Shown one piece after another: positions 1-64,000 of a stretch of 64,000 nt of DNA. The DNA is taken from the NCBI RefSeq assembly GCF_900172275.1, contig NZ_FWFT01000002.1, positions 62,001 through 126,000 on the forward strand. The letters run 5' to 3'. The translations under genes and the position numbers were made by a program. Under the pieces are notes generated by a model. That model saw nothing but the letters and a program-made list of their open reading frames with translations. It ran no database searches and was not told the origin of the DNA. Source of the DNA: Pseudooctadecabacter jejudonensis (GTDB taxonomy: Bacteria > Pseudomonadota > Alphaproteobacteria > Rhodobacterales > Rhodobacteraceae). The first letter of the stretch is position 1. The number at the start of each line of letters is the position of its first letter.

Positions 1-584
1 TGAAGGGTGCGGTCCAAATGCAGGGCCGCGCCCTCAAACGGGTCTTCGTCGGGTAGAATGGCGCGGACCTGAACGTCGAAATCGGCGTAATGCTGGGTGA
101 GCGACCAAATCGTAAATATCAAATGGTAGGGGGACACGTCGGCAATCCGGCCCGCCGCCTGCCACCTGCGGATGACGGCGACTTTTTCATCCACCAGATC
201 TTTCAACTCTCCGCGCAGAACGTCCCCAATACGCGGAGCTCCTTGAATGATTTCATTGGCAAACAGGCGGCTTTCGCGGGGATAATGCTGGGACATCGCC
301 AGTTTGCGCCGCGCGTATGCAATGATCTGTTCAATCGGATCGCCCTCGGCGTCCAAGGCCTGCAGCGGTTCCAACCAATCGTTCAGCAGCTGGGACAAGA
401 GGGCGGTGTAAATCCCCTCTTTCGATTTGAAATAATACAGCAAATTGGGCTTCGACATGCCCGCAGCCTCGGCCACTTGGTCCAGTGTCGATCCGCGAAA
501 CCCGAATTGGGAAAACACCTCCAACCCCGCGCCAAGAATGGCCGCCTGGTTCTTTTTCTGAATGCGCGTGTCTGATTTGGCCAT
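1..584 (-). CDS. rutR: TetR-family regulator, RutR type (C-terminus cut by window edge)
   Basis: Transcriptional repressor of pyrimidine catabolism by family and context. Translation from the ATG at 584 gives MAKSDTRIQKKNQAAIL, then a TetR helix-turn-helix (about residues 10-57) with GSTLDQVAEAAGMSKPNLLYYF, the signature of the RutR branch. The rest is the helical ligand-binding domain (ESRLFANEI, ADFDVQVRAIL). E. coli RutR binds uracil/thymine through this domain. The frame is still open at base 1 after about 194 codons, so only the last residues are missing. It is divergent from the pyrimidine catabolic operon, and a dyad matching the RutR consensus lies at 703-720. Another palindrome, at 614-628, sits 30 bp upstream of its own start. 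The RutR subgroup is well supported; the inducing ligand in this organism is inferred. Confidence 0.88.
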   Translation of the reverse strand, partial: MAKSDTRIQKKNQAAILGAGLEVFSQFGFRGSTLDQVAEAAGMSKPNLLYYFKSKEGIYTALLSQLLNDWLEPLQALDAEGDPIEQIIAYARRKLAMSQHYPRESRLFANEIIQGAPRIGDVLRGELKDLVDEKVAVIRRWQAAGRIADVSPYHLIFTIWSLTQHYADFDVQVRAILPDEDPFEGAALHLDRTL

Positions 585-613
585 GGGGTGAACACTCTGC
601 TGATGTTTTGGGC

Positions 614-628
614 AATATGGCCCATATT
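614..628. promoter_or_regulatory. 15-bp palindrome upstream of the rutR-like gene
   Basis: Seven-base arms AATATGG and CCATATT flank a single C. It lies 30 bp upstream of the TetR-family start codon and differs in sequence from the RutR-type box at 703-720. It could be an autoregulatory operator or a site for another regulator; the symmetry is seen, the role is inferred. Confidence 0.4.
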
Positions 629-671
629 AGCGGGGTTTAACGTCAACCTGCCCAAGGGTTAAGCAAAATCC

Positions 672-699
672 TTGACGGACAGCGGACCTCTGTTAGCGT
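672..699 (+). promoter_or_regulatory. Putative sigma-70 promoter of the pyrimidine catabolic operon
   Basis: TTGACG at 672-677 is followed after 16 bp by TAGCGT at 694-699. The -35 is close to consensus and the -10 is weak. The predicted start of transcription falls inside the RutR-type dyad at 703-720, a geometry that suits repression by steric block. No mapped start exists here. Confidence 0.42.
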
Positions 700-702
700 G
701 TG

Positions 703-720
703 TTTGACCAGATGGTCAAA
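703..720. promoter_or_regulatory. RutR-type operator
   Basis: TTTGACCAGATGGTCAAA is a perfect 8-bp inverted repeat around GA. It matches the E. coli RutR consensus TTGACCAnnTGGTCAA at every fixed position. It lies between the divergent RutR-like regulator and the amidohydrolase gene, 26 bp before the latter's ATG. Binding of the neighbouring regulator is a strong inference from consensus plus adjacency. Confidence 0.85.
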
Positions 721-745
721 TATGAGAAGCCTGATTGGAGACATC

Positions 746-1996
746 ATGCCAGCAGCCGGTGAGAACCTGAAGACCAACGGCGCCCGCCTCTGGGACAGCC
801 TGATGGAGATGGCAAAAATCGGACCCGGCGTGGCGGGTGGCAACAACCGGCAAACCCTGACGGACGAAGACAGCGAAGGTCGGCACCTGTTTCAAACATG
901 GTGCGAAGACGCGGGCTGCATCATGGGCGTGGACGAAATCGGCAATATGTTCGCGCGCCGTGAGGGCACGGACCCTGACGCCCTACCGGTGTATGTTGGG
1001 TCGCACTTGGACACGCAGCCCACGGGTGGCAAGTATGACGGCGTGCTGGGCGTGCTGGGCGGGCTTGAGATCATCCGCACGATGAATGATCTTGGTATCA
1101 AAACAAAGCACCCGATTGTCGTGACAAACTGGACCAACGAAGAAGGCACGCGCTTTGCCCCTGCGATGCTGGCATCCGGCGTGTTCGCGGGCAAACATGA
1201 TCTGGAGTGGGCGCGGGACCGCCGCGATGCCGACGGAAAACGGTTCGGGGATGAGCTGGAACGCATTGGCTGGAAAGGCCCTGAAAAAGTGGGCGACCGC
1301 AAGATGCATGCCTTTTTTGAGTTGCACATCGAACAAGGCCCGATCCTGGAGGCGGAGGGGCGCGACATCGGCGTCGTCACCCACGGCCAAGGCCTGCGCT
1401 GGATCGAATGCACGGTGACGGGCAAGGAAAGCCACACCGGATCGACCCCCATGCACATGCGCAAGAACGCAGGGCGCGGTTTGGCGCTGATCACGGAACT
1501 GGTCCATGAGATCGCGATGAAGAACCAACCCAATGCAGTGGGCGCGATTGGGCATATTGATGTGTACCCGAACTCACGCAATGTGATCCCTGGCAAGGTG
1601 GTCTTCACCGTCGATATGCGCACGCATCTGTTGGATAAGCTCAACGCTATGGTGGACGAACTGATGGAGCGCGCACCAGCGGTCTGCGCTGACATTGGTG
1701 TTGAGTTTTCGGCCGAGATCGTCGGCCAATTCGATCCGCCTGCCTTTGACGAAGGCTGCGTGGGCGCCATCCGCGATGCAGCCGAACGGTTGGGATACAG
1801 CCACATGGATATCGTCTCGGGTGCGGGGCATGATGCGTGCTGGATCAATGATTTGTACCCGACAGCCATGGTCATGTGCCCCTGTGTCGATGGGCTGTCG
1901 CATCACGAAGCCGAAGAAATCAGCCAAGAGTGGGCAACAGCCGGGGCCGATGTTCTGTTGCATGCGGTGCTGGAGACGGCGGAGATTGTGACTTAG
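746..1996 (+). CDS. Zn-dependent M20-family amidohydrolase (N-carbamoyl-beta-alanine amidohydrolase / hydantoin utilisation type)
   Basis: Hydrolyses N-carbamoyl-beta-alanine (or an N-carbamoyl amino acid) to the amino acid, CO2 and ammonia, the last step of reductive pyrimidine breakdown. Metal-ligand motifs of the M20 amidase/hydantoinase group are visible: VGSHLDTQPTGGKYDG (His about 87, Asp about 98), NWTNEEGTRF, ELHIEQGP, and GAGHDA near the C-terminus. I chose the ATG at 746 because GGAG lies about 5 bases upstream and MPAAGENLKTNGARLW is a typical family N-terminus; an in-frame start at 698 would run through the operator. The 416-residue length is normal. First gene of an operon with dihydropyrimidinase, which supports beta-ureidopropionase over allantoate amidohydrolase, though the two are hard to separate by eye. 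Confidence 0.88.
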   Translation: MPAAGENLKTNGARLWDSLMEMAKIGPGVAGGNNRQTLTDEDSEGRHLFQTWCEDAGCIMGVDEIGNMFARREGTDPDALPVYVGSHLDTQPTGGKYDGVLGVLGGLEIIRTMNDLGIKTKHPIVVTNWTNEEGTRFAPAMLASGVFAGKHDLEWARDRRDADGKRFGDELERIGWKGPEKVGDRKMHAFFELHIEQGPILEAEGRDIGVVTHGQGLRWIECTVTGKESHTGSTPMHMRKNAGRGLALITELVHEIAMKNQPNAVGAIGHIDVYPNSRNVIPGKVVFTVDMRTHLLDKLNAMVDELMERAPAVCADIGVEFSAEIVGQFDPPAFDEGCVGAIRDAAERLGYSHMDIVSGAGHDACWINDLYPTAMVMCPCVDGLSHHEAEEISQEWATAGADVLLHAVLETAEIVT

Positions 1997-2006
1997 CGCC
2001 AAACCG

Positions 2007-2049
2007 GGGGGCCAGCCCCCAGACCCGCCACCGCTGGGGGCTGGCCCCC
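2007..2049 (+). repeat. 16-bp inverted repeat between amidohydrolase and next small gene
   Basis: Arms of 16 bp (2007-2022 and 2034-2049), perfectly complementary, G/C-rich, around an 11-base loop. The right arm begins CTGGGGGCTGG. A run of six T follows about 12 bp later (2062-2067), so it may act as a leaky terminator or mRNA stabiliser inside the operon. Confidence 0.6.
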
Positions 2050-2092
2050 AGACCCCCAGAGTTTTTTGGTCAGATGAAGGAAGACCCCCCCG

Positions 2093-2299
2093 ATGAGCGA
2101 TACCCCCACAGGCGACGTCACCAACATTACCATTCGGTTCGAAGGCGACGGGCATGAAGCCGCAGCGCAGGCCTTCATGATCCAGTTTTCTGACGGCGGA
2201 ATGGCAGAGGACATCGAAGAACGGCTTGCCCTGCAAGACATCACGGTGGCCGACACGGATTTCGACATCGACCAGAACCTTCTGATTATCCAAATTTAA
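2093..2299 (+). CDS. Small acidic hypothetical protein in the pyrimidine operon
   Basis: A 68-residue soluble acidic protein (starts MSDTPTGDVTNITIRFEGDG, ends QNLLIIQI) lying 9 bp before dihydropyrimidinase, with AAGGA about 10 bases upstream of its ATG. No signal peptide, cysteine motif or membrane segment. The alternating hydrophobic pattern suggests a small alpha/beta fold. I do not recognise the family. Its tight placement between two enzymes of one pathway suggests an accessory role such as subunit or stability factor, which is inference only. Confidence 0.7.
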   Translation: MSDTPTGDVTNITIRFEGDGHEAAAQAFMIQFSDGGMAEDIEERLALQDITVADTDFDIDQNLLIIQI

Positions 2300-2308
2300 G
2301 AGGCCACC

Positions 2309-3763
2309 ATGACCAAAGTCATCAAAAACGGCACCATTGTCACCCATGACCTCACCTATGAGGCCGATGTCCTGATTGAGAACGGACAGATCGTTGAGAT
2401 CGGCAAGGGCCTGAAGGGGGACGAAGAGCTGGATGCGACGGGCTGCTATGTCATGCCCGGCGGCATTGATCCCCATGTGCATCTGGAAATGCCGTTTATG
2501 GGGACCTATTCCACCGATGATTTTGAAAGCGGCACCCGCGCGGCACTGGCAGGCGGCACCACTATGGTCGTGGATTTCTGCCTGCCCAACCAAGGCGAAA
2601 GCCTGCTGGATGCGATCAAACGCTGGGACAACAAATCGACCCGCGCGAACTGCGACTACTCCTTCCACATGGCGGTCACGTGGTGGGGGGAACAAGTGTT
2701 CAACGACATGAAGACCGTGATCGAGGATCGCGGCATCAACACGTTCAAACACTTCCTCGCCTACAAGGGCGCGTTGATGGTGAACGATGATGAGCTGTTC
2801 AGCAGCTTCAACCGCCTGTCAGAACTGGGCGGCATCGCCATGGTCCACGCCGAGAACGGCGATGTGGTGGCGGAACTCTCCGCCAAACTGCTGGCCGAGG
2901 GCAACACAGGACCAGAGGCCCACGCCTACTCCCGGCCCAGTCAGGTCGAAGGCGAGGCCACAAACCGCGCCATTATGATCGCCGATATGGCGGGCGTGCC
3001 CTTGTACGTTGTGCACACGTCCTGCGAGGAGGCCCATGAGGCGATCCGGCGCGCGCGTCAGCAGGGCAAACGCGTTTGGGGGGAACCCCTGATCCAGCAC
3101 CTTACGTTGGACGAGTCCGAGTATTTCAACAAAGATTGGGACCATGCCGCCCGCCGCGTCATGTCCCCCCCCTTCCGCAACAAGAAACATCAAGACAGCC
3201 TGTGGGCGGGCCTGCAAAGCGGTAGCCTGTCGGTCGTGGCAACGGACCATTGCGCCTTCACCACAGAGCAGAAACGCTTTGGCGTGGGCGATTTTACCAA
3301 GATCCCCAATGGCACCGGCGGGCTTGAGGACCGGATGCCGATGCTGTGGACCCACGGCGTGGAAACGGGCCGGTTGACCCCCAATGAATTTGTGGCCGTG
3401 ACCTCAACCAACATCGCAAAGATCCTGAATTGCTATCCGCGCAAAGGGGCTGTGGCCGTGGGTGCGGACGCGGATCTGGTTGTGTGGGATCCGGCAAAGG
3501 AAAAGACCATCACAGCAGACGCACAGCAATCCGCCATTGATTACAACGTCTTCGAAGGCCAGCAGGTCAAAGGCCTGCCAAGGTTTACGCTGACCCGCGG
3601 CCATGTCGCCATCCACGACGGAGAGGTGCGCACCCAAGAAGGCCACGGCAAATTCGTCAAACGCGCGGGCAACGGGGCCACGAACCGTGCCCTGAGCACA
3701 TGGAAAGAGCTGACGGCCCCACGCCCTGTGGAACGCACTGGCATTCCGGCGACAGGCGTTTGA
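2309..3763 (+). CDS. hydA: Dihydropyrimidinase / D-hydantoinase
   Basis: Opens the ring of dihydrouracil or dihydrothymine (and 5-substituted hydantoins) to the N-carbamoyl-beta-amino acid, the step before the amidohydrolase encoded upstream. It is a cytoplasmic binuclear-zinc amidohydrolase. Visible ligands are GGIDPHVHLE (His56, His58), the carboxylated-lysine region FKHFLAYKGALM, MVHAENGD, VVHTSCEEA and VVATDHCAF. The 484-residue length fits the family. ATG at 2309 follows AAGAGG. The dihydropyrimidine dehydrogenase genes (pydA/preT) are not in this window. The family is certain; the substrate preference among hydantoinase members is inferred from context. Confidence 0.92.
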   Translation: MTKVIKNGTIVTHDLTYEADVLIENGQIVEIGKGLKGDEELDATGCYVMPGGIDPHVHLEMPFMGTYSTDDFESGTRAALAGGTTMVVDFCLPNQGESLLDAIKRWDNKSTRANCDYSFHMAVTWWGEQVFNDMKTVIEDRGINTFKHFLAYKGALMVNDDELFSSFNRLSELGGIAMVHAENGDVVAELSAKLLAEGNTGPEAHAYSRPSQVEGEATNRAIMIADMAGVPLYVVHTSCEEAHEAIRRARQQGKRVWGEPLIQHLTLDESEYFNKDWDHAARRVMSPPFRNKKHQDSLWAGLQSGSLSVVATDHCAFTTEQKRFGVGDFTKIPNGTGGLEDRMPMLWTHGVETGRLTPNEFVAVTSTNIAKILNCYPRKGAVAVGADADLVVWDPAKEKTITADAQQSAIDYNVFEGQQVKGLPRFTLTRGHVAIHDGEVRTQEGHGKFVKRAGNGATNRALSTWKELTAPRPVERTGIPATGV

Positions 3764-3802
3764 TAACACAAGCATTGATTTTCAAACCAAAGGATTTTTT
3801 CA

Positions 3803-4141
3803 ATGCGTATTGCTGTTCTTTTGACTGGGCTTTTGCCGATCACCGCGCAAGCCCAGGTTTATGCCAATGAGGCCGGATGCGCCCGTTTGGCGGGTAAAGT
3901 TGCCAATGACGGGGTCATCATCTGGGCCGAAGGGGCCTTTGAATTTTGGGAAAGCCGCTGTCCCATCACGGGGTCCCAACAGGCGGGCAGTGGGGCGGCT
4001 CTTGTGACGCTCGAATGTTCGGGCGAAGGCGACACATGGGAAACCTATTACATGATTGAAACGACGTCGGATGTGGATCGCTATGTGGTTTACCCCTCCG
4101 ACTACCCTGAAATTCGGAGTGAACTGACATCGTGCCAATGA
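3803..4141 (+). CDS. Small secreted protein of unknown function
   Basis: A 112-residue protein with a clear signal peptide (MRIAVLLTGLLPITAQAQ, likely cleavage after AQA). The mature part of about 95 residues has four cysteines (AGC, SRC, LEC, TSC), enough for two disulfides. It ends in GTG/ATG overlap with the ABC ATPase gene and sits inside the pyrimidine operon, so it probably acts in the periplasm alongside the importer. Not recognised; no enzyme motif is visible. Confidence 0.62.
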   Translation: MRIAVLLTGLLPITAQAQVYANEAGCARLAGKVANDGVIIWAEGAFEFWESRCPITGSQQAGSGAALVTLECSGEGDTWETYYMIETTSDVDRYVVYPSDYPEIRSELTSCQ

Positions 4142-4926
4142 CGCAAGACCCAGTGATTTCGGCCCGTGCGCTTGATCTGACGTTTCAGACAAACGACGGG
4201 CCGGTGCATGCCCTGCGAGATGTGAATCTCGACATTCAGAAGGGGGATTTCGTGTCCTTCATTGGGCCGTCGGGCTGCGGGAAGACGACGTTTTTACGCT
4301 GTATCGCAGGGCTTGAGACGCCGACCGCAGGGCAGATCACGGTCAATGGCATGTCGCCCGATGAGGCCCGCCGCGCGCGGGCCTACGGCTACGTGTTTCA
4401 AGCCGCAGGGCTTTATCCGTGGCGCACGATTGGCGGCAACATTCGCCTTCCGCTTGAGATTATGGGATTCTCGAAAGCCGAACAGCGCGACCGCGTCGCC
4501 CGCGTTCTGGATTTGGTTGAACTGTCGGGATTTGACAAGAAATTCCCATGGCAGCTGTCGGGCGGGATGCAGCAGCGTGCGTCGATTGCCCGCGCGCTGG
4601 CGTTTGATGCGGATATCCTGCTGATGGATGAACCCTTTGGTGCGCTGGATGAAATCGTGCGCGACCATTTGAACGAACAGCTGCTGGCGCTTTGGGGGCG
4701 CACCGAAAAGACCATCGGCTTTGTGACCCATTCCATTCCAGAGGCGGTGTATCTGAGCACAAAGATCGTTGTCATGTCCCCGCGTCCGGGACGGATCAGC
4801 GATGTCATCGAAAGCCCCCTGCCCCGCGAACGGCCCTTGGATATCCGCGACAGCCCCGAATTTATCGAGATCGCCCACCGCGTCCGCGACGGATTGCGCG
4901 CAGGCCATCAGGATGACGCGGCATGA
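4132..4926 (+). CDS. ABC transporter ATP-binding protein (nitrate/sulfonate/pyrimidine-type)
   Basis: ATPase of a NitT/TauT-family importer. Walker A GPSGCGKTT, Q-loop region YVFQAAGL, signature LSGGMQQRASIARAL, Walker B LLMDEPFGALDE and switch His in VTHSIPEA are all intact. A GTG at 4132 is spaced about 12 bases from GGAG; an ATG at 4138 forms an ATGA overlap with the upstream stop and is an equal alternative. Followed by a small membrane protein, two permeases and an NMT1/THI5-type binding protein with 4-base overlaps between genes, so all are co-translated. The substrate is probably a pyrimidine or a breakdown product, by operon context. Confidence 0.88.
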   Translation: MPMTQDPVISARALDLTFQTNDGPVHALRDVNLDIQKGDFVSFIGPSGCGKTTFLRCIAGLETPTAGQITVNGMSPDEARRARAYGYVFQAAGLYPWRTIGGNIRLPLEIMGFSKAEQRDRVARVLDLVELSGFDKKFPWQLSGGMQQRASIARALAFDADILLMDEPFGALDEIVRDHLNEQLLALWGRTEKTIGFVTHSIPEAVYLSTKIVVMSPRPGRISDVIESPLPRERPLDIRDSPEFIEIAHRVRDGLRAGHQDDAA

Positions 4927-5135
4927 CCGAGGGGGATGCTGCGAAACCATCGGCCCCACGCTGGCGCAAAGGCACGCCGCGGCCAAAACTGTCCCTGTTT
5001 GCGGCTGTCGTCTGTGCACTGGCCGCGGGCATGTGGGTGGCTGACGGCAGCATGACCGCGGCCCTGCTTTTGGGTCTGGCCGCAGCCCTGAACGGCTGGC
5101 AGGCCTACAAAGGCTGGGGCGTGCAGACAAAATGA
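4923..5135 (+). CDS. Small two-helix membrane protein in the importer operon
   Basis: Seventy residues: a basic proline-rich N-terminus (APRWRKGTPRPK), then two hydrophobic stretches (about LSLFAAVVCALAAGMWVA and TAALLLGLAAALNGW). Its ATG overlaps the ATPase stop and its stop overlaps the permease ATG (ATGA both sides), so it is translationally coupled between the two. No family recognised. A role as an accessory subunit of the importer is inference. Confidence 0.68.
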   Translation: MTEGDAAKPSAPRWRKGTPRPKLSLFAAVVCALAAGMWVADGSMTAALLLGLAAALNGWQAYKGWGVQTK

Positions 5136-6067
5136 ACGCGCTTCGCACTCTCTTTCCGGTCGTCACAGTCATCGCTGTCATCCTTGGCATCTGGATCGCC
5201 GCCGTGGTGCCCATGAACATCCACCTGACGGCTGATCAGGCCGCCCGTCAGGACATCGCGGTCACACCCGACACACCGGCAGAGCGCAAAGAGCTGTCGG
5301 GCCTGTCGCTGGCCCTGCAAAACACCGGCATCTGGGGGATGACCTACACGCTTGAGCGGCCTCGCCTGCCCTCGCCCCATCAGGTGGGGGCAGAGTTATG
5401 GGATACGGTGGTGATGAAGAACCCAACCTCACGTCGGTCCTTGGTCTATCATGCCTGGGTCACGCTGTCGGCCACACTGCTGGGGTTTGCGATTGGCACC
5501 ACCCTTGGCATCTTGTTGGCGGTGGGCATCGTCTACAATCGCACGATGGACAAATCCGTGATGCCCTGGGCGATCACGTCGCAGACCATCCCCATTCTGG
5601 CGTTGGCGCCCATGGTGATCGTGATGATGGGGTCCATCGGCATTCAGGGGCTTTTGCCCAAGTCCATCATCTCGGCTTATCTGTCGTTTTTCCCTGTGGT
5701 CGTCGGCATGGTAAAGGGGCTGCGCAGCCCGGATGGCATGCAGCTGGACCTGCTGCGCACCTACAACGCCAACGCCGGTCAGGGCTTTTGGAAACTGCGG
5801 CTGCCTGCATCAATGCCGTATCTGTTCGCTTCCTTGAAAATCGGCATATCGGCGGCGCTTGTGGGGGCGATCGTGGGCGAACTGCCCACGGGTGCGCGCG
5901 CGGGCTTTGGGGCGCGGATGCTGGTGGGGGACCAATATGGTCAGCCAATCGTCACATGGGCCGCGCTGTTCGGGGCGGCGATCACAGCGGCCTTGCTTGT
6001 CGCCATCCTGAGCCTGATTGAACGACGCACCTTGCGGCGTATGGGCATGGCGGGGGCGGCAGCATGA
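5132..6067 (+). CDS. ABC transporter permease 1 of the pyrimidine-operon importer
   Basis: Inner-membrane permease of the NitT/TauT type (311 residues). The first helix is at about 9-28; a periplasmic loop of about 70 residues separates it from the canonical core, which begins near LPSPHQVGAELWDTV. The EAA-type cytoplasmic loop lies around LRTYNANAGQGFWKLRLPAS. Coupled to the next permease by an ATGA overlap at 6064. The two are homologous but distinct, suggesting a heterodimeric channel. Confidence 0.87.
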   Translation: MNALRTLFPVVTVIAVILGIWIAAVVPMNIHLTADQAARQDIAVTPDTPAERKELSGLSLALQNTGIWGMTYTLERPRLPSPHQVGAELWDTVVMKNPTSRRSLVYHAWVTLSATLLGFAIGTTLGILLAVGIVYNRTMDKSVMPWAITSQTIPILALAPMVIVMMGSIGIQGLLPKSIISAYLSFFPVVVGMVKGLRSPDGMQLDLLRTYNANAGQGFWKLRLPASMPYLFASLKIGISAALVGAIVGELPTGARAGFGARMLVGDQYGQPIVTWAALFGAAITAALLVAILSLIERRTLRRMGMAGAAA

Positions 6068-6906
6068 TGGCATTGGCACTCATCCTGGGCGTTTGGGCGG
6101 CAGGCTGGTGGGTGAACACACGTCTGGCACATAGTGCGGCCTCTGACACGGCGGGCGTGCGCCTTTTGATCCCCGCCGTCTTCGGCCTGACCCTGATTGC
6201 CATGTGGGAAATCGCAGTGCGGGCCTATGACATCAGCGGCGTGATCCTGCCCGCCCCGTCTGACATCGCGGTGACATTCGCGTCGTCTATCCCGACACTC
6301 ATGGCTGATTTCAACCAGACGATCATCAAGGGCGCGCTGACGGGGTATATCATCGGCATGATCGCGGCGTTTGGCGTGGCCTTGCTGGCCGACCGGTCCG
6401 ATTTCCTGACCCGCGGCATCCTGCCTGTGGGCGCGTTTATGGCGGCCCTGCCTATTGTCGGCACAGCGCCAATTTTCGTCAAATGGCTGGGCAGTGATTG
6501 GGAAAGCAAGGCGGCGGTCGTCGCTGTTATGGTCTTCTTTCCGATCCTTGTGAACACGGTTGCAGGCCTACGGGATACCTCAGCTATGCAACGTGATCTG
6601 ATGCGGACCTATGGCGCGGGCTATTGGCCCAGCCTGCTGAAACTGCGCCTGCCTGCGGCACTGCCGTTCATCTTCAACGGACTTAAAATCGCGACAACGC
6701 TTGCCTTGATTGGCGCCATTGTTGCTGAATTTTTCGGCTCCCCCACGGTTGGCATGGGCTTTCGGATTTCAACATCCGTCGGTCGCCTTGCCATGGATAT
6801 GGTCTGGGCTGAAATTGTGGTCGCGGCCCTTGCGGGTTCGGCCTTTTACGGGGCGATGGCCCTGATCGAGAAACGGGTGACATTCTGGCACCCGTCCCAA
6901 CGGTAA
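6064..6906 (+). CDS. ABC transporter permease 2 of the pyrimidine-operon importer
   Basis: Inner-membrane permease (280 residues) of the same family. It has ILPAPSDIAVTFASSI at the start of the core domain and an EAA-type loop at MRTYGAGYWPSLLKLRLPAA, paralogous to the loop in permease 1. About six helices. It overlaps permease 1 by 4 bases and is followed 51 bp later by the binding-protein gene. Probably pairs with permease 1 and the single ATPase. Confidence 0.87.
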   Translation: MMALALILGVWAAGWWVNTRLAHSAASDTAGVRLLIPAVFGLTLIAMWEIAVRAYDISGVILPAPSDIAVTFASSIPTLMADFNQTIIKGALTGYIIGMIAAFGVALLADRSDFLTRGILPVGAFMAALPIVGTAPIFVKWLGSDWESKAAVVAVMVFFPILVNTVAGLRDTSAMQRDLMRTYGAGYWPSLLKLRLPAALPFIFNGLKIATTLALIGAIVAEFFGSPTVGMGFRISTSVGRLAMDMVWAEIVVAALAGSAFYGAMALIEKRVTFWHPSQR

Positions 6907-6957
6907 AGTCGCGGGGGAACAATCGCGCAACCGACCAACATGACTTTGGAGGTCAAT

Positions 6958-7950
6958 ATGAAAAAGACAATCGCAACCGCTACGCTCGCGGCATTGATGG
7001 GCACCACGGCTATGGCCGATGGCCACGCCAATGATGTCACGCTGCAACTGCAATGGGTCACGCAAGCCCAATTCGCAGGGTATTACGCCGCCCTCGATCA
7101 GGGGTTCTATGAGGACGAAGGGCTGAACGTCACGATCCTGCCCGGTGGGCCGGATATTGCACCCCCACAAGTGCTTGCAGGGGGCGGCGCGGACGTCATG
7201 CTGAACTGGATGCCATCCGCATTGGCCGCGCGCGAAGCGGGGCTGCCTGTGGTGAATATTGCGCAACCGTTCGTGTCCTCGGGTCTGATGCTGACCTGCT
7301 GGAAAGACACTGGCATCGAAAGCGTCGAGGATTTCCGCGGCAAGACCATCGGCGTCTGGTTCTTCGGCAACGAATACCCCTTCCTCAGCTGGATGAGCCA
7401 GGAAGGCATCCCAACGGACGGCAGCGACGACGGTGTGACCGTGCTGCGTCAGGGCTTCAACGTGGATCCGCTGCTGAACCGTGAGGCCGATTGCATTTCA
7501 ACCATGACCTACAACGAATTTGGTCAGGTGCTGGATGCGGGCGTGTCCGAGGATGAACTGGTGACATTCAAGTACGAAGATCAGGGTGTGGCCACGTTGG
7601 AAGACGGCATGTACGTGCTGGAAGACAACCTTGAGGATCCGGTGTTCGTCGACAAAATGGAACGCTTTGTGCGGGCCTCCATGGCCGGTTGGCGTTGGGC
7701 CGAGGCGAACGTCGACGAGGCCGCCGCGATCATCATGGAATACGATGAAACCGGCGCCCAGTCCGAGGCCGCACAGGCCCGCATGATGGGAGAGATCGCC
7801 AAGCTGACCCAAGGCAGCACAGGCGCGCTGGATCAAGAAGCCTATCAGCGCACGGTGGATACTTTGCTGGCCGGTGGTTCCGATCCCGTGATCACTGCAG
7901 AGCCTGTGGGCGCATTCACGACAGCCATCACCGACGCTGCGCTGAACTAA
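6958..7950 (+). CDS. NMT1/THI5-like periplasmic substrate-binding protein
   Basis: Binding protein of the importer. Signal peptide MKKTIATATLAALMGTTAMA, then the family pattern VTLQLQWVTQAQFAGYYAALDQGFY, typical of the THI5/ThiY-like group that binds pyrimidine-type ligands. ATG at 6958 has GGAGG 5 bases upstream and gives the signal peptide; an ATG at 6940 would add six residues and is disfavoured. About 330 residues, normal. Last gene of the operon, followed by a strong terminator. The ligand (uracil, thymine, hydantoin or a pyrimidine precursor) is inferred from the catabolic enzymes upstream. Confidence 0.87.
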   Translation: MKKTIATATLAALMGTTAMADGHANDVTLQLQWVTQAQFAGYYAALDQGFYEDEGLNVTILPGGPDIAPPQVLAGGGADVMLNWMPSALAAREAGLPVVNIAQPFVSSGLMLTCWKDTGIESVEDFRGKTIGVWFFGNEYPFLSWMSQEGIPTDGSDDGVTVLRQGFNVDPLLNREADCISTMTYNEFGQVLDAGVSEDELVTFKYEDQGVATLEDGMYVLEDNLEDPVFVDKMERFVRASMAGWRWAEANVDEAAAIIMEYDETGAQSEAAQARMMGEIAKLTQGSTGALDQEAYQRTVDTLLAGGSDPVITAEPVGAFTTAITDAALN

Positions 7951-7969
7951 ACCGCGTTCCGTCAGACAG

Positions 7970-8003
7970 AAACCCGCCTGCGCGTGTCGTGGGCGGGTTT
8001 TTT
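7970..8003 (+). terminator. Rho-independent terminator of the pyrimidine operon
   Basis: Arms AAACCCGCC (7970-7978) and GGCGGGTTT (7992-8000) pair perfectly around 13 bases and run into TTT, giving six T in a row. It lies 20 bp after the binding-protein stop. Confidence 0.85.
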
Positions 8004-8098
8004 CACGACCGCACCACACGGATTCGTGACGCGGCCCGGGTTACAATGCCAATGCCGTTCAGGCCATATCAACGCGCAACCAACCCCAAGGGGCGCAC

Positions 8099-8371
8099 AT
8101 GGCCAAAGCAGTTTTATACCGGATGGATTTGCCCAATTACACCTGCGGCTATGGCACCGCTGCACGCGATTTGCTGCGTGCCTCAGGGTTTGAGGTTGAG
8201 GAGCACATCCTGCGCACCCGCCCTGAAACCGATGCGTTCAAAGATAAGCACCACATCGCCACCACCCCTCTCATTTTTATCGACGGGCAAAAAATCGGCG
8301 GCTTCACGGATTTGAAAACTCACCTCAGGGCACAAAAACCCAAGCGTAAAGGTCTTTGGCGCAATCGTTAG
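8099..8371 (+). CDS. Glutaredoxin-like protein with atypical active site
   Basis: A 90-residue thioredoxin-fold protein. The C-terminal half has the glutaredoxin hallmarks TTPLIFIDGQKIGGFTDL (cis-Pro and glutathione-binding GG). The N-terminal redox segment reads LPNYTCGYGTAARDLL, so the usual CPYC or CGFS is CGYG with a single cysteine, which makes it monothiol if active. ATG at 8099 follows AAGGGG. Free-standing between a terminator and a convergent small gene. Function in redox or metal handling is inferred from the fold. Confidence 0.75.
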   Translation: MAKAVLYRMDLPNYTCGYGTAARDLLRASGFEVEEHILRTRPETDAFKDKHHIATTPLIFIDGQKIGGFTDLKTHLRAQKPKRKGLWRNR

Positions 8372-8372
8372 A

Positions 8373-8624
8373 TCAATGAGATTTCAGCTGCGCGACGAGG
8401 GCCGCATTCGCGGCCTCCCACTCCTTGAACGCCAAAAACGCCTGGGTGTTTTGATCGCGCGTCAGGATAGACCCCGGCTCGGACAAGGGGCCGTCCAAAA
8501 GCAGCCGCTTTGCCTGCTGATAGGTTTCGTTGCAGGCGAACCGTTCCACCTGACTCAGGACATGGGCCTCAGCAAGGGCTGAACATTCGTAGTAAACGGT
8601 GATGAGGGCCAGGAAGTCATCCAT
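8373..8624 (-). CDS. Small hypothetical protein
   Basis: About 83 residues (MDDFLALITVYYECSALAEA...), mostly helical and acidic, no signal peptide or recognised domain. The ATG at 8624 is chosen; a GTG at 8642 would add MWYEDG. It is convergent with the glutaredoxin-like gene, their stops nearly touching. Not recognised; may be a real gene because the frame is intact and the codon use resembles that of its neighbours. Confidence 0.5.
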   Translation of the reverse strand: MDDFLALITVYYECSALAEAHVLSQVERFACNETYQQAKRLLLDGPLSEPGSILTRDQNTQAFLAFKEWEAANAALVAQLKSH

Positions 8625-8766
8625 GCCGTCTTCATACCACACCCCATAGTCCGCTTGTGTTCACAAGATGGCCAGAGAGGTGTGAGGATGTCACGCCGAC
8701 CTGAAGCCTCCGCCCCCCGTTTAGTTGGTTTGTGGGGCGGAGAAGGGAGGCTGTCTTCACCCCCAA

Positions 8767-8815
8767 GGCTCCGCCCGCAAAGGCTTCGGAAGGTCCACTG
8801 GACCTTTCACCGGGC
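8767..8815. repeat. 49-bp direct repeat, copy 1
   Basis: Begins GGCTCCGCCCGCAAAGGCT and ends ACCTTTCACCGGGC, with an internal near-palindrome AGGTCCACTGGACCT (7-base arms around C). Copy 2 lies 79 bp further on (start to start) and differs at three positions. The pair fills the non-coding stretch 8643-8905 after the end of tauC. Confidence 0.75.
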
Positions 8816-8845
8816 CTGTGGTGTCGCGATTCACGCCAACCCCGG

Positions 8846-8894
8846 GGCTCCGCCCGCAAAGGCTAAGAAAGGTCCACTGGACCTTTCACCGGGC
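8846..8894. repeat. 49-bp direct repeat, copy 2
   Basis: Same element as 8767-8815 with three substitutions after AAAGGCT. Its end merges into CCGGGCTTTGGCCCGG just before the tauC stop, so on the minus strand it may form hairpins that stop or stabilise the tauBC transcript. Confidence 0.75.
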
Positions 8895-8905
8895 TTTGGC
8901 CCGGA

Positions 8906-10450
8906 CTAGCCTTTGCCCTTCCACGGCACCAGTTTGCGTTCGGCCATGCGCATCAGCATATCGATGCCAAAGCCCACGATGCCGATGATAATCACGCCCA
9001 GCAGGATGATATCCGTCGACTGGAACTTCGACGCGGTGGTGATCATCTTACCGATGCCTTCTTCAGCGGCGACCAGTTCGGCGGCCACAACCGTGCCCCA
9101 GCATACGCCCATCGCGACCCGCGCACCGGTGAAAATTTCCGGCAGAGAGTTCGGGATGATCACATGCCGCAGGATTTGCCACTTCGACGCCCCCAGCGAA
9201 TAGGCCGCATGCACCTTGGTGATCCGCACGCCGGACACACCGGACCGCGCCGCAATCGCCATGATCCAGAGCGCGGCGAGGAACAGCAGGAAGATCTTGC
9301 CGACTTCCCCGATGCCGAACCAGATGATCACCAGCGGGATCAGGGCCAGCGGCGGAACGGGGCGCATGAATTCGACGATGGGGTCAAACCAGCCACGGAA
9401 CCAGTTGCTGAGGCCCATAGCGTAGCCCAGCGGGATCCCGACGATGGCGCCCAACAAAAAGCCCACGACAACGCGGAACAATGAAAAGCCCAAGTGCACC
9501 GTCAGATAGACGTTCTGATAGCCATATTTGGCGATGTCGATGAACGACTGCCAGACAACCTCAGGCGCGGGCAGGTACAATGGCTGCATTTGCACACCTT
9601 GGTTGGGCACAATGTTGATGGTGCCACGGTCGGTGATGGCCACGCGTCCAAAATCCAGATCGAAGGTCGGCGGGGTCTGAAGAAGGTTGCCGTCTTCGTC
9701 CTCAAGGCTGGCGTCGAACTCGAACTCTTGACCGTTGATTGCCACGATCCGCGCGCCATCATCGCGACGGCTGGCGGCATCATTGCGGTCCCATGCCACA
9801 ATGGCGGAGCGGTATTCGACGATTTCAGTGGCGTCATTGGCGGCAATGCCGTCGCCAGGATCGACTTCGTAGTCGGTTTCTTCAGCACCTGCTTCGATCA
9901 CACGCACGAAGACCTCGGCGTCGTCGCGATTTCCAGCCCCGTCTTCCATTGTGTAGGTGAAAGACGCCTCACCCAGAAACGGGCCCGGCAAATGAAGGAA
10001 ACGCGGGATCAGGGACGATCCGGTGAAGGACCCCCAGATCACAAAGATCAGCACAACCGAGATGATCGAGGCCGACAGCATCGACCGCACAGCACTTTCA
10101 TCGCCAAAGGTCACTGTCTTGAGGGATGTGTAATCCCGCGTCGGTGTCAAAAACGATTTCAACGCGCGCCATGCGAACATGAACGCCAAAATAATCGCCA
10201 CATAGATCGCAATGGATGGGATCGCACTGAGCGCACCGATGAGGACGTTTTGGGTTTCGGTCCAAAGCTCTGAGCCAAGGAGGCCCATCTGGCCTGCGAA
10301 GACTTCCCAGCCCGTGGCCACGTCGCAGCCCTCAGGGGGCACGTAGCTTTCGCCTAGGATCTGGCCTTCGGGCACGGGGGAGGCACGCAATTCTGTCTGG
10401 GTCGTGCCCAGACGTTCAAAGGTGCACATGAGGTTGACGGTATCGACCAT
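8906..10450 (-). CDS. tauC: Taurine ABC transporter permease with large N-terminal/periplasmic extension
   Basis: The C-terminal 226 residues are a normal TauC-like permease (LYLPAPEVVWQSF, EAA-type loop AAYSLGASKWQILRHVIIPNSLPEI). The N-terminal 288 residues are unusual: two helices (about 73-94 and 124-141), then a soluble stretch of about 145 residues predicted to be periplasmic, starting with FTYTMEDG...AEVFVRV, which resembles a bacterial cadherin/VCBS-type beta sandwich. TauC proteins are normally about 250-290 residues; this one is 514. ATG at 10450 lies 2 bp after the tauB stop with GGAAGGGG upstream; a longer start would sit inside tauB. Substrate taurine is inferred from the tauA/tauB neighbours. 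Confidence 0.85.
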   Translation of the reverse strand: MVDTVNLMCTFERLGTTQTELRASPVPEGQILGESYVPPEGCDVATGWEVFAGQMGLLGSELWTETQNVLIGALSAIPSIAIYVAIILAFMFAWRALKSFLTPTRDYTSLKTVTFGDESAVRSMLSASIISVVLIFVIWGSFTGSSLIPRFLHLPGPFLGEASFTYTMEDGAGNRDDAEVFVRVIEAGAEETDYEVDPGDGIAANDATEIVEYRSAIVAWDRNDAASRRDDGARIVAINGQEFEFDASLEDEDGNLLQTPPTFDLDFGRVAITDRGTINIVPNQGVQMQPLYLPAPEVVWQSFIDIAKYGYQNVYLTVHLGFSLFRVVVGFLLGAIVGIPLGYAMGLSNWFRGWFDPIVEFMRPVPPLALIPLVIIWFGIGEVGKIFLLFLAALWIMAIAARSGVSGVRITKVHAAYSLGASKWQILRHVIIPNSLPEIFTGARVAMGVCWGTVVAAELVAAEEGIGKMITTASKFQSTDIILLGVIIIGIVGFGIDMLMRMAERKLVPWKGKG

Positions 10451-10452
10451 TG

Positions 10453-11259
10453 TTACGCCCCTTCCTCTGTTCGGCCCATGATTTCTTCTTCCATGTCCCA
10501 AATCATCGTGAGGATTTCTTCACGGGTGGGCGCATATTGGGGGTGTTCCTTGACCTCACGCAGGTCGGCATTCACGCCCATTTCGGCAAACGGCAGGCGG
10601 TATTCCTTGTGGATGCGGCCAGGTCGCGGCGCCATGACCAGAACGCGTTCGCCCAGCAGCAAGGCCTCGTCAATCGAATGGGTGATCAGAATGATCGTCT
10701 TGCCCGTCTCTTTCCACAGCTTCAGCACAAGACTTTGCATCTTTTCGCGGGTCAGCGCGTCCAGCGCGCCCAGCGGTTCGTCCATCAAGATGACGTCGGG
10801 GTCATTGGCCAGACAGCGGGCCAAGGCCACACGCTGCTGCATCCCGCCCGACAGCTCATACACCATCTTTTCCTTGAAATCCTGCAGGCCGACGATGTCG
10901 AGCAGATGATCCACGTTGCCCATGTAGTCGGCTTTTTTCTTACCTGCCATGCGCGGGCCAAAGCTGACGTTGTCGCGCACGGACATCCATTCGAACAGCG
11001 CGCCTTGCTGAAAGACCATGCCGCGTTCGGCGTCGGGGCCTTCGACAACGTGATCGTTCACGCGGGTCTCGCCCTCGGTCGGGGCCAGAAAGCCTGCGAC
11101 GATGTTCAAAAGCGTGGTCTTGCCGCAGCCCGACGGGCCCAGCACACTCATGATTTCGCCTGGCTTGATGTCGAGGGTGACATCCTGGAGCGCCTGAACA
11201 TGCCCGCCATTTGGCAGATCAAACCGCATTGAAATATTGTCGATGGCCAATCCGGACAT
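10453..11259 (-). CDS. tauB: Taurine ABC transporter ATP-binding protein
   Basis: ATPase of the taurine importer (268 residues). Walker A GPSGCGKTT, signature LSGGMQQRVALARCL, Walker B VILMDEPLGALDAL and switch His ITHSIDEA are intact. The C-terminal tail after the core (EEILTMIWDMEEEIMGR) is usual for this group. Lies between tauA (103 bp upstream, with a hairpin between) and tauC (2 bp downstream). Confidence 0.87.
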   Translation of the reverse strand: MSGLAIDNISMRFDLPNGGHVQALQDVTLDIKPGEIMSVLGPSGCGKTTLLNIVAGFLAPTEGETRVNDHVVEGPDAERGMVFQQGALFEWMSVRDNVSFGPRMAGKKKADYMGNVDHLLDIVGLQDFKEKMVYELSGGMQQRVALARCLANDPDVILMDEPLGALDALTREKMQSLVLKLWKETGKTIILITHSIDEALLLGERVLVMAPRPGRIHKEYRLPFAEMGVNADLREVKEHPQYAPTREEILTMIWDMEEEIMGRTEEGA

Positions 11260-11303
11260 TGGGGCCCCGCTGAAGTTTAAGGATTTCGTGGTGGTTGTTT
11301 CGT

Positions 11304-11342
11304 AAAAAGGGCCGCCCGTGCCGTGATCGACGCGGGCGACCC
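11304..11342 (-). terminator. Terminator-like hairpin between tauA and tauB
   Basis: On the minus strand a 10-bp stem (GGGTCGCCCG with CGGGCGGCCC, one G-T pair) is followed directly by TTTTT. It lies 20 bp after the tauA stop and before tauB, so it likely ends most transcripts and leaves tauA in excess over tauBC. Confidence 0.75.
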
Positions 11343-11362
11343 CTTTGGTCGTGTGTCAGGCC

Positions 11363-12358
11363 TTAGTTGGCAGCAGCCAATGGACCTGTGTTGATGTTGC
11401 CTTCGTAGCTGTCGAGGGCACCGTCGATGGAGCCAGCTTCAACGAACACGTTGGCCACGCCGGACAGGAAGGATGGTGCAGCGGCACCCAACCATGCGTC
11501 ACCCAGCTGCTCTTCCACGGATGGGAAGACAAAAGTGGCGAGTGTGGCTTCGGTGGCTTCAACGTCCATACCAGCGTCCTGTGCGATCACGGGCAGCATT
11601 TCGTCTTTCATGTCGCCTGCGTTCCACATGGCGTTTGCTTCTGCAGTGACGGCAAGGAACTTGGACACAGTGTCTTCGTTCTCTGCAACCCAGTCGGTCG
11701 GGCCGGAGGTCACGTCGAACACCAGAATGCCGAGTTCGGTTTTCTCAGCGCCGGTCAGCAGGGTGTTGCCGTGCTCAAGCGCGCGACGCAGGGACCCGCC
11801 CCAGCCGCACATCATGTCGATGGACCCCTGAGCGATTGCAGCGGCGCCATCCGGTGGGGCCATGTCAACGATTTCCATGGATGCCACGTCAACGCCGAAG
11901 TGGTCCATCTGACGCAGGAAGCCGTAGTGTGCTGCGGTGCCCAGTGGCACAGCGGCCTTCAGACCGGCCAGATCGCCAGCTGTCGACGCGTCGATTTCCA
12001 GATCAGAGCGCACAACGCAGTTGTCGTTGTCAGCATAGGACACAGCCACGTCGAGCATCTGCAGGTCCTGACCAGCGGATGTTGCGACCACGAAGGGTGG
12101 CACACCCTGAGACACGGACAGCTGAACGTCGCCGGATGCCATAGCGGCGGACATCGCGGTGCCGGTGTCGAAGGACACCCAGTTGATTTCCATACCGAGG
12201 GCTTCTTCGTAGGTGCCGTTCACTTTGGCAAACTGGAAAGGCATGGGCCATTCGAGGAAGTAACCAACGGTGATGGCGTGGCCGTCAGCCATGGCTGTCG
12301 TGCCGCTGAGTGTTGCGGCAACGCCGAGGGCGAGGGCAGCAGTTGTTTTCTTGATCAT
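11363..12358 (-). CDS. tauA: Taurine-binding periplasmic protein
   Basis: Binding protein (331 residues) with signal peptide MIKKTTAALALGVAATLSG...AMA and the TauA-type opening ITVGYFLEWPMPFQFAK. Residues DNDNCVVRSD and APPDGAAAI match the family pattern. First gene of tauABC on the minus strand. The 290-bp stretch upstream contains two TGGAC repeats resembling TauR sites. No taurine dehydrogenase, Tpa or Xsc genes lie in the window, so catabolism must be encoded elsewhere. Confidence 0.84.
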   Translation of the reverse strand: MIKKTTAALALGVAATLSGTTAMADGHAITVGYFLEWPMPFQFAKVNGTYEEALGMEINWVSFDTGTAMSAAMASGDVQLSVSQGVPPFVVATSAGQDLQMLDVAVSYADNDNCVVRSDLEIDASTAGDLAGLKAAVPLGTAAHYGFLRQMDHFGVDVASMEIVDMAPPDGAAAIAQGSIDMMCGWGGSLRRALEHGNTLLTGAEKTELGILVFDVTSGPTDWVAENEDTVSKFLAVTAEANAMWNAGDMKDEMLPVIAQDAGMDVEATEATLATFVFPSVEEQLGDAWLGAAAPSFLSGVANVFVEAGSIDGALDSYEGNINTGPLAAAN

Positions 12359-12481
12359 AATGATCCCCTGTTGAGTTCACGTTGCATTCGCAACTTTATA
12401 AGTCATGCATTGGCACAACTTGCTTTAGAGCGTCGCCAGCCTAGGAAGGGAATCTGTCCGGCGTCAAATCATTTATCTTCG

Positions 12482-12514
12482 CTGGACTCACGGCGAGGGC
12501 TAATTTGGACCTAG
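12482..12514. promoter_or_regulatory. Possible TauR-type direct repeats upstream of tauA
   Basis: CTGGACTCAC (12482-12491) and TTGGACCTAG (12505-12514) lie 23 bp apart, start to start. From memory, the R. capsulatus TauR regulator recognises direct repeats of CTGGACYTAA; these match 7-8 of 10 positions. They lie 124-156 bp before the tauA ATG and read on the plus strand. The rest of the 12359-12649 gap shows no gene. Confidence 0.42.
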
Positions 12515-12649
12515 AGAGGTTGAGAATGCCATATTCTGCGCTGGTTTTTGCCAAGCGCGTAAGCCGAAGATTTATTTTTCAGGCACCGTGAAAACGCAAC
12601 AGACAGGCGCAGTCTTGACCCGTTTGCGCATCGGGGTTTCACCGTTGGC

Positions 12650-13654
12650 TCAGTCGATAACGTCATCCGTGCGCCCGTGGATCAGGTTTTCGCGCATAAG
12701 GCGATCCGCGAGGCTGCCACGGGGCATGGCGAGGGCCTCATGGTAGGCCATCTGGGACGCATGATGCGCCCGCGCGAGGGCGAACGCCTCCTGCGCGGGC
12801 AGGGCCTCAAACTGCAGCGTGTCATCCGCACGGTGTTGCGCCAGTCGTCCCCAATCCGCAGAGACGACGGTGGCGATCTTGGGATAGCCGCCTGTCGATT
12901 GGTGATCGGCCATCAAGACAGTAGGCACGCCATCACCCGACACCTGCACCGCCCCCCGCAAAACGGGTTCAGACGGGATCGACAACGCACCGTTGGGCGT
13001 AAGGCGCGGCCCGTTCAGCCGCATCCCCATCCGGTCATAGGCGGGGCTGACGCTGAATGCCCCCTCCAGAAAGGTCTGCCGTGCGGCGGCGGTAAAATGA
13101 TGATCTTGCGGGCCCATGACAACGCGGATGGGCCCCTGCGCTGCGGGTGGATCCGGCAAAAAGCCGATCCGGTCGGGGCGCACCTGCGGGTCAATGACCG
13201 TCAAACGCGTCCCCGTCGTGATCATCGCCCCGCCCAGTCCCGTGACGGTTTGTGTGGCGGTGCTGTCCATCCACGACGCAGCCTCAAAGGCGCCCGCTAC
13301 TGCGATGTAGGCCCAACTCCCGCGTGCGCCAGCCCGCAGACTAAGGGTTTCGCCGGGTCGCAACGTCAGGACTTGGGGCGTGCTGGTCTTCGTGCCCGCA
13401 TGATCCACCTCAAACGCGCCACCGGTCAGGGCAAGGGTCATGGGCGCTGCTTGTCCCTTCAGGGTTATGCCACCCAAGGACACCTCAACCGCCGTGCTGC
13501 CTGCGGCATTGCCAAGGGCTGCATGGGCGGCGGCAAAGGCGTCTGGGTCCATGGGGCCAGAGGGTGAAATGCCGTACCGCAGCCCGCCTCTGCGGCCCGC
13601 GTCTTGCAGGCTGATCAAGGGGCCAGCGGCCACGACCTCAAGTTGGGCCGTCAC
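12650..13654 (-). CDS. pxpC: 5-oxoprolinase subunit C (KipA / biotin-dependent carboxylase-like)
   Basis: Large component of the ATP-dependent 5-oxoproline hydrolase that recycles pyroglutamate to glutamate. It begins LEVVAAGPLISLQDAGRRGG with the family motif RYGISPSGPMD, and shows GAFEAASWMDSTATQTVTGLGG (split across residues about 115-140) and the conserved YDRMGMRLNGP. 334 residues, normal. Last gene of pxpABC; its ATG overlaps the pxpB stop. The order A-B-C on the minus strand supports PxpABC rather than a urea amidolyase. Confidence 0.88.
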   Translation of the reverse strand: MTAQLEVVAAGPLISLQDAGRRGGLRYGISPSGPMDPDAFAAAHAALGNAAGSTAVEVSLGGITLKGQAAPMTLALTGGAFEVDHAGTKTSTPQVLTLRPGETLSLRAGARGSWAYIAVAGAFEAASWMDSTATQTVTGLGGAMITTGTRLTVIDPQVRPDRIGFLPDPPAAQGPIRVVMGPQDHHFTAAARQTFLEGAFSVSPAYDRMGMRLNGPRLTPNGALSIPSEPVLRGAVQVSGDGVPTVLMADHQSTGGYPKIATVVSADWGRLAQHRADDTLQFEALPAQEAFALARAHHASQMAYHEALAMPRGSLADRLMRENLIHGRTDDVID

Positions 13655-14346
13655 GGCGTGACGCCTTGTCGGGCCATGTCATCGGCGCTGATCCGGTTGA
13701 ACTGCACCCGGTCCCCCACCTGAAACGCGGTTGGGGCGTCGGCGGCCCCGGTCAAAATTTGCGTAGGCGACCGGCCGATGACGGACCAGCCGGTGGGCAT
13801 CGTCAATGTCGTCACCAGGCATTGCCGGTCCGCAATCATCACAGCGCCCGCAGGCACACCGGGCACAGCGGCGGATTTGCGCGGCACGTAAATGGCGTCT
13901 GGCACGCCGCCCAAATAACCATAGCCGGGCGCAAAGCCGAACATCAGGACATCATAGTCGCCCGACAGATGCGCGTTGATCACCCCATCGCGGCTCATCC
14001 CTGTGGTTTTCGCCACCGCGGCAAGGTCAGGCGCAAAGGGCGCGTCATAGCACACATCGATGACGCAGGTTTGCCCAGACGTCGGCGCGACGTCGGCCTC
14101 TAATAGAAGATGTTCCACCGCTTGGGTCACCGCGCCGTGGTCCGTCTGCAGCGGATCAAAAACAACCATCAGATTGACCAAGGCAGGCACCCATTCGGTG
14201 ACCCCTTCGATCGGTGCATGTGACAGCGCCTGATCCAGCGCGCGGATGCGGGCGTGGGCCCCCGCCTCGAACATGTCGGCAAAGGTCACAAGGACGCCGT
14301 AGTCGGCAACCGGCGTGCATGTCGGCATGCGCGGCACGTGGATCAC
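13651..14346 (-). CDS. pxpB: 5-oxoprolinase subunit B (KipI / allophanate hydrolase subunit 1 family)
   Basis: Partner of PxpC. Visible family motifs are DVCYDAPFAPDLAAVA, FGFAPGYGYLGG and VPAGAVMIADRQ. A GTG at 14346 overlaps the pxpA stop, but GGAGG is almost on top of it; the GTG at 14337 (spacing about 10) or the ATG of MPTCTPVADYG may be the true start. About 225 residues, normal. Confidence 0.87.
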   Translation of the reverse strand: MIHVPRMPTCTPVADYGVLVTFADMFEAGAHARIRALDQALSHAPIEGVTEWVPALVNLMVVFDPLQTDHGAVTQAVEHLLLEADVAPTSGQTCVIDVCYDAPFAPDLAAVAKTTGMSRDGVINAHLSGDYDVLMFGFAPGYGYLGGVPDAIYVPRKSAAVPGVPAGAVMIADRQCLVTTLTMPTGWSVIGRSPTQILTGAADAPTAFQVGDRVQFNRISADDMARQGVTP

Positions 14347-15104
14347 CCCTCCAAAAACGCAGCTAAGGTCACGCCATGCGCCGTGAGACGGGCGCGAATA
14401 TCCCGCGCCATGGCGACAGCTGTTGGGCCATCGCCGTGCACGCAGATCGACTGCGCCTTCAGCGCGATGGGCTCGCCACCCACCACCGGCATCTGGCCAG
14501 TCTCCAGGAACGACAGCAACCGTGCCGAGGCTTGGCCAGCGTCATGGATCATCGCGCCAATCTGTCCTCGCGGCACCAACTGACCGTTGGGCAGATAGCC
14601 GCGATCTGCAAAAACCTCAGAAAACACCGGATGGTCCGCGGCGCGGGCAGCCTCCTCGCTTTGCGTGCCGGAAATGGCCAAAAGCGCCAGCTGCGGATCA
14701 AGGGCGCGAATGGCCGCCACGATCGCATCCGCCACACCGCGCTCCCGCGCGGCCAGATTGCCCAGCGCGCCGTGCGGTTTGACATAGGCCACCTTGACGC
14801 CCGCGAGGGCCGCAATCCCCTGCAACGCCCCAATCTGCGCCACCACCATGCGCCCGATTTCATCAGGCGCCATGGGGATCACCCTGCGTCCAAATCCCAA
14901 CGGATCATTGAACCCAGGATGCGCGCCGACAGTGACGCCTTTGTCGCGCGCCTGACAGAGGGTCCGATACATCGTATCGGGGTCGCTGGCATGACCGCCG
15001 CAGGCCACATTGGCCGATGTCACGATATCCAGCATGGCCGTGTCATCGCCCATGGACCAAGGCCCGAACCCTTCCCCCAAATCTGCATTCAGATCAATCT
15101 GCAT
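14343..15104 (-). CDS. pxpA: 5-oxoprolinase subunit A (LamB/YcsF family)
   Basis: Catalytic-type subunit of 5-oxoprolinase. N-terminus QIDLNADLGEGFGPW and TSANVACGGHASDP are the signature of the LamB/YcsF family; VGAHPGFNDP, VKPHGALGN and CVHGDGPTAVAMA follow. 253 residues from the ATG at 15104; the frame stays open upstream to 15392, but that part overlaps dctB on the other strand and is not family-like. Divergent from dctB across about 110 bp. Confidence 0.9.
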   Translation of the reverse strand: MQIDLNADLGEGFGPWSMGDDTAMLDIVTSANVACGGHASDPDTMYRTLCQARDKGVTVGAHPGFNDPLGFGRRVIPMAPDEIGRMVVAQIGALQGIAALAGVKVAYVKPHGALGNLAARERGVADAIVAAIRALDPQLALLAISGTQSEEAARAADHPVFSEVFADRGYLPNGQLVPRGQIGAMIHDAGQASARLLSFLETGQMPVVGGEPIALKAQSICVHGDGPTAVAMARDIRARLTAHGVTLAAFLEG

Positions 15105-15215
15105 CGGCCACCTGTTTCTGCGCGTCCTGCCATTGGGCCAGCTTTTGGCGGTGAGGACAAGCCGACTCTGACGGGTGATCTTGCCTTTTGCGCCATGCCA
15201 CGTCACGTCTAGGCC

Positions 15216-16967
15216 ATGGGAACGATGCGTGGACTTGGTGTGGTGGGTGTGCTGGCCCTTTTGGGGGTGCTTGCAGCGGGCCTGCATGTCGTGTCGTTCT
15301 CCTATTTCAAAACACAAGAGATTGACCGCGCCGCCGCCCGCCTGACGCTCTACACCAGTACGCTCACGTCCGAATTGCGCCATTTCGCCCATCTGCCGTT
15401 CCTGCTGTCGCTGGATCCGGTGGTTGTGGCGACATTATCAGGCGCCCCTGCGGCTGATCTGGACCGCCGCTTGGCGCGCTTTTCGCAAAGTGCCGGGGTT
15501 GACGCGATCTATCTGATGGACGGGACAGGGCTGACCGTCTCCGCCTCAAACGCGGCCACGCCCAGCAGCTTCAAAGGACAATCCTACGGGTTTCGCCCCT
15601 ATTTTCAGGCCGCCCTGCGCGGCGAATTGGGCGAATTCTACGGCATCGGTGCCACCACGGGCATCCCTGGGTATTTCTATGCACTCGCTGTGCGCGCCGC
15701 GACGCCTCCGGATCGCGGGGTGATTGCGATCAAGGTTGATCTGTCCGAGGTGCAGGACAATTGGCAGGCCTCTGGAGAGCGGATCATTCTGGCCAATGAC
15801 GACGGCGTGGTGTTGCTGGCCTCAGACCCTGCGTGGCGCTACCGGACGTTGACAAAACTCAGCGAAGGTCAACGCGACCGGATCGTTGCCTCCCGCCAGT
15901 TCGGCGCCGAAGGGTTGGCCCCGCTGGACGCCGCACTGGACGTGTCTGCGCAATCGGCGGTGCTCGATGGAGAACGGCTGCTGTACTTGCAAACCGGCAA
16001 TTTACCCAACGGCTGGACGCTGCATTTCTTTGTGCCCGATGATGCGGCGTGGGCGCGGGCGTGGCTTGCGACAGGGGCGTTTTTGACGCTGCTTTTGATC
16101 AGTTTCAGTGTGTTTCAGGTGGCCCGCGTGCGCCGCATCCGGTCCGCGCTGCGCCGCTCCGAACGCGAAGAAACCGCCCTGCGGGCTGCCAACGCCCAAT
16201 TGGCGGTTGAGATTGAGGACCGCCGCGCCGCCGAAGCCAGCCTGCAAAAAACGCAAAGAGAGTTGGAACGCGCGGGCCGCTTGGCCGCGCTGGGCCAGTT
16301 GGCCTCGTCAGTGACCCATGAATTGGGCCAGCCCATCGCGGCCATGCGCAACCAGCTGGCGGCCTCCGAGATGACGGTGGGGGCCACGCCGCTGCACGAC
16401 AAGATGCAAGGGCTCGTGGCGCGGATGGAAAACATCACCCGTCAGCTGAAATTCTTTTCCCGCAAGGGGCGTGATCGGTTTGAGGTCTTTGATCTGCGCG
16501 CCGCGATGACAGCCACGTTGGACTTGATGGAGGCCACAATTGCCGCGCGCGGGGCCCACGTGCTGCTGGACGATGTGGCAGGCGATCTGACGCTAGAGGG
16601 CAACAAAATGCGGATTGAGCAGGTGATGACGAACCTCATCCGCAATGCACTGGATGCGGTGGAGGACGCGGACGTGCAAAACGTCACGATCCGCATGGGT
16701 GGGGAAGCAGATACGGTATGGTTTGCGGTGGCCGACACGGGCCACGGGTTGCGCGGGCAAAGCTTTGATGACTTGCGCGAACCCTTTGCCACCAGCCGCG
16801 AAAGCGGGCGGGGCATGGGTCTGGGCCTGACGATTTCCGCGGGCATTGTCACCGATCACGGCGGTACAATCACCGCGCAGGACTGCGCCGCGGGAGGCGC
16901 TGTGTTCCACGTGACGTTGCCGCGCAGGCACAGCAGCCCACCACAGACCCAAGGAGCCGAGCAATGA
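15216..16967 (+). CDS. dctB: DctB-type sensor histidine kinase
   Basis: Membrane sensor for a TRAP-transported substrate. One helix (about 7-27), an extracytoplasmic PDC-type sensor, a second helix near 282-303, a coiled-coil linker (EIEDRRAAEASLQKTQREL), then HisKA with ASSVTHELGQPIAAMRNQL (His368) and HATPase with NLIRNALDAV, VADTGHGL and GMGLGLTIS. The HELGQP box is typical of DctB kinases. 583 residues. Its stop overlaps the dctD start (ATGA), so the pair is co-translated. The ligand is unknown; C4-dicarboxylate is only the family default. Confidence 0.87.
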   Translation: MGTMRGLGVVGVLALLGVLAAGLHVVSFSYFKTQEIDRAAARLTLYTSTLTSELRHFAHLPFLLSLDPVVVATLSGAPAADLDRRLARFSQSAGVDAIYLMDGTGLTVSASNAATPSSFKGQSYGFRPYFQAALRGELGEFYGIGATTGIPGYFYALAVRAATPPDRGVIAIKVDLSEVQDNWQASGERIILANDDGVVLLASDPAWRYRTLTKLSEGQRDRIVASRQFGAEGLAPLDAALDVSAQSAVLDGERLLYLQTGNLPNGWTLHFFVPDDAAWARAWLATGAFLTLLLISFSVFQVARVRRIRSALRRSEREETALRAANAQLAVEIEDRRAAEASLQKTQRELERAGRLAALGQLASSVTHELGQPIAAMRNQLAASEMTVGATPLHDKMQGLVARMENITRQLKFFSRKGRDRFEVFDLRAAMTATLDLMEATIAARGAHVLLDDVAGDLTLEGNKMRIEQVMTNLIRNALDAVEDADVQNVTIRMGGEADTVWFAVADTGHGLRGQSFDDLREPFATSRESGRGMGLGLTISAGIVTDHGGTITAQDCAAGGAVFHVTLPRRHSSPPQTQGAEQ

Positions 16968-18256
16968 CCGACACCCGCGTGCTGATCATCGACGACGACC
17001 GCGCCATGCGCTCCTCCCTTGTGGATTTGATAGAGGCCGCAGGCTGGACCGCCAAGGCGCTGGCCCGCGCGACCGAAGTCCCCCGCTGGGTGGCGCAATT
17101 CAGCCCCGATGTGATCCTGTCGGACGTGCGGATGCCGGATATGTCCGGCCTTGATCTGTTGCGCAGTCTGGACGATGCCCCACCCGTCGTTCTGATTTCC
17201 GCTCATGGGGATATCCCAACAGCGGTCGAGGCGATGAACAACGGCGCCTATTCCTTTGTCGAAAAGCCGTTTGATCCCAAACGTTTGTTGTTGATCCTGC
17301 GCCATGCCTCTGACCAACACCGCATGCGCCAAAGCAATGACCGCCTGAAAACCCGCCTGCGTGAGGTCACGGGGCTGGACCGTCACCTGTTGGGGCAGAC
17401 GCCCGACATGCAGCGGCTGCGGGATATGATCGCACTGCTGGCCGACAGTGAGGCGTCGGTGCTGATCACCGGCGAGACCGGCACCGGTAAGGACCTGACC
17501 GCGCGGGCGTTGCATGATCTGTCGGGGCGGGGCGACCGGCCGTTCGTGGCGGTGAACGCCGCCCAGATCAACGCAGAACAGCTGCCGCATATCGCGCAGT
17601 CTGCCAATGGCGGCACGTTGTTTCTGGACGAGATTTGCGCCTGCCCTGCGCCCCTTCAGCCGACGCTGCTGCGTCTGATTGATGCGGGCGAAGTGTTGGC
17701 CCAAGGGCAAGGCGTGCCCGATCAGGTCACGTTGCGCGTGGTATCGGCCACCAACGAAGACACCGAACAGGCTGTGGCGGACGGGCGGTTGCGGGCGGAT
17801 TTGCTTTACCGTCTCAGCGGGTTCACCCTGTCGCTGCCGCCCTTGCGCGCGCGGCTGGATGATGTGCCGATGCTGGCACTGCGGTTCTTGCAAGACAGTG
17901 CCGCCGCGCAAGATGTCCCCGTGCCCGAATTGACCGAAGCGGACCTGACCACGCTGATCGCCCACGACTGGCCGGGCAACCTGCGCGAATTGCGCAATGT
18001 GGCCGACCGGCGCGTGTTTCTGGCGCGCCAAGGCGGCGGCACCATGGCGGATGCCTTGGCCTCGGATGCAACACAGGCCCCCACACGCCCCGGCCTGCGT
18101 GAAGCTGTCGCCGCGTTTGAACGCCAAATGATCGCCAAGGCCATTCAGGCGCACGCTGGCCGGATGGACGACGCGGCAGAGGCTTTGGGCATCGGGCGGC
18201 GCACCCTCAACGAAAAGATCGTCAAGCTGGGCCTTGATAAAGACGCGCTGCTATAG
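16964..18256 (+). CDS. dctD: DctD-type response regulator lacking the GAFTGA loop
   Basis: REC domain (phosphoacceptor Asp54 in ILSDVRMPDMSG), AAA+ domain (Walker A GETGTGKD at 170-177, Walker B GGTLFLDEI near 216-224) and a Fis-type C-terminal HTH (AAEALGIGRRTLNEKI). In normal NtrC-family activators about 40 residues, including GAFTGA, separate the NAA box from GGTLFLDE; here only about 14 do (NAAQINAEQLPHIAQSANGG). The loop that contacts sigma-54 is therefore absent with no frame disturbance. It may activate sigma-70 RNA polymerase, as the NtrC of R. capsulatus does, or act as a plain DNA-bound switch. 430 residues. Confidence 0.85.
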   Translation: MTDTRVLIIDDDRAMRSSLVDLIEAAGWTAKALARATEVPRWVAQFSPDVILSDVRMPDMSGLDLLRSLDDAPPVVLISAHGDIPTAVEAMNNGAYSFVEKPFDPKRLLLILRHASDQHRMRQSNDRLKTRLREVTGLDRHLLGQTPDMQRLRDMIALLADSEASVLITGETGTGKDLTARALHDLSGRGDRPFVAVNAAQINAEQLPHIAQSANGGTLFLDEICACPAPLQPTLLRLIDAGEVLAQGQGVPDQVTLRVVSATNEDTEQAVADGRLRADLLYRLSGFTLSLPPLRARLDDVPMLALRFLQDSAAAQDVPVPELTEADLTTLIAHDWPGNLRELRNVADRRVFLARQGGGTMADALASDATQAPTRPGLREAVAAFERQMIAKAIQAHAGRMDDAAEALGIGRRTLNEKIVKLGLDKDALL

Positions 18257-18267
18257 CCCCCGAACAC

Positions 18268-18287
18268 CCCTGCGGAAATCCGCAGGG
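18268..18287 (+). terminator. Hairpin after dctBD
   Basis: CCCTGCGGA (18268-18276) and TCCGCAGGG (18279-18287) form a perfect 9-bp stem with a 2-base centre, 12 bp after the dctD stop. No T-run follows immediately (GTTTTTC comes about 20 bases later), so termination may be partial. Confidence 0.5.
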
Positions 18288-18379
18288 CACCCCGCAAAAC
18301 CGCGCGCGTTTTTCTTCATAGGTGATTTGGGGTCAAATGGGGCTACACTCTTCCTCACATAGATTCTGGGAGGAACAAT

Positions 18380-19390
18380 ATGTCCAAATTCATGAACCGT
18401 GCGGCCATCGCCGCCCTTGCAACTGCCTGCGCCACCACTGCTGTGGCGGAGGAATGGAATGTGTCGCTGTGGGGCTCGCCTCGCGCATTCACCGCCCACG
18501 TGGAAAAAATCGCAGAGCTGGTGGACGAAAAAACAGGCGGTGAATTCACCCTCAACATCAGCTACGGCGGCCTGTCCAACAACCGCGAAAACCTCGATGG
18601 CATTTCCATCGGCGCGTTTGAAATGGCCCAGTTCTGCGCGGGCTATCACCGCGACAAGAACCCCTCGATCACCGTGCTTGAGTTGCCGTTTCTTGGCGTA
18701 AGCTCCCTTGAACAAGAGGTTGAGCTGTCGATGGCCGTCTACCAGCACCCTGCGACAGTGGCCGATCTGGCCCGTTGGAATGCGACCCTGCTGATGCCGT
18801 CGCCCCTGCCCCAGTACAATATCGCCGGTGTGGGCGATGCCCCTGCCGCGCTGACTGATTTCGAAGGTCTCAGCGTGCGTGCCACGGGTGGCATCGGGGC
18901 CGCGATGGAAACCGTCGGTGCTGTGCCCACGTCCATGTCTGCCTCCGAGGTGCGTCAGGCAATGGACAGCGGTGTGGTTAAGGCCGTGGCCTTCGCCCCC
19001 CATGCGCACATGTCATTCGGCACCATTGAGAACGCGACGTGGTGGACGGAAAACCTCAACCCGGGCACTGTGAATTGCCCCGTGGTCGTGAACACCGACG
19101 CCCTCGATGGGCTGAGCGACGATCACCGTGAGGCGCTGCTCGGCTCCGTAGATGAGGCGCTGGATCACTACATCGCCAACTACAACGGCGCCACGATGGA
19201 GGCTTGGGGCCCCGCCTTGGAAGAGCGCGGCATCACCCGCGTGTCGTTCTCAGACGATGAAATTGCTGCGTTCAAAGAGGCCGCAGCAGCGCCAGCCGCC
19301 GCCGCGTGGATCGAGCAAAACAGCGCCGCCGGCCTGCCCGCGCAAGAGCTGTACGATATGGTCACCGGCATGATCGCCGACGGATCGTAA
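18380..19390 (+). CDS. dctP: TRAP transporter substrate-binding protein (DctP family)
   Basis: Periplasmic binding protein (336 residues) with a signal peptide ending TTAVA before EEWNVSLWGSPRAFTAH. DctP-fold features include the ligand-region arginine segment LSVRATGGIGAAMETVGAVPTSMSAS (read as two pieces) and PVVVNTDALDGLSDD. ATG at 18380 has GGGAGG upstream. Next to dctQM and to the DctBD sensor pair, so it probably also informs the kinase. The substrate is not evident; the downstream enzymes point to a nucleoside-like compound rather than a C4-dicarboxylate. Confidence 0.86.
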   Translation: MSKFMNRAAIAALATACATTAVAEEWNVSLWGSPRAFTAHVEKIAELVDEKTGGEFTLNISYGGLSNNRENLDGISIGAFEMAQFCAGYHRDKNPSITVLELPFLGVSSLEQEVELSMAVYQHPATVADLARWNATLLMPSPLPQYNIAGVGDAPAALTDFEGLSVRATGGIGAAMETVGAVPTSMSASEVRQAMDSGVVKAVAFAPHAHMSFGTIENATWWTENLNPGTVNCPVVVNTDALDGLSDDHREALLGSVDEALDHYIANYNGATMEAWGPALEERGITRVSFSDDEIAAFKEAAAAPAAAAWIEQNSAAGLPAQELYDMVTGMIADGS

Positions 19391-19399
19391 ACCCCAATG

Positions 19400-19429
19400 C
19401 CCCCGCGCCCGACCGGCGCGGGGGTTTTT
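19400..19429 (+). terminator. Terminator-like hairpin between dctP and dctQ
   Basis: CCCCCGCGCC (19400-19409) and GGCGCGGGGG (19415-19424) pair perfectly around 5 bases and run into TTTTT. It lies 10 bp after dctP and about 40 bp before dctQ, as expected for a partial terminator that keeps the binding protein in excess. Confidence 0.85.
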
Positions 19430-19468
19430 CTGTGCGATACTGACATTTGAACAAAGGGGGCATGACGT

Positions 19469-20086
19469 ATGGCCACCGCATCCTTGGTGCTGACCGATGA
19501 CAGCACGCTGAGCAAACTGGACCGCGCCTTGTTGCGCCTCGAACGGGCCTTTGCCCTGATCAGCGGGTTGGCGGTGTTCGGTCTGATGGTTTTGGCCGTC
19601 GTGTCCGTGACGGGCCGCAATGCCTTTCAAAACCCGCTGCCCGGCTATGTGGATTGGATCGAACAAGCCATGCCCCTGATCGCGTTCATGGGCATATCCT
19701 GGGTCATGCGCGAAGGCGGTCATATCCGCATGGATATCGTCGTGGGGCAGCTCAAGGGCCGTGCGCTTTACCTCACTGAACTGATCACGACCTTGGCGGT
19801 GCTGATCCTGATGGTGCTGCTTGTCTGGGGATCCTGGGCGCATTTCCAACGCAGCTTTGATTTTGCCGCCCCCATGTGGAGCCGCGACAGTTCCATGGAC
19901 ATCGCCCTGCCAATTTGGCCCGCCAAGCTGATGGCCCCCTTGGCCTTTGGCGTGCTGGTGGCACGCCTGCTGTTGCAGGTCTGGGCCTATGGGCGCGCCG
20001 TTGTGACCGGACAGGCGATTGCCGTCCCCCTGATTGCTGATGCCGCCACACAGGCGCGCATGGAAGCCGAACAGCTGGAAGACTGA
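19469..20086 (+). CDS. dctQ: TRAP transporter small permease (DctQ family)
   Basis: A four-helix membrane protein of 205 residues. Helices lie near 32-52, 66-85, 107-127 and 147-167, with the family motif GYVDWIEQAMPLIAFMGISW. Followed 5 bp later by dctM. Part of the TRAP carrier, driven by a sodium gradient in known members. Confidence 0.85.
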   Translation: MATASLVLTDDSTLSKLDRALLRLERAFALISGLAVFGLMVLAVVSVTGRNAFQNPLPGYVDWIEQAMPLIAFMGISWVMREGGHIRMDIVVGQLKGRALYLTELITTLAVLILMVLLVWGSWAHFQRSFDFAAPMWSRDSSMDIALPIWPAKLMAPLAFGVLVARLLLQVWAYGRAVVTGQAIAVPLIADAATQARMEAEQLED

Positions 20087-20091
20087 AGAAC

Positions 20092-21492
20092 ATGGAACCG
20101 ATTGATATTGGATTGTGGGTCACCGGTGGCCTGTTGGTCATGGTGGTGCTGGGGATGCGCGTGGCCTTTGCCGCGGGCCTTGCGGGCCTCATCGGGCTGA
20201 TCTGGATTTTCTGGGCGCGCAAGGATTTCGCCATGGACGATTTCGGCTGGGCCCTCACCGTGGCCACCAAAACAGCCGGACAGGTGCCCCATTCCAAGGT
20301 GTCGTCACAGGCTTTGTCCCTGATCCCCACCTTCATCCTGATTGGCTATCTTGCCTATTACGCGGGCCTGACCAAAGCGATGTTTGAGGCCGCCAAACGC
20401 TGGATCGCCTGGGTGCCGGGCGGGTTGGCCGTGTCCACCGTCTTTGCCACCGCAGGCTTTGCGGCTGTATCGGGTGCATCTGTCGCCACGTCCGCCGTGT
20501 TTGCGCGCATCGCGATCCCCGAGATGCTCAAGATCGGGTACAACAAACAATTCGCCGCCGGTGTTGTGGCCGCAGGCGGCACGTTGGCGTCGCTCATCCC
20601 GCCCTCTGCCATTCTGGTGATCTATGCGATCATCGTGGAACAGGACGTGGGCAAGCTGTTGTTGGCGGGCTTCATTCCGGGGCTGTTTTCGGCCTTTGTC
20701 TACGCGGCGCTGATCATCGGCATGGCGCTGACAATCAAGGGCTTCGGCCCGCCGGTCACAGGATTCACATGGCGCGAACGCTTTGCCTCCCTGCCGCCTG
20801 CCCTGCCCATCGTCTTTGTCGTCGTCACCATCATCTGCTTTGTCTACAACCCCTTTGGCGGTGACGCCTGGGGCACCCCGACCGAGGGCGGCGCGATCGG
20901 GGCCTTCGTCGTGTTCCTCATGGCGCTCTACCGGGGCATGCGCTGGCCGCAACTGAAAGACGCGCTGCTGGAAACCGCCAAGCTCAGCGTGATGATCTTC
21001 ACCATCATCTGGGGCGTGCTGATCTATGTGCGGTTTCTGGGCTTTGCCGAATTGCCCGCCGCCTTTTCCGACTGGATCACATCCCTGACCATGGACCCGA
21101 TGTTGATCCTTATTTGCATCCTGCTGGCCTATGCGGTGCTGGGCATGTTCATGGATGCGATTGGCATGCTGCTGTTGACCCTGCCTGTGGTCTATCCGGC
21201 TGTCATGGCGCTGAACGGGGGGGCGGATGTGGCCGCCGCTGACAGCACCTTTGGCATGTCGGGGCCCATGTGTGCCATCTGGTTCGGCATTCTGGTGGTC
21301 AAAATGGCCGAGTTCTGTTTGATCACGCCCCCCATTGGCCTCAACTGCTTTGTGGTGGCTGGCGTGCGCGATGACCTCAGCGTGCAGGACGTGTTCAAGG
21401 GGGTGACGCCATTCTTCATCGCTGACGGCGTGACCATTGCGCTGCTGGTGGCCTTCCCATGGATCGTGCTCTGGTTGCCCAGTTTGGCATAG
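20092..21492 (+). CDS. dctM: TRAP transporter large permease (DctM family)
   Basis: A polytopic membrane protein of 466 residues with the DctM hallmarks SLIPTFILIGYLAYYAG, GTLASLIPPSAILVIYAI, AVLGMFMDAIGMLLLTLPV and LITPPIGLNCFVV. About 12 helices. Ends 46 bp before the first SAHH-like gene, without a terminator, so the enzymes downstream are probably in the same transcript. Confidence 0.87.
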   Translation: MEPIDIGLWVTGGLLVMVVLGMRVAFAAGLAGLIGLIWIFWARKDFAMDDFGWALTVATKTAGQVPHSKVSSQALSLIPTFILIGYLAYYAGLTKAMFEAAKRWIAWVPGGLAVSTVFATAGFAAVSGASVATSAVFARIAIPEMLKIGYNKQFAAGVVAAGGTLASLIPPSAILVIYAIIVEQDVGKLLLAGFIPGLFSAFVYAALIIGMALTIKGFGPPVTGFTWRERFASLPPALPIVFVVVTIICFVYNPFGGDAWGTPTEGGAIGAFVVFLMALYRGMRWPQLKDALLETAKLSVMIFTIIWGVLIYVRFLGFAELPAAFSDWITSLTMDPMLILICILLAYAVLGMFMDAIGMLLLTLPVVYPAVMALNGGADVAAADSTFGMSGPMCAIWFGILVVKMAEFCLITPPIGLNCFVVAGVRDDLSVQDVFKGVTPFFIADGVTIALLVAFPWIVLWLPSLA

Positions 21493-21538
21493 GGCGCGGG
21501 GTTTGACGGGGTCCGGCCTGCGCGCTACCACCCCTTCC

Positions 21539-22816
21539 ATGGATCAAAACACGCCGCACCCGACTGACCACAACGGCCCCGACATTCAGGCGCTGGTGGA
21601 TGAAGGCCGCAACCGCATCGATTGGGTGCACCGCTATTCGCCGGTGATGAACGGGCTGGTGCGGCGCACGGTGGGCGATGGCAGCCTGGCGGGCAAACGC
21701 ATTGCCGTCGTTGTGCATCTTGAGGCAAAGACCGCCTATCTGGCGCAGGTGCTGGCCGACGCAGGCGCTGATGTGATCGCGGCGGGCAGCAATCCATTCA
21801 CCACCAATGCCTCCGTCGTGGCCGCCCTGCGCGACAAAGGCATCCGCGTCGTGTCCGAGGCGGGCGGCACCCACGCCACATGGGAGGAAGAGCTACGCGC
21901 CGCCGCCGACCTCGAACCCGACTACATCATTGATGACGGGGCGGAACTCACCATGCGGGTGGGCATCCATCGCCCCGATGTCTTCAAGCGTCTCAAAGGC
22001 GTGTCCGAAGAAACAACCACCGGCACCGCGCGCCTGCACGCCATGGCCGCCGCTGGCAAACTGCCGTTTCCCGCGCTCACGGCCAATGATGCACGCTGCA
22101 AACATCTGTTCGACAACCGCTATGGCACGGGCCAGACCACCGTGCAGGCCATGTTGATGCTGACAAACCGGCAGGCCGCTGGGGCCGTTTGCGTCATCGT
22201 GGGCTACGGCTATGTGGGGCGTGGCATCGCGGAATACCTGTCAAAACTGCGGGCCAAAGTGCGCGTGGTTGAGGTCGACCCCGTCCGCGCGCTTGAGGCA
22301 CATATCGACGGCCACGTGGTTGGCACCGCCGCTGATGTCTTGCCCGACGCCGATTTCGTGATCACCGCCACGGGCGGAATGCGGGCCGTGACCACGCCCG
22401 AATTCAACGCCCTGCCGGATGGCGCGATCCTGTGCAACGCAGGCCACCATGATCTAGAGGTTGATGTGGAGGCCTTGGCGACCATGGCCCAGCGCACCAC
22501 ACAAGGCGCGACTGACATGGTGACTTACCATCTGCCGGACAAAGACCTGCATGTGCTGTCCAATGGCGCGCTGGTGAATATCGCAGGCGGCAGCGGCCAC
22601 CCGGTTGAGATTATGGACCTCACCTTCGCGGTCCAGGGCCTTGGCGCCCATTATCTGGTGAACACCCCGATGGACCCCGGCGTGCACGTATTGCCAAGGG
22701 CCGTGGACGACAGCATCGCAGCGGCCAAGCTGGACAGCCTTGGCGTCACGCTGGACGCCCCGCGATCAGAGCAAACCGATAACCACGCAGATTTCATCGA
22801 CAGGATCACCCTATGA
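21539..22816 (+). CDS. S-adenosylhomocysteinase-like protein with retained catalytic residues
   Basis: NAD-dependent SAH hydrolase fold, 425 residues (true SahH is about 460-490). Retained relative to human SAHH: DDGAELT (Asp132/133), VSEETTTG (Glu158), Lys188, FDN (Asp192, Asn193), NAGHHDLEVD (His303) and SGHP (His354), plus the Rossmann motif VGYGYVGRG at 221-229. The C-terminal tail that donates Lys and Tyr to the neighbouring subunit's NAD (ending YRY in SAHH) is missing. It is followed with a 4-base overlap by a degenerate paralogue and then a nucleoside hydrolase, behind a TRAP importer. It is probably not the housekeeping SahH; a 3'-keto-type reaction on an imported nucleoside is a reasonable guess. 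Confidence 0.8.
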   Translation: MDQNTPHPTDHNGPDIQALVDEGRNRIDWVHRYSPVMNGLVRRTVGDGSLAGKRIAVVVHLEAKTAYLAQVLADAGADVIAAGSNPFTTNASVVAALRDKGIRVVSEAGGTHATWEEELRAAADLEPDYIIDDGAELTMRVGIHRPDVFKRLKGVSEETTTGTARLHAMAAAGKLPFPALTANDARCKHLFDNRYGTGQTTVQAMLMLTNRQAAGAVCVIVGYGYVGRGIAEYLSKLRAKVRVVEVDPVRALEAHIDGHVVGTAADVLPDADFVITATGGMRAVTTPEFNALPDGAILCNAGHHDLEVDVEALATMAQRTTQGATDMVTYHLPDKDLHVLSNGALVNIAGGSGHPVEIMDLTFAVQGLGAHYLVNTPMDPGVHVLPRAVDDSIAAAKLDSLGVTLDAPRSEQTDNHADFIDRITL

Positions 22817-23673
22817 CCGCCGCACAGGATTGGGCCCTGCGACATCTACCGCTCACACGGTCCGCTTTGGCGCGGCTGGATACAGACGGCCTGCAGGTGG
22901 CGCTGGATATGGACCGGTCGGCGGCGGCGGAGGGTCTGGCCGCAGCCTTGGCAGAGGCCGGGGTCACCGCCCTGTGGGGCCAAGACGCCGATGTCGTGAT
23001 CGGCGCGGCGCAGGTGACGATCAACGGCACCGTCCACGCGCTTGATGCCACCGCCTTGGGCCACCTTTACGCGATTGAGATTGGCTTGGGTCAGGCCGCG
23101 GTTATGGCGCTGCTTGACATCACGAACCTGCAAATCGCAGGCCGCCCTGTGGGCGTCATCGGGTATGATCCAGCAGGACGCAGCATTGCGGCCCATGCGC
23201 GGGCCATGGGCGCGCGTGTCACGGTGATTGACGCAGATCCAGTGGCCGCCGTACGCGCGCTTCACGATTGCCATGATGTCGGGGACGGCGCTGCGGTGCG
23301 GACTGTCGATGTGGTCTTCGTCACCTCTGCCCGTGCGGCCGCACTGGTCATGGCACATGCGGATCATCTGCGGCCCGATACCTTGATCGCAAACACCTCC
23401 CCCCACGTCGGCCCGCGCAACTTTGCCGATCTTAATCCGGCCACCGACGTGCGCGCCCACGTCACCGAACACACCCGAAGCGATTCATCCTGCATCAAAC
23501 TGATCGCACAAGGCGCCCCCCTGCAGACCGCAGCAGCGCAGGGTTTGCCGCTTGAGGGACGCGACGTTCTGTTTGCACTCGCCCTCAGCACGCTTCATCA
23601 CCGCACCTCGCCCGATCCCCTCACAGCGGCTGAACGCGATGTGGCTGCAGACATCCTCACCCATAAAACCTGA
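22813..23673 (+). CDS. Degenerate S-adenosylhomocysteinase-like paralogue
   Basis: 286 residues, overlapping the preceding SAHH-like gene by 4 bases. The segment IEIGLGQAAVMALLDITN, then IAGRPVGVIGYDPAGRSIAAH and ARAMGARVTVIDADP, aligns with SAHH (YGTGQS..., IAGKxVVVxGYGxxGKG, ARGxGAxVxVxExDP). The Rossmann GxGxxG has become GYDPAG, and the N-terminal substrate motifs (DDGGDLT, SEETTTG, FDN) are absent. It probably lacks activity alone and may act as a partner subunit of its neighbour, because SAHH subunits complete each other's cofactor site. That role is inference. Confidence 0.72.
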   Translation: MTAAQDWALRHLPLTRSALARLDTDGLQVALDMDRSAAAEGLAAALAEAGVTALWGQDADVVIGAAQVTINGTVHALDATALGHLYAIEIGLGQAAVMALLDITNLQIAGRPVGVIGYDPAGRSIAAHARAMGARVTVIDADPVAAVRALHDCHDVGDGAAVRTVDVVFVTSARAAALVMAHADHLRPDTLIANTSPHVGPRNFADLNPATDVRAHVTEHTRSDSSCIKLIAQGAPLQTAAAQGLPLEGRDVLFALALSTLHHRTSPDPLTAAERDVAADILTHKT

Positions 23674-23689
23674 CGCAAGGCCCGATCCG

Positions 23690-24613
23690 ATGAAACTGAT
23701 CCTCGACACCGACCCCGGCGTAGATGACGCCATGACCTATTTCTACGCCCACGCCCACAGCGCAATTGACCTCATTGGGATCACATCGGTGTTTGGCAAT
23801 GTCACAGTCGACAACGCCTATCGCAACGCCCATTGGCTGACCCAAACCACCGGTGCCACAGCCGACGTGCGACGCGGGGCGGAGACCCCGTTGCAGATCA
23901 CGCCGAACCCGCCGTCTGACTACGTGCACGGCCCCACAGGCTTTGGCGACGTGGACATTGGTGAGGTTGCGATCCCCCCCCAGGATGAGACAGCCGCCGC
24001 CTATCTGGTGCGCATGGCCGCCGCCAGCCCCGGTGAAATCACGCTCTGTGCCATCGGGCCCATGACCAACGTGGCGCGGGCGATCCAGGCGGATCCTGCG
24101 TTTCTGGACAACCTCAAGCAGCTGGTCATCATGGGCGGGTCGCTGGATGCGGGCGGCAATGTCACCACCCAGGCCGAGGCCAATTTCTGGAACGACCCGC
24201 ACGCGGCTGAGGTCGTGTTCAGCACGCCCACCGAAACAGAAATCCTCGTCGTGGGCCTCGATGTGACCACGTTGATCAGCTTTTATCAGGCCGATTTTGA
24301 TGAATTGGCCGCGCAAAGCCCCAAGGCCGGCGGCTTTCTGCGCGACATCGGCCAGTTCTACATGCGGTTCTACGAAGAGGTCACGGGCACCTATCAGTGT
24401 TACCTCCATGACGTGGCCGCGATCATCGCAGCCGAACAACCCGCCCTTTTCACGTTTGAGGACACGCGCCTGCAGATGGTCTGCGACGGCGACGCGATCG
24501 GTGCGATGAGGCGCAGCCAAGAGCCCGACCGCCCAATCGTCCGCGTGGCCATGACGGTGCAGTCAGAAGCCGTGCGCACCCAATACAAAGCAGTGGCCGC
24601 GCAGAACCCCTAA
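23690..24613 (+). CDS. Nucleoside hydrolase (IunH/RihA family)
   Basis: Cleaves the N-glycosidic bond of ribonucleosides using a bound calcium. The signature MKLILDTDPGVDDAM is intact, with later family motifs CAIGPMTNVARAI, LVIMGGSL, EANFWNDPHAAEVVF and LHDVAAII. ATG at 23690 gives 307 residues, normal. Lies 16 bp after the second SAHH-like gene and ends three bases before convergent tdh. The context suggests it works on the product of the SAHH-like pair or on the imported nucleoside. Confidence 0.87.
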   Translation: MKLILDTDPGVDDAMTYFYAHAHSAIDLIGITSVFGNVTVDNAYRNAHWLTQTTGATADVRRGAETPLQITPNPPSDYVHGPTGFGDVDIGEVAIPPQDETAAAYLVRMAAASPGEITLCAIGPMTNVARAIQADPAFLDNLKQLVIMGGSLDAGGNVTTQAEANFWNDPHAAEVVFSTPTETEILVVGLDVTTLISFYQADFDELAAQSPKAGGFLRDIGQFYMRFYEEVTGTYQCYLHDVAAIIAAEQPALFTFEDTRLQMVCDGDAIGAMRRSQEPDRPIVRVAMTVQSEAVRTQYKAVAAQNP

Positions 24614-24616
24614 GCC

Positions 24617-25660
24617 CTAGCGCCAGTTCAGCACGACCTTGCCGGACTGGCCCGATTTCATCTGTGCGAACCCTTTGGCAAAATCGGCCACGTCATAGCG
24701 GTGGGTGATCACGCCGCTGACGTCCAGACCATTTTGCAGCATGGCGATCATTTTGTACCACGTCTCAAACATCTCGCGGCCATAAACGCCCTTGATGGTG
24801 ATCGCCTTGAACACGATGCGCGACCAATCGACGGGCGATTGGCCGGGCGGGATGCCAAGCAGCGCGATTTTGCCCCCCATCACCAGCGCCTCGACCATCT
24901 GGTCGAGGGCTTTTTGACTGCCCGACATCTCAAGCCCTACGTCAAAGCCTTGTTTCAGACCCAACTCATGCGCGACATCGCCCAAATCCTCATGGGCCAC
25001 GTTGACCGTGCGCAGATTGGGCACGACCCGTTCAGCCAGCGCCAGCCGGTAGGGGTTCACGTCCGTCAGCACCACGTGGCGCGCGCCCGCGTGGCGGGCG
25101 ATGGCGGCGGCCATGATGCCAATGGGGCCTGCGCCAGTGATCAAGATGTCTTCGCCCAGCAGATCAAAGCTCAGCGCGGTGTGCACAGCGTTCCCAAGCG
25201 GATCAAGGATTGCCCCAATGTCGTCGGGAATATCATCGGGCAAAGGCACCACGTTGAACGCAGGCAGCGCCAGATATTGCGCAAAAGCCCCTTGGCGATT
25301 GACACCCACACCGCGCGTGCCCGGATCCAAGTGAAATTTGCCCGCACGGGATTGTCGGCTGTCGGTGCTGATCAAATGCCCCTCCCCCGAACAGCGCTGG
25401 CCACGGGTCAGGCCAGACACATTGCGTCCGATCTCGACAATCTCACCAGCGAATTCGTGTCCCGTGATCATCGGCACGGGCACGGTGCCCGCGGCCCAGT
25501 CGTCCCAGTTCCAGATGTGGATATCAGTGCCGCAGATGCCTGTGGCATTGATGCGGATCAGTACATCATCGGGGCCGATGTCCGGCACCGGGGCGGTGAT
25601 CTGCCACAACCCCTCTCGGGGAAGGGTTTTGGCCAGGGCTGTCATCTCATTTGCTGTCAT
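24617..25660 (-). CDS. tdh: L-threonine 3-dehydrogenase
   Basis: Oxidises threonine to 2-amino-3-ketobutyrate with NAD+, feeding Kbl. Catalytic zinc region [16 protein letters not shown] and [14 protein letters not shown]; cofactor motif [15 protein letters not shown]. In E. coli Tdh the structural zinc is held by four cysteines after CSGEGH; here that lobe reads [17 protein letters not shown], so none of the four is cysteine. 347 residues, otherwise full-length. ATG at 25660 overlaps the kbl stop (ATGA). The kbl-tdh order confirms the assignment. Confidence 0.92.
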
Positions 25661-26844
25661 TTGATCACCCCCAGGGCACGCCCTGCGGTCGCGAAAGCCG
25701 CCAGCGCGCGGTCCAGATCAGCGCGGGTCAACGCGGCATTCATCTGTGTGCGGATGCGGGCCTGCCCGTGGGGCACGACCGGAAAGAAGAACCCCGACAC
25801 GAAAACACCTTCCTCAAACAGACGCGCCGCCATGTCCTGTGCCCACTGGGCGTCGCCCAGCATGACGGGGACAATCGGGTGCTCACCGGGCAACAAATCA
25901 AACCCCAGCCGTTCAAGCCCCGCCCGCCAATACGCGGCATTGTCGAAAAGCTGCGCGCGCAGATCGGCACCGTCTTCCACCAGATCAATCGCCGTCAAAC
26001 CGGCAGCGACAACCGCAGGCGGCAGAGAGTTTGAGAACAGGTAAGGCCGCGCGCGCTGGCGCAACAGATCAATCACCGGCTGGGGCGCGGCGATGTAGCC
26101 GCCAATCGCACCGCCCAACGCCTTGCCCAACGTGCCCGTCAAAATGTCGACGTCTACCCCGAAATGATCCGGCGTACCCGCCCCGCGCGGCCCCATGACC
26201 CCCGTGGCGTGGCAATCATCGACCATCACAACAGCGTCGTACTTGTCCGCCAGTGCCGTGATTGCCGGCAGATCGGCCAGTGTGCCGTCCATGGAAAACA
26301 CACCGTCCGTGGCGATCATCACATGGCGGGCGCCACCGGCCCGCGCCTGCTGCAGCGCGACCTCAAGCGCGGCCATATCGTTGTTGGCGTAGCGAAGGCG
26401 TTTCGCCTTGCACAATCGAATGCCATCAATAATCGACGCATGGTTCAAGCTGTCAGACACCACCGCATCCTCTGGACCCAAAAGCGGTTCAAACAGACCA
26501 CCGTTGGCGTCAAAACACGCGGCAAACAGGATTGCATCGTCTTTGCCCAGAAACCGCGCCAGCCGCTGTTCCAACGTCCGGTGCAGATCCTGTGTGCCGC
26601 AGATGAACCGCACGCTGGCCATGCCGTAGCCGTGACCGTCCATCGCGTCTTTCGCCATTGCGATCAGGTCGGGATGATTGGCCAGCCCCAGATAATTGTT
26701 GGCGCACAGGTTGATGACATCGCGGTCTTGTACCCGCACAGCGCCTGCCTGATGCGATGTGATCAGACGCTCGGTTTTATACAGGCCATCGGCGCGGATT
26801 TGGGCCAAGGTATCCGTGATGTCGGACAGGAATGAACAGGGCAT
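25657..26844 (-). CDS. kbl: 2-amino-3-ketobutyrate CoA ligase (glycine C-acetyltransferase)
   Basis: PLP enzyme splitting 2-amino-3-ketobutyrate with CoA into glycine and acetyl-CoA. [51 protein letters not shown] and the PLP lysine region [14 protein letters not shown] are all present. ATG at 26844 (MPCSFLSDI) has AGGAGC 8 bases upstream; the frame extends 7 codons further but without a good start site. 395 residues, as in E. coli. Downstream of an XRE-cupin regulator on the same strand. Confidence 0.92.
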
Positions 26845-26876
26845 CGGAAAGCTCCTTTGCCTCATTTTCTGTCATG

Positions 26877-26892
26877 GCGGATTTTTATCCGC
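26877..26892. promoter_or_regulatory. Inverted repeat upstream of kbl
   Basis: GCGGAT (26877-26882) and ATCCGC (26887-26892) flank TTTT, in an AT-rich stretch 33-48 bp before the kbl ATG. A candidate operator for the neighbouring XRE-cupin regulator; binding is inference. Confidence 0.35.
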
Positions 26893-26942
26893 AATATTTA
26901 ATTTCCGTTATGACGTATTTTTGTCTGTTAAGTCCGCCCGCG

Positions 26943-27512
26943 TTATCCCTGCGACTTCACGATCAGGTAAACACGGGCAGGCCCGTCCAGCGCCGTGATC
27001 TCATGGGCGATATCGGCCGCATACCGCGCCGTGTCTCCTGTCCGCAGATCGCAGCTGGCAGAGCCTGAGGTGACGCGCACGCGCCCCTCCAACACACTCA
27101 ACTGTTCGCGCACCCCGCGCGCATGGGGGTCACTTTTGAGGGATCCGTTGTCCGAAAACCTTATATCATAGACCTCATGCCCGCCTGCATCTTCCGGCGG
27201 GGACAGGATCGCGATACGGCAGCCTTGGCCCATGTTATCGATCGTCGGCACCTCAGCGGCGCGCAAAACATCCACGCGGTCGCCGACATCGTCCTGCCCC
27301 ATCAGCCCCGCAAAATCGACCTTCAGCGCGCGGGTCAGGTTCCACAGGGTGGCAATCGTCGGGCTGCTTTCGCCCCGTTCAATCTGGCTGACCATAGACC
27401 GCGACACCCCGCTTAGGTTCGCGATGGCGTCCAGTGACAGCCCTTGGGCCTTACGCGCGTCTTTCAGGCGTTGGGGCAGAACCCGCAGTATTGTATCAAC
27501 ATCATCCGTCAT
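26943..27512 (-). CDS. XRE-family regulator with C-terminal cupin domain
   Basis: Residues about 12-66 form an XRE helix-turn-helix (RLKDARKAQGLSLDAIA, SRSMVSQIERGESSPTIATL); the C-terminal half is a cupin sensor (HARGVREQLSVLEGRVRV, DTARYAADIAHEITAL). 189 residues, typical of this class, which senses a small metabolite through the cupin. It lies 98 bp upstream of kbl-tdh on the same strand and probably controls them, with threonine, glycine or a related amino acid as a possible signal. The target is inferred from position. Confidence 0.85.
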   Translation of the reverse strand: MTDDVDTILRVLPQRLKDARKAQGLSLDAIANLSGVSRSMVSQIERGESSPTIATLWNLTRALKVDFAGLMGQDDVGDRVDVLRAAEVPTIDNMGQGCRIAILSPPEDAGGHEVYDIRFSDNGSLKSDPHARGVREQLSVLEGRVRVTSGSASCDLRTGDTARYAADIAHEITALDGPARVYLIVKSQG

Positions 27513-27580
27513 ACTGGATATCTACGCAGGCTACAGGAATATGCAAGCGGCGGCAGGGTTTAGGCTCCGCGCCCCATGCG

Positions 27581-28849
27581 TCACATGCCATCCGGCGACT
27601 GGGCCACCTCACGGGCGTGAATGCCCAGAACGATCAAGGCAGGCCAAAGCAGATAGGCCTCAATCTCGATATTCTCACCAAAGGACAACAACGTCAGCGT
27701 CATCATCACCCCCATAGAAAGATATCCACGCGGGCTCAGTGTAGCATCCTTCATGGCCAGCGCAGTTTGCCACACGAACGGCACCAGCAAGGCAACAAGC
27801 CCCACCAAACCTTTGACAAACAAAAGCCCGAACCACGTGTGATGACTGCCGATGGGCATGTATTCGACCGCATGACTGCCCGGCTGTACGGTGCCATGCC
27901 CAAACCAGAAGGCATCGTTCTGCCAACGTTCCGAGGCAATCCGTTGCAAGGTGGCGCGCACCCGTGTGCTGTCGGCCCGTGCGCCTTTGAACGCGGCCAC
28001 AGCGTCCAGTGCGGCCATGGCAACCTGTGTGCCCAAAACGGCCATTGATGCTGTGACCGCCGCCGCCATTTGCCACGCCCAGCCCCGCAACAACAACGGC
28101 ATCATGCGCGGCCCGATGGTGCAGGCCACCAACCCGACCAAGCCCATCCGTGATTTAGAGGCAAGGATCATCAAAACGCCCGCAGCAATCCCGATGCTGC
28201 GCCATTTGATGTGTTTTTCTTCCAAGGCGAACAGCACCATGACGACCCCAAGAAGGGCGGCAAAGGGGGACCACGGCGCGTAGAATTGCCAGCGCGGCGT
28301 CCAACTCGCCGGATCCCATGTGAAGAAGAAAACAGAGAAATATTCAGGCCCCGGCCCGCCGATCGCCTTGAGGGGGGAGGTGAAAATGCGTTCCGGCAGC
28401 CCGATATAGGGCGCCACAAGAAGGACCGGGGCCAGGATCAGGGTCCACAGGCCAACGACACATTGCCCCCGCACCAGAACCTCCCGACGGATCGGAAGTG
28501 TTGCGCCAATCAAGGGAAACAGCGCCAACAACGCCCAGCCCTTGGCCCAACCGATGGAGGATTTTATCGTCTGTTTAAGACCAAGCCCCCAATCAAGGTG
28601 CCCGACCCACAAGGCAACCAATAGAACAAACATGCCGATGATCCAGCCCCACACCACCGCAGGGATCGGACCCGTTGCGCGCATGTCCTCCCGCACCGCT
28701 GGCCCCAGATAAAGAACCACAACAGCCAGCGCCCCGAAAAGCCACGCGATGACTGGCCCCACCACATAAAGCGCGCCCAACCCATAAAAGGGCCACGTCC
28801 AGACCAAGGTGCGATAAAGGCCCGCCTCAACGGGGTTCATCGCGGTCAT
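27581..28849 (-). CDS. O-antigen ligase/Wzy-like polymerase of the exopolysaccharide locus
   Basis: A polytopic membrane protein of 422 residues with about 10-11 helices and a large loop carrying PEYFSVFFFTWDPASWTPRW. The segment GSHHTWFGLLFVKGLVGL resembles the Wzy/WaaL-type motif H-x-x-x(G)-x near the last helices, and FWFGHG precedes it. ATG at 28849 overlaps the stop of the Wzz-like gene. Probably polymerises the repeat unit in the periplasm. Sequence identity in this family is low, so ligase and polymerase cannot be told apart by eye. Confidence 0.72.
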   Translation of the reverse strand: MTAMNPVEAGLYRTLVWTWPFYGLGALYVVGPVIAWLFGALAVVVLYLGPAVREDMRATGPIPAVVWGWIIGMFVLLVALWVGHLDWGLGLKQTIKSSIGWAKGWALLALFPLIGATLPIRREVLVRGQCVVGLWTLILAPVLLVAPYIGLPERIFTSPLKAIGGPGPEYFSVFFFTWDPASWTPRWQFYAPWSPFAALLGVVMVLFALEEKHIKWRSIGIAAGVLMILASKSRMGLVGLVACTIGPRMMPLLLRGWAWQMAAAVTASMAVLGTQVAMAALDAVAAFKGARADSTRVRATLQRIASERWQNDAFWFGHGTVQPGSHAVEYMPIGSHHTWFGLLFVKGLVGLVALLVPFVWQTALAMKDATLSPRGYLSMGVMMTLTLLSFGENIEIEAYLLWPALIVLGIHAREVAQSPDGM

Positions 28850-30291
28850 TTGGACCCACCGGATTTCACCAGAAGCCACGAGATCAGGGCGTTGCGGATC
28901 CAGCCCAATGACAGCCCGAAGATCAGCATCAGCGTGGCGGCAATACCCGCCAGCACGGCCAGTTTCCGATTGGGCGAGGAGGGGGCGTTGGGCAAGGACG
29001 GATCTTCAAGGACCTGCACCAACGGATATGACGCATAGACGTCGGATTTACTGGATTCGTTGCGGGCAATGGCCGAGGCAAAGACGGCCTCCGACACCGA
29101 AAAATCCCGTTCCAGATCCTGCATTTCCGCCGCCACTGGGGCGAGGCTGTCAATCTGCGCCTGCCCGTCGGCTTGTTGCGCAATGAGCGTCGACAGCTCT
29201 TCTGTTGCGGCCTCAAGTTCAACGTGCAGGCGAACAAGCTCCGCCAAAAGCTCAGCCCGTGCACCTTGGGGCGCCAGATCAAGGCCCGCCAAGGTGTCTG
29301 CGTTCAGGCCTGTCACGGTCTGCGCCAGTTGCGCGGCCGCGGCGGCGGCCTCATCGCGGGCATTTCGGGCGGCCTCGACCTGCGGGTGACGCGACCCGAA
29401 GCGGGCGTTGGCCTCGGACAGGGCGACTTGCGAAAGGGCGATATCGTCAAGCAGGGCCAGATACCCGCCATCAGCAAAAAGCTTCAGCGTCGCGGCGGCC
29501 GCCTGCACACCCAGGCCCAATTGCGTCTCCAATGCGGCCAATCGGGCGCGCCGTTCGTTCACGCCTGCGCGCCGTTCAAAAATAAGCGCATCCAGCGACA
29601 ACTGCCGATCCACCAAGGTGTTATATTGGTCGACAGACATCAGCCCCGTTTGATTTTGCAACGTTTCGATGCGGGCCCGCGTCATGCCAACCGACGCGCG
29701 GTATTCGGTGATGGCCTGCGATCCACTTGTCTCCCGCGCGCGCACTTCGTCGGCGCGCAAGGCGTCAAGTTCGGCCAGAAAAACCGCGACAAGGGCCACC
29801 CCTTTGGCCTGTGCGTCCTCAGGGGTTGGACCCTCCATTTCGATATGGATAAGGCTGGTTTGGTCCACCAATCGAACGCGCGGGGCGCCCAGCGCCTCTC
29901 GCGTCAGGCCAAGGGATCGGGCGGTGGCATCGACAATGCGGTCCGCGCCCAACAGGCGCTTGTAGGTCTCCGTCGGGCTGACGGCATTGCTGGCGAAGGC
30001 CGAATTGGCATAGGACGACGCCTGCCCGATGCCGTTCAGGTTCATCGACGCCGAGGCCCCGGACCCGGGCAAGATCAAAGAGGTGGTGGACCGAAACGAC
30101 AGTGGTGCGGATTTGAGGTAGCCCAACAATGGCGCCCAGATCAGGGTGGTGCCCAAAAGGGCGACAGCCACATAGCGGGGCATACGCCGCAAATCCCCCA
30201 CACGTCCGCCCATCAGGATACGGCGGCCAAAGCCACGGATAGACAGATGTGGCAGACGGGGGCGGAACGGCAGGGCAAGTCGGACGGTCAT
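28846..30291 (-). CDS. Wzz/GumC-family chain-length or export protein
   Basis: Inner-membrane protein of 481 residues: a basic cytoplasmic N-terminus, a helix near 44-62, a long periplasmic coiled-coil domain (many Ala/Glu/Arg heptads, about 150-420), and a second helix near 445-465 (LAVLAGIAATLMLIFGLSLGW). A Pro-rich segment SLPNAPSSPNRK lies just before the last helix, as in Wzz proteins. ATG at 30291 has AAGGAG 7 bases upstream. No tyrosine kinase domain is attached. It couples with the Wza-like gene at 36700-37932. Confidence 0.82.
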   Translation of the reverse strand: MTVRLALPFRPRLPHLSIRGFGRRILMGGRVGDLRRMPRYVAVALLGTTLIWAPLLGYLKSAPLSFRSTTSLILPGSGASASMNLNGIGQASSYANSAFASNAVSPTETYKRLLGADRIVDATARSLGLTREALGAPRVRLVDQTSLIHIEMEGPTPEDAQAKGVALVAVFLAELDALRADEVRARETSGSQAITEYRASVGMTRARIETLQNQTGLMSVDQYNTLVDRQLSLDALIFERRAGVNERRARLAALETQLGLGVQAAAATLKLFADGGYLALLDDIALSQVALSEANARFGSRHPQVEAARNARDEAAAAAAQLAQTVTGLNADTLAGLDLAPQGARAELLAELVRLHVELEAATEELSTLIAQQADGQAQIDSLAPVAAEMQDLERDFSVSEAVFASAIARNESSKSDVYASYPLVQVLEDPSLPNAPSSPNRKLAVLAGIAATLMLIFGLSLGWIRNALISWLLVKSGGSK

Positions 30292-30381
30292 TGGCAATCT
30301 CCTTGGCCAAGGACTACGTCAGATGTGCGATAGGTTCAGGTGGGCGTTCGGTTTGATGCAGGGGGCGTTCGGGTCACACCC

Positions 30382-30399
30382 CCTATCCGTCGGGATAGG
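30382..30399. promoter_or_regulatory. EPS-locus dyad, site A
   Basis: CCTATCC (30382-30388) and GGATAGG (30393-30399), a perfect 7-bp inverted repeat around GTCG, touching the stop of the LuxR-type regulator and 91 bp upstream of the wzz-like ATG. A half-site GATAGG recurs at 30329-30334. Related dyads at 33574 and 38021 suggest a shared operator. Confidence 0.6.
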
Positions 30400-31014
30400 T
30401 TAGAACAGACCTGCTTCGCGGGCAATCAGCGCCGCCTGCGTGCGATTTGACGCCCCCACCTTGCGGTACAAGGTCTTTACATGAAGTTTGATGGTCGGTT
30501 CGCTGATATCCAGATCGCGGGCGATTTCTTTGTTGGATTTGCCTTGCGTCAATCCCTCAAGCACCTGCAATTCCCGCGCCGTGAGCTTTTCAGCCAGGGC
30601 GTTTTTCGGGGCCTCCTCAACCGCGGTCATAAAGTCGATCGGGGCGTATTGCTCCCCCATCGCCATGAACTTGACCGCGTTCACCAGCGATTTGGCCGGT
30701 AGGGATTTGGGCACAAAACCTGCGGCGCCGACCTCAAGGGCCTCTTCCGCGATGCTTTTGGAGGCCTCCCCGGAAATAAGCGCCACACGATCCGTCTCCT
30801 CAAGGGCCAACACTGATTTAAGCCCCTCAAGCCCGTTCATTCCGGGCATGTTGTAGTCCAACAAAACCAGATCGTAGGCGTCATCCGCCTTTATGCGCGC
30901 AATCGCATCCTCCAGTGTTCCAACCGATGCGGTTTCCATAGCGCCTTGGCCTTCGAGGAACATCACAAGGGTGTCCCGAAGAAGATCATGGTCGTCAGCA
31001 ATCAATACACGCAT
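30400..31014 (-). CDS. LuxR/NarL-family response regulator
   Basis: 204 residues: REC domain with acidic pocket (ADDHD at 6-10), phosphoacceptor Asp53 in LLDYNMPGMNG and a conserved Lys in VPKSL, then a LuxR-type HTH (LTARELQVLEGLTQGKSNKEIA...TIKLHVKTLYRKVG, about 140-190). Lies in the exopolysaccharide locus, divergent from the WecG-type gene. The likely phosphodonor is the Hpt domain encoded at 35889-36713. It is the best candidate to bind the repeated CCTATCC/GGATAGG dyads. Confidence 0.88.
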   Translation of the reverse strand: MRVLIADDHDLLRDTLVMFLEGQGAMETASVGTLEDAIARIKADDAYDLVLLDYNMPGMNGLEGLKSVLALEETDRVALISGEASKSIAEEALEVGAAGFVPKSLPAKSLVNAVKFMAMGEQYAPIDFMTAVEEAPKNALAEKLTARELQVLEGLTQGKSNKEIARDLDISEPTIKLHVKTLYRKVGASNRTQAALIAREAGLF

Positions 31015-31033
31015 GGCGAGAACCCCGTTATTT

Positions 31034-31042
31034 GGTTAACCC
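31034..31042. promoter_or_regulatory. GGTTAACCC box 1 in the regulator/wecG divergent region
   Basis: Contains the palindrome GGTTAACC, 20 bp upstream of the response-regulator ATG. An identical nonamer occurs 66 bp away at 31100-31108. Spacing near six helical turns suggests paired binding. Confidence 0.4.
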
Positions 31043-31099
31043 TATAGTATCGTAATTTATGGCCATTCAAGGGCAATGATACTGGGAATTCTGATAGCT

Positions 31100-31119
31100 G
31101 GTTAACCCATTCGGATAGG
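31100..31119. promoter_or_regulatory. GGTTAACCC box 2 joined to a CGGATAGG half-site
   Basis: GGTTAACCC (31100-31108) is followed by ATT and CGGATAGG (31112-31119), the right half of the EPS-locus dyad. This composite site lies about 90 bp from the response-regulator start and 150 bp from the wecG-type start. The rest of the 255-bp gap shows no gene. Confidence 0.4.
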
Positions 31120-31269
31120 ATGCGCGGTGCAAGCGGGCAGACACGCCCCGCCCGAATGGACCAGTCGACCCCCGAAAGAGGCCGTGACCTGTCCGCCCGC
31201 TCCGTTGCGGCAAGACCCTGAAATCGTTGATGCATTGGGCAATCGAAATCATCATCGAAAGTTGCCGCC

Positions 31270-32649
31270 ATGACATTTCACAGCCCCTTTACCGGAACAT
31301 TGGCCCCCATTCAGGCCTTGCCCGTCAAATACGTCCCCTCTTTGCGGGTCTCGTTGATCGACGCGCCTTTGGATCAAACGGTCGACGCCCTGCTGTCGCC
31401 GGGCCGTCGGCGCGTGGCGTTTATGAATGCCCATTGCTTCAACGTCATGGCTCAGGATCCGGCGTACCGCGCGGCCATCTACTCGGCGGATGTGGTGCTG
31501 CCTGACGGATCGGGCGTTGCCATGGCCTGCAAGATGTCGGGCGTCCGCTTGACGGCGAACCTAAACGGCACCGATCTTGTCCCCGCGCTGATCGCCAAGG
31601 CGGCCGCGCAGGGCAAATCGGTTTACCTCTTGGGCGCAAAGCCCGGCGTCGCCGCGAAAGCCGCGCTAGAGCTGACCCTGCGCAACCCGGGCCTGCGTGT
31701 CGTGGGCACGCTGGATGGCTACGGCCAAGCCCGCGACGAAGACGCGGTCATCGAAGACATCAACGCAAGCGGCGCGGACATTGTTCTGGTCGCGATGGGT
31801 GTGCCCATGCAGGACCTTTGGTTGCACCGAAACGCGCACCGTCTGAACGCCAATCTGACACTGGGCGTCGGCGCGGCGTTTGATTTTCTGGCCGGTCAGG
31901 TCTCACGTGCACCACGGGGGCTGCGCCGGTTGGGCGGCGAATGGCTGTGGCGCTTGGCGATGGAGCCACGGCGCCTCGCGAAACGGTATCTGATCGGCAA
32001 TGTCACATTCCTGGCCCGGTCCGCCCGACAGGCGGCAAGCCAGATCACCATGGCCTCCGTTCTGCGACGGACGCTGGATGTGGCTGTTGCGGGAACTGCG
32101 GCCTTCCTCCTCGCGCCGCTGTTTGCCGCAACAGCCATTGCGATCAAACTCGACAGTCGGGGGCCGGTGTTCTTTCGGCAGACCCGTGTGGGGCAGGATG
32201 GCCGTGAGTTTCCAATGCTCAAGTTTCGGTCCATGCACCAAGATGCCGAAGCCCGCCGTGCGGACCTGTTGGCATCCTCAGACCGCGACGGCATTTGTTT
32301 CAAATCCAAATCCGATCCGCGCATCACCCGTGTGGGCCGGTTTATCCGCCGGTTCTCGATTGATGAGTTGCCGCAGATTTTCAATGTGCTGCGCACGGAC
32401 ATGTCGATCGTCGGGCCCCGCCCTGCCCTACCCTGTGAGGTCGCGGCCTATCCTGCCCGCGCCCTGGGGCGTCTGTCTGTCAAACCCGGGATCACCGGCG
32501 TCTGGCAGGTGTCGGGCCGCGCCAACATCGGGTTTGACCGGATGATCGACATGGACCTTGCCTACGCCAAGTCCCGCACCCTGCTTCTGGACCTGATCCT
32601 GATCTTCATGACCTTCCGCGCCGTCCTGTCCGGACGGGGCGCCCACTGA
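31270..32649 (+). CDS. WecG/TagA-family glycosyltransferase fused to an initiating sugar transferase
   Basis: Two enzymes in one 459-residue chain. Residues about 1-245 are a WecG/TagA/CpsF (GT26) domain (AFMNAHCFNVMAQDP, SADVVLPDGSGVAMA, VAMGVPMQDLWLHRN, GVGAAFDFLAGQVSRAPRG). Residues about 265-459 are a bacterial sugar transferase of the WcaJ/ExoY type (helix, KLDSRGPVFFRQTRVG, KFRSMHQDAE, VGPRPALP, KPGITGVWQVSGRA). The second domain puts the first sugar-phosphate on undecaprenyl phosphate; the first would add the second sugar. Divergent from the response regulator and followed 28 bp later by galU. Confidence 0.88.
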   Translation: MTFHSPFTGTLAPIQALPVKYVPSLRVSLIDAPLDQTVDALLSPGRRRVAFMNAHCFNVMAQDPAYRAAIYSADVVLPDGSGVAMACKMSGVRLTANLNGTDLVPALIAKAAAQGKSVYLLGAKPGVAAKAALELTLRNPGLRVVGTLDGYGQARDEDAVIEDINASGADIVLVAMGVPMQDLWLHRNAHRLNANLTLGVGAAFDFLAGQVSRAPRGLRRLGGEWLWRLAMEPRRLAKRYLIGNVTFLARSARQAASQITMASVLRRTLDVAVAGTAAFLLAPLFAATAIAIKLDSRGPVFFRQTRVGQDGREFPMLKFRSMHQDAEARRADLLASSDRDGICFKSKSDPRITRVGRFIRRFSIDELPQIFNVLRTDMSIVGPRPALPCEVAAYPARALGRLSVKPGITGVWQVSGRANIGFDRMIDMDLAYAKSRTLLLDLILIFMTFRAVLSGRGAH

Positions 32650-32677
32650 TCTTCTTTCTGCCAAAAGGACCCTACCC

Positions 32678-33565
32678 ATGACACATGTACGCAAAGCCGT
32701 CTTTCCCGTTGCCGGAATGGGCACTCGTTTTCTGCCCGCCACCAAATCAGTGCCAAAGGAAATGCTGCCCCTCGTTGATCGCCCCTTGATCCAATATGCA
32801 GTGGATGAGGCCCGCGCCGCCGGCATCGAAGAATTCATCTTCGTGTCTGCCGCAGGAAAAGGCGCGCTCGAAGACTACTTTGACACCGCCGCAGCCCTTG
32901 AGGCCACCCTGAAGGCCAAGGGCAAAACCGACGCCTTGCGCGCGATTGAACCGGCCCGCATGCCCGAAGGCGCGCTGACGATTTTGCGGCAGGCCAACGC
33001 GCTTGGCCTCGGCCACGCCGTCCGCCAAGCCCGTAATCTGATCGGGGACGATCCGTTTGCCGTGCTGTTGCCCGATGACGTCATCATGTCCGACAAAGGC
33101 GCCTTGGCCCAGATGATCGAGGCGCACCGTTCCACCGGTGGCCATATGGTCGCCACGATGGATGTCCCACGGAAGGCCACATCTGCCTATGGCGTACTGG
33201 ACGTCAGCCATCAAGACGGGCGGGTTTTGCACGCCCGCGGCATGGTCGAAAAGCCGCGTCCCGATGTGGCGCCCTCCACGCAGGCGGTGGTGGGCCGCTA
33301 TATCCTTGATCCGTGCATCTTTGACCGTCTGGCCCACATCGGCCCCGGGGCAGGCGGCGAATTGCAGCTGACGGATGCCATCAACGCCGACGCGCAAACG
33401 GCGGGCATCTGTGGTTATCAATTCGAGGGGGAACGGTTCGATTGCGGATCGATCACGGGGTTTGTGCAGGCCACAGCGGCCTTTGCACTGGCCCGCGCGG
33501 ACCTGCGCCCCGCCCTGACGACGTTCCTACAGGACAGAACACAACCGCTGGAATTGTCGGCATAA
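32678..33565 (+). CDS. galU: UTP-glucose-1-phosphate uridylyltransferase
   Basis: Makes UDP-glucose for polysaccharide synthesis. N-terminal nucleotide-binding motif FPVAGMGTRFLPATKSVPKE, then LPLVDRPLIQYAVDEA, LLPDDVI, GMVEKPRP and FDCGSITGF are as in GalU. 295 residues, normal. In the exopolysaccharide locus after the WecG/sugar transferase fusion, probably the same transcript. Confidence 0.92.
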   Translation: MTHVRKAVFPVAGMGTRFLPATKSVPKEMLPLVDRPLIQYAVDEARAAGIEEFIFVSAAGKGALEDYFDTAAALEATLKAKGKTDALRAIEPARMPEGALTILRQANALGLGHAVRQARNLIGDDPFAVLLPDDVIMSDKGALAQMIEAHRSTGGHMVATMDVPRKATSAYGVLDVSHQDGRVLHARGMVEKPRPDVAPSTQAVVGRYILDPCIFDRLAHIGPGAGGELQLTDAINADAQTAGICGYQFEGERFDCGSITGFVQATAAFALARADLRPALTTFLQDRTQPLELSA

Positions 33566-33573
33566 CCCCCCAA

Positions 33574-33593
33574 ACCTATCCGTTCGGATAGGT
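33574..33593. promoter_or_regulatory. EPS-locus dyad, site B
   Basis: ACCTATCCG (33574-33582) and CGGATAGGT (33585-33593), a perfect 9-bp inverted repeat around TT, with an extra CCTATCC half-site at 33595-33601. Lies 74 bp upstream of the secreted-protein/hybrid-kinase unit and 9 bp after the galU stop. The most symmetrical member of the family. Confidence 0.65.
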
Positions 33594-33666
33594 CCCTATC
33601 CCGATACCCAAAAGCAAAACAGGATCGGATCTGGCATACCCTGTCCCAACCTCACAGGAGAACAAC

Positions 33667-34185
33667 ATGCTTACACGGTCCTTCTTTGCTTTCGCCGCTG
33701 CGGTCACCCTCACATTGATCGGGGCGGAGACGGCCCGTGCGGATGACGTGCCCTCCCCCAATGGGGACGTCATCCTCACGGTGTCCGGCGACATCGCGAC
33801 GACCAACGTCGGTGACACCCTTCAATTTGATCGCGCGACCCTCACAGACCTTGGCCTGACAACGATTGAGACAACCACAATCTGGACCGACGGCACACAG
33901 GTCTTTGAAGGCATCCCCCTTGCCACGCTTGTGGACCTTTTGGGGATCGAGGATGGCACGCTCAATGCCACCGCCCTCAATGACTACACGGTCGAAATTC
34001 CCGTCTCGGATGCCGTCGAAGGCGGGCCGATCATTGCCCTGTTGTTGAACGGCGAAGAGATGTCGGTGCGCGACAAAGGCCCGTTGTGGGTTGTCTACCC
34101 CTATGATGCCTCTGACGCATATCAAACAGAGGTCATCTATTCGCGGAGCATCTGGCAACTCGACAGGATTGAGGTTGTCGAGTAG
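33667..34185 (+). CDS. Secreted protein resembling the molybdopterin-binding oxidoreductase fold, next to hybrid kinase
   Basis: 172 residues with a signal peptide ending TARA (about residue 25). The mature part (VILTVSGDIATTN...GDTLQFDRATLTDLG, WTDGTQVFEGIPLATLVDLLGI, PLWVVYPYD, SRSIWQLDRIEV) resembles the SUOX/YedY-type molybdopterin domain, but the cofactor-binding cysteine is absent: the mature chain has no Cys. It lies 30 bp before the hybrid kinase gene and shares site B, so it may bind a ligand and present it to the kinase. Fold assignment is by eye and moderate. Confidence 0.62.
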   Translation: MLTRSFFAFAAAVTLTLIGAETARADDVPSPNGDVILTVSGDIATTNVGDTLQFDRATLTDLGLTTIETTTIWTDGTQVFEGIPLATLVDLLGIEDGTLNATALNDYTVEIPVSDAVEGGPIIALLLNGEEMSVRDKGPLWVVYPYDASDAYQTEVIYSRSIWQLDRIEVVE

Positions 34186-34215
34186 CCAAAAGGAAACCTC
34201 CAGCATGAGGCGCAT

Positions 34216-36063
34216 GTGAACACAAAACCCCACTCACGGTTTAAGATCGGCCGCACCTTTGTTGTGCTGGCCGGTCTTTTGGCCTTTGCAACCATTGCGT
34301 TTCTGGCCTGGAACGTGGTCCGCGAAATTGATGCGCAAAGCACCGCACAGTCCGACAATGTGCAATGGTCCCTGTCCCAGACCGAGGTTGAGTTTCAGGA
34401 GTTCAGCGCCCGTTTGCGTTTGGGCAGCGATCTGTCGGGCCTGCGGCAGCGGTTTGATGTGTTCTACAGCCGTGTGCGCACCGTGCGCCGCGCGCAGGTG
34501 TTCGAAGACCTCCGCGCCTCGCCCGCGTTCGAAGGCCATCTGACAGCGCTTGAGACGTTTTTGGACAGCGCCGTTCCCATCATCGACGCCTCAGACGCGG
34601 GGCTGACCCGCAGTATCCCAACGCTCGCGGCCATGGCCGAAGATATCCGGCCTGAGGTGCGGTCCCTGGCCAATTCCGGCCTGCGCCTTTTTGCCGAAAA
34701 AGCCGACGCCCAGCGCGAGGCCGTCAGCCGCACCATGACCCAATTGGCCGTGGCGCTGGTGGTTTTGATTTCGGCGTTGGGGCTGGGGTTGGTCTATTTG
34801 GGGGCCCTGATCAAACGGATCAGCCGCCGCGAACGGGAACAAAAACAGACAGCAGCACGCATCAACACCATCATGAACACATCGTTGGACGGGGTGATCG
34901 TCAGCGATGCCGACGGTCGCATCACCAATTTCAATGCCGCCGCCGAGACGATTTTCGGCCACACGGCTGAGGATGTTCTGGGCAAGGAATTGGGCAAACT
35001 CATCGTGCCCGATCACATGCGGGCCGCCCATGACGCCGGCATGAAACGGATGCGCGACAAGGGTGAAAAACGGGTCGTCGGCAAAGGCCGTGTGCAACTG
35101 GAGGCAAAGCGCGCCGATGGGTCGCTGTTTCCGGTCGAACTGGCCATCCAATCCGCCACCACGGACGACGGCGATGTCTTCATTGCCTTTTTACGCGATA
35201 TCTCAAAACGGGTAGCCGATGAAGCAGAGCTGATCGATGCCCGCGACAAGGCCATCGCCGGTGAGAAAAGCCGCTCGGAATTTCTTGCAACGATGAGCCA
35301 TGAAATCCGAACGCCCCTGAATGGGCTGTTGGGTAATATGACCCTGATGCGGGATCTGCCCCTCAGCGCAAAGCAAGAAACGTATTTGCACAATATGGAA
35401 ACCTCCGGCCGCTTGCTTCTGAGCCATGTTTCAGATGTGTTGGACATCGCCCGCTATGACAGCGGCAAGATCACAGCACGGGCGGAACCGTTCAACCTGT
35501 CTGCCTTGCTGCAAGATATCGTCGACAGCCAAAGCGGCATGGCCTTGGCCCAGGACACGACCCTTGATTGGGGCTGGGACGGGACGCCGCAGCACTGGAT
35601 CACCGGCGACATGGAACGTCTTCAGCATGTCATGATGAACCTGATCGGCAACGCCGTGAAATTCACCAAGAACGGGCGTGTCTCCGTGACTGCGATCTGG
35701 CGCGCAGACGACGAGGTCGTCCGGCTGGAGGTTGAGGACACGGGTATCGGCATTTCAGAAGACCTGCACGACCACATCTTTGACGATTTCGTCACGGGCG
35801 ACACGTCCTATGGCCGCGATGTCGGCGGCTCGGGCCTGGGCCTCAGTATCGTGAAACGGTTTGTCGATGTTCTGGGGGCACCGTCGGGGTGCGCAGCGCC
35901 CTTGGCAAGGGCAGCACGTTTACCGTCGAAATCCCCGCCGTCCCTGCCACCCCAGCGCACACCACCACGGCAGACGTGGATGCGCCACGACCGCCCGCCT
36001 CGCAGTCGGTGCTGGTGGTTGAAGACAATGAAATCAACCGCTTTGTCGTCAGATCCATGCTAG
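34216..36063 (+). CDS. Hybrid histidine kinase, N-terminal part (sensor, PAS, kinase core) ending after a frameshift
   Basis: GTG start at 34216 with GAGG just upstream. Two helices (about 13-33 and 176-198) flank a periplasmic helical sensor; then a PAS domain (about 215-330, TSLDGVIVSDADGRITNFNAA), HisKA with MSHEIRTPLNGLLG (His362), and HATPase with NLIGNAVKF, EDTGIGI and GGSGLGLSIVKRFVDVLG. Just after this the frame goes wrong: the run of five G at 35874-35878 should be six to read FVDVLGGTVGVRSALGKG. In this frame about 60 unrelated residues follow before the stop. The kinase core itself is complete. The REC-Hpt part continues in another frame (35889-36713). Confidence 0.8.
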   Translation: MNTKPHSRFKIGRTFVVLAGLLAFATIAFLAWNVVREIDAQSTAQSDNVQWSLSQTEVEFQEFSARLRLGSDLSGLRQRFDVFYSRVRTVRRAQVFEDLRASPAFEGHLTALETFLDSAVPIIDASDAGLTRSIPTLAAMAEDIRPEVRSLANSGLRLFAEKADAQREAVSRTMTQLAVALVVLISALGLGLVYLGALIKRISRREREQKQTAARINTIMNTSLDGVIVSDADGRITNFNAAAETIFGHTAEDVLGKELGKLIVPDHMRAAHDAGMKRMRDKGEKRVVGKGRVQLEAKRADGSLFPVELAIQSATTDDGDVFIAFLRDISKRVADEAELIDARDKAIAGEKSRSEFLATMSHEIRTPLNGLLGNMTLMRDLPLSAKQETYLHNMETSGRLLLSHVSDVLDIARYDSGKITARAEPFNLSALLQDIVDSQSGMALAQDTTLDWGWDGTPQHWITGDMERLQHVMMNLIGNAVKFTKNGRVSVTAIWRADDEVVRLEVEDTGIGISEDLHDHIFDDFVTGDTSYGRDVGGSGLGLSIVKRFVDVLGAPSGCAAPLARAARLPSKSPPSLPPQRTPPRQTWMRHDRPPRSRCWWLKTMKSTALSSDPC

Positions 36064-36713
36064 AGGCGGACGGCCATAAGGTGACCGAAGCGCATGATGG
36101 ACAAGAGGGCATAAATCTGGCCCATGGCCAACGGTTCGATCTGATCCTGATGGATATCTCCATGCCCGTGGTTGATGGCCGCGTCGCCACGCAGACCATT
36201 CGTGCCGGGGATGGCGCGTCGGCCCAAACCCGTATCGTCGCCCTGACTGCCAATGCCCTGCCCGAAGAAAGGGCCGATTTTCTGGCCCTCGGCATGGAGG
36301 ACGTCCTGACCAAACCCCTGTCCAAACCGGCCCTGCGTGCGGTCCTTGGCGCGGCCCCTGCCCGCGCCACGCCCAGCAATCACACGGTTCTTGATATGAA
36401 CCACCTGTCTGAGACCCGCGACGCCCTGGGGGAGGACAATTTCCAAACCATGCTGGGCAAGCTTGATGCAGAAATCGCGGCGGTGGCCGGATGGGCGCAT
36501 ATTGACACTCCGCTGGATGACCTCGCGCAACACTCCCATAAGCTGGCCGGATCGGCGTCCTTGTTTGGGGCGTCAGATTTGGCCCAGGGGCTTCGTGACC
36601 TTGAAACGTCTGCCAAGTCAAAGGATGCCCATGGGGTCGCACAACGGGCGGCCGATGTGACCGCCCTGTCCTTGCGCACGCGACAGGCCCTTGCGGCCCT
36701 CAAGGCAACGTAG
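35889..36713 (+). CDS. REC-Hpt part of the hybrid kinase (displaced by a frameshift)
   Basis: Continues the hybrid kinase in the -1 frame. It starts with the end of the ATPase domain (RSALGKGSTFTVEIP), then a receiver (VVEDNEINRFVV, phosphoacceptor Asp89 in LILMDISMPVVDG, conserved Lys in LTKPLSKP) and an Hpt domain (DLAQHSHKLAGSASLFG, His217). A GTG at 35889 could allow separate translation, though no clear ribosome site precedes it. Its 3' end overlaps the convergent wza-like gene by 14 bp. Together with the LuxR-type regulator it completes a His-Asp-His-Asp relay. Confidence 0.78.
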   Translation: MRSALGKGSTFTVEIPAVPATPAHTTTADVDAPRPPASQSVLVVEDNEINRFVVRSMLEADGHKVTEAHDGQEGINLAHGQRFDLILMDISMPVVDGRVATQTIRAGDGASAQTRIVALTANALPEERADFLALGMEDVLTKPLSKPALRAVLGAAPARATPSNHTVLDMNHLSETRDALGEDNFQTMLGKLDAEIAAVAGWAHIDTPLDDLAQHSHKLAGSASLFGASDLAQGLRDLETSAKSKDAHGVAQRAADVTALSLRTRQALAALKAT

Positions 36714-37932
36714 CGACCATTCCGACCACACCCAAAACGCGGCCCACTTCGGCAATGTTGGTGACGGTACTGTCGTAACAGGCGATGGAATCGCCAGGCA
36801 GAAGATAGGGGTCATAATCGTCCCTGTCCGCCCGCCGCAGCAGATCTTCGATGCTGCGTTCGATCACCACAGACACGCCCGTCACCGGATTGCGCGAGAA
36901 CAGAACCGAGGATCTGTTCGCCGATGTGGACCGCGCACCGCCAACGCAATTGGCGTCCACCACAGCCTGCATGTACCGCGTGCCGTACGGGACCTGACGC
37001 ACAGTCTGGCCGATGGCCGAGGCTGCGTTGTGCTGTGCGGGCTGTGTCAGATTGGACAAAAACAGGCTGACACCGGGCGGGCTGATCGGGCTGGGGCGCA
37101 TCAGGTCATCCTGAAAACACTGGCGCGAGGGCACAAAGACCTCGTCCCCCGTCAGCAGCATAATATCGACGGCGTTTTGCCCTTCGAACACACCGCGCAT
37201 GTCCAGACGGTACACATCAGACCCGCGCCGCACCTCTACCGATGAAATATCTGCATCAGGGCGCACGCCGCCTGCCGCACGCAGCGCCGCGGACAGGTTG
37301 CGCGCCTCCGTCGAGGCGCCCATGGCATCTTGCCTGCGTCCATCCAATGTGTCCCCGCGCACACCGCCGATTTCCACGGCGTGGGGTTCAAAAACGGCCC
37401 CCGAGACACCCACCGTCACAGAGGCGAAATCCGACGCCCGCACGGAAATGCGCGGCGCAGTGGTATAGAACTCCTCCGCCCTCAAGGCGCGGGCAATGTC
37501 AGCTTCGACCTGACCGGTGGTCCGACCTTGCGCCAGGATCGGCGGCAAAAAGGGCAACTTCAACGTCCCATCCCGCGAGATGACGTAGCTGCCGTTAAAG
37601 GTCTCATCCTCGGCGATGCGGATATCCAGCAGATCATTACGCGTCAGCCGTTCACCCCGCAGCGATTGCGCGGCCAGCGTTGATCCCTTGCCGTCACCTT
37701 CGCCCCCTTCGCCCGACCCGTAGGGCAAGCACTTCTGTCCGTTGATCTCGGCGGACCGCAGAAATTCTGCCGCGCGCCGCGTGACATCAGGTTCACGGTA
37801 CTGGGCCTGATACCCGTCGCCTTGGGCAATGGGTTCCAGATTGTCGGGGGGGTCAATGCTGGCACAGGCTGAGGACAAAAGAAGGGACGCGGCCACGCCC
37901 AAATGGGTAAGGTGAGGGAAGGACACTGCCAT
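36700..37932 (-). CDS. Wza-like polysaccharide export outer-membrane protein
   Basis: 410 residues with a lipoprotein-type N-terminus (GVAASLLLSSACAS, Cys near 23). The poly-export domain is visible (LRGERLTRNDLLDIRIAEDETFNGSYVI in part, SRDGTLKLPFL, TTGQVEADIARAL), followed by SLBB-type repeats (SVTVGVSGAVFEPHAV, LLTGDEVFVPS, LLPGDSIACYD). It forms the outer-membrane export channel that works with the Wzz/GumC-type protein. Transcribed from a region holding dyad site D; its 3' end overlaps the REC-Hpt gene by 14 bp. Confidence 0.86.
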   Translation of the reverse strand: MAVSFPHLTHLGVAASLLLSSACASIDPPDNLEPIAQGDGYQAQYREPDVTRRAAEFLRSAEINGQKCLPYGSGEGGEGDGKGSTLAAQSLRGERLTRNDLLDIRIAEDETFNGSYVISRDGTLKLPFLPPILAQGRTTGQVEADIARALRAEEFYTTAPRISVRASDFASVTVGVSGAVFEPHAVEIGGVRGDTLDGRRQDAMGASTEARNLSAALRAAGGVRPDADISSVEVRRGSDVYRLDMRGVFEGQNAVDIMLLTGDEVFVPSRQCFQDDLMRPSPISPPGVSLFLSNLTQPAQHNAASAIGQTVRQVPYGTRYMQAVVDANCVGGARSTSANRSSVLFSRNPVTGVSVVIERSIEDLLRRADRDDYDPYLLPGDSIACYDSTVTNIAEVGRVLGVVGMVATLP

Positions 37933-37993
37933 GACGGCCTCCTGTTGCGGTGAATGTCTGTTGTGTCTGGTCTAGCCTCTCTGGGGCATCCAA

Positions 37994-38036
37994 CCCAATT
38001 GGGCAGACGGCTGATGAAGGTATCCTGATGGATAGG
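37994..38036. promoter_or_regulatory. EPS-locus dyad, site D, and adjacent palindrome in the wza/wzx divergent region
   Basis: GGTATCC (38019-38025) and GGATAGG (38030-38036) are spaced by TGAT, the same 4-base spacing as site A, though only the inner five base pairs are complementary. CCCAATTGGG (37994-38003) is a perfect palindrome nearby, and GATAGGGGC recurs at 38031 and 38104. Lies about 90 bp from both divergent starts (37932 and 38134). Confidence 0.5.
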
Positions 38037-38133
38037 GGCCGATGCCTTTGCCCCCTGCACCTGCCCGCCCGCGTCTGGGACAAAGGCGCATCAATGAGGG
38101 CACGATAGGGGCGTCAACAGCCACAGGTGCCCC

Positions 38134-39375
38134 ATGATACGGACGATCCAGACACAGACCTTTCTGACCAGCCTTGCGGCCTACGGCGCGTCCGAAGTGG
38201 CGGCGAAGGCGTCACGGCTGCTGGTCGTTGTGGCGGTCGCCCGCACGCTTGATGTGGCGGTGATCGGCGTTGCAGCCGCAGCCCTCGCAGCGGGCGATAT
38301 CCTCAAGGCGCTGACGGAAAACGGCATCGGGCAGCGTATCATCGCAGCACGCACCGACACGCTGGAGGCGGTTTGCATCACGGCACGGCGGCTGTTCTGG
38401 ATGTGGTGCGCGGGCCTTTTTGTCGCCCAACTGGCCTTGGCGGGCGCGTTGTACGGCATCGGGGCCGACCCTTTGTTGGCGGCGTTGATCGCACTGATGG
38501 GGCTGGAATATCTGTTCATGCCCGCAGGCCTTGTGCAGGTCGCCTTGGCGATGCGCGCGGGCCAATTGAAACAGACAGCGGCCCTTGGTGGCGCGCAGGT
38601 CGTGGGCGCCAATCTGATATCGATTGTCTTGCTTGTCCTGTGGCCCTCTGCCATCGCACTTGTGATCCCGCGTGTGTTGTCCGCGCCGATCTGGCTGATT
38701 GCCGTGCGTCGGTTGCACCCATGGACACCAGGGGCCACGGCAGGCGCGCCGCTGGCCCCGTTCCTGCGCTACGGCTGGGCGGTTCTCGGTGTCGAGGTGG
38801 TCAAGGTCCTGCGCCTGCAAGCCGACAAGCTGATCGTCGGCGTGACCTTGGGGGCCGAGGCGCTGGGCCTTTACTTCATGGCCTTTAACGCGGGGCTCAG
38901 CCTGTCGAATGCCTTTGCCAACGCATTTTCAACCGTTCTCTTTCCCCAGCTTGCCCGCGCGACGGACAAGGCCCAGTCGGCGCGGTCGGGGTTGGTCTTG
39001 GGATTATGCTGCATCACGCCACTCGTTCTCATGCAGGCGGCCCTTGTCCCCGTTTATGTGCCGATGCTGCTTGGCGACGGATGGGCGGGCATTGAGGTTT
39101 ACGTTCAAATCCTGTGCCTTTTGGCGATCCCCACAACCCTTTGGGCGGCCGCCGCCAGCTGGCTGCGCCATCATGATCGCCCGCATGTGGAATTCGCCAT
39201 CACCAGCGGCCTTGCGGCGGCGGTTGTCCTGAATGCGCTGATGCTGGGGCCCATCGGCCTGACGGCTTTGGTTGTCGGCTACGCCACCCTCTCGGCGCTT
39301 TTGATGACAGCGACAGCCCTTTGGGTTTTGCGTCGCATCCTTCTTCCCACCACCAACAAATGGGTGACCCCATGA
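38134..39375 (+). CDS. Polysaccharide flippase (Wzx/oligosaccharide translocase family)
   Basis: A polytopic membrane protein of 413 residues with about 12 helices and the MATE/MVF-type opening SLAAYGASEVAAKASRLLVVV. The central segment VLGVEVVKVLRLQADKLIVG is typical of Wzx proteins (family with RfbX). It likely flips the lipid-linked repeat unit made by the cytoplasmic glycosyltransferases. First gene of a plus-strand unit with three glycosyltransferases; ATGA overlap with the next gene. Confidence 0.83.
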   Translation: MIRTIQTQTFLTSLAAYGASEVAAKASRLLVVVAVARTLDVAVIGVAAAALAAGDILKALTENGIGQRIIAARTDTLEAVCITARRLFWMWCAGLFVAQLALAGALYGIGADPLLAALIALMGLEYLFMPAGLVQVALAMRAGQLKQTAALGGAQVVGANLISIVLLVLWPSAIALVIPRVLSAPIWLIAVRRLHPWTPGATAGAPLAPFLRYGWAVLGVEVVKVLRLQADKLIVGVTLGAEALGLYFMAFNAGLSLSNAFANAFSTVLFPQLARATDKAQSARSGLVLGLCCITPLVLMQAALVPVYVPMLLGDGWAGIEVYVQILCLLAIPTTLWAAAASWLRHHDRPHVEFAITSGLAAAVVLNALMLGPIGLTALVVGYATLSALLMTATALWVLRRILLPTTNKWVTP

Positions 39376-40292
39376 CGACGTTTTCGATCATCATCCCGTG
39401 CTTTAACGCGGCCTCAACCCTGGGGCAGACGTTGGATGCCATCACCGCACAGACCTTCACCGACTGGGAGGCCCTGTGCATCGACGACGGGTCAAACGAC
39501 GCAACCCGCGACCTGATCTGCACCTACGCCAAAAGTGATCCCCGCATCCGTCTGCTGACCAACGACGGCAAAGGCCCAAGCCGCGCCCGCAATCTGGCAG
39601 GCCTGCAGGCCGCTGTCGGGGATATCTTCGCCTTTTGTGACGCAGACGACATTTGGACACCCCAGAAGTTGACCCAGCTGCACGGCGCTTTCGCCGACAG
39701 GTCCACCGACGCGGCGTTCGGCCAGATTGCGTTCTTTGACCACTCCATCGACGTCATCAGCACCTATTCCAGCGTTCCGGCCACTCCGGTCACGATCCGA
39801 ATGTTGCTGGGCGAAAACCCTGTCTGCACCATGTCCAACGTGGCCGTGCGCGGCCATGTCTTTCGCGCCATGGGCGGATTTGACGAACGCATGGTCCACA
39901 ATGAGGATCTGGACTGGTTGATCCGCCTTGTGGGCGGCGGGGCGTGTGTGCGCGGTCTTGATGCGCTGCACACCTACTACCGCGCCAGCCCCTCCGGATT
40001 GTCGGCCGATCTGCCCGCGATGCAGGCGGGCCGTGCTGCGGCCGTGCGCACAGCGAGGCGGTTCGGCCACAACCCCACCCGCACCGAAGAGGCGATTTAC
40101 GCCCGATATCTCGCACGCCGCGCCCTGCGTCTGGGCCATGGCCGCACTCAGGCGCTGCGGCTTGCGCTGGGTGGCATCTGCACCAGCCCGTGGGGCTTTT
40201 TCAATGTGCCGCGACGGGGGTGTTTCACGCTTTTGGCCGCACTCACCTGCCCGTTTCTTCCCACCAACCTGTCCCGCAAACTCTTTGCCTGA
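39372..40292 (+). CDS. Family 2 glycosyltransferase
   Basis: 306 residues. GT-A fold motifs: FSIIIPCFNAASTLGQTLD, CIDDGSNDATRD (UDP-binding Asp), FAFCDADDIWTP (DxD-type), MGGFDERMVHNEDLDWLIRL (catalytic ED). The ATG at 39372 overlaps the flippase stop. Adds a sugar to the lipid-linked repeat; donor and linkage unknown. Confidence 0.87.
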   Translation: MTTFSIIIPCFNAASTLGQTLDAITAQTFTDWEALCIDDGSNDATRDLICTYAKSDPRIRLLTNDGKGPSRARNLAGLQAAVGDIFAFCDADDIWTPQKLTQLHGAFADRSTDAAFGQIAFFDHSIDVISTYSSVPATPVTIRMLLGENPVCTMSNVAVRGHVFRAMGGFDERMVHNEDLDWLIRLVGGGACVRGLDALHTYYRASPSGLSADLPAMQAGRAAAVRTARRFGHNPTRTEEAIYARYLARRALRLGHGRTQALRLALGGICTSPWGFFNVPRRGCFTLLAALTCPFLPTNLSRKLFA

Positions 40293-40312
40293 CCCCAAAT
40301 AAGGACCCCATC

Positions 40313-41293
40313 ATGCCCCTCGCATCGATCATCGTGCCCAGCTTTAATGTGGCAGACACCATCGCTGAAACGCTCACCTCACTTTGCGCGCAATCCTATG
40401 GCGATTTCGAAATTATTGTCGTCAATGACGGATCAACGGACACGACCCTTGATGTGGTTGAACCCTTTCGCACAGACCCACGCGTGCATGTGCTGACCCA
40501 GCGCAACCGCGGTCTTGCAGGGGCGCGGAACTCAGGCATCGCCGCGGCACGGGGTGCCTTCATCGGGTTTTGCGATGCAGATGATATCTGGGCCCCGGAA
40601 AAGCTAGCCACCCATGTGACCCATCTTCTCGCCAGCCCTGACGTCGGCGTCAGCTATTCGGGATCGCGTTTGATCGATGACGCAGGTGCGGATCTTGGCC
40701 TCGCCCAGCGCCCCCGCCTGCTGGACGTTACAGCGGCACACATCCTCAAACGTAACCCCGTCGGCAATGGCTCCGCCCCTGTCATAAGACGAGACGTCTT
40801 CGACGCCATCGCCTACCGCCCCCACAGCGAACGGCACCGCGACTGGTATTTTGACGAAACCTTCCGTCAGTCCGAAGACATCGAATGTTGGATGCGCATC
40901 GCGTTGACGACGGATTGGATGTTCGAAGGCGTGACTGGCCTTCTGACGGCCTACCGGATCAACGCCAACGGCCTGTCCGCCGCGACAGACGCCCAGCTGG
41001 CGGCTTGGGAGAAAATGATCAGCAAATTGTCGGCGTTGCACCCCGCCTTCTTTGCCCGCCACACGAAGACAGCGCGGTCCTACCAGTATCGCTATCTGGC
41101 GCGGCGGGCCGTCAGTGACCGCAATGCGCACCGCGCGCTAGAGATGACCCGCGCGTCCCTCGCCCAATCCATGCGCCCCTTGCTCGAAGAACCCCGGAAA
41201 ACACTGACGACCCTATGCGCTGCGATGACGCTTCATTGCGCAGGCCCCGCAGCACTTGATGTGCTGATGCAGAAAAAGGAAAACAACACATGA
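40313..41293 (+). CDS. Family 2 glycosyltransferase
   Basis: 326 residues, paralogous to its upstream neighbour. LASIIVPSFNVADTIAETL, VNDGSTDTTLD, GFCDADDIWAPEK and QSEDIECWMRIAL mark the nucleotide-binding, metal-binding and base positions. ATG at 40313 with AAGGA about 8 bases upstream; an in-frame start at 40190 would overlap the previous gene by 100 bp and is disfavoured. Ends in an overlap with the next glycosyltransferase. Confidence 0.87.
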   Translation: MPLASIIVPSFNVADTIAETLTSLCAQSYGDFEIIVVNDGSTDTTLDVVEPFRTDPRVHVLTQRNRGLAGARNSGIAAARGAFIGFCDADDIWAPEKLATHVTHLLASPDVGVSYSGSRLIDDAGADLGLAQRPRLLDVTAAHILKRNPVGNGSAPVIRRDVFDAIAYRPHSERHRDWYFDETFRQSEDIECWMRIALTTDWMFEGVTGLLTAYRINANGLSAATDAQLAAWEKMISKLSALHPAFFARHTKTARSYQYRYLARRAVSDRNAHRALEMTRASLAQSMRPLLEEPRKTLTTLCAAMTLHCAGPAALDVLMQKKENNT

Positions 41294-42306
41294 CCCAGAC
41301 GTGCACTGTCCTTCACCTAGTCGATGACACCACCGCAGGCGGCGTGACCCGTGTCATTGACCAAATGGTCGCCGCCGCCCCGCTGGCCGCTTGCGCGCAT
41401 CAACGAGTGCTGCCTGTGACGCGTGGCCGGTTCGGCGCGCTGCCCAAGGATGTGGATATCATCGTGTCACACACCGCGATTTCATGGCGGACATTGCCTG
41501 CGCTGATGGCGCTGCGGGCCACGCATCCCAACGTCACGTTGATCCATGTCGAACACAGCTACACTGAAGGGTTCGTCGTGCATAATGTCACGCGGACACG
41601 CCGGTTCTTTGGCTTGCTCAAGATCGCCTTTTCGCTGTTTGATCGCGTGATCGCCGTCAGCGAAGCGCAGGCCGATTGGATGCGCCGCCATGAGCTGTGT
41701 TCACACAAATCCCTGACGACAATCCCGTCTTGGGTTGATCTGTCGCCCTTTCGCGACCTGACGCCACCGCGTGGTCCAATTCGGACGTTGGGTGCCATTG
41801 GGCGGCTTGACACCCAAAAAGGATTTGATCGCCTGATTGCAGCGTTTCAGTCCTTGCCGGATCCCGATCTGCGCCTGCGGATCATCGGCAAAGGTCCGCA
41901 GGAAAAACACCTGCGTCAACTGGCGGGAACAGATCCGCGTATCGTGTTCGCAGGCTTTGCCGACACCCCGACAGACGCCTACGCGGATGTGGATGCCGTT
42001 GTCATGCCATCCCGGTGGGAGGCCTTTGGGCTGGTCGCGACCGAAGCCCTCGCAGCAGGCCGTCCGGTTCTATGCGCCAATGTGGATGGCCTGCGAGACC
42101 ATGACCCTTTCGGGGCGCAGCTTATTCAGGGGCCATCGGCCCGTGATCTGGTTTTGGGGCTGCGCAGGATGTTGGACACCCCGTATTCTCCACGCCCCGC
42201 GCAAAACCTGCGTCACCGCGAAGCCTTGTCCGTCAGACTTTGGCAAGACGTGTTTCTAGCCTCTGTGGCCGATCGCACGGGCGCTTTGGCAACCGCGGCT
42301 GAGTGA
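41290..42306 (+). CDS. Family 4 glycosyltransferase (GT-B)
   Basis: 338 residues. GT-B fold with N-terminal TAGGVTRVIDQMV, and C-terminal domain IGRLDTQKGFDRLIAAF, IIGKGPQEKHLRQLA, VMPSRWEAFGLVATEALAAGRPV (the E-x7-E retaining-type motif). Last gene of the exopolysaccharide locus, followed by a hairpin and a tRNA gene. The acceptor and donor sugars are unknown. Confidence 0.87.
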   Translation: MTQTCTVLHLVDDTTAGGVTRVIDQMVAAAPLAACAHQRVLPVTRGRFGALPKDVDIIVSHTAISWRTLPALMALRATHPNVTLIHVEHSYTEGFVVHNVTRTRRFFGLLKIAFSLFDRVIAVSEAQADWMRRHELCSHKSLTTIPSWVDLSPFRDLTPPRGPIRTLGAIGRLDTQKGFDRLIAAFQSLPDPDLRLRIIGKGPQEKHLRQLAGTDPRIVFAGFADTPTDAYADVDAVVMPSRWEAFGLVATEALAAGRPVLCANVDGLRDHDPFGAQLIQGPSARDLVLGLRRMLDTPYSPRPAQNLRHREALSVRLWQDVFLASVADRTGALATAAE

Positions 42307-42382
42307 TCGTGTAGGTGAACAGGGCGTGGCACCCCTCACGGTGGCGCAGACACCACTGATTTCCTCGTTTGATCAAAGACGT

Positions 42383-42429
42383 AACGCACCCCGCAAAGGA
42401 CCTGCTATGTCGCAATTTGCGGGTGCGTT
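42383..42429. terminator. Hairpin after the exopolysaccharide operon
   Basis: Arms of 14-15 bases (AACGCACCCCGCAAA and TTTGCGGGTGCGTT) pair with one bulged C around 18 bases, 77 bp after the last glycosyltransferase. No T-run follows, so factor-independent termination is uncertain. The rest of 42307-42513 shows no gene. Confidence 0.45.
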
Positions 42430-42513
42430 GGAGCCACATTCACTGTGCAAACCACCTCATCAAGGGCGTAGCACTTGCAAATTACAAGCTTTCAACATCG
42501 GTAGGAAGTTTGG

Positions 42514-42590
42514 TGGCGGACCGAGGAGGATTCGAACCCCCGACCCCTTGATTCGTAGTCAAGTACTCTATCCAGCTGAGCTATCGGTCC
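42514..42590 (-). tRNA. tRNA-Arg (anticodon ACG)
   Basis: Read on the minus strand, a full cloverleaf: acceptor GGACCGA paired with TCGGTCC, D-arm AGCTCAGCTGGATAGAG, anticodon arm CTTGA-CTACGAA-TCAAG with anticodon ACG, T-arm GGGGGTTCGAATCCTCC, discriminator G and an encoded CCA. 77 nt. Its 3' end faces the exopolysaccharide locus. Confidence 0.95.
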
Positions 42591-42648
42591 ACGAGGGGCG
42601 ATGTAGCCGCCTCGCCAGACCAATGCAAGGGCCAAATAGCCCAGAACG

Positions 42649-44037
42649 TCAGGAAAGTGTCAGGTTGGATTTTGGCAACGTGATGCGGAAGCGGGTGCCG
42701 GTCTCATCGGTTTTCTCAAGGTCCAGCCGCCCACCGTGGCCGCGGATCAGCTCCGCCGCGATGGCAAGCCCAAGGCCGGAACCACCGCGTGTTGTGCCCC
42801 CCTGAAAAGCCTCGAACAAATGCTCTTGCGCTTTCTTGGGCAGGCCGGGGCCGGTGTCTGCAACGGTGATCCGCCATGCGGTTTCGTCTTCAGCCCCGTG
42901 AACACAGATAAGCCCCGACTTGCCCGATGAAACGATCGCTTGGCGGGCGTTGCGCACAAGGTTTCCAATGACGCGGTACAACTGCTCCCCATCGGCACGA
43001 ACATTCATGCCGGGCGGGATATCCTCTTCAAAGGTCAGATCATGGTCCCCGATGGCCAGACGTTCCCCCGCGATGACGTCATCCACAACCTCGGCCAGTT
43101 CAACGCGGGTCAGGCGCGGGGCGGGTTCATCCACACGGCCGAAGGCAAGCGTGCTTTCGCACAGGTTCACGGCGCGGGCGATGGAATTCACCAGCTTGGG
43201 CGCCAGACGCGCCACGGTCGGGTCTTCCGAACTTTCAATGCGGTCAGTGAACAATTGCGCCGACGTCAGGATGTTGCGTAAATCATGGCTGATTTTGCTG
43301 ACGGCACCGCCCAGCTGGGCCAGCCGTTCCTTTTGGCGCAAGGCCCCTGTCAGCTGGGTTTGCATGGATTGCAGCGCCTCTTGCGCCTCACGCAACTCAA
43401 CCACTCCAGCGTCGGGCATAATGATACGGCGCGCGTCCTCTGGTGCCTCTGCGTAGGCCTGCATATGTTCGACAACACCCTTGATCGGGCGGACCAGAAA
43501 AATGCGCACCGCAAGGAACAACAGGCTGGCCGTCACGATGGAAATGACCGCCGACAGGATCAGAATGCGGATGCCGTAATCGACAAGGGCGGCCTGCAAC
43601 GGCGCAGACGGCAGCGTGATTTCAATCAGCAATCCGCCATCCTGCACGGGGTTTCCGATCACACGGATCACCCGTTCTTCGCCATCCACAAGCTGGGCCA
43701 TGGCATCGCGGATCAGCACCCAGGCCGACGGATCCCGCATATCAAACGTGCGATAAATGGGCGACGGGATGGGCGACGACAGGATCAGTTGGCGAACCTC
43801 GTCGCGGCGCAACACCACGTTGTAAATCCCCGCATTTTCCAGCAACTCCGCCTCAAGATCAGCGGCGATCATGTCTTCCGCCAAAAGGGCCAGAGACGCG
43901 ATTTGCGCGCGTTCAAGCCGGTCGAGGAAATAATCCTCTCGGTAGCGGGCCACGGACGGCACGAAAATCATCAATTCCGCGATCAGCACGAAGATTGTCG
44001 TGAGGATCAAGAAACGCCCTGACAGGGTATTGAGCAT
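42649..44037 (-). CDS. Sensor histidine kinase
   Basis: 462 residues from the ATG at 44037 (MLNTLSGRFLIL). A helix near 9-30, a periplasmic sensor with VLIRDAMAQLV and GGLLIEITLP, a second helix near 155-180, HAMP, HisKA with AVSKISHDLRNILTSAQL, and HATPase with NLVRNARQAIV, VADTGPGLP and GGSGLGLAIA. The phosphorylated His sits in HDLRN. No response regulator lies next to it, so it is an orphan here. Signal unknown. Confidence 0.86.
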   Translation of the reverse strand: MLNTLSGRFLILTTIFVLIAELMIFVPSVARYREDYFLDRLERAQIASLALLAEDMIAADLEAELLENAGIYNVVLRRDEVRQLILSSPIPSPIYRTFDMRDPSAWVLIRDAMAQLVDGEERVIRVIGNPVQDGGLLIEITLPSAPLQAALVDYGIRILILSAVISIVTASLLFLAVRIFLVRPIKGVVEHMQAYAEAPEDARRIIMPDAGVVELREAQEALQSMQTQLTGALRQKERLAQLGGAVSKISHDLRNILTSAQLFTDRIESSEDPTVARLAPKLVNSIARAVNLCESTLAFGRVDEPAPRLTRVELAEVVDDVIAGERLAIGDHDLTFEEDIPPGMNVRADGEQLYRVIGNLVRNARQAIVSSGKSGLICVHGAEDETAWRITVADTGPGLPKKAQEHLFEAFQGGTTRGGSGLGLAIAAELIRGHGGRLDLEKTDETGTRFRITLPKSNLTLS

Positions 44038-44099
44038 GTCTGCGCCGTCCGTTCTAGAAGGGGCACCCCGCGCCCACATGGCGCAAGGTGTATCTCGTG

Positions 44100-45515
44100 T
44101 TAGGGCAACCAGCGTTGGACAAACCCAACGACCCGTTTGACCATATCGCTTTCAAACAATCTGGGGCTAAAGTAGGCGCCCGCGGCCCGTTTGTTAATCT
44201 CAGATACGGTGGGATAGGGCAAAACAGTTGCGGCGATGGCAGACATTTTCATTTTGTTGGCAATCGCCATGGCCCACATGCCGATCAATTCACCCGCCAA
44301 GTGGCCTGCAATGGATGCGCCAACGGGTTTGCCTTTGACCACCATGACCTTGATCAAGCCGGTGGTTTTTCCTTCGGCGATGGCGCGGTCGTTCTCGTGG
44401 TAGGGGAAGCGAACAACCTCAACCGCGGCGCCGAATTTCTTCTTCGCTTGCGCTTCGGTCAGGCCGACTTGGGCCAATTCAGGGTCGGTGTAGGTGGCCC
44501 ATGGGATATGGTCGGTCTTTTGCTTGCTGGGCAGCCCGAACAGCATTGACCGGATGACAACGCCCGCGTGATAGCCTGCCACGTGGGTAAACTGTAGCCC
44601 GCCCGCAGCGTCGCCCACGGCATAGACCTTCTTGTTGGTCACAGACCGCAAATCAGGCCCGACTTTGACCGCGCGGTCATGGGCCACGCCGGCCTTGTCC
44701 AGATCCAGCTTGTCGATATTCACCTTGCGGCCGACGGCCATCAACAGATGGGTGCCTTCGAAATCGCCCTTGGAGGTATGGACGGTCACACCCCCGCTGG
44801 ATTTGCTGACCTTTTCGGCCTGCGCCTCTTCGATGATCTCAATGCCCTCGCCGCGCAGCTTGTCCAACACGATCTCGGCCATTTCAGGGTCGTCCTTGCC
44901 CATCGCCTTGGCGCCTTCGATCACCGTTACCTTACAGCCAAGCCGACGATGCGCCTGTGCCATTTCCATACCGATGGGGCCACCGCCGACAACGATCAGA
45001 TGATCTGGCCGTTCGCGAAGATCGAAGATGTTTTCGTTGGTATAGACATCAACGTCATCCAGACCGGGGATAGGCGGCACAAACGGGCCGGAGCCTGTGG
45101 CAATCACAAAGCGCCGCGCCTCAATCACCGTGTCGCCCGCCTGGACTTCCGTCTTGGAAATAAAGCGCCCGAATTCGCGGATCACCTTGACACCGAAGCC
45201 TTCGAACCGTTCCTGGCTGTCGACCGGTGCGATGGTGTCGATGACGTTGTGCACGTGGTCCTTGGCGGCGGCATAATTGACGTCAGGGGTGACAGGCGCC
45301 ACGCCCAGATTGCCGGTGTGGCCCATGGCATAGGCCTGTTTGGCCGAGGCGATCAGCGCCTTGGACGGCACGCAGCCGTAGTTCAAACAATCGCCGCCCA
45401 TTTTGTGCCCTTCGAGGAGGACAACATCGCCCCCCATCTGTGAGGCCCCTGCCGCGATGGACAACCCGCCGGACCCGGCACCAATGATACAAATGTCAGT
45501 TTTAATGCGGTCCAT
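44100..45515 (-). CDS. FAD/NAD(P)-dependent disulfide oxidoreductase (mercuric-reductase/dihydrolipoamide-dehydrogenase-like)
   Basis: 471 residues. FAD motif ICIIGAGSGGLSIA, redox disulfide GGDCLNYGCVPSK, NAD motif VVGGGPIGMEMA and second FAD motif VYAVGDAAGG. True dihydrolipoamide dehydrogenases end with a His-Glu dyad in HAHPTxxE; here the place reads LPYPTVSE, so the His is lost and an E3 role is unlikely. The gene is followed 4 bp upstream by a TVP38-type membrane protein, an association common in bacteria whose purpose is unclear. Confidence 0.84.
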   Translation of the reverse strand: MDRIKTDICIIGAGSGGLSIAAGASQMGGDVVLLEGHKMGGDCLNYGCVPSKALIASAKQAYAMGHTGNLGVAPVTPDVNYAAAKDHVHNVIDTIAPVDSQERFEGFGVKVIREFGRFISKTEVQAGDTVIEARRFVIATGSGPFVPPIPGLDDVDVYTNENIFDLRERPDHLIVVGGGPIGMEMAQAHRRLGCKVTVIEGAKAMGKDDPEMAEIVLDKLRGEGIEIIEEAQAEKVSKSSGGVTVHTSKGDFEGTHLLMAVGRKVNIDKLDLDKAGVAHDRAVKVGPDLRSVTNKKVYAVGDAAGGLQFTHVAGYHAGVVIRSMLFGLPSKQKTDHIPWATYTDPELAQVGLTEAQAKKKFGAAVEVVRFPYHENDRAIAEGKTTGLIKVMVVKGKPVGASIAGHLAGELIGMWAMAIANKMKMSAIAATVLPYPTVSEINKRAAGAYFSPRLFESDMVKRVVGFVQRWLP

Positions 45516-45519
45516 AGTC

Positions 45520-46254
45520 TTACAGGCCTTTCTTGCCGCGCACGGCTTTCAGCAGGATGGGAAGGGCGGCCAGCAGACACAGGCCAAGGATCGGGAACAG
45601 GATGTGCGGCTCAAAGATAATGCCAAGGTTTGGCGTCTCACCCGCGGCAAAGACCTCTCCAAGGCCCGCGCCCACAGAGGTATAAACGATCGAGCCTGGA
45701 ATGATACCAAAGAAGGTCGAAATCACAAAGCGGCGCAGCGGAACCTCAAGGAATGAGGGGATCAGGTTGGCCAGAAAGAAAGGCACGGCAGGCACAAGGC
45801 GGATCAGGAACAACATGGACCATTGGTTTTCATCGATCCCGTCTTTGATCTTCTTGACCATCCCTTCGGAGCCTTCAAGCTTGGCACCCAGCTGTTTGCC
45901 AAAGCCCCAGCGTGCGGCCAGAAAAATCGCCGTAGCGCCCAGCGTGGCGCCTGCCACGTTGAACAGGAACCCGGGGAAGGTCATGAACAAGAAACCGCCC
46001 GTCAGCGTCAGGATCGCAGCACCAGGCAGCGAAAACGCGACGACAACTGTGTAGATCGCGATGAACACCAACACCGTCAGCAGGTAGTTGGCATCGCGGA
46101 ACGCGATCAGCGCCTCGCGGTTGTCGGCCAGCGCATCAAACGTCAGGTAATCCCGTAGGAAAAACGCTCCCGCCACGGCGACAATGCCGATGATAATAAT
46201 GGGAAGGCGTTTAAGTATCGGGTTTTGTTTGGTCTCTTCGGTCGTGTCGGTCAC
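45520..46254 (-). CDS. TVP38/TMEM64-family (DedA-like, VTT domain) membrane protein
   Basis: 244 residues from a GTG at 46254 (VTDTTEETKQNPILKR), preceded by AAGGA 9 bases upstream. Helices near the N-terminus (LPIIIIGIVAVAGAFFL), the VTT core (ALPGAAILTLTGGFLF-like segment LPGAAILTLTGGFL, FLAARWGFGK, FLIRLVPAVPFFLANLIP, FGIIPGSIVYTSVGAGLG). Thought to act in membrane lipid scrambling or homeostasis. Four bp from the oxidoreductase gene downstream, probably one operon. Longer in-frame starts up to 46416 exist but lack family similarity. Confidence 0.82.
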   Translation of the reverse strand: MTDTTEETKQNPILKRLPIIIIGIVAVAGAFFLRDYLTFDALADNREALIAFRDANYLLTVLVFIAIYTVVVAFSLPGAAILTLTGGFLFMTFPGFLFNVAGATLGATAIFLAARWGFGKQLGAKLEGSEGMVKKIKDGIDENQWSMLFLIRLVPAVPFFLANLIPSFLEVPLRRFVISTFFGIIPGSIVYTSVGAGLGEVFAAGETPNLGIIFEPHILFPILGLCLLAALPILLKAVRGKKGL

Positions 46255-46461
46255 GGATCTGGTCCTTATGTCCGCCCATCCGGGGCGGTGTGTTTCAAGT
46301 TGCATCCTAAATGCGGCAAGACGGTCTGTCCCGATACCCCCCTCACGCTGCGTTGATGTCAGGTGAGGATCGCCCGCGCTTTTGTTGCAATTCCCGTAAA
46401 GTCTGTAACAATCCAAGCGTGGATATTTGGTGAATGTTGCAGAATTTCGCCCAGCGTCGCG

Positions 46462-46490
46462 TTGACAGGCCGCCCCTTCCCCCCTATTGG
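46462..46490 (+). promoter_or_regulatory. Putative promoter of rpmH
   Basis: TTGACA (46462-46467) is followed after 17 bp by TATTGG (46485-46490). The -35 is a perfect consensus and the -10 matches three of six. The leader to the rpmH ATG would be about 60 nt. Confidence 0.5.
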
Positions 46491-46557
46491 ACGGGCTTCG
46501 AGATTAAGAACGGCTCGAATCTGCTGACAGGTTCGCCACAACAACCGGAGAGACGCA

Positions 46558-46692
46558 ATGAAGCGCACATTCCAGCCATCCAACCGCGTTCGCAAGAACC
46601 GTCACGGTTTCCGCGCCCGTATGGCCACCAAAGCTGGCCGCAAGATCCTGAACGCACGTCGTGCAAAGGGCCGCAAGGAGCTGTCCGCGTAA
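46558..46692 (+). CDS. rpmH: 50S ribosomal protein L34
   Basis: 44 residues, [19 protein letters not shown]..., the invariant L34 sequence, rich in Arg and Lys. ATG at 46558 has GGAGAG about 6 bases upstream. Directly precedes rnpA, the universal bacterial order. Confidence 0.97.
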
Positions 46693-46711
46693 GCGGCATG
46701 CTTTTGGTCAG

Positions 46712-47119
46712 ATGACCACCGGAGACGTAACATCAAAAACCGCCACAGCACAGCCTGAGGCGGTTTTTCTTGGTTTTGAAGGTCGCCTACCGATCTTGCA
46801 AAAACGTGCGGAGTTTGTCGCCGCCTCCCGCGCGAAATGGCAATCCGGTCAGGGCCTGACCGTGCAGATGCGCGACCGAGGTGATGGGGACGCGACCGTG
46901 CGCGTTGGTTTCACCTGCTCCAAAAAGGTCGGCAATGCGGTGGCCCGTAATCGTGCCAAACGCCGTTTGCGTGAAATTGCACGGCTGGATCTTTTGACTC
47001 ATGCCAAACCCGGACATGATTACGTGCTGATCGGCAAACGCGATGTGACAGCGGCACGGACTTTCGAAGACCTGCGCGCCGATCTGGCCACCGCGATGGC
47101 CAAGCTCAGCCGCAAATGA
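46712..47119 (+). CDS. rnpA: Ribonuclease P protein component
   Basis: Protein subunit of RNase P, needed for 5' maturation of tRNA. 135 residues from the ATG at 46712 ([14 protein letters not shown]), with [24 protein letters not shown] (the RNR motif, read as two parts) and [12 protein letters not shown]. The N-terminal part [15 protein letters not shown] is also typical. Starts 19 bp after rpmH and overlaps yidD by 4 bases. Confidence 0.93.
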
Positions 47120-47337
47120 CACCGTTGGCGTTTCTCTTCTCCCTGCCTGTCCGGTTTTACCGCGTGACGTTTTCGCCATGGGTCGGCCACGGCTGCCGCT
47201 ACCATCCCACCTGCAGCGCCTACGCGATGGAGGCGCTGCGCAAACATGGTGGCATCAAGGGCGGCTACCTCACCGCCCGCCGCATCGCGCGCTGTCATCC
47301 ATGGGGCGGGTCCGGCGTGGACAACGTGCCGGACTGA
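47116..47337 (+). CDS. yidD: Membrane protein insertion efficiency factor YidD
   Basis: 73 residues: hydrophobic start, [49 protein letters not shown]. The three conserved Cys match YidD. Overlaps rnpA by 4 bases. In many genomes yidC follows at once; here about 3.3 kb lies between. Confidence 0.93.
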
Positions 47338-47346
47338 TCAGGCCGG

Positions 47347-47895
47347 TTACTCCTTTTCGAAGGAAATCACGACCTCTCCGATGTCGAAACCGAACCGTTT
47401 GACGTAGGCGATGTTAAGAAGTCGGTCATCCGTTTGCTGCCACATCCAATCGTCGAACGTCACGCGCAGGGTCTCCGTTTCGCCCTCTGCTGACGGGATC
47501 GGCAGATCAATTTCGTATTGCCAGTTAAACCGGTCGCCCTGTTCGCGCCCCGTGGCCACACCAATGACACCGGGGGCCGTGCCCTCCCACGTTTGATCGG
47601 CCACCGTGGGGCCGGTTTTGGTCAGCGTCCAGATGCGTTGTTCAGTCGATCCGTCTTCATAGACGAAATCCTCAACCAGCCGCAGGCGGTCCCCATCCCA
47701 ATCCCCGTCGATCGTCACCACGAATTGGCGGCGGACGGTGCCCAGGATATCTTGGAACTGCCCGTAGGCGGTGAACGGCCCGTCGAAAAACTCTTCCAGG
47801 TTCAATTCACGGTCCGAGAGGCTGGCATCGTCGAAGGACGGTTTGCCGGTGCAGGCGGTGAGCGCAACAAGCGCAAGGGTGCTGATCCATTTCAT
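47347..47895 (-). CDS. DUF3833-family lipoprotein
   Basis: 182 residues with a lipoprotein signal ([17 protein letters not shown], lipobox LTAC, Cys15). Motifs of the DUF3833 group: [42 protein letters not shown] (in parts), [32 protein letters not shown]. Function unknown. ATG at 47895 is followed by the signal sequence; longer frames run into the ttcA promoter region. Convergent with yidD, 9 bp between stops. Confidence 0.82.
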
Positions 47896-47951
47896 GTCCT
47901 TTTTACGCGTCGGCCTCTCGGTCAGATCATGCGGCGCGCACTGGCTCGGCT

Positions 47952-47982
47952 GCCATACGCTTGCCATACGCCAGCCATACGC
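47952..47982. repeat. Three GCCATACGC repeats at 11-bp spacing
   Basis: GCCATACGC occurs at 47952-47960, 47963-47971 and 47974-47982, exactly 11 bp apart. This puts the same face of the helix on one side, as expected for a multimeric protein-binding site. It lies 57-87 bp before the divergent lipoprotein start and 60-90 bp before the ttcA start, so either or both genes may be controlled. Confidence 0.6.
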
Positions 47983-48041
47983 GTGCCAGCCCCCCTTTTC
48001 GCCGCCTTGCCAGACGCCCGACAGACACGTATTTGGGGCCC

Positions 48042-48878
48042 ATGTTAGATGATGCAGACGACATTCACCCACTCTTTTACGGCGCGCCCAAAACGACGGA
48101 GTTCAAAAAACTCCGTAAGCGGATCGTGCAAAATACCCGTGAGGCCATCGACCAATACGGCATGATTGAGGACGGTGAGACACGGCCCAAGTGGTTGGTC
48201 TGTTTGTCGGGTGGAAAGGACAGCTACACCCTGCTCGCTGTGCTTTATGAATTGCAATGGCGTGGCCTGCTGCCTGTGGATTTGTTGGCGTGTAACCTCG
48301 ATCAAGGACAGCCGAACTTTCCGGCCACGGTGTTGCCCAAGTTCCTTGAGGACATGGGTGTGCCGCACCGAATCGAATATCAGGACACGTATTCCATCGT
48401 GATGGATAAGGTCCCTGAAGGCCGCACATTCTGTGCGCTGTGTTCGCGGTTGCGGCGCGGCAATCTTTACAGAATTGCGCGGGAGGAAGGCTGTTCCGCC
48501 GTCGTGCTGGGCCACCACCGCGACGACATTCTCGAAACCTTTATGATGAATATGTTCCATGGGTCGCGCCTTGCGACAATGCCGCCGAAACTGGTTAACG
48601 AGGAGGGCGATCTGTTCGTCTATCGACCCCTGGCGCATGTGGCCGAAGTTGACTGCGAAAAGTTCAGTACATCAATGGGTTACCCGATCATTCCGTGTGA
48701 TCTGTGCGGGTCGCAAGACGGGCTGCAACGCCAGCAAGTCAAAGCGATGCTGGATCAATGGGAACGCAACGCGCCGGGACGTCGGCAAAAGATGTTCCGG
48801 TCTTTGATGAACACGCGCCCCTCCCATCTTTTGGACCAGTCGATCTTCGATTTCAAAGGGTTAACACGACGCTCGTAA
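48042..48878 (+). CDS. ttcA: tRNA 2-thiocytidine(32) synthetase TtcA
   Basis: Adds sulfur to cytidine 32 of certain tRNAs, using a 4Fe-4S cluster. 278 residues with PP-loop [12 protein letters not shown], and the Cys motifs [11 protein letters not shown] and CDLCGSQ, which are TtcA hallmarks, plus [13 protein letters not shown] at 48042; a longer in-frame start overlaps the repeat array and lacks family similarity. Possibly regulated through the GCCATACGC repeats upstream. Confidence 0.93.
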
Positions 48879-48989
48879 AGTGTGGTGTTTGGAAAAGACG
48901 CCGGTTGTTCATTAACCGGACCGTAAGATAGGCGGTGTAGCCCACTCTTTGACCAGATCTTCTGCACGATCTGTAAGGATGAGGCTGCT

Positions 48990-50486
48990 ATGACAAAACC
49001 AAATGCGAAAATCGCCCGCAGGCAGGGCTGGATCATCGGGGCGGCTGGCTGCGGATTCAGTCTCGGGGCGATTTTGATCGTGTTGGGCCCCGCTGGCATC
49101 CTGACGGTGTTGATGCTGCTGCCCGCGATCGGTGCTGTCTCGCTCGCACGTCGACGTCTTAGTCAAAGCAGGCAACAGACCCTCACAACGCGAGAGGTCG
49201 TCACGGCGCGGCTGTCCCTGTCTCTTGGGGTTATTGAATACCCGACAACCGCCCTTTTGGTTGAGATCGACGATCATCACCGCCTTGAAGAAGTGTATGG
49301 CCGCGATGTCGTGGAACGCGCGATTGAGATGACGCGATCGGTCATCGAAGAAAACCTGACCGATTCTGATTTGACCGTTCATCTTGATGGCGCTTTGTTT
49401 GCCTCCGTTTTGGCCCCGCAAGGTCCCTTGGATACTGAAACGATGCTCAACACCTGTACGCGCATCCAGCACGCGTTGGGGCTTTTGTCACAGACAAGCG
49501 ATCTGCCCCTCCACCTGACCGCGTCCATCGGGTTTGTGACATCCAACAAATTGGCGCGTCCCACAGCGGAAAGCCTGATGCAGGCCGCATTCTCCGCTCT
49601 GTCGGAGGCGCGCCGACGTGCCCCCGGTGCGGTACGCGCCTATTCCGAGGCGATCTCCGCAAAGCGGGCGGCACAACAACGGGTCGCCCGTGACGCCCGT
49701 CAGGCCTTTGAAAAGGGCGAAATCTTTGCCTATTTCCAACCTCAACTGAACGTCGAAACCGGTCAACTCTCTGGATTCGAAGCTTTGACACGATGGCATC
49801 ATCCCGTGAATGGCATCCTGTCCCCAGCCGAATTTTTGCCAACATTCGAACAGGCGGGCCTCATGCCGCGCTTGGGCGAAACGATGATCAAAAAGTCCCT
49901 TCAGGCACTCACATTTTGGGATAAATCCGGTCTTGATGTACCTCGCATCGGTATCAACTTTTCAACGAGCGAGTTGAGCAATCCGAGGCTGGTTGAACAG
50001 ATTGCCATGTATCTTGATGTCAGCAATATCTCCCCAGAGCGCCTCAATATCGAAGTGCTTGAAACCGTGATTGCACAGGAAGCGGACGACATCATCATCG
50101 GCAACCTCGCCGCCTTGGCCGATCTGGGGTGTGGGGTTGATCTTGATGATTTCGGAACAGGCTACGCGTCGATCACCAACATCCGGCGGTTCAGTGTCGG
50201 CCGGATCAAAATTGACCGGTCGTTCGTGTCCGGTATCGATTCCGATGATGAGCAGCGGCGCATGGTCGAGGCGATCCTGACCATGGCGTCCAGATTGGGC
50301 GTAAGAACTTTGGCAGAGGGCGTCGAAACCCGCGCAGAGCGCGAGACCCTGACGCAAATGGCCTGCGACGACATCCAAGGTTTTCAGATCGCCCGTCCCA
50401 TGCCGGTTGAAGAAACTGTGGAATGGGCAAATGCATATTTCACCCGCACGTTGGAGCCCATCACCATATCCCGTCGTGCCAGTTAG
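48990..50486 (+). CDS. EAL-domain protein with degenerate GGDEF domain (c-di-GMP phosphodiesterase)
   Basis: 498 residues. Two hydrophobic helices (about 13-33 and 36-53), a GGDEF-like domain (about 75-225) in which the active motif reads LDGALF so cyclase activity is lost, and an EAL domain (about 235-480) with AYFQPQLN, FEALTRWHHP, NIEVLETVIAQ, LDDFGTGYASI, KIDRSFV and AEGVETRAE intact. It probably hydrolyses c-di-GMP at the inner membrane; the degenerate GGDEF may bind GTP as an allosteric site. Lies between ttcA and yidC. Confidence 0.87.
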   Translation: MTKPNAKIARRQGWIIGAAGCGFSLGAILIVLGPAGILTVLMLLPAIGAVSLARRRLSQSRQQTLTTREVVTARLSLSLGVIEYPTTALLVEIDDHHRLEEVYGRDVVERAIEMTRSVIEENLTDSDLTVHLDGALFASVLAPQGPLDTETMLNTCTRIQHALGLLSQTSDLPLHLTASIGFVTSNKLARPTAESLMQAAFSALSEARRRAPGAVRAYSEAISAKRAAQQRVARDARQAFEKGEIFAYFQPQLNVETGQLSGFEALTRWHHPVNGILSPAEFLPTFEQAGLMPRLGETMIKKSLQALTFWDKSGLDVPRIGINFSTSELSNPRLVEQIAMYLDVSNISPERLNIEVLETVIAQEADDIIIGNLAALADLGCGVDLDDFGTGYASITNIRRFSVGRIKIDRSFVSGIDSDDEQRRMVEAILTMASRLGVRTLAEGVETRAERETLTQMACDDIQGFQIARPMPVEETVEWANAYFTRTLEPITISRRAS

Positions 50487-50600
50487 CTGAGAAACATGCG
50501 ACTAAACCATTCCCAATCAAATCAGGGCAAAAACCCTTGACCTTTCGGCCCCTGACCTGTTGAACCACCCTGATATTTACCCAAGATCCAGGCGGCTCTC

Positions 50601-52385
50601 ATGGACGATCAGAACAAGAACCTACTTCTTGCAACAGCACTCAGTTTCCTCGTGATTTTGGTGTGGTTTGTGTTGTTCCCTCCGCCTCCCGTTGAAGACG
50701 CTGTCGCACCAGATGAGATCGTAGCAGCGGATGGCACGACCCTTCAGATTGACGCCGATGCCCCCACAGATGTGCCAACAGCATCGCTTTTGGCCCCCCA
50801 ATCTGTCGAAGATGCCGCCAGCGAAACCGCCCGGGTGACAATTGACAGCCCTAGCCTGATCGGGTCCTTGTCGCTGACAGGCGGGCGCATTGATGACCTG
50901 CAGTTGAAAAACTACCGTGAGACATTGGACGAGGGTGCAGACCTGGTCCGTTTGCTTGCTCCAATTGGCACCGCGGCACCCTACTACGCTTTGCATGGGT
51001 GGGTGCCCTCCGTCGGCGCGACATCCGACCAGGTTCCCGGACCGTCCACCGAGTGGTCGATTGAATCTGGCGAAATCCTGTCCCCTGGCGCTGATCTTGT
51101 CTTGAGATGGGACAACGGCGCGGGCCTGATTTTCCGCAAAACCTATGCTGTCGACGAAGACTTTCTGTTCACGGTGACCCAAACCGTTGAAAACACCACC
51201 GGCGCGGACGTCGCGTTGCGCCCCTACGGCTTGGTCGCTCGTCATGGTGAACCCTATCAGATTGGTTTTTTCATTCAGCACGAAGGCGTTGTGCGGATGT
51301 CTGATGGGTCCATGGAAGAAATCAACTACGACGACATGCCGGACCTCACCACCGAAGAGGGTCGGATCGAAGTCGAAGAAAACGGCTGGATCGGCTTTTC
51401 CGATCAATACTGGATGACCGCACTGATCCCGACCCCGGGCCGCGACTTCCGGTCAACGGCCCGATTTGCCAACGACATTTACCAGATTGAAACGGTCTAC
51501 CCCATGGTTACCGTTCCAGCGGGTGCCACTGCGGATGCAAGTTCCCAGTTCTTCGCAGGCGCCCAGGAATGGGAAGTCATCCGCACGTACCAAAACGATC
51601 TGGGTATCGACCGTTTCCTCGACAGTATTGACTGGGGCTGGTTCTTCTTTCTCACCAAGCCGATCTTCGCTGTGCTGCATTGGCTGAATGGCTTTATTGG
51701 CAACATGGGCTGGGCAATCATTGGCCTGACCCTGATCATCAAAGCGTTGTTGCTGCCACTGGCGTACAAGTCCTACGTCTCCATGGCGAAGATGCGCGAA
51801 CTCCAACCTGAGATGGAAAAGCTGAAGGAGTCCGCAGGGGATGACCGCGAAAAACTCCAGAAAGGCATGATGGAGCTTTACCGGAAGAATAAGGTGAACC
51901 CTGCGTCTGGGTGCTTGCCGATCTTGATGCAAATCCCGATCTTTTTCTCCCTCTACAAGGTGATTTTTGTGACGATTGAATTGCGTCACGCCCCGTGGGT
52001 CGGCTGGATCAATGACCTGAGCGCGCCAGATCCGTCGTCGATCTTCAACATGTTCGGCCTGTTTCCATGGGACGCGCCAGCCCCCGACAGCATTCTGTCG
52101 CTTGTGTTCATCGGGATCATGCCAATTGCGCTGGGCATTTCAATGTTCCTGCAGCAAAAGCTGAACCCAGCACCCACTGATCCAACCCAAAAGATGATCT
52201 TTGCGTGGATGCCTTGGGTGTTCATGTTCATGCTGGGTGGTTTTGCAAGCGGGCTGGTGCTGTACTGGATTGCGAACAACACGATCACCTTCATCCAACA
52301 GTACGCCATCATGCGCAGCCAAGGATATAAACCCGACATCTTTGGGAACATCACTGGCAGATCCCGCGAGGCCAAAAAGGACTAA
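50601..52385 (+). CDS. yidC: Membrane protein insertase YidC
   Basis: Inserts and folds inner-membrane proteins with or without SecYEG. 594 residues: first helix ([19 protein letters not shown]), a periplasmic beta-supersandwich domain (about 65-350), then the core helices with [24 protein letters not shown] (in parts), the coiled loop [23 protein letters not shown] (in parts), and [21 protein letters not shown]. Followed by engB after a hairpin-rich 85 bp. Confidence 0.94.
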
Positions 52386-52390
52386 TGCGA

Positions 52391-52449
52391 CCGCCCTGCG
52401 GGGCGGCATTTGAACAGAAATCAGGCCGGTCCTTGATCAGGACCGGCCT
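52391..52449 (+). terminator. Two hairpins between yidC and engB
   Basis: CCGCCC (52391-52396) with GGGCGG (52401-52406), and AGGCCGGTCCT (52423-52433) with AGGACCGGCCT (52439-52449), an 11-bp stem with a 5-base loop. Neither is followed by a T-run; they may modulate read-through or mRNA stability. Confidence 0.45.
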
Positions 52450-52471
52450 GCGCCACATCAAGGGCTTCTCC

Positions 52472-53122
52472 ATGCAACTTCCATTTCCTGCTGCCGAACA
52501 GCCAGACGACATCACCCGTGAGGCGGGGCGCAAGATGTTTGCAGGCGAAACCGAATTTCTAAAGGGCGTCGTTGCGATGAACGGGTTGCCGGAGGCCACG
52601 CGGCCTGAGGTGTGTTTTGCTGGCCGGTCAAACGTTGGTAAATCCAGCCTGATCAATGCCCTTACGGGACGCAAAGGTTTGGCGCGGGCATCCAACACGC
52701 CCGGCCGCACGCAGGAGATCAACTATTTCACCGTCGGCGAAAGCCACTTTTTGGTCGACTTGCCAGGATACGGCTTTGCGAATGCGCCGTTGGCTGTTGT
52801 CGAAAAGTGGCAACGTCTCCTCAAGTCATATCTGCGGGGCCGCGCGACGTTGCGCCGTGCGTTTGTGCTGGTGGATGCGCGCCACGGGATCAAAGCCGTG
52901 GACGAAGAAATCATGGCACTTCTCAGCTCAGCGGCTGTGACGTTCCAATGCGTGCTCACAAAGACCGACAAGCTGAAAAAGGGTGACCTTGACCGCGTGT
53001 TGGCGCAAGTCCGCGAAAAACTGTCCAAACATCCGGCCGCCTATCCGGAGCTTGTCCTGACGTCCTCTGAAAAAGGTGACGGGATTGAAACGTTGCGCGC
53101 AATCATTGCGGGGATAGACTAG
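52472..53122 (+). CDS. engB: Ribosome biogenesis GTPase YihA/EngB
   Basis: 216 residues from the ATG at 52472 ([13 protein letters not shown]). GTPase motifs: P-loop [30 protein letters not shown], and TKTDK (G4). It assists 50S assembly. A start at 52385 is in frame and touches the yidC stop, but the intervening 29 codons are spanned by hairpins and lack family similarity. Precedes argB by 29 bp. Confidence 0.92.
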
Positions 53123-53151
53123 GGCTTACGCACGCCCCTCAAAGGCCAGAC

Positions 53152-54018
53152 ATGAGAAAGCAAGACATGAACCGCGATTGGATCGCCACCGCCGCCACCC
53201 TCAGCGCGGCCCTGCCCTATTTGCAACGGTACAACGATGCAGTCGTCGTCATCAAACTGGGCGGCCATGCGATGTCCTCGGACCAAGCAATGGAAGATTT
53301 CGCCCGCGATGTGGTGCTGATGCGGCAGGTCGGCGTGAACCCCGTGATCGTTCACGGCGGTGGGCCGATGATCAATGAGATGTTGGACAGGCTCGCCATC
53401 ACATCCGATTTCGTGAACGGCAAACGGGTCACCGATCAAGCCACGGTTGAGGTGGTCGAGATGGTGCTGTCGGGCCGTGTGAACAAGTGGATCGTCAACG
53501 CGATCAACCAGCAGGGTGGACGGGCGGCAGGGCTGTCAGGCAAGGACGCCAATTTGATGGTCTGCGATCAGGACGCGCCCGAGCTGGGCCTTGTGGGCAC
53601 CCCTGCTGAGGTCGACACCCATGTGCTGACCAAACTGTTTGAGGCCAATATCATCCCCGTCATCGCCCCCTTGGGCACCGGCCGTCAGGGTGAGACATTG
53701 AACGTGAACGGTGATACGGCGGCTGGCGCTGTGGCTGCGGCCCTCAAGGCGGATCGTTTGCTGTTGTTGACAGATGTGCCCGGGGTGATGGACGCGGACA
53801 AAACGGTGCTGACGGATCTGACAACGCAACAGGTTCAGGACATGACACGCGATGGCGTGATCGCGGGCGGCATGATCCCCAAAACCCAAACCTGCCTTGA
53901 TGCCCTGGCCGGTGGGGTGCGCGCCGCTGTGATCCTTGATGGTCGGGCACCCAATGCGTGCCTGTTAGAATTGTTCACCGATCACGGGGCGGGGTCCATC
54001 ATTCGGGCCGCACGGTGA
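53152..54018 (+). CDS. argB: Acetylglutamate kinase
   Basis: Phosphorylates N-acetylglutamate, second step of arginine synthesis. [54 protein letters not shown] and [14 protein letters not shown] are typical. 288 residues from 53152; the ATG at 53167 ([10 protein letters not shown]) is also plausible. Overlaps the ferredoxin-like gene by 4 bases. Confidence 0.94.
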
Positions 54019-54635
54019 CGCTGGATGACATCGCCACAGCCGCGGCTGAGTGGCAACTGACCCCTTTGGGGGCATTGTATGAAGCGGGCCAAACAATCGT
54101 TCTGTTGGGCCCGAAGGAGCCGGGATTTTGGCGCTTTGTCACCCAGTCTGCGGCTTTCACCTCTGCTAAGGCCGACCCCTTGGATTCATGGTCAACCAAG
54201 GCAATTACGGCTTTGGCGACGCAGACCGGCAGCGTGGCGGTCTTTCCTTTTGGTGGCCCCCCGTTTCATCCGTTCATCACATGGGCGCTGCGCAGCGGGG
54301 CCGCATGGCAAAGCCCTGTCGGCCTGTTGGTCCACCCAGACGCGGGGCTATTGGTATCCTATCGCGGGGCGCTTGTGTTCGAGGGGGCGTTGGCCCTGCC
54401 CCCTGCGGGCACCCGGCCCTGCGACACCTGCGCAGGTCAACCCTGCCGCACGGCCTGTCCAGTGACAGCGTTGGACGGGCAAAGCTATGACGTGCCAAAA
54501 TGCAAGGCGCACATTGATGTCAGCCCCACCTGCCAAGCGGCCTGCCAAGTGCGCATGGCCTGTCCCATCAGCCAATCATACGGGCGTGATCCGGCGCAAA
54601 CCGCGTACCATATGAAGGTGTTTCATTCCCCATGA
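54015..54635 (+). CDS. Ferredoxin-like 4Fe-4S protein
   Basis: 206 residues from a GTG at 54015 overlapping the argB stop (GTGA). The N-terminal 140 residues have no motif I recognise; the C-terminal part has [15 protein letters not shown] and [22 protein letters not shown] (in parts), enough cysteines for one or two 4Fe-4S clusters. Similar to QueG/BzaA-type C-terminal ferredoxin modules but without their N-terminal domain. Its stop overlaps the next start. Function not known; probably electron transfer. Confidence 0.75.
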
Positions 54636-55141
54636 CCAAACGTCTGATCCTAATCCGCCATGCAAAATCCAGTTGGGACAGCCCATCGGACGATCATGCG
54701 CGTCCCTTGAATGACCGCGGACGGAAGGCGTGCAAAGACTTAGGACATTGGTTGTCTGGGCGCGGGCATGTGCCGGACGCTGTATTCTGCAGTGATGCCG
54801 CCCGGACAGTCGAAACGACGGACCGCATTGTTGCGGCGATGGATTGCACGCCGGACGTCACCTACCTGAACCGGCTGTATCATGCGACCCCAGAAACGTT
54901 GATGGACGTCGTGAAGAGCGCGAATGGATCCTGCGCCGCCATCATCGCGCACAATCCTGGGATTGCCTATTTTGCCGAACAGATCGTGACGGGCTCTCCG
55001 GAACATCCACAGTTCTTCAATTACCCCACGGGCGCGATATTGGTGTGTGATCTGCCCATAACAAACTGGGCCGACGCAACATCTGCATCGGCCCAGCTGA
55101 TTGATTTTGTCGTCCCAAAGGATCTGTCAGGCGGCGGCTAA
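54632..55141 (+). CDS. SixA-like histidine phosphatase
   Basis: 169 residues. Phosphohistidine motif LILIRHAKSSWDSP with RHA catalytic residues, FCSDAARTVETTD, and IIAHNPGIAYFAEQI with the second His. The RHAKS/HNP pattern is that of the SixA group, which dephosphorylates Hpt domains in E. coli. Overlaps the ferredoxin-like gene. The target here is unknown. Confidence 0.85.
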   Translation: MTKRLILIRHAKSSWDSPSDDHARPLNDRGRKACKDLGHWLSGRGHVPDAVFCSDAARTVETTDRIVAAMDCTPDVTYLNRLYHATPETLMDVVKSANGSCAAIIAHNPGIAYFAEQIVTGSPEHPQFFNYPTGAILVCDLPITNWADATSASAQLIDFVVPKDLSGGG

Positions 55142-55158
55142 AATTCCGGAATTTTAGC
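55137..55158. terminator. 22-bp perfect palindrome between convergent sixA-like gene and bztD
   Basis: Arms GCTAAAATTCC and GGAATTTTAGC meet directly; the A- and T-tracts give U-rich ends on both transcripts. It spans the phosphatase stop codon and ends 9 bp from the bztD stop, so it may serve as a terminator for both. Confidence 0.6.
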
Positions 55159-55166
55159 GTCCCGCG

Positions 55167-55958
55167 TCAGTGGCCGAGGATCTGGCTCAGGAACAGTTTG
55201 GTCCGGTCGGATTGCGGGTTGTTGAAGAACTCTTCCGGTTCGTTCTGTTCCACAATCTGGCCCGCATCCATAAAGATCACGCGGTTTGCGACCTGACGGG
55301 CAAAGCCCATTTCATGGGTCACGCACAGCATTGTCATGCCTTCTTCCGCAAGCTCGATCATGGTGTCGAGGACTTCCTTGATCATCTCAGGGTCAAGCGC
55401 AGACGTCGGTTCATCGAACAACATGATCCGTGGCTTCATGCACAACGACCGGGCGATGGCCACACGTTGCTGCTGACCACCAGACAACTGGCCTGGATAT
55501 TTGTCGGCCTGTTCTGGGATTTTCACCTTTTCAAGGTAATGCATCGCCGTCTCTTCGGCTTCCTTTTTGGGCGTTTTGCGCACCCAGATCGGGGCCAAGG
55601 TACAATTCTCAAGGATCGTCAGGTGCGGAAACAGGTTGAAGTGCTGAAAGCACATGCCGACCTCTGACCGGATTTTGTCGATGTTCTTGAGGTCCGACGA
55701 CAGTTCGGTCCCGTCGACGATGATCTGCCCCGCCTGATGTTCCTCAAGACGGTTGATGCAGCGGATCAACGTGGATTTACCGGAGCCAGACGGCCCGCAA
55801 ATCACGATCCGTTCGCCACGGTTCACAGTCAGATTGATATCACGCAGAACGTGGAACGTACCGTACCACTTGTTCATGTCGTTGATCTGGATGGCGACCT
55901 CATCAGAGACCGTCATGTTGCTGCGATCGATTTCGCGGTTTGTTGCGAGTTCAGACAT
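55167..55958 (-). CDS. bztD: Acidic/general amino acid ABC transporter ATP-binding protein
   Basis: 263 residues. Walker [17 protein letters not shown], signature [15 protein letters not shown], Walker [15 protein letters not shown], switch His VTHEMGFA. Polar amino acid (HAAT) type. Fourth gene of bztABCD (minus strand). BztABCD of R. capsulatus takes up glutamate, glutamine, aspartate and asparagine. Confidence 0.9.
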
Positions 55959-55969
55959 TTCAGGTCTCC

Positions 55970-58339
55970 TTAACGGTGCTCACGCTGGAGCTTTCTTTCG
56001 AGGTAGAGGGAATAACGGCCCATGCCGAAGCAGAAGATGAAGAACAGCGCGCCGATAAAGACGAACAGTTCCCAATAGATGCCGTTCCAATCGGTGTCCG
56101 CGCGGATTGCGTTGGACAGGCCAATCGGGTCAAGCAAGCCGATGAAGACCACAAGAACGGTATCTTTGAACAGGCCGATAAACGTGTTCACGATGCCCGG
56201 GATGGAGATCTTCAGCGCCTGCGGCAGCACAATCAACTGCATGGATTGCCAGTAGCTGAGGCCAAGGCTGTCCGCGCCTTCGTACTGCCCTGTGGGAAGT
56301 GCTGCGAGACCGCCGCGGATGACTTCCGCGATGTAGGCCGCCGAGAACAGCGTCACCATGATGATCACACGCAGCATCAAGTCAAAATTCGTACCCGGAG
56401 GCAGGAAGTAGTTGAGAAGAAGCGACGCGGTGAACAGCCAGACAATCAACGGCACGCCGCGGATCACCTCAATAAAGGCCACACAAATCTTGTTCACAAA
56501 GAACAGATGCGACTGACGGCCAAGGGCCAGCAGAATACCAAGAGGCAGCGAAAGCACGATGCCCGCGATGCCGATGATCAGCGCCAACATGAACCCACCG
56601 ATCTGGCGGCTGTCGATGGGGCGCAGGCCCACGCGGCCAAGTTCGGCATAGGTATCACGGATGGACGCCCCGACGCTGAGTTCCTGATTACGCGCGCCAA
56701 GGTAGGCGTTCAGGGCCGCGGCATCCTCGGATGTGGCATCCTCCGGCAGCTGGTTGACGTCGATCATGTTGCGATAGGCGCTTGGCACGGCGTCGCGCAA
56801 TTCTTGTGTGGTGGCCCGCAACTCCGGCAGGCTGTTCTCACGTTCCGTCAAGGAATTCAGCGCCGTCAGAAAACCGCGGTTTTCGGTCTGCTGAGACGAG
56901 ATGCGGAAGTTATCTTGCGCAATCGTCGTCGCCTCATCGCGCAGCTGTGTCAGCTGGGCCATGTTGGCGACCAGTGCCGCTTGTGGCGCCTCAAGATCAG
57001 ATGCATTGGCTGCAATGATCTTGTCTTTGATACCATCAAGGGTGTCGACGTCGCTTTGCACCAACGCCGATGCCGTCGCGATGTCCGCCCGTAGGGCAGC
57101 CAGATCACTGGCGGAGGCATCCGCAGTCAGACCAGTTGCAAGGTCAATCAGATCGCCCAAGGAATCGGTCAGATCAGATTTTGCGACCAGCGCATCGATG
57201 TCCTCGGTGATGGAGGCATCTGCCTGGGTCGCACCAGCCGCCAACAAAGCGGCAACATCAGCCGGATCGGCGGTGTTGCTTTCGATATCGTTCAGCGCAT
57301 CGCCCAGGAACTTGTTCACATCCGCGATCAGCCCGTCAATTGACGCTGCTGCCGCTTCGGCATCCGCCAAGTCGGCCTCACTGTCGCTGGCCGCTTCAGG
57401 AACACCGCCCCATTCAGACAAGATATCTTCAATCTGGCCGATGCTTTCTTCCGCACCATTAAGGAGCTGAACAGCGTCCTCCTTCGGCTCAATCTGCTGA
57501 TCAATCGCGAATTCCTCAATGCGGATTTCGGTCATCTCAACCAGCAAGGCGTTTTTGGTTTCGACGGCTGCGGCGATTTCGGAAGCTTTTGCTTCGGCGT
57601 CGGCCTCAAGCGCTGCGATTTGCACCGGCAGGTCTTCGGCCTGTTGGTTCAGAGACGCCACTGTGTCCTCCAGACGGCCTGCGCCAACCATGCGGTTCAG
57701 GCTGTCGTCGATGGGGCCCATCAGGGCGCCCCACCAGACCAAGGCCGCCACAAGTGCACCGAGGTTGGCTACAATTGGTCCCGACACTTTGCTCAGGATT
57801 TTGTAGGCGACGAAGGCCGCAACAAACCCAAGGAGCGCCAAAATAGGCGTCCAGACCGCACCGCCCCAGATGAGCCAGGTGGCCAGGAAGGGATAAACGA
57901 CCGTAAACCAGATCAACTGGCCCGGCACCCGTTCAGCGAACAGCACGGGGGCCAGCGCCACGAAGAACAGAACGAAGGCCAGAATAGGCCGCCAGTACAG
58001 CTCCGGCGGGTAGAACCCGAACAGGATCTGCAACCAACGGTCTTCGATCACCGCCCAGCAGGCCCCGTCGTGGCTGTCCTTGTAGAAACTGAACAGAACC
58101 TCACGGCATTCGGTCAGCGACCCCGCGTTCCAGACGCCGCCAAAAGCCCATGGCAGCACGAGTGCAAGCGCCCAATAGATGACGAACAAGGAAATCACGG
58201 TCAGCAAGATGTTGACCCAACCTGAAAACAGGTTTTCGCGGATCCATTTGATCACGCCGCGTTCTGTGACGGGTGGCTCTTGCTCACTCAACATGGTTTC
58301 GCGGACGTAGGAGACGGATTGTGCGTGTGTTTCGCTCAT
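55970..58339 (-). CDS. bztC: Amino acid ABC transporter permease BztC with a ~360-residue insertion
   Basis: 789 residues, where BztC is normally about 430. Residues 1-210 match the usual N-terminal part ([33 protein letters not shown]), and 571-789 match the permease core ([36 protein letters not shown] loop [20 protein letters not shown]). Between them lies about 360 residues rich in Ala, Asp, Glu, Leu and heptads, predicted coiled coil, e.g. [19 protein letters not shown], without membrane segments, probably periplasmic. Frame and codon use are continuous, so this is an insertion and not an assembly join. One base separates the stop from the bztB start region. Confidence 0.88.
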
Positions 58340-58340
58340 A

Positions 58341-59573
58341 TCAACGCTCCTGCAGCTGAGTGCGGTTGTTGTAGACGTTCATCACCGCTGAGATCAGCAG
58401 GCTGAGGACAAGGTAGAAGGCGCCCAACAGCAACATCCCCTCAAGCTCACGGCCTGTTTGGTTGATGGTGATGCCACCAAGGGTGGACCGGACGTCCATA
58501 TAGCCCACCGCAATTGCCAGCGACGAGTTCTTGGTCAGGTTCAGGTACTGGGAAATCAGCGGCGGAATGATGACGCGCATGGCCTGCGGCAAGATCACGA
58601 GGTTCATCGTGCGATTGGGGCGCAGGCCCAATGCGGATGCGGCCTCGGACTGGCCTTTGGAAATGGCGAGGATACCCGCACGGACGATTTCAGCGATAAA
58701 CGCGCCTGTGTACAGCGACAACGCCAGCCACAGCGCGATCAGAGAGTTCCGCAAATGGATGCCGTCGGTGAAGTTGAACCCGCGAATGTAGGGGTACTGC
58801 ATTGTGGCGCCCATCAGCACCAGCACAAGACCGGCTGGTATGATCAACAGACCCAGTTGCTGCCACCACGTCGTGGGGCGGTCACCGGTGGCTTCCTGAA
58901 TCGCGTCGGCGCGGCGGCGCACCACGCGGATGACCAACAGAGACGCCACGAGAACGACAATCACAGCCAGCCAATTCATCGCAGCACTGGCGAACCAGCC
59001 GCTCTCAAACACGACGCCGGGCACATAGACGCCGCGGTTTGTCACCGCGACGGTTTCGCCCAGGATCATGGACGCGTCACCGCCGACCTTGAAATCACGC
59101 GGTTGCGGCATGCCCTCGGTCATCAGCGCGAAGATGGCGATGATCCACAGCAGCAACGGCACGTTACGGAAGCCTTCGACGTAGACGGCCATCAATTTGT
59201 TGACGATCCAGTTTTTGGACAGACGCAGAACCCCTGCAATCACGCCCAGAATGGTCGCCAGAATGCAGCCCAAAAAGGCCACGAGAATGGTGTTCAGAAT
59301 GCCCACAATGGCTGCTTGGCCGTGGGTCGATTGGGAAGAATATTCCACCAGTCGTTGGTTGATGTCGTAGCCCGCAGGCTGGGACAAAAACCCGAAATCG
59401 AAATCTTTGCCCAAGGCGGACAAGTTTTGGATGGTGTTGTTCACCAACCAGTAAAGACCCAAAATCACAAGGATCATCGCTATCACTTGGATGGTGATCG
59501 ACCTGTAACGGGTATCATAAAGAAGCTGACTAAGCCGGAAACCGGCTTTCGGTGGATCGGTTAGCGTTGTCAT
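58341..59573 (-). CDS. bztB: Amino acid ABC transporter permease BztB
   Basis: 410 residues from the ATG at 59573 (MTTLTDPPKAGFRLSQLLYDTRYRS in part), with GGGAG 8 bases upstream. HAAT-type permease: VEGFRNVPLLLWI, FIAEIVRAGILAISKGQ, EAA loop ALGLRPNRTMNLVILPQAMRV. The periplasmic loop between helices 3 and 4 (GETVAVTNRGVYVPGVVF) is of the length usual for BztB, unlike its partner BztC. Second gene of bztABCD, 155 bp after bztA with a hairpin between. Confidence 0.9.
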   Translation of the reverse strand: MTTLTDPPKAGFRLSQLLYDTRYRSITIQVIAMILVILGLYWLVNNTIQNLSALGKDFDFGFLSQPAGYDINQRLVEYSSQSTHGQAAIVGILNTILVAFLGCILATILGVIAGVLRLSKNWIVNKLMAVYVEGFRNVPLLLWIIAIFALMTEGMPQPRDFKVGGDASMILGETVAVTNRGVYVPGVVFESGWFASAAMNWLAVIVVLVASLLVIRVVRRRADAIQEATGDRPTTWWQQLGLLIIPAGLVLVLMGATMQYPYIRGFNFTDGIHLRNSLIALWLALSLYTGAFIAEIVRAGILAISKGQSEAASALGLRPNRTMNLVILPQAMRVIIPPLISQYLNLTKNSSLAIAVGYMDVRSTLGGITINQTGRELEGMLLLGAFYLVLSLLISAVMNVYNNRTQLQER

Positions 59574-59684
59574 ACGCGAACTCCCTGTCCCTGTCGGGTT
59601 GTCCAAAGTCCTCATCCATGCGGTTGGCCCGCGAACGGCTTTGGGTTCTCGTTATTGGTGTGGTGGTGGTGTCGTCTATTGGTG

Positions 59685-59714
59685 AAAGGGCGCGATCCGA
59701 AGACCGCGCCCTTT
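59685..59714 (-). terminator. Terminator-like hairpin between bztA and bztB
   Basis: AAAGGGCGCG (59685-59694) and CGCGCCCTTT (59705-59714) form a perfect 10-bp stem with a 10-base loop, followed on the minus strand by CACC rather than a long T-run. It lies 14 bp after the bztA stop and likely limits read-through into bztBCD. Confidence 0.6.
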
Positions 59715-59728
59715 GCGTCAGCTAAAAC

Positions 59729-60745
59729 TTAGCGGAAAGGTGGGGAGTAGATCAGGCCACCTTCGGTCCACTGCGCGTTCAGACCGCGTGCCAGACCGAT
59801 TGGCGTGTTCTCACCGATGTTCTTTTCGAACAGCTCACCGTAGTTGCCGCCCGCCATGATGGCGTTCTTGGCCCAGTCAGCGTCCAGACCCAGCATCGCG
59901 CCCAGTTCACCTTCGGTGCCCAGCAGACGGTTGATTTCTGGGTTGTTTGTGCCTGCGGACAGCTCTTCGATGTTCGCGGAGGTCACGTTCAGCTCTTCAG
60001 CTGTCACCAGTGCGTTCAGCGTCCAGCGGACAATGTCGCCCCATTCGTTGTCGCCGTGACGTACGAGTGGGCCCAGTGGCTCTTTGGAGACGATTTCTGG
60101 CAGCAGGACGTGGTCGCCTGGTGCTTCGAATGTGGCGCGTGTTGCGGCCAGACCGGAGGCGTCTGTTGTGTAGACGTCACAAGCGCCAGCAAGGTACTGC
60201 TGCTGAGCTTCGGCATTGGTTTCGATTGGCACGGGCTCATAGCTGATGTTGTTGGAACGGAAGTAATCCGCCAGGTTCAGCTCTGTCGTGGTGCCTGTCT
60301 GGATGCAGACAGTTGCGCCGTCCAGATCTTTTGCGGAGGACACACCGAGGTCACGTGGGACCATGAAGCCCTGACCGTCGTAGTAGTTCACGCCAACAAA
60401 TTCGAACTTGAGGTCGACGTCACGGGAGAATGTCCACGTGGTGTTACGTGCCAGCATGTCGATTTCGCCGGAGGCCAGCGCGGTGAAGCGTGTCTGACCG
60501 GTTGTTGGAACGAATTCAACAGCCATCGGATCGCCAAGAACGGCAGCAGCCACAGCACGGCATACGCCAACGTCAAAACCGTCCCACACGCCGTTTGCGT
60601 CGGGTGCAGCAAAACCGGTCAAGCCAGTTGTCACACCGCAGTTCAGCGTACCGCGGGCTTTGACATCGTCAAGCGTCGCTGCACCAGCTGCACCGGCGGC
60701 CAGACCAGCAACGGTCATTGCACCGAGGAGTACAGATTTTTTCAT
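59729..60745 (-). CDS. bztA: Acidic/general amino acid-binding periplasmic protein
   Basis: 338 residues with a signal peptide (MKKSVLLGAMTVAGLAAGAAGA). Family pattern: TLDDVKARGTLNCGVTTGLTGFAAPDANGVWDGFDVGVCRAVAAAV (in parts), RFTALASGEIDMLARNTTWTFSRD, VCIQTGTTTELNLADYF. First gene of bztABCD. The 212-bp upstream stretch (60746-60957) shows no gene; RBS GGAAGAGG precedes the ATG. Confidence 0.91.
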   Translation of the reverse strand: MKKSVLLGAMTVAGLAAGAAGAATLDDVKARGTLNCGVTTGLTGFAAPDANGVWDGFDVGVCRAVAAAVLGDPMAVEFVPTTGQTRFTALASGEIDMLARNTTWTFSRDVDLKFEFVGVNYYDGQGFMVPRDLGVSSAKDLDGATVCIQTGTTTELNLADYFRSNNISYEPVPIETNAEAQQQYLAGACDVYTTDASGLAATRATFEAPGDHVLLPEIVSKEPLGPLVRHGDNEWGDIVRWTLNALVTAEELNVTSANIEELSAGTNNPEINRLLGTEGELGAMLGLDADWAKNAIMAGGNYGELFEKNIGENTPIGLARGLNAQWTEGGLIYSPPFR

Positions 60746-60957
60746 AAGATACCTCTTCCTGAGTTTCCCCGCGTGAGTGTGCAGGGTTTTTTTGTTCTGC
60801 CCCTGATAAGATCAAAGACAGGTGTGATTTGTCGCAGGCAAGCCCGCGCAACGCACATAGAGTGGTTCGATTCATCCACAGAGGTCAAGAGGCGCGGCGG
60901 TGCTTTTGCAGCAAAACGTTAAGATCTTCGCCACGCCCGTCCAATATGGCGGCTCTT

Positions 60958-61680
60958 TCAGCCTTCTGCCGATGACGTGGTCAATTTGTAGAACGTCAAC
61001 GCATGAACAAAGGCGGTGTGTTTGATCGCCGCGGCGGCCTCGGCCTCTTCGTCCGCACCCCATTGTTCTGCTTGCCAAATTTCGTCCAAACGGGACATGT
61101 TCCAGCCCTCATCGGCGCCCAGTCGCCCCTGTGCCACAGCCAGCCCGATGACCAAGGACCCTGAAAGCGCTATCAAATCGTGCAGCGCGGTCAGCTGAAA
61201 GGGTGACGCAAGGTAAAGTGGCGCGGACAGGGCCGAAAGCGCAGCTTGAGATTGATCCACCGGCATGATCCCAGACGTCGGCAGCAACCGCGCGCCAAAG
61301 GTTTCATGTGCCCAGTCAAGAAGCGGGTCCCAGGTGGCGGCCTGTCGCGCCACCAGCGGGTCGGGATGGGTGGCGCGGTAGCACAACAAATCGCTGCCAC
61401 CGTAGGCCGCCAGCATGTCCGCCACCTCGGTGAACTGCGTCGCGACTTTGTCGATCGCGGCATTGGCGGACCGCGTGAAGGGCATGACGTTCGGGTCGAT
61501 CCCGTCCTCCACCGCGCGCCATTCATCGGCCACCGCCTCTGCCAACGCCTCGGTCGGAACGATCAGCGCAGATTTGGCAGGTGTTTTGACAGGGCGCGTA
61601 TCAAGCTGCACGGCGAACCCGCCGTCAGCGGGCACGACGTTCACGTCTGTCCAGAACCGCTTTGCGGCCCACGCGCTCAT
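60958..61680 (-). CDS. ATP12-family F1-ATPase assembly chaperone
   Basis: 240 residues from the ATG at 61680 (MSAWAAKRFWTDV), overlapping the rluC-type stop (ATGA). RFWTDVNVVPADGGFAVQLDTRPVKTPAK, then VADEWRAVEDGIDPNVMPFTR and LLCYRATHPDPLVARQAATWDPLLDWA (in parts) are the ATP12 signature. In mitochondria and alphaproteobacteria ATP12 helps assemble F1. The longer frame upstream to 61740 is not family-like. Confidence 0.9.
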   Translation of the reverse strand: MSAWAAKRFWTDVNVVPADGGFAVQLDTRPVKTPAKSALIVPTEALAEAVADEWRAVEDGIDPNVMPFTRSANAAIDKVATQFTEVADMLAAYGGSDLLCYRATHPDPLVARQAATWDPLLDWAHETFGARLLPTSGIMPVDQSQAALSALSAPLYLASPFQLTALHDLIALSGSLVIGLAVAQGRLGADEGWNMSRLDEIWQAEQWGADEEAEAAAAIKHTAFVHALTFYKLTTSSAEG

Positions 61681-62717
61681 AGCAGGCCCTCGAACGGATT
61701 GTCCGGGGCGTGGTCTTCGGCCCAGCCGAACAATTCCCAAGAATGGGTCATATGCGGGGGCAAGCTGGCCTTGATAAAAAGGTCTTTGCCTGTGGTCGGA
61801 TGTTCGATACGCAAGGACCGCGCGTGCAGATGCAACTTGCGCCCCACCTCCTCGCCCATGCCAGCGCCCCAGCCATCACCAAGGTTTTCCTGCTGCGAGC
61901 CGCCGTATTTGCCATCCCCGATGATCGGGTGGCCGATCTCACCCATGTGGGCGCGCAGCTGGTGGGTGCGACCTGTGATGGGCGTCAACGCCAACCAAGC
62001 GGTCCGATCGGCAAGGGACGTCAGCACGGTGTAATCGGTGTGCGCGCGCTTTGCGCCCTCAACGCTGTCCACTTCGCGCGGATGCACGCAGCGCATCTTT
62101 TCGTTCTCGCCCTTGCGGCCATGTCCGGGCATCTTCACCAGCCCGTATTTGACCGACCCCAATTTGGGGAGCGGCACGCCCGCAACCAAGGCCCAATAGA
62201 TTTTTTCGGTGTTGCGATGACGAAACGCCTCAGTCAGTTTTTTGGCGGCCAAGCGCGTGCGGGCCAGAACCAAAACGCCGGAGGTGTCCTTGTCCAACCG
62301 GTGCACCAATCGCGGCTTTTCATCATAGCCAAACTTCAACGCCTCAGCGAGGCCATCCACGTGACGCGTTTGCTTGCTGCCGCCTTGTGTTGGCAGGCCC
62401 GCCGGTTTGTTCAGCACGATCACATCGTCGTCTTTGAAGATCACGCAGCCTTGGATCAGCTTGATGTCACTTGGCGAAATGTCGCGCGGGCGGTCATCGA
62501 CTTGGTTCGGGTCAGGCAGCGGCGGGATGCGCACCTGTTGGCCGTCTTCCACACGGGTCGAGGATTTGACCCGTCCCCCCTCCACACGGATTTCGCCCTT
62601 GCGGCACATCTTTTCGATCTGCCCCTGTTTCACATGGGGAAACCGGCGCTTGAACCAACGATCGAGGCGCTGATCGCCCTCGCCCGTGGCCACATATGTC
62701 GTTTGAACCTTGCTCAT
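61677..62717 (-). CDS. rluC: RluA-family 23S rRNA pseudouridine synthase (RluC-like)
   Basis: 346 residues: N-terminal S4 domain (RLDRWFKRRFPHVKQGQIEK), then the catalytic domain with RLVHRLDKDTSGVLVLA (catalytic Asp), KIYWALVAG, LTPITGRTHQLRAHM, HPIIGDGKYGG and LHLHARSL. RluC rather than RluD is chosen from the S4 domain and context; the exact rRNA sites are not evident. Overlaps fluC-type gene by 4 bases. Confidence 0.88.
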   Translation of the reverse strand: MSKVQTTYVATGEGDQRLDRWFKRRFPHVKQGQIEKMCRKGEIRVEGGRVKSSTRVEDGQQVRIPPLPDPNQVDDRPRDISPSDIKLIQGCVIFKDDDVIVLNKPAGLPTQGGSKQTRHVDGLAEALKFGYDEKPRLVHRLDKDTSGVLVLARTRLAAKKLTEAFRHRNTEKIYWALVAGVPLPKLGSVKYGLVKMPGHGRKGENEKMRCVHPREVDSVEGAKRAHTDYTVLTSLADRTAWLALTPITGRTHQLRAHMGEIGHPIIGDGKYGGSQQENLGDGWGAGMGEEVGRKLHLHARSLRIEHPTTGKDLFIKASLPPHMTHSWELFGWAEDHAPDNPFEGLL

Positions 62718-63088
62718 CCCAGTACCCCACGCATGATCATGACACCTGCGATCAACGCCCCCAACGACAGCACCACGGACGCCCCCACATACACAGCCGC
62801 CAGACCGGGCGTGCCGCGTTCGAATAGCGTGTATGCCTCAAGCGAAAAGGCTGAAAACGTCGTGAAGCCGCCCAACACCCCTGTCATCAAAAATGGATTC
62901 ATATGGCCCAGCATTTTCTGCCCCAAATAGACAACGAGAAGGCCCATAACGAAGGATCCGATGACGTTGGCCGTCAGGACACCCACGGGGAAGCCCTGGG
63001 ATGGACGGTAAAGGGCCACGCCCACGCCGTAGCGGGCTGCGGCGCCGATGGCACCGCCTAAGGCGACTTGGATCACAGTTGGTATCAT
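62714..63088 (-). CDS. crcB: Fluoride channel FluC/CrcB
   Basis: 124 residues, four helices. GGAIGAAARYGVG, NVIGSFVMGLL and GVLGGFTTFSAFSLE are the CrcB/FluC motifs (Phe box and sodium-site region). Exports fluoride as a dual-topology dimer. Overlaps the rluC start by 4 bases. No fluoride riboswitch is visible in the 30 bp between it and rarA. Confidence 0.92.
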   Translation of the reverse strand: MIPTVIQVALGGAIGAAARYGVGVALYRPSQGFPVGVLTANVIGSFVMGLLVVYLGQKMLGHMNPFLMTGVLGGFTTFSAFSLEAYTLFERGTPGLAAVYVGASVVLSLGALIAGVMIMRGVLG

Positions 63089-63118
63089 GGGCGCGTCATA
63101 TTCCCGTGGTGGGCAGAG

Positions 63119-64000
63119 TCAACCGTTGCGCTTGGCCCGCAGTTTGGCGAAAAAATCGACCCGTTTCTTCAGTTCGCGCTCATAGCCGCGATCGACAGGC
63201 GTGTAATAGACACCCCGTTTCATGGTGTCAGGGAAGTAATTTTGGCCGCTGAACCCGTCTTCGGCGTCGTGATCGTAGGCATAACCATCGCCGTAGCCTT
63301 GGTCTTTCATCAGTGATGTCGGCGCGTTGAGGATGTGTTTGGGCGGGGGTTCTGACCCGGTCTTTTCTGCCGCGCGCATTGCGTTTTTGTAGGCTGCGTA
63401 GCCCGCGTTGGATTTGGGCGCGAGGGCGAGGTAGGTGACAGCCTGCGCCAGCGCCAATTCGCCTTCGGGGGAGCCAAGACGTTCATAGGTTTCCCAGGCA
63501 TGCAGGCAGATGGTTTGGGCCTGTGGGTCGGCCAGACCGATGTCTTCGACGGACATGCGGGTGATCCGGCGGGCCAGAAAACGCGGGTCTTCGCCCCCCT
63601 TGAGCATGCGGGCAAACCAATAGAGGGCCGCGTCAGGGTCAGACCCGCGCACAGATTTGTGCAAGGCACTGATCAGGTTGTAATGCTCATCCCCGGACTT
63701 GTCGTATTTCGTGGCGCGGCGCATGAGGCGTGTGGTCAGCGCGTCGGTGTTGAGTTTGTCTTTCGTCCGCCAGGCCGCGACCTGCTCAATCAAGTTGAGC
63801 AACCCGCGCCCATCGCCGTCAGCCATCTCCAACAGAGCCTCACGGGCGTGGGCGTCGAGGGGGAGTTTACGGCCGAGTTCCTGTTCGGCCCGTTGGGCAA
63901 GACGTTCCAAATCCGCTAAAGAAAGCCGTTCCAGAACAAGGACTTGGGACCGGGACAGGACGGCCGCGTTGAGTTCAAAGGACGGGTTTTCGGTGGTCGC
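63119..64000 (-). CDS. rarA: Replication-associated recombination protein A (N-terminus cut by window edge)
   Basis: The frame is open to base 64000, with ATTENPSFELNAAVLSRSQ (sensor-1 region of the AAA+ domain), LERLSLADLERLAQRA, then the lid and tetramerisation domains (YDKSGDEHYNLISALHKSVRGSDPDAALYWFARML in parts, EDIGLADPQAQTI, YGDGYAYDHDAEDGF, VYYTPVDRGYE). About 294 residues of a usual 430-440; Walker A and B lie beyond the window. Acts at stalled replication forks. Confidence 0.92.
   Translation of the reverse strand, partial: ATTENPSFELNAAVLSRSQVLVLERLSLADLERLAQRAEQELGRKLPLDAHAREALLEMADGDGRGLLNLIEQVAAWRTKDKLNTDALTTRLMRRATKYDKSGDEHYNLISALHKSVRGSDPDAALYWFARMLKGGEDPRFLARRITRMSVEDIGLADPQAQTICLHAWETYERLGSPEGELALAQAVTYLALAPKSNAGYAAYKNAMRAAEKTGSEPPPKHILNAPTSLMKDQGYGDGYAYDHDAEDGFSGQNYFPDTMKRGVYYTPVDRGYERELKKRVDFFAKLRAKRNG

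Follow-up and report, generated by a model that had tools for sequence, protein, structure and literature searches.

The window, a stretch of 64,000 nucleotides from Pseudooctadecabacter jejudonensis, contains a TRAP transporter unit followed by two genes related to S-adenosylhomocysteine hydrolase (SAHH) and a nucleoside hydrolase gene. The following features were assigned, the first two of which lie outside the finding itself:

15216..16967, + strand, sensor histidine kinase, TRAP unit
16964..18256, + strand, response regulator with a sigma-54 interaction domain, TRAP unit
18380..19390, + strand, DctP, TRAP solute-binding protein (Pfam DctP over cut-off)
19469..20086, + strand, DctQ, small TRAP permease (Pfam DctQ over cut-off)
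20092..21492, + strand, DctM, large TRAP permease (Pfam DctM over cut-off)
21539..22816, + strand, SAHHa (A), archaeal-type S-adenosyl/S-inosylhomocysteine hydrolase-like protein (AdoHcyase and AdoHcyase_NAD, HxExK)
22813..23673, + strand, SAHHb (B), SAHH relative without His55, His301 and His353 (AdoHcyase_NAD)
23690..24613, + strand, NH, IU-type nucleoside hydrolase (IU_nuc_hydro, DTDPGVDDA motif)

All six genes that the first-pass annotation had listed (dctPQM, SAHHa, SAHHb and NH) are present with Pfam matches over cut-off, and the TRAP transporter has all three of its subunits, DctP, DctQ and DctM. The spacing of 4 to 46 bases given there holds for the gap between dctM and SAHHa (46 bases); the genes for SAHHa (425 amino acids from its ATG) and SAHHb (286 amino acids) in fact overlap by 4 bases (ATGA), and dctP and dctQ are 78 bases apart. 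SAHHb and NH are separated by 16 bases. A promoter and terminator scan of the window locus gave results at chance level, and RNA folding of the gap between dctM and SAHHa was no better than that of shuffled sequences. No convincing -24/-12 site was found upstream of dctP in the window or in six relatives.

SAHHa scored 704 bits on a curated NCBIfam model whose cut-off is 512, so the family match is not due to chance. The match is full-length and the residues of the SAHH family (His55, D131, E156, K186, D190, N191, H301 and H353) are in place; in the numbering of the protein itself, D133, E158, K188, D192, N193, H303 and H354 were found as the first-pass annotation had named them, together with His60, which was absent from its list. 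The HxExK motif reads HLEAK, as in SAHHs that prefer S-inosylhomocysteine (SIH). An excerpt of PMC10978960 gives this motif as the mark of SIH preference, the assayed HxExK enzymes preferring SIH. Among the A proteins of 20 pair loci, the motif and the catalytic residues, including the catalytic histidines, are kept in all 20, with the exception of E156 (18/20). The motif does not set A apart, because its Glu and Lys are also present in 62 and 63, respectively, of 82 control SAHHs. The C-terminal Lys/Tyr tail that had been reported missing is really absent, which is no special sign, as a short C-terminus of this kind is ordinary for archaeal-type SAHHs according to an excerpt of PMC7765604. 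A second SahH, whose presence in the genome had been set as a check, was located at G000:C6:540744-542117; this separate housekeeping enzyme is 33% identical to SAHHa, which is therefore accessory in its own genome, and a further SAHH was found elsewhere in 12 of the 16 other genomes searched. Judged by its sequence, SAHHa is an intact, accessory archaeal-type SAHH with a predicted preference for SIH.

Among the SAHH Pfam families, SAHHb matches AdoHcyase_NAD alone. The window protein has a small N-terminal domain, carries GYDPAG in place of the Rossmann motif and has none of the substrate residues, in agreement with the initial description of a broken motif; as His55, His301 and His353 are missing as well, it does not have the residues of an SAHH enzyme. 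It nevertheless has the SAHH fold: the 50 listed PDB matches all belong to the SAHH family, and its AlphaFold model (pLDDT 87) aligns to 3x2f with a TMq of 0.75 and an rmsd of about 5 Å. His55 is absent in 20/20 B proteins, and His301 and His353 are each absent in 18/20; in 82 SAHHs from loci lacking the tandem, these residues are kept in 79, 79 and 81 proteins, respectively. Intact B proteins exceed the NCBIfam adenosylhomocysteinase cut-off of 275 bits in the two cases tested (412 for L014_B and 424 for L009_B). The His-less SAHHs form one clade (support 100/99), which includes stand-alone proteins of the Rubrobacteraceae type. In 13/13 genomes, these stand-alone relatives have Pro at His55 and Gly or Ala at His301 and keep His353.

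The two genes form a rare pair, and the proposal that they are a conserved unit was borne out. The tandem was present in 20/20 loci with an A protein of at least 54% identity, spread over Pseudomonadota, Actinomycetota and Dormiibacterota (it is seen in 17/17 closest loci and also in L105 and L106), and the start of B overlaps the stop of A in 19/20 pair loci, with a start codon at -4 available in 17/20. In Saccharopolyspora, an A-like protein and a degenerate SAHH are encoded in a single reading frame, the AlphaFold model of which (pTM 0.49) is too weak for the interface to be read. The overlap of the genes and this one-frame gene speak indirectly for an association of A with B. A relatives at 49–53% identity (L021, L022 and L025) have no adjoining B; given these and the stand-alone His-less SAHHs, A does not in every case require B in cis, nor B require A.

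The genes surrounding the pair were then compared among the 20 loci, in the high-GC members of which some reverse-strand shadow frames remain among the gene calls. ABC importers were found at 13/20 pair loci, often with purine enzymes, and importer-like genes at 14/20 pair loci versus 6/62 controls, a comparison biased by the queries having been taken from pair loci. At five loci (L004, L005, L011, L018 and L105), a search for importers and purine enzymes found none. A nucleoside hydrolase lies beside the pair in 4/20 loci, two of which (L014 and L015) are near-identical; in NZ_CP084754.1, A, B, an ABC importer, an amidohydrolase and a nucleoside hydrolase follow in succession. The amidohydrolases reached no NCBIfam cut-off in the four tested, and with a PDB search of one, the closest assignment is to the purine/aminohydrolase group. 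The window NH scored 264 bits against an IU_nuc_hydro cut-off of 34 and has the DTDPGxDD motif. The importer and hydrolase context first proposed stands as regards importers and, at the four loci, nucleoside hydrolases, with purine deaminases also lying around the pair, and falls as regards the TRAP importer. Within the window, no deaminase adjoins the pair, so SIH would need another source. Visual inspection also showed catalase-like genes near three pair loci; we took these as coincidence, as we did the histidine-utilisation-like genes near two.

The recurrence of the pair near importers and purine enzymes suggests a two-protein system that degrades scavenged nucleosides, with NH as a probable third member of the module. 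In the mechanism that we propose, SAHHa, with its bound NAD+, would oxidise the ribose 3'-OH, remove H4' and expel the 5' thiol from SIH, SAH or a similar nucleoside thioether, then add water and reduce the ketone to yield inosine or adenosine. SAHHb, in which the histidines acting on the 5' group are absent, would be non-cleaving, most likely acting in a mixed oligomer with A that it tunes or stabilises in the manner of a prozyme, and NH would split the resulting nucleoside into base and ribose. The substrate, the heteromer and the order of the pathway are what we infer here; the assignment of cleavage of the 5' bond through 3'-keto chemistry to A, of a non-cleaving partnership to B and of base release to NH is one to which we give about an even chance.

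The first-pass annotation had instead taken the block in its entirety, TRAP importer included, as one operon for nucleoside uptake and catabolism. The genes share a strand, dctM and SAHHa are close, no terminator-like site was seen between them on the + strand (in the scan at chance level), and in many other carriers the pair also has importer genes nearby. Synteny, however, led us to reject the TRAP transporter as the importer of the pair. In the eight relatives read, of 19 with a DctP match, the order was kinase-regulator-dctPQM in six and dctPQM alone in two, SAHHa/b stood beside dctPQM in none, and other genes followed dctM in all seven that were readable there; conversely, no DctP or DctM match was found at any of the 19 other pair loci. 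DctP also has an Arg at what we take to be the usual carboxylate-binding place, its best PDB sequence matches (4nap and 4pgn) being weak (E about 1e-14). We regard the single operon as improbable; the TRAP unit is an older neighbour upstream and probably carries something else. Lower still, and already disfavoured, do we place an extra housekeeping SAH hydrolase copy with a decaying duplicate of no special function. B does evolve fast (branch length 2.65 for WIN_B versus 0.21 for WIN_A), but it is under purifying selection (dN/dS 0.11–0.24 in three pairs), which with the tandem and overlap kept across phyla rules out a pseudogene or debris. The trees also speak against B as a recent tandem duplicate of A: with L021, L022 and L025, which fall inside the A clade, included, a single A+B clade is disfavoured (p-AU 0.006), though less strongly than on leaving them out (1e-5), and p-AU is 0.019 for A and all His-less proteins as one clade.

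It is possible, though we consider it rather doubtful, that B is itself an enzyme, catalysing oxidation at the 3' position and removal of H4' but no 5' elimination, before or after A acts, for example as a nucleoside 3'-redox enzyme, a 4'-epimerase or an oxidative base-releasing enzyme, and that in Rhodobacterales and some Granulosicoccaceae it has degenerated into a structural subunit. D131, E156, K186, D190 and N191 are all kept in 11/20 B proteins, and the stand-alone members of the well-supported clade, besides their constant His353, have the Lys/Asp/Asn motif in the four read for it and lie directly after the CbiQ and S components of an ECF importer in 9/13 genomes. The window B and eight others have lost at least one of the five residues and cannot work as such an enzyme, and the reactions named are chemical guesses. 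A tentative extension, of similarly limited likelihood, would make the His-less SAHHs a distinct class of NAD-dependent nucleoside enzymes that work by 3'-keto chemistry, omit the 5' elimination and are supplied by dedicated importers (ECF in the Rubrobacteraceae type; PnrA, sugar-type or amino-acid-type ABC importers, with an SIH-type partner, elsewhere), so that it would take both A and B to dismantle a modified nucleoside after import, neither protein sufficing by itself.

SAHH is commonly regarded as a housekeeping enzyme encoded by one gene. A cleaving SAHHa with a non-cleaving SAHHb would recall human AHCYL1/IRBIT, an inactive SAHH-like partner of AHCY, in that an SAHH-fold protein thought not to cleave modulates an active one, provided that B binds A; B lies in a bacterial branch, and no special kinship is claimed. 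Prozyme systems, for example that of trypanosome deoxyhypusine synthase, likewise combine an active enzyme with a dead relative, as A and B may, but an origin of B by duplication of A is not favoured by the trees. SAHHa itself is alike over nearly its whole length to the archaeal-type SAHH/SIH hydrolases of Thermotoga maritima (3X2E and 5TOV; E about 1e-98) and Pyrococcus furiosus (7R37), with HxExK, all catalytic residues and a short C-terminus; it differs in being accessory, in overlapping a His-less relative and in having importer and purine genes nearby in many carriers. Re-use of the fold for other chemistry on a modified nucleoside is exemplified by AgmF, the SAHH-like dehydratase of angustmycin biosynthesis, in which, according to an excerpt of PMC8599513, H56A and H299A abolish activity; AgmF keeps both histidines, whereas B has lost them, and the role here appears catabolic. 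A conserved overlapping pair and a His-less clade often found beside importers suggest that the SAHH fold supports a form of nucleoside chemistry or subunit control of which a listing-level search of the open-licence literature found no description. If this reading is true, databases would mislabel the intact B proteins; current rules name these members adenosylhomocysteinase.

All six genes called in the first-pass annotation were found where it had placed them. SAHHa (425 aa; A below) aligns over residues 21–410 to the solved archaeal-type S-adenosylhomocysteine (SAH) hydrolases (SAHHs) 5TOV and 3X2E (E about 1e-98) and scores 704 bits with the NCBIfam model NF004010 (cut-off 512), while in SAHHb (286 aa; B) SAHH similarity begins at about residue 74 and represents the cofactor-domain part. 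The C-terminal tail reported as missing is indeed absent from SAHHa, but this is no special sign, since its absence is usual for archaeal-type SAHHs, which have 8–11 residues fewer at the C-terminus according to the excerpted text of PMC7765604. The suggested check for a second SahH returned one further enzyme in the same genome:

G000:C6:540744-542117; housekeeping SahH, 481 bits

SAHHa is 33% identical to this protein. Because the genome holds this additional, housekeeping SahH, the pair was categorized as accessory.

Scanning of GTDB contigs yielded 207 confirmed stretches, and the best 80 of 207 loci were retained. In the 17 closest (L004–L020; A 54–77% identical) a second SAHH-like gene lies directly after A on the same strand in every case; none follows A in L021, L022, and L025 (49–53%), and the pair arrangement in L026 is more divergent. 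Two loci were added, L105 (genome G223) and L106 (on plasmid NZ_CP084754.1, whose record carries the label Roseateles and a flag that the organism is unverified), giving, with the window, a set of 20 that comprises every locus found with A at least 54% identical. The tandem is present at all 20, so the pair is conserved. Going by record titles or tree labels, the hosts are Pseudomonadota (Rhodobacterales-type, Erythrobacter, Aestuariivirga, Granulosicoccaceae and Pseudomonadales MAGs), Leucobacter, other Microbacteriaceae, one Acidimicrobiaceae MAG, and Dormiibacterota. At 17/20 loci B could start at a codon that overlaps the end of A by 4 bases (an earlier start is also possible in six), the exceptions being L016 (1-base overlap), L017 (8-base overlap), and L008 (15-base gap). 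A and B distances correlate with r 0.40, a value reached in 10/5000 permutations (18 loci). The pair genes are rare: matches were obtained in 2/390 genomes of the window's order (E 1e-70, one being its own), 1/385 of its class (E 1e-95, its own), and, at E 1e-95 in further genome sets, 1/377 (the centre genome only), 2/299 (both already known), and 5/48 for the order of L007. A further SAHH occurs elsewhere in 12 of 16 other genomes (15 with pair loci plus that of L026). One MAG B gene (L010:6393-7670) has an internal TAA close to its end.

Catalytic positions were compared in human SAHH numbering. The A proteins retain His55, D131, K186, D190, N191, His301, and His353 in 20/20 cases and E156 in 18/20, and all 20 carry the base motif HxExK; among 82 control SAHHs from loci without the tandem, the E and K of this motif occur in 62 and 63, respectively. 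Enzymes with HxExK prefer S-inosylhomocysteine in published tests and those with HxTxE(Q) prefer SAH, as excerpted from PMC10978960. B proteins retain His55 in 0/20, His301 in 2/20, and His353 in 2/20 cases, versus 79/82, 79/82, and 81/82 controls; D131, E156, K186, D190, and N191 are all present in 11/20 B proteins and in 82/82 controls. The three controls without His55 and His301 are L028, L029, and L045. Two proteins lacking all three histidines (L014:11197-12441 and L009:5178-6413) score above the NCBIfam adenosylhomocysteinase cut-off NF004005.

To judge from its coding sequence, B is a protein under selection. Saturation left three of four pairs usable, all outside the window's lineage; in these, dN/dS was 0.11, 0.13, and 0.24 for B against 0.03, 0.09, and 0.14 for A. 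The predicted fold of the window's B (pLDDT 87, pTM 0.83, from 14 sequences) has a small domain at the N-terminus, a Rossmann domain, and helices at the C-terminus, and all 50 of the listed PDB matches belong to the SAHH family (TMq about 0.6–0.8, rmsd 4–7 Å). A single unbroken frame in Saccharopolyspora L026 encodes both an A-like and a degenerate SAHH, with third-position GC steady over the join, which hints that A and B may associate physically; the model of this single-frame protein is poor (pTM 0.49). The surrounding region (L026:3-12338) carries two A/B-like SAHH sets, one in single frame, with an inositol-phosphate synthase, an SDR, a PfkB kinase, a PNP_UDP_1-family phosphorylase, and a HAD protein, and resembles a carbocyclic nucleoside cluster of the aristeromycin type.

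B could have arisen by duplication of A or from a separate family of SAHHs without the catalytic histidines ("His-less") that later paired with A. A tree of 72 SAHHs recovered an A clade of 24 rows (100/100), with L021, L022, L025, and the A of L026 inside, and a B clade of 19 rows (100/100) that includes the B of L026, with the B proteins of L019 and L020 outside. After 17 distant, long, or near-duplicate rows were dropped, including the window's B, the His-less SAHHs still in the tree, 14 B and four Rubrobacteraceae-type (18 in all), formed one side of a branch (100/99) and histidine loss mapped as one change, the B of L004 remaining a long branch. Forcing A (with L021, L022, and L025) and B into one clade gave p-AU 0.006 (1e-5 in an unfair version of this test), and uniting A with all His-less proteins gave 0.019; these values favour, without proving, the separate His-less family. 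In the order of the genome holding L045 (titled a Rubrobacteraceae MAG), SAHH matches occur in 38/39 genomes (E 1e-60). The close His-less type (at least 71% identical) is found in 20, three as partial matches only, and 17 of these 20 also have a more distant SAHH. In the close type, His55 is replaced by Pro and His301 by Gly/Ala, and His353 is retained, in all 13 genomes read; CbiQ and a QueT-like S component directly precede the gene in nine. In this order, stand-alone His-less SAHHs directly behind an ECF importer with a QueT-like S component were seen at L028, L029, L045, L133, L134, L136, L137, L139, and L140, with ECF component Pfam matches obtained for the first three.

Neighbourhoods were searched with queries from eight pair loci and L045. 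Importer binding proteins or permeases occur at 14/20 pair loci (13 ABC plus the window's TRAP) versus 6/62 controls, three of the latter being ECF cases; restricted to the 12 pair loci from which no query was drawn, the count is 6/12, two near-identical to query loci.

Importer types at pair loci
PnrA/Bmp nucleoside-type: L007, L010, L019, L020; L008 (permeases only)
Sugar-type: L006, L012–L016, L106
Amino-acid-type: L009

Purine enzymes (amidohydrolase, nucleoside hydrolase, adenosine deaminase, phosphorylase, urate oxidase) occur at 11/20 pair loci (L017 via a single phosphorylase match) versus 16/62 controls, so importers discriminate more clearly. All 16 controls have the amidohydrolase, perhaps reflecting the known SAH-deaminase route. 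The fullest set, on NZ_CP084754.1, is a divergent LacI followed by A, B, a binding protein, two permeases, an amidohydrolase, an ATPase, and a nucleoside hydrolase. Against a general association, L004, L005, L011, L018, and L105 gave no match to any of the importers or purine enzymes; some contigs are short. Histidine-utilisation-like genes adjoin SAHH-like genes in two unrelated loci (L011:12348-17535 and L028:512-4706).

The proposed link between the TRAP importer and the pair is not conserved. DctP matches (E 1e-30) occur in 20/61 genomes, the window's own included, and eight of the 19 others were read (five congeners and three further members of the family): dctPQM follows the kinase and regulator genes in six and stands without them in two, and SAHHa/b are absent from the surrounding stretch in all eight. 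The genes right after dctM differ from the window's and from each other's in all seven relatives with sequence there. Nothing close to the window's nucleoside hydrolase turned up in relatives (matches at E 1e-40 in 5/61 genomes, counting its own, with 37–44% identity in the rest); at L126, one of the eight relatives read, a distant one (33%) lies 3.6 kb before dctP. SAHHa, SAHHb, and the hydrolase gene thus look like an addition downstream of an older unit made up of the two-component and TRAP genes. As no terminator-like site was found on the + strand, co-transcription of the two parts in this species is possible. Beside the kinase-regulator-TRAP unit lie genes that may hint at what the TRAP importer carries:

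Window 13651-15392; minus strand; LamB/YcsF and a PxpB-like protein (below NCBIfam cut-off)

Relatives of both lie beside the unit in genome G010 (L119) as well.

A most likely splits a nucleoside thioether at its 5' bond, taking the usual 3'-keto route. The 5' step should be beyond B, because the motif histidine hydrogen-bonds the 5'-hydroxyl (excerpt of PMC7765604) and the gate histidine contacts O5' of inosine (excerpt of PMC10978960). Because the ribose residues are gone from the window's B as well, a role as partner subunit is its best reading. B proteins that are intact may carry out redox chemistry of their own. SAHH homologues are able to change chemistry: in the excerpted text of PMC8599513, AgmF catalyses the dehydration of a nucleoside, and SAH is not accepted as its substrate. 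No earlier description of the pair was found in the open-licence literature, and it represents a genuine, conserved variant within a known family.
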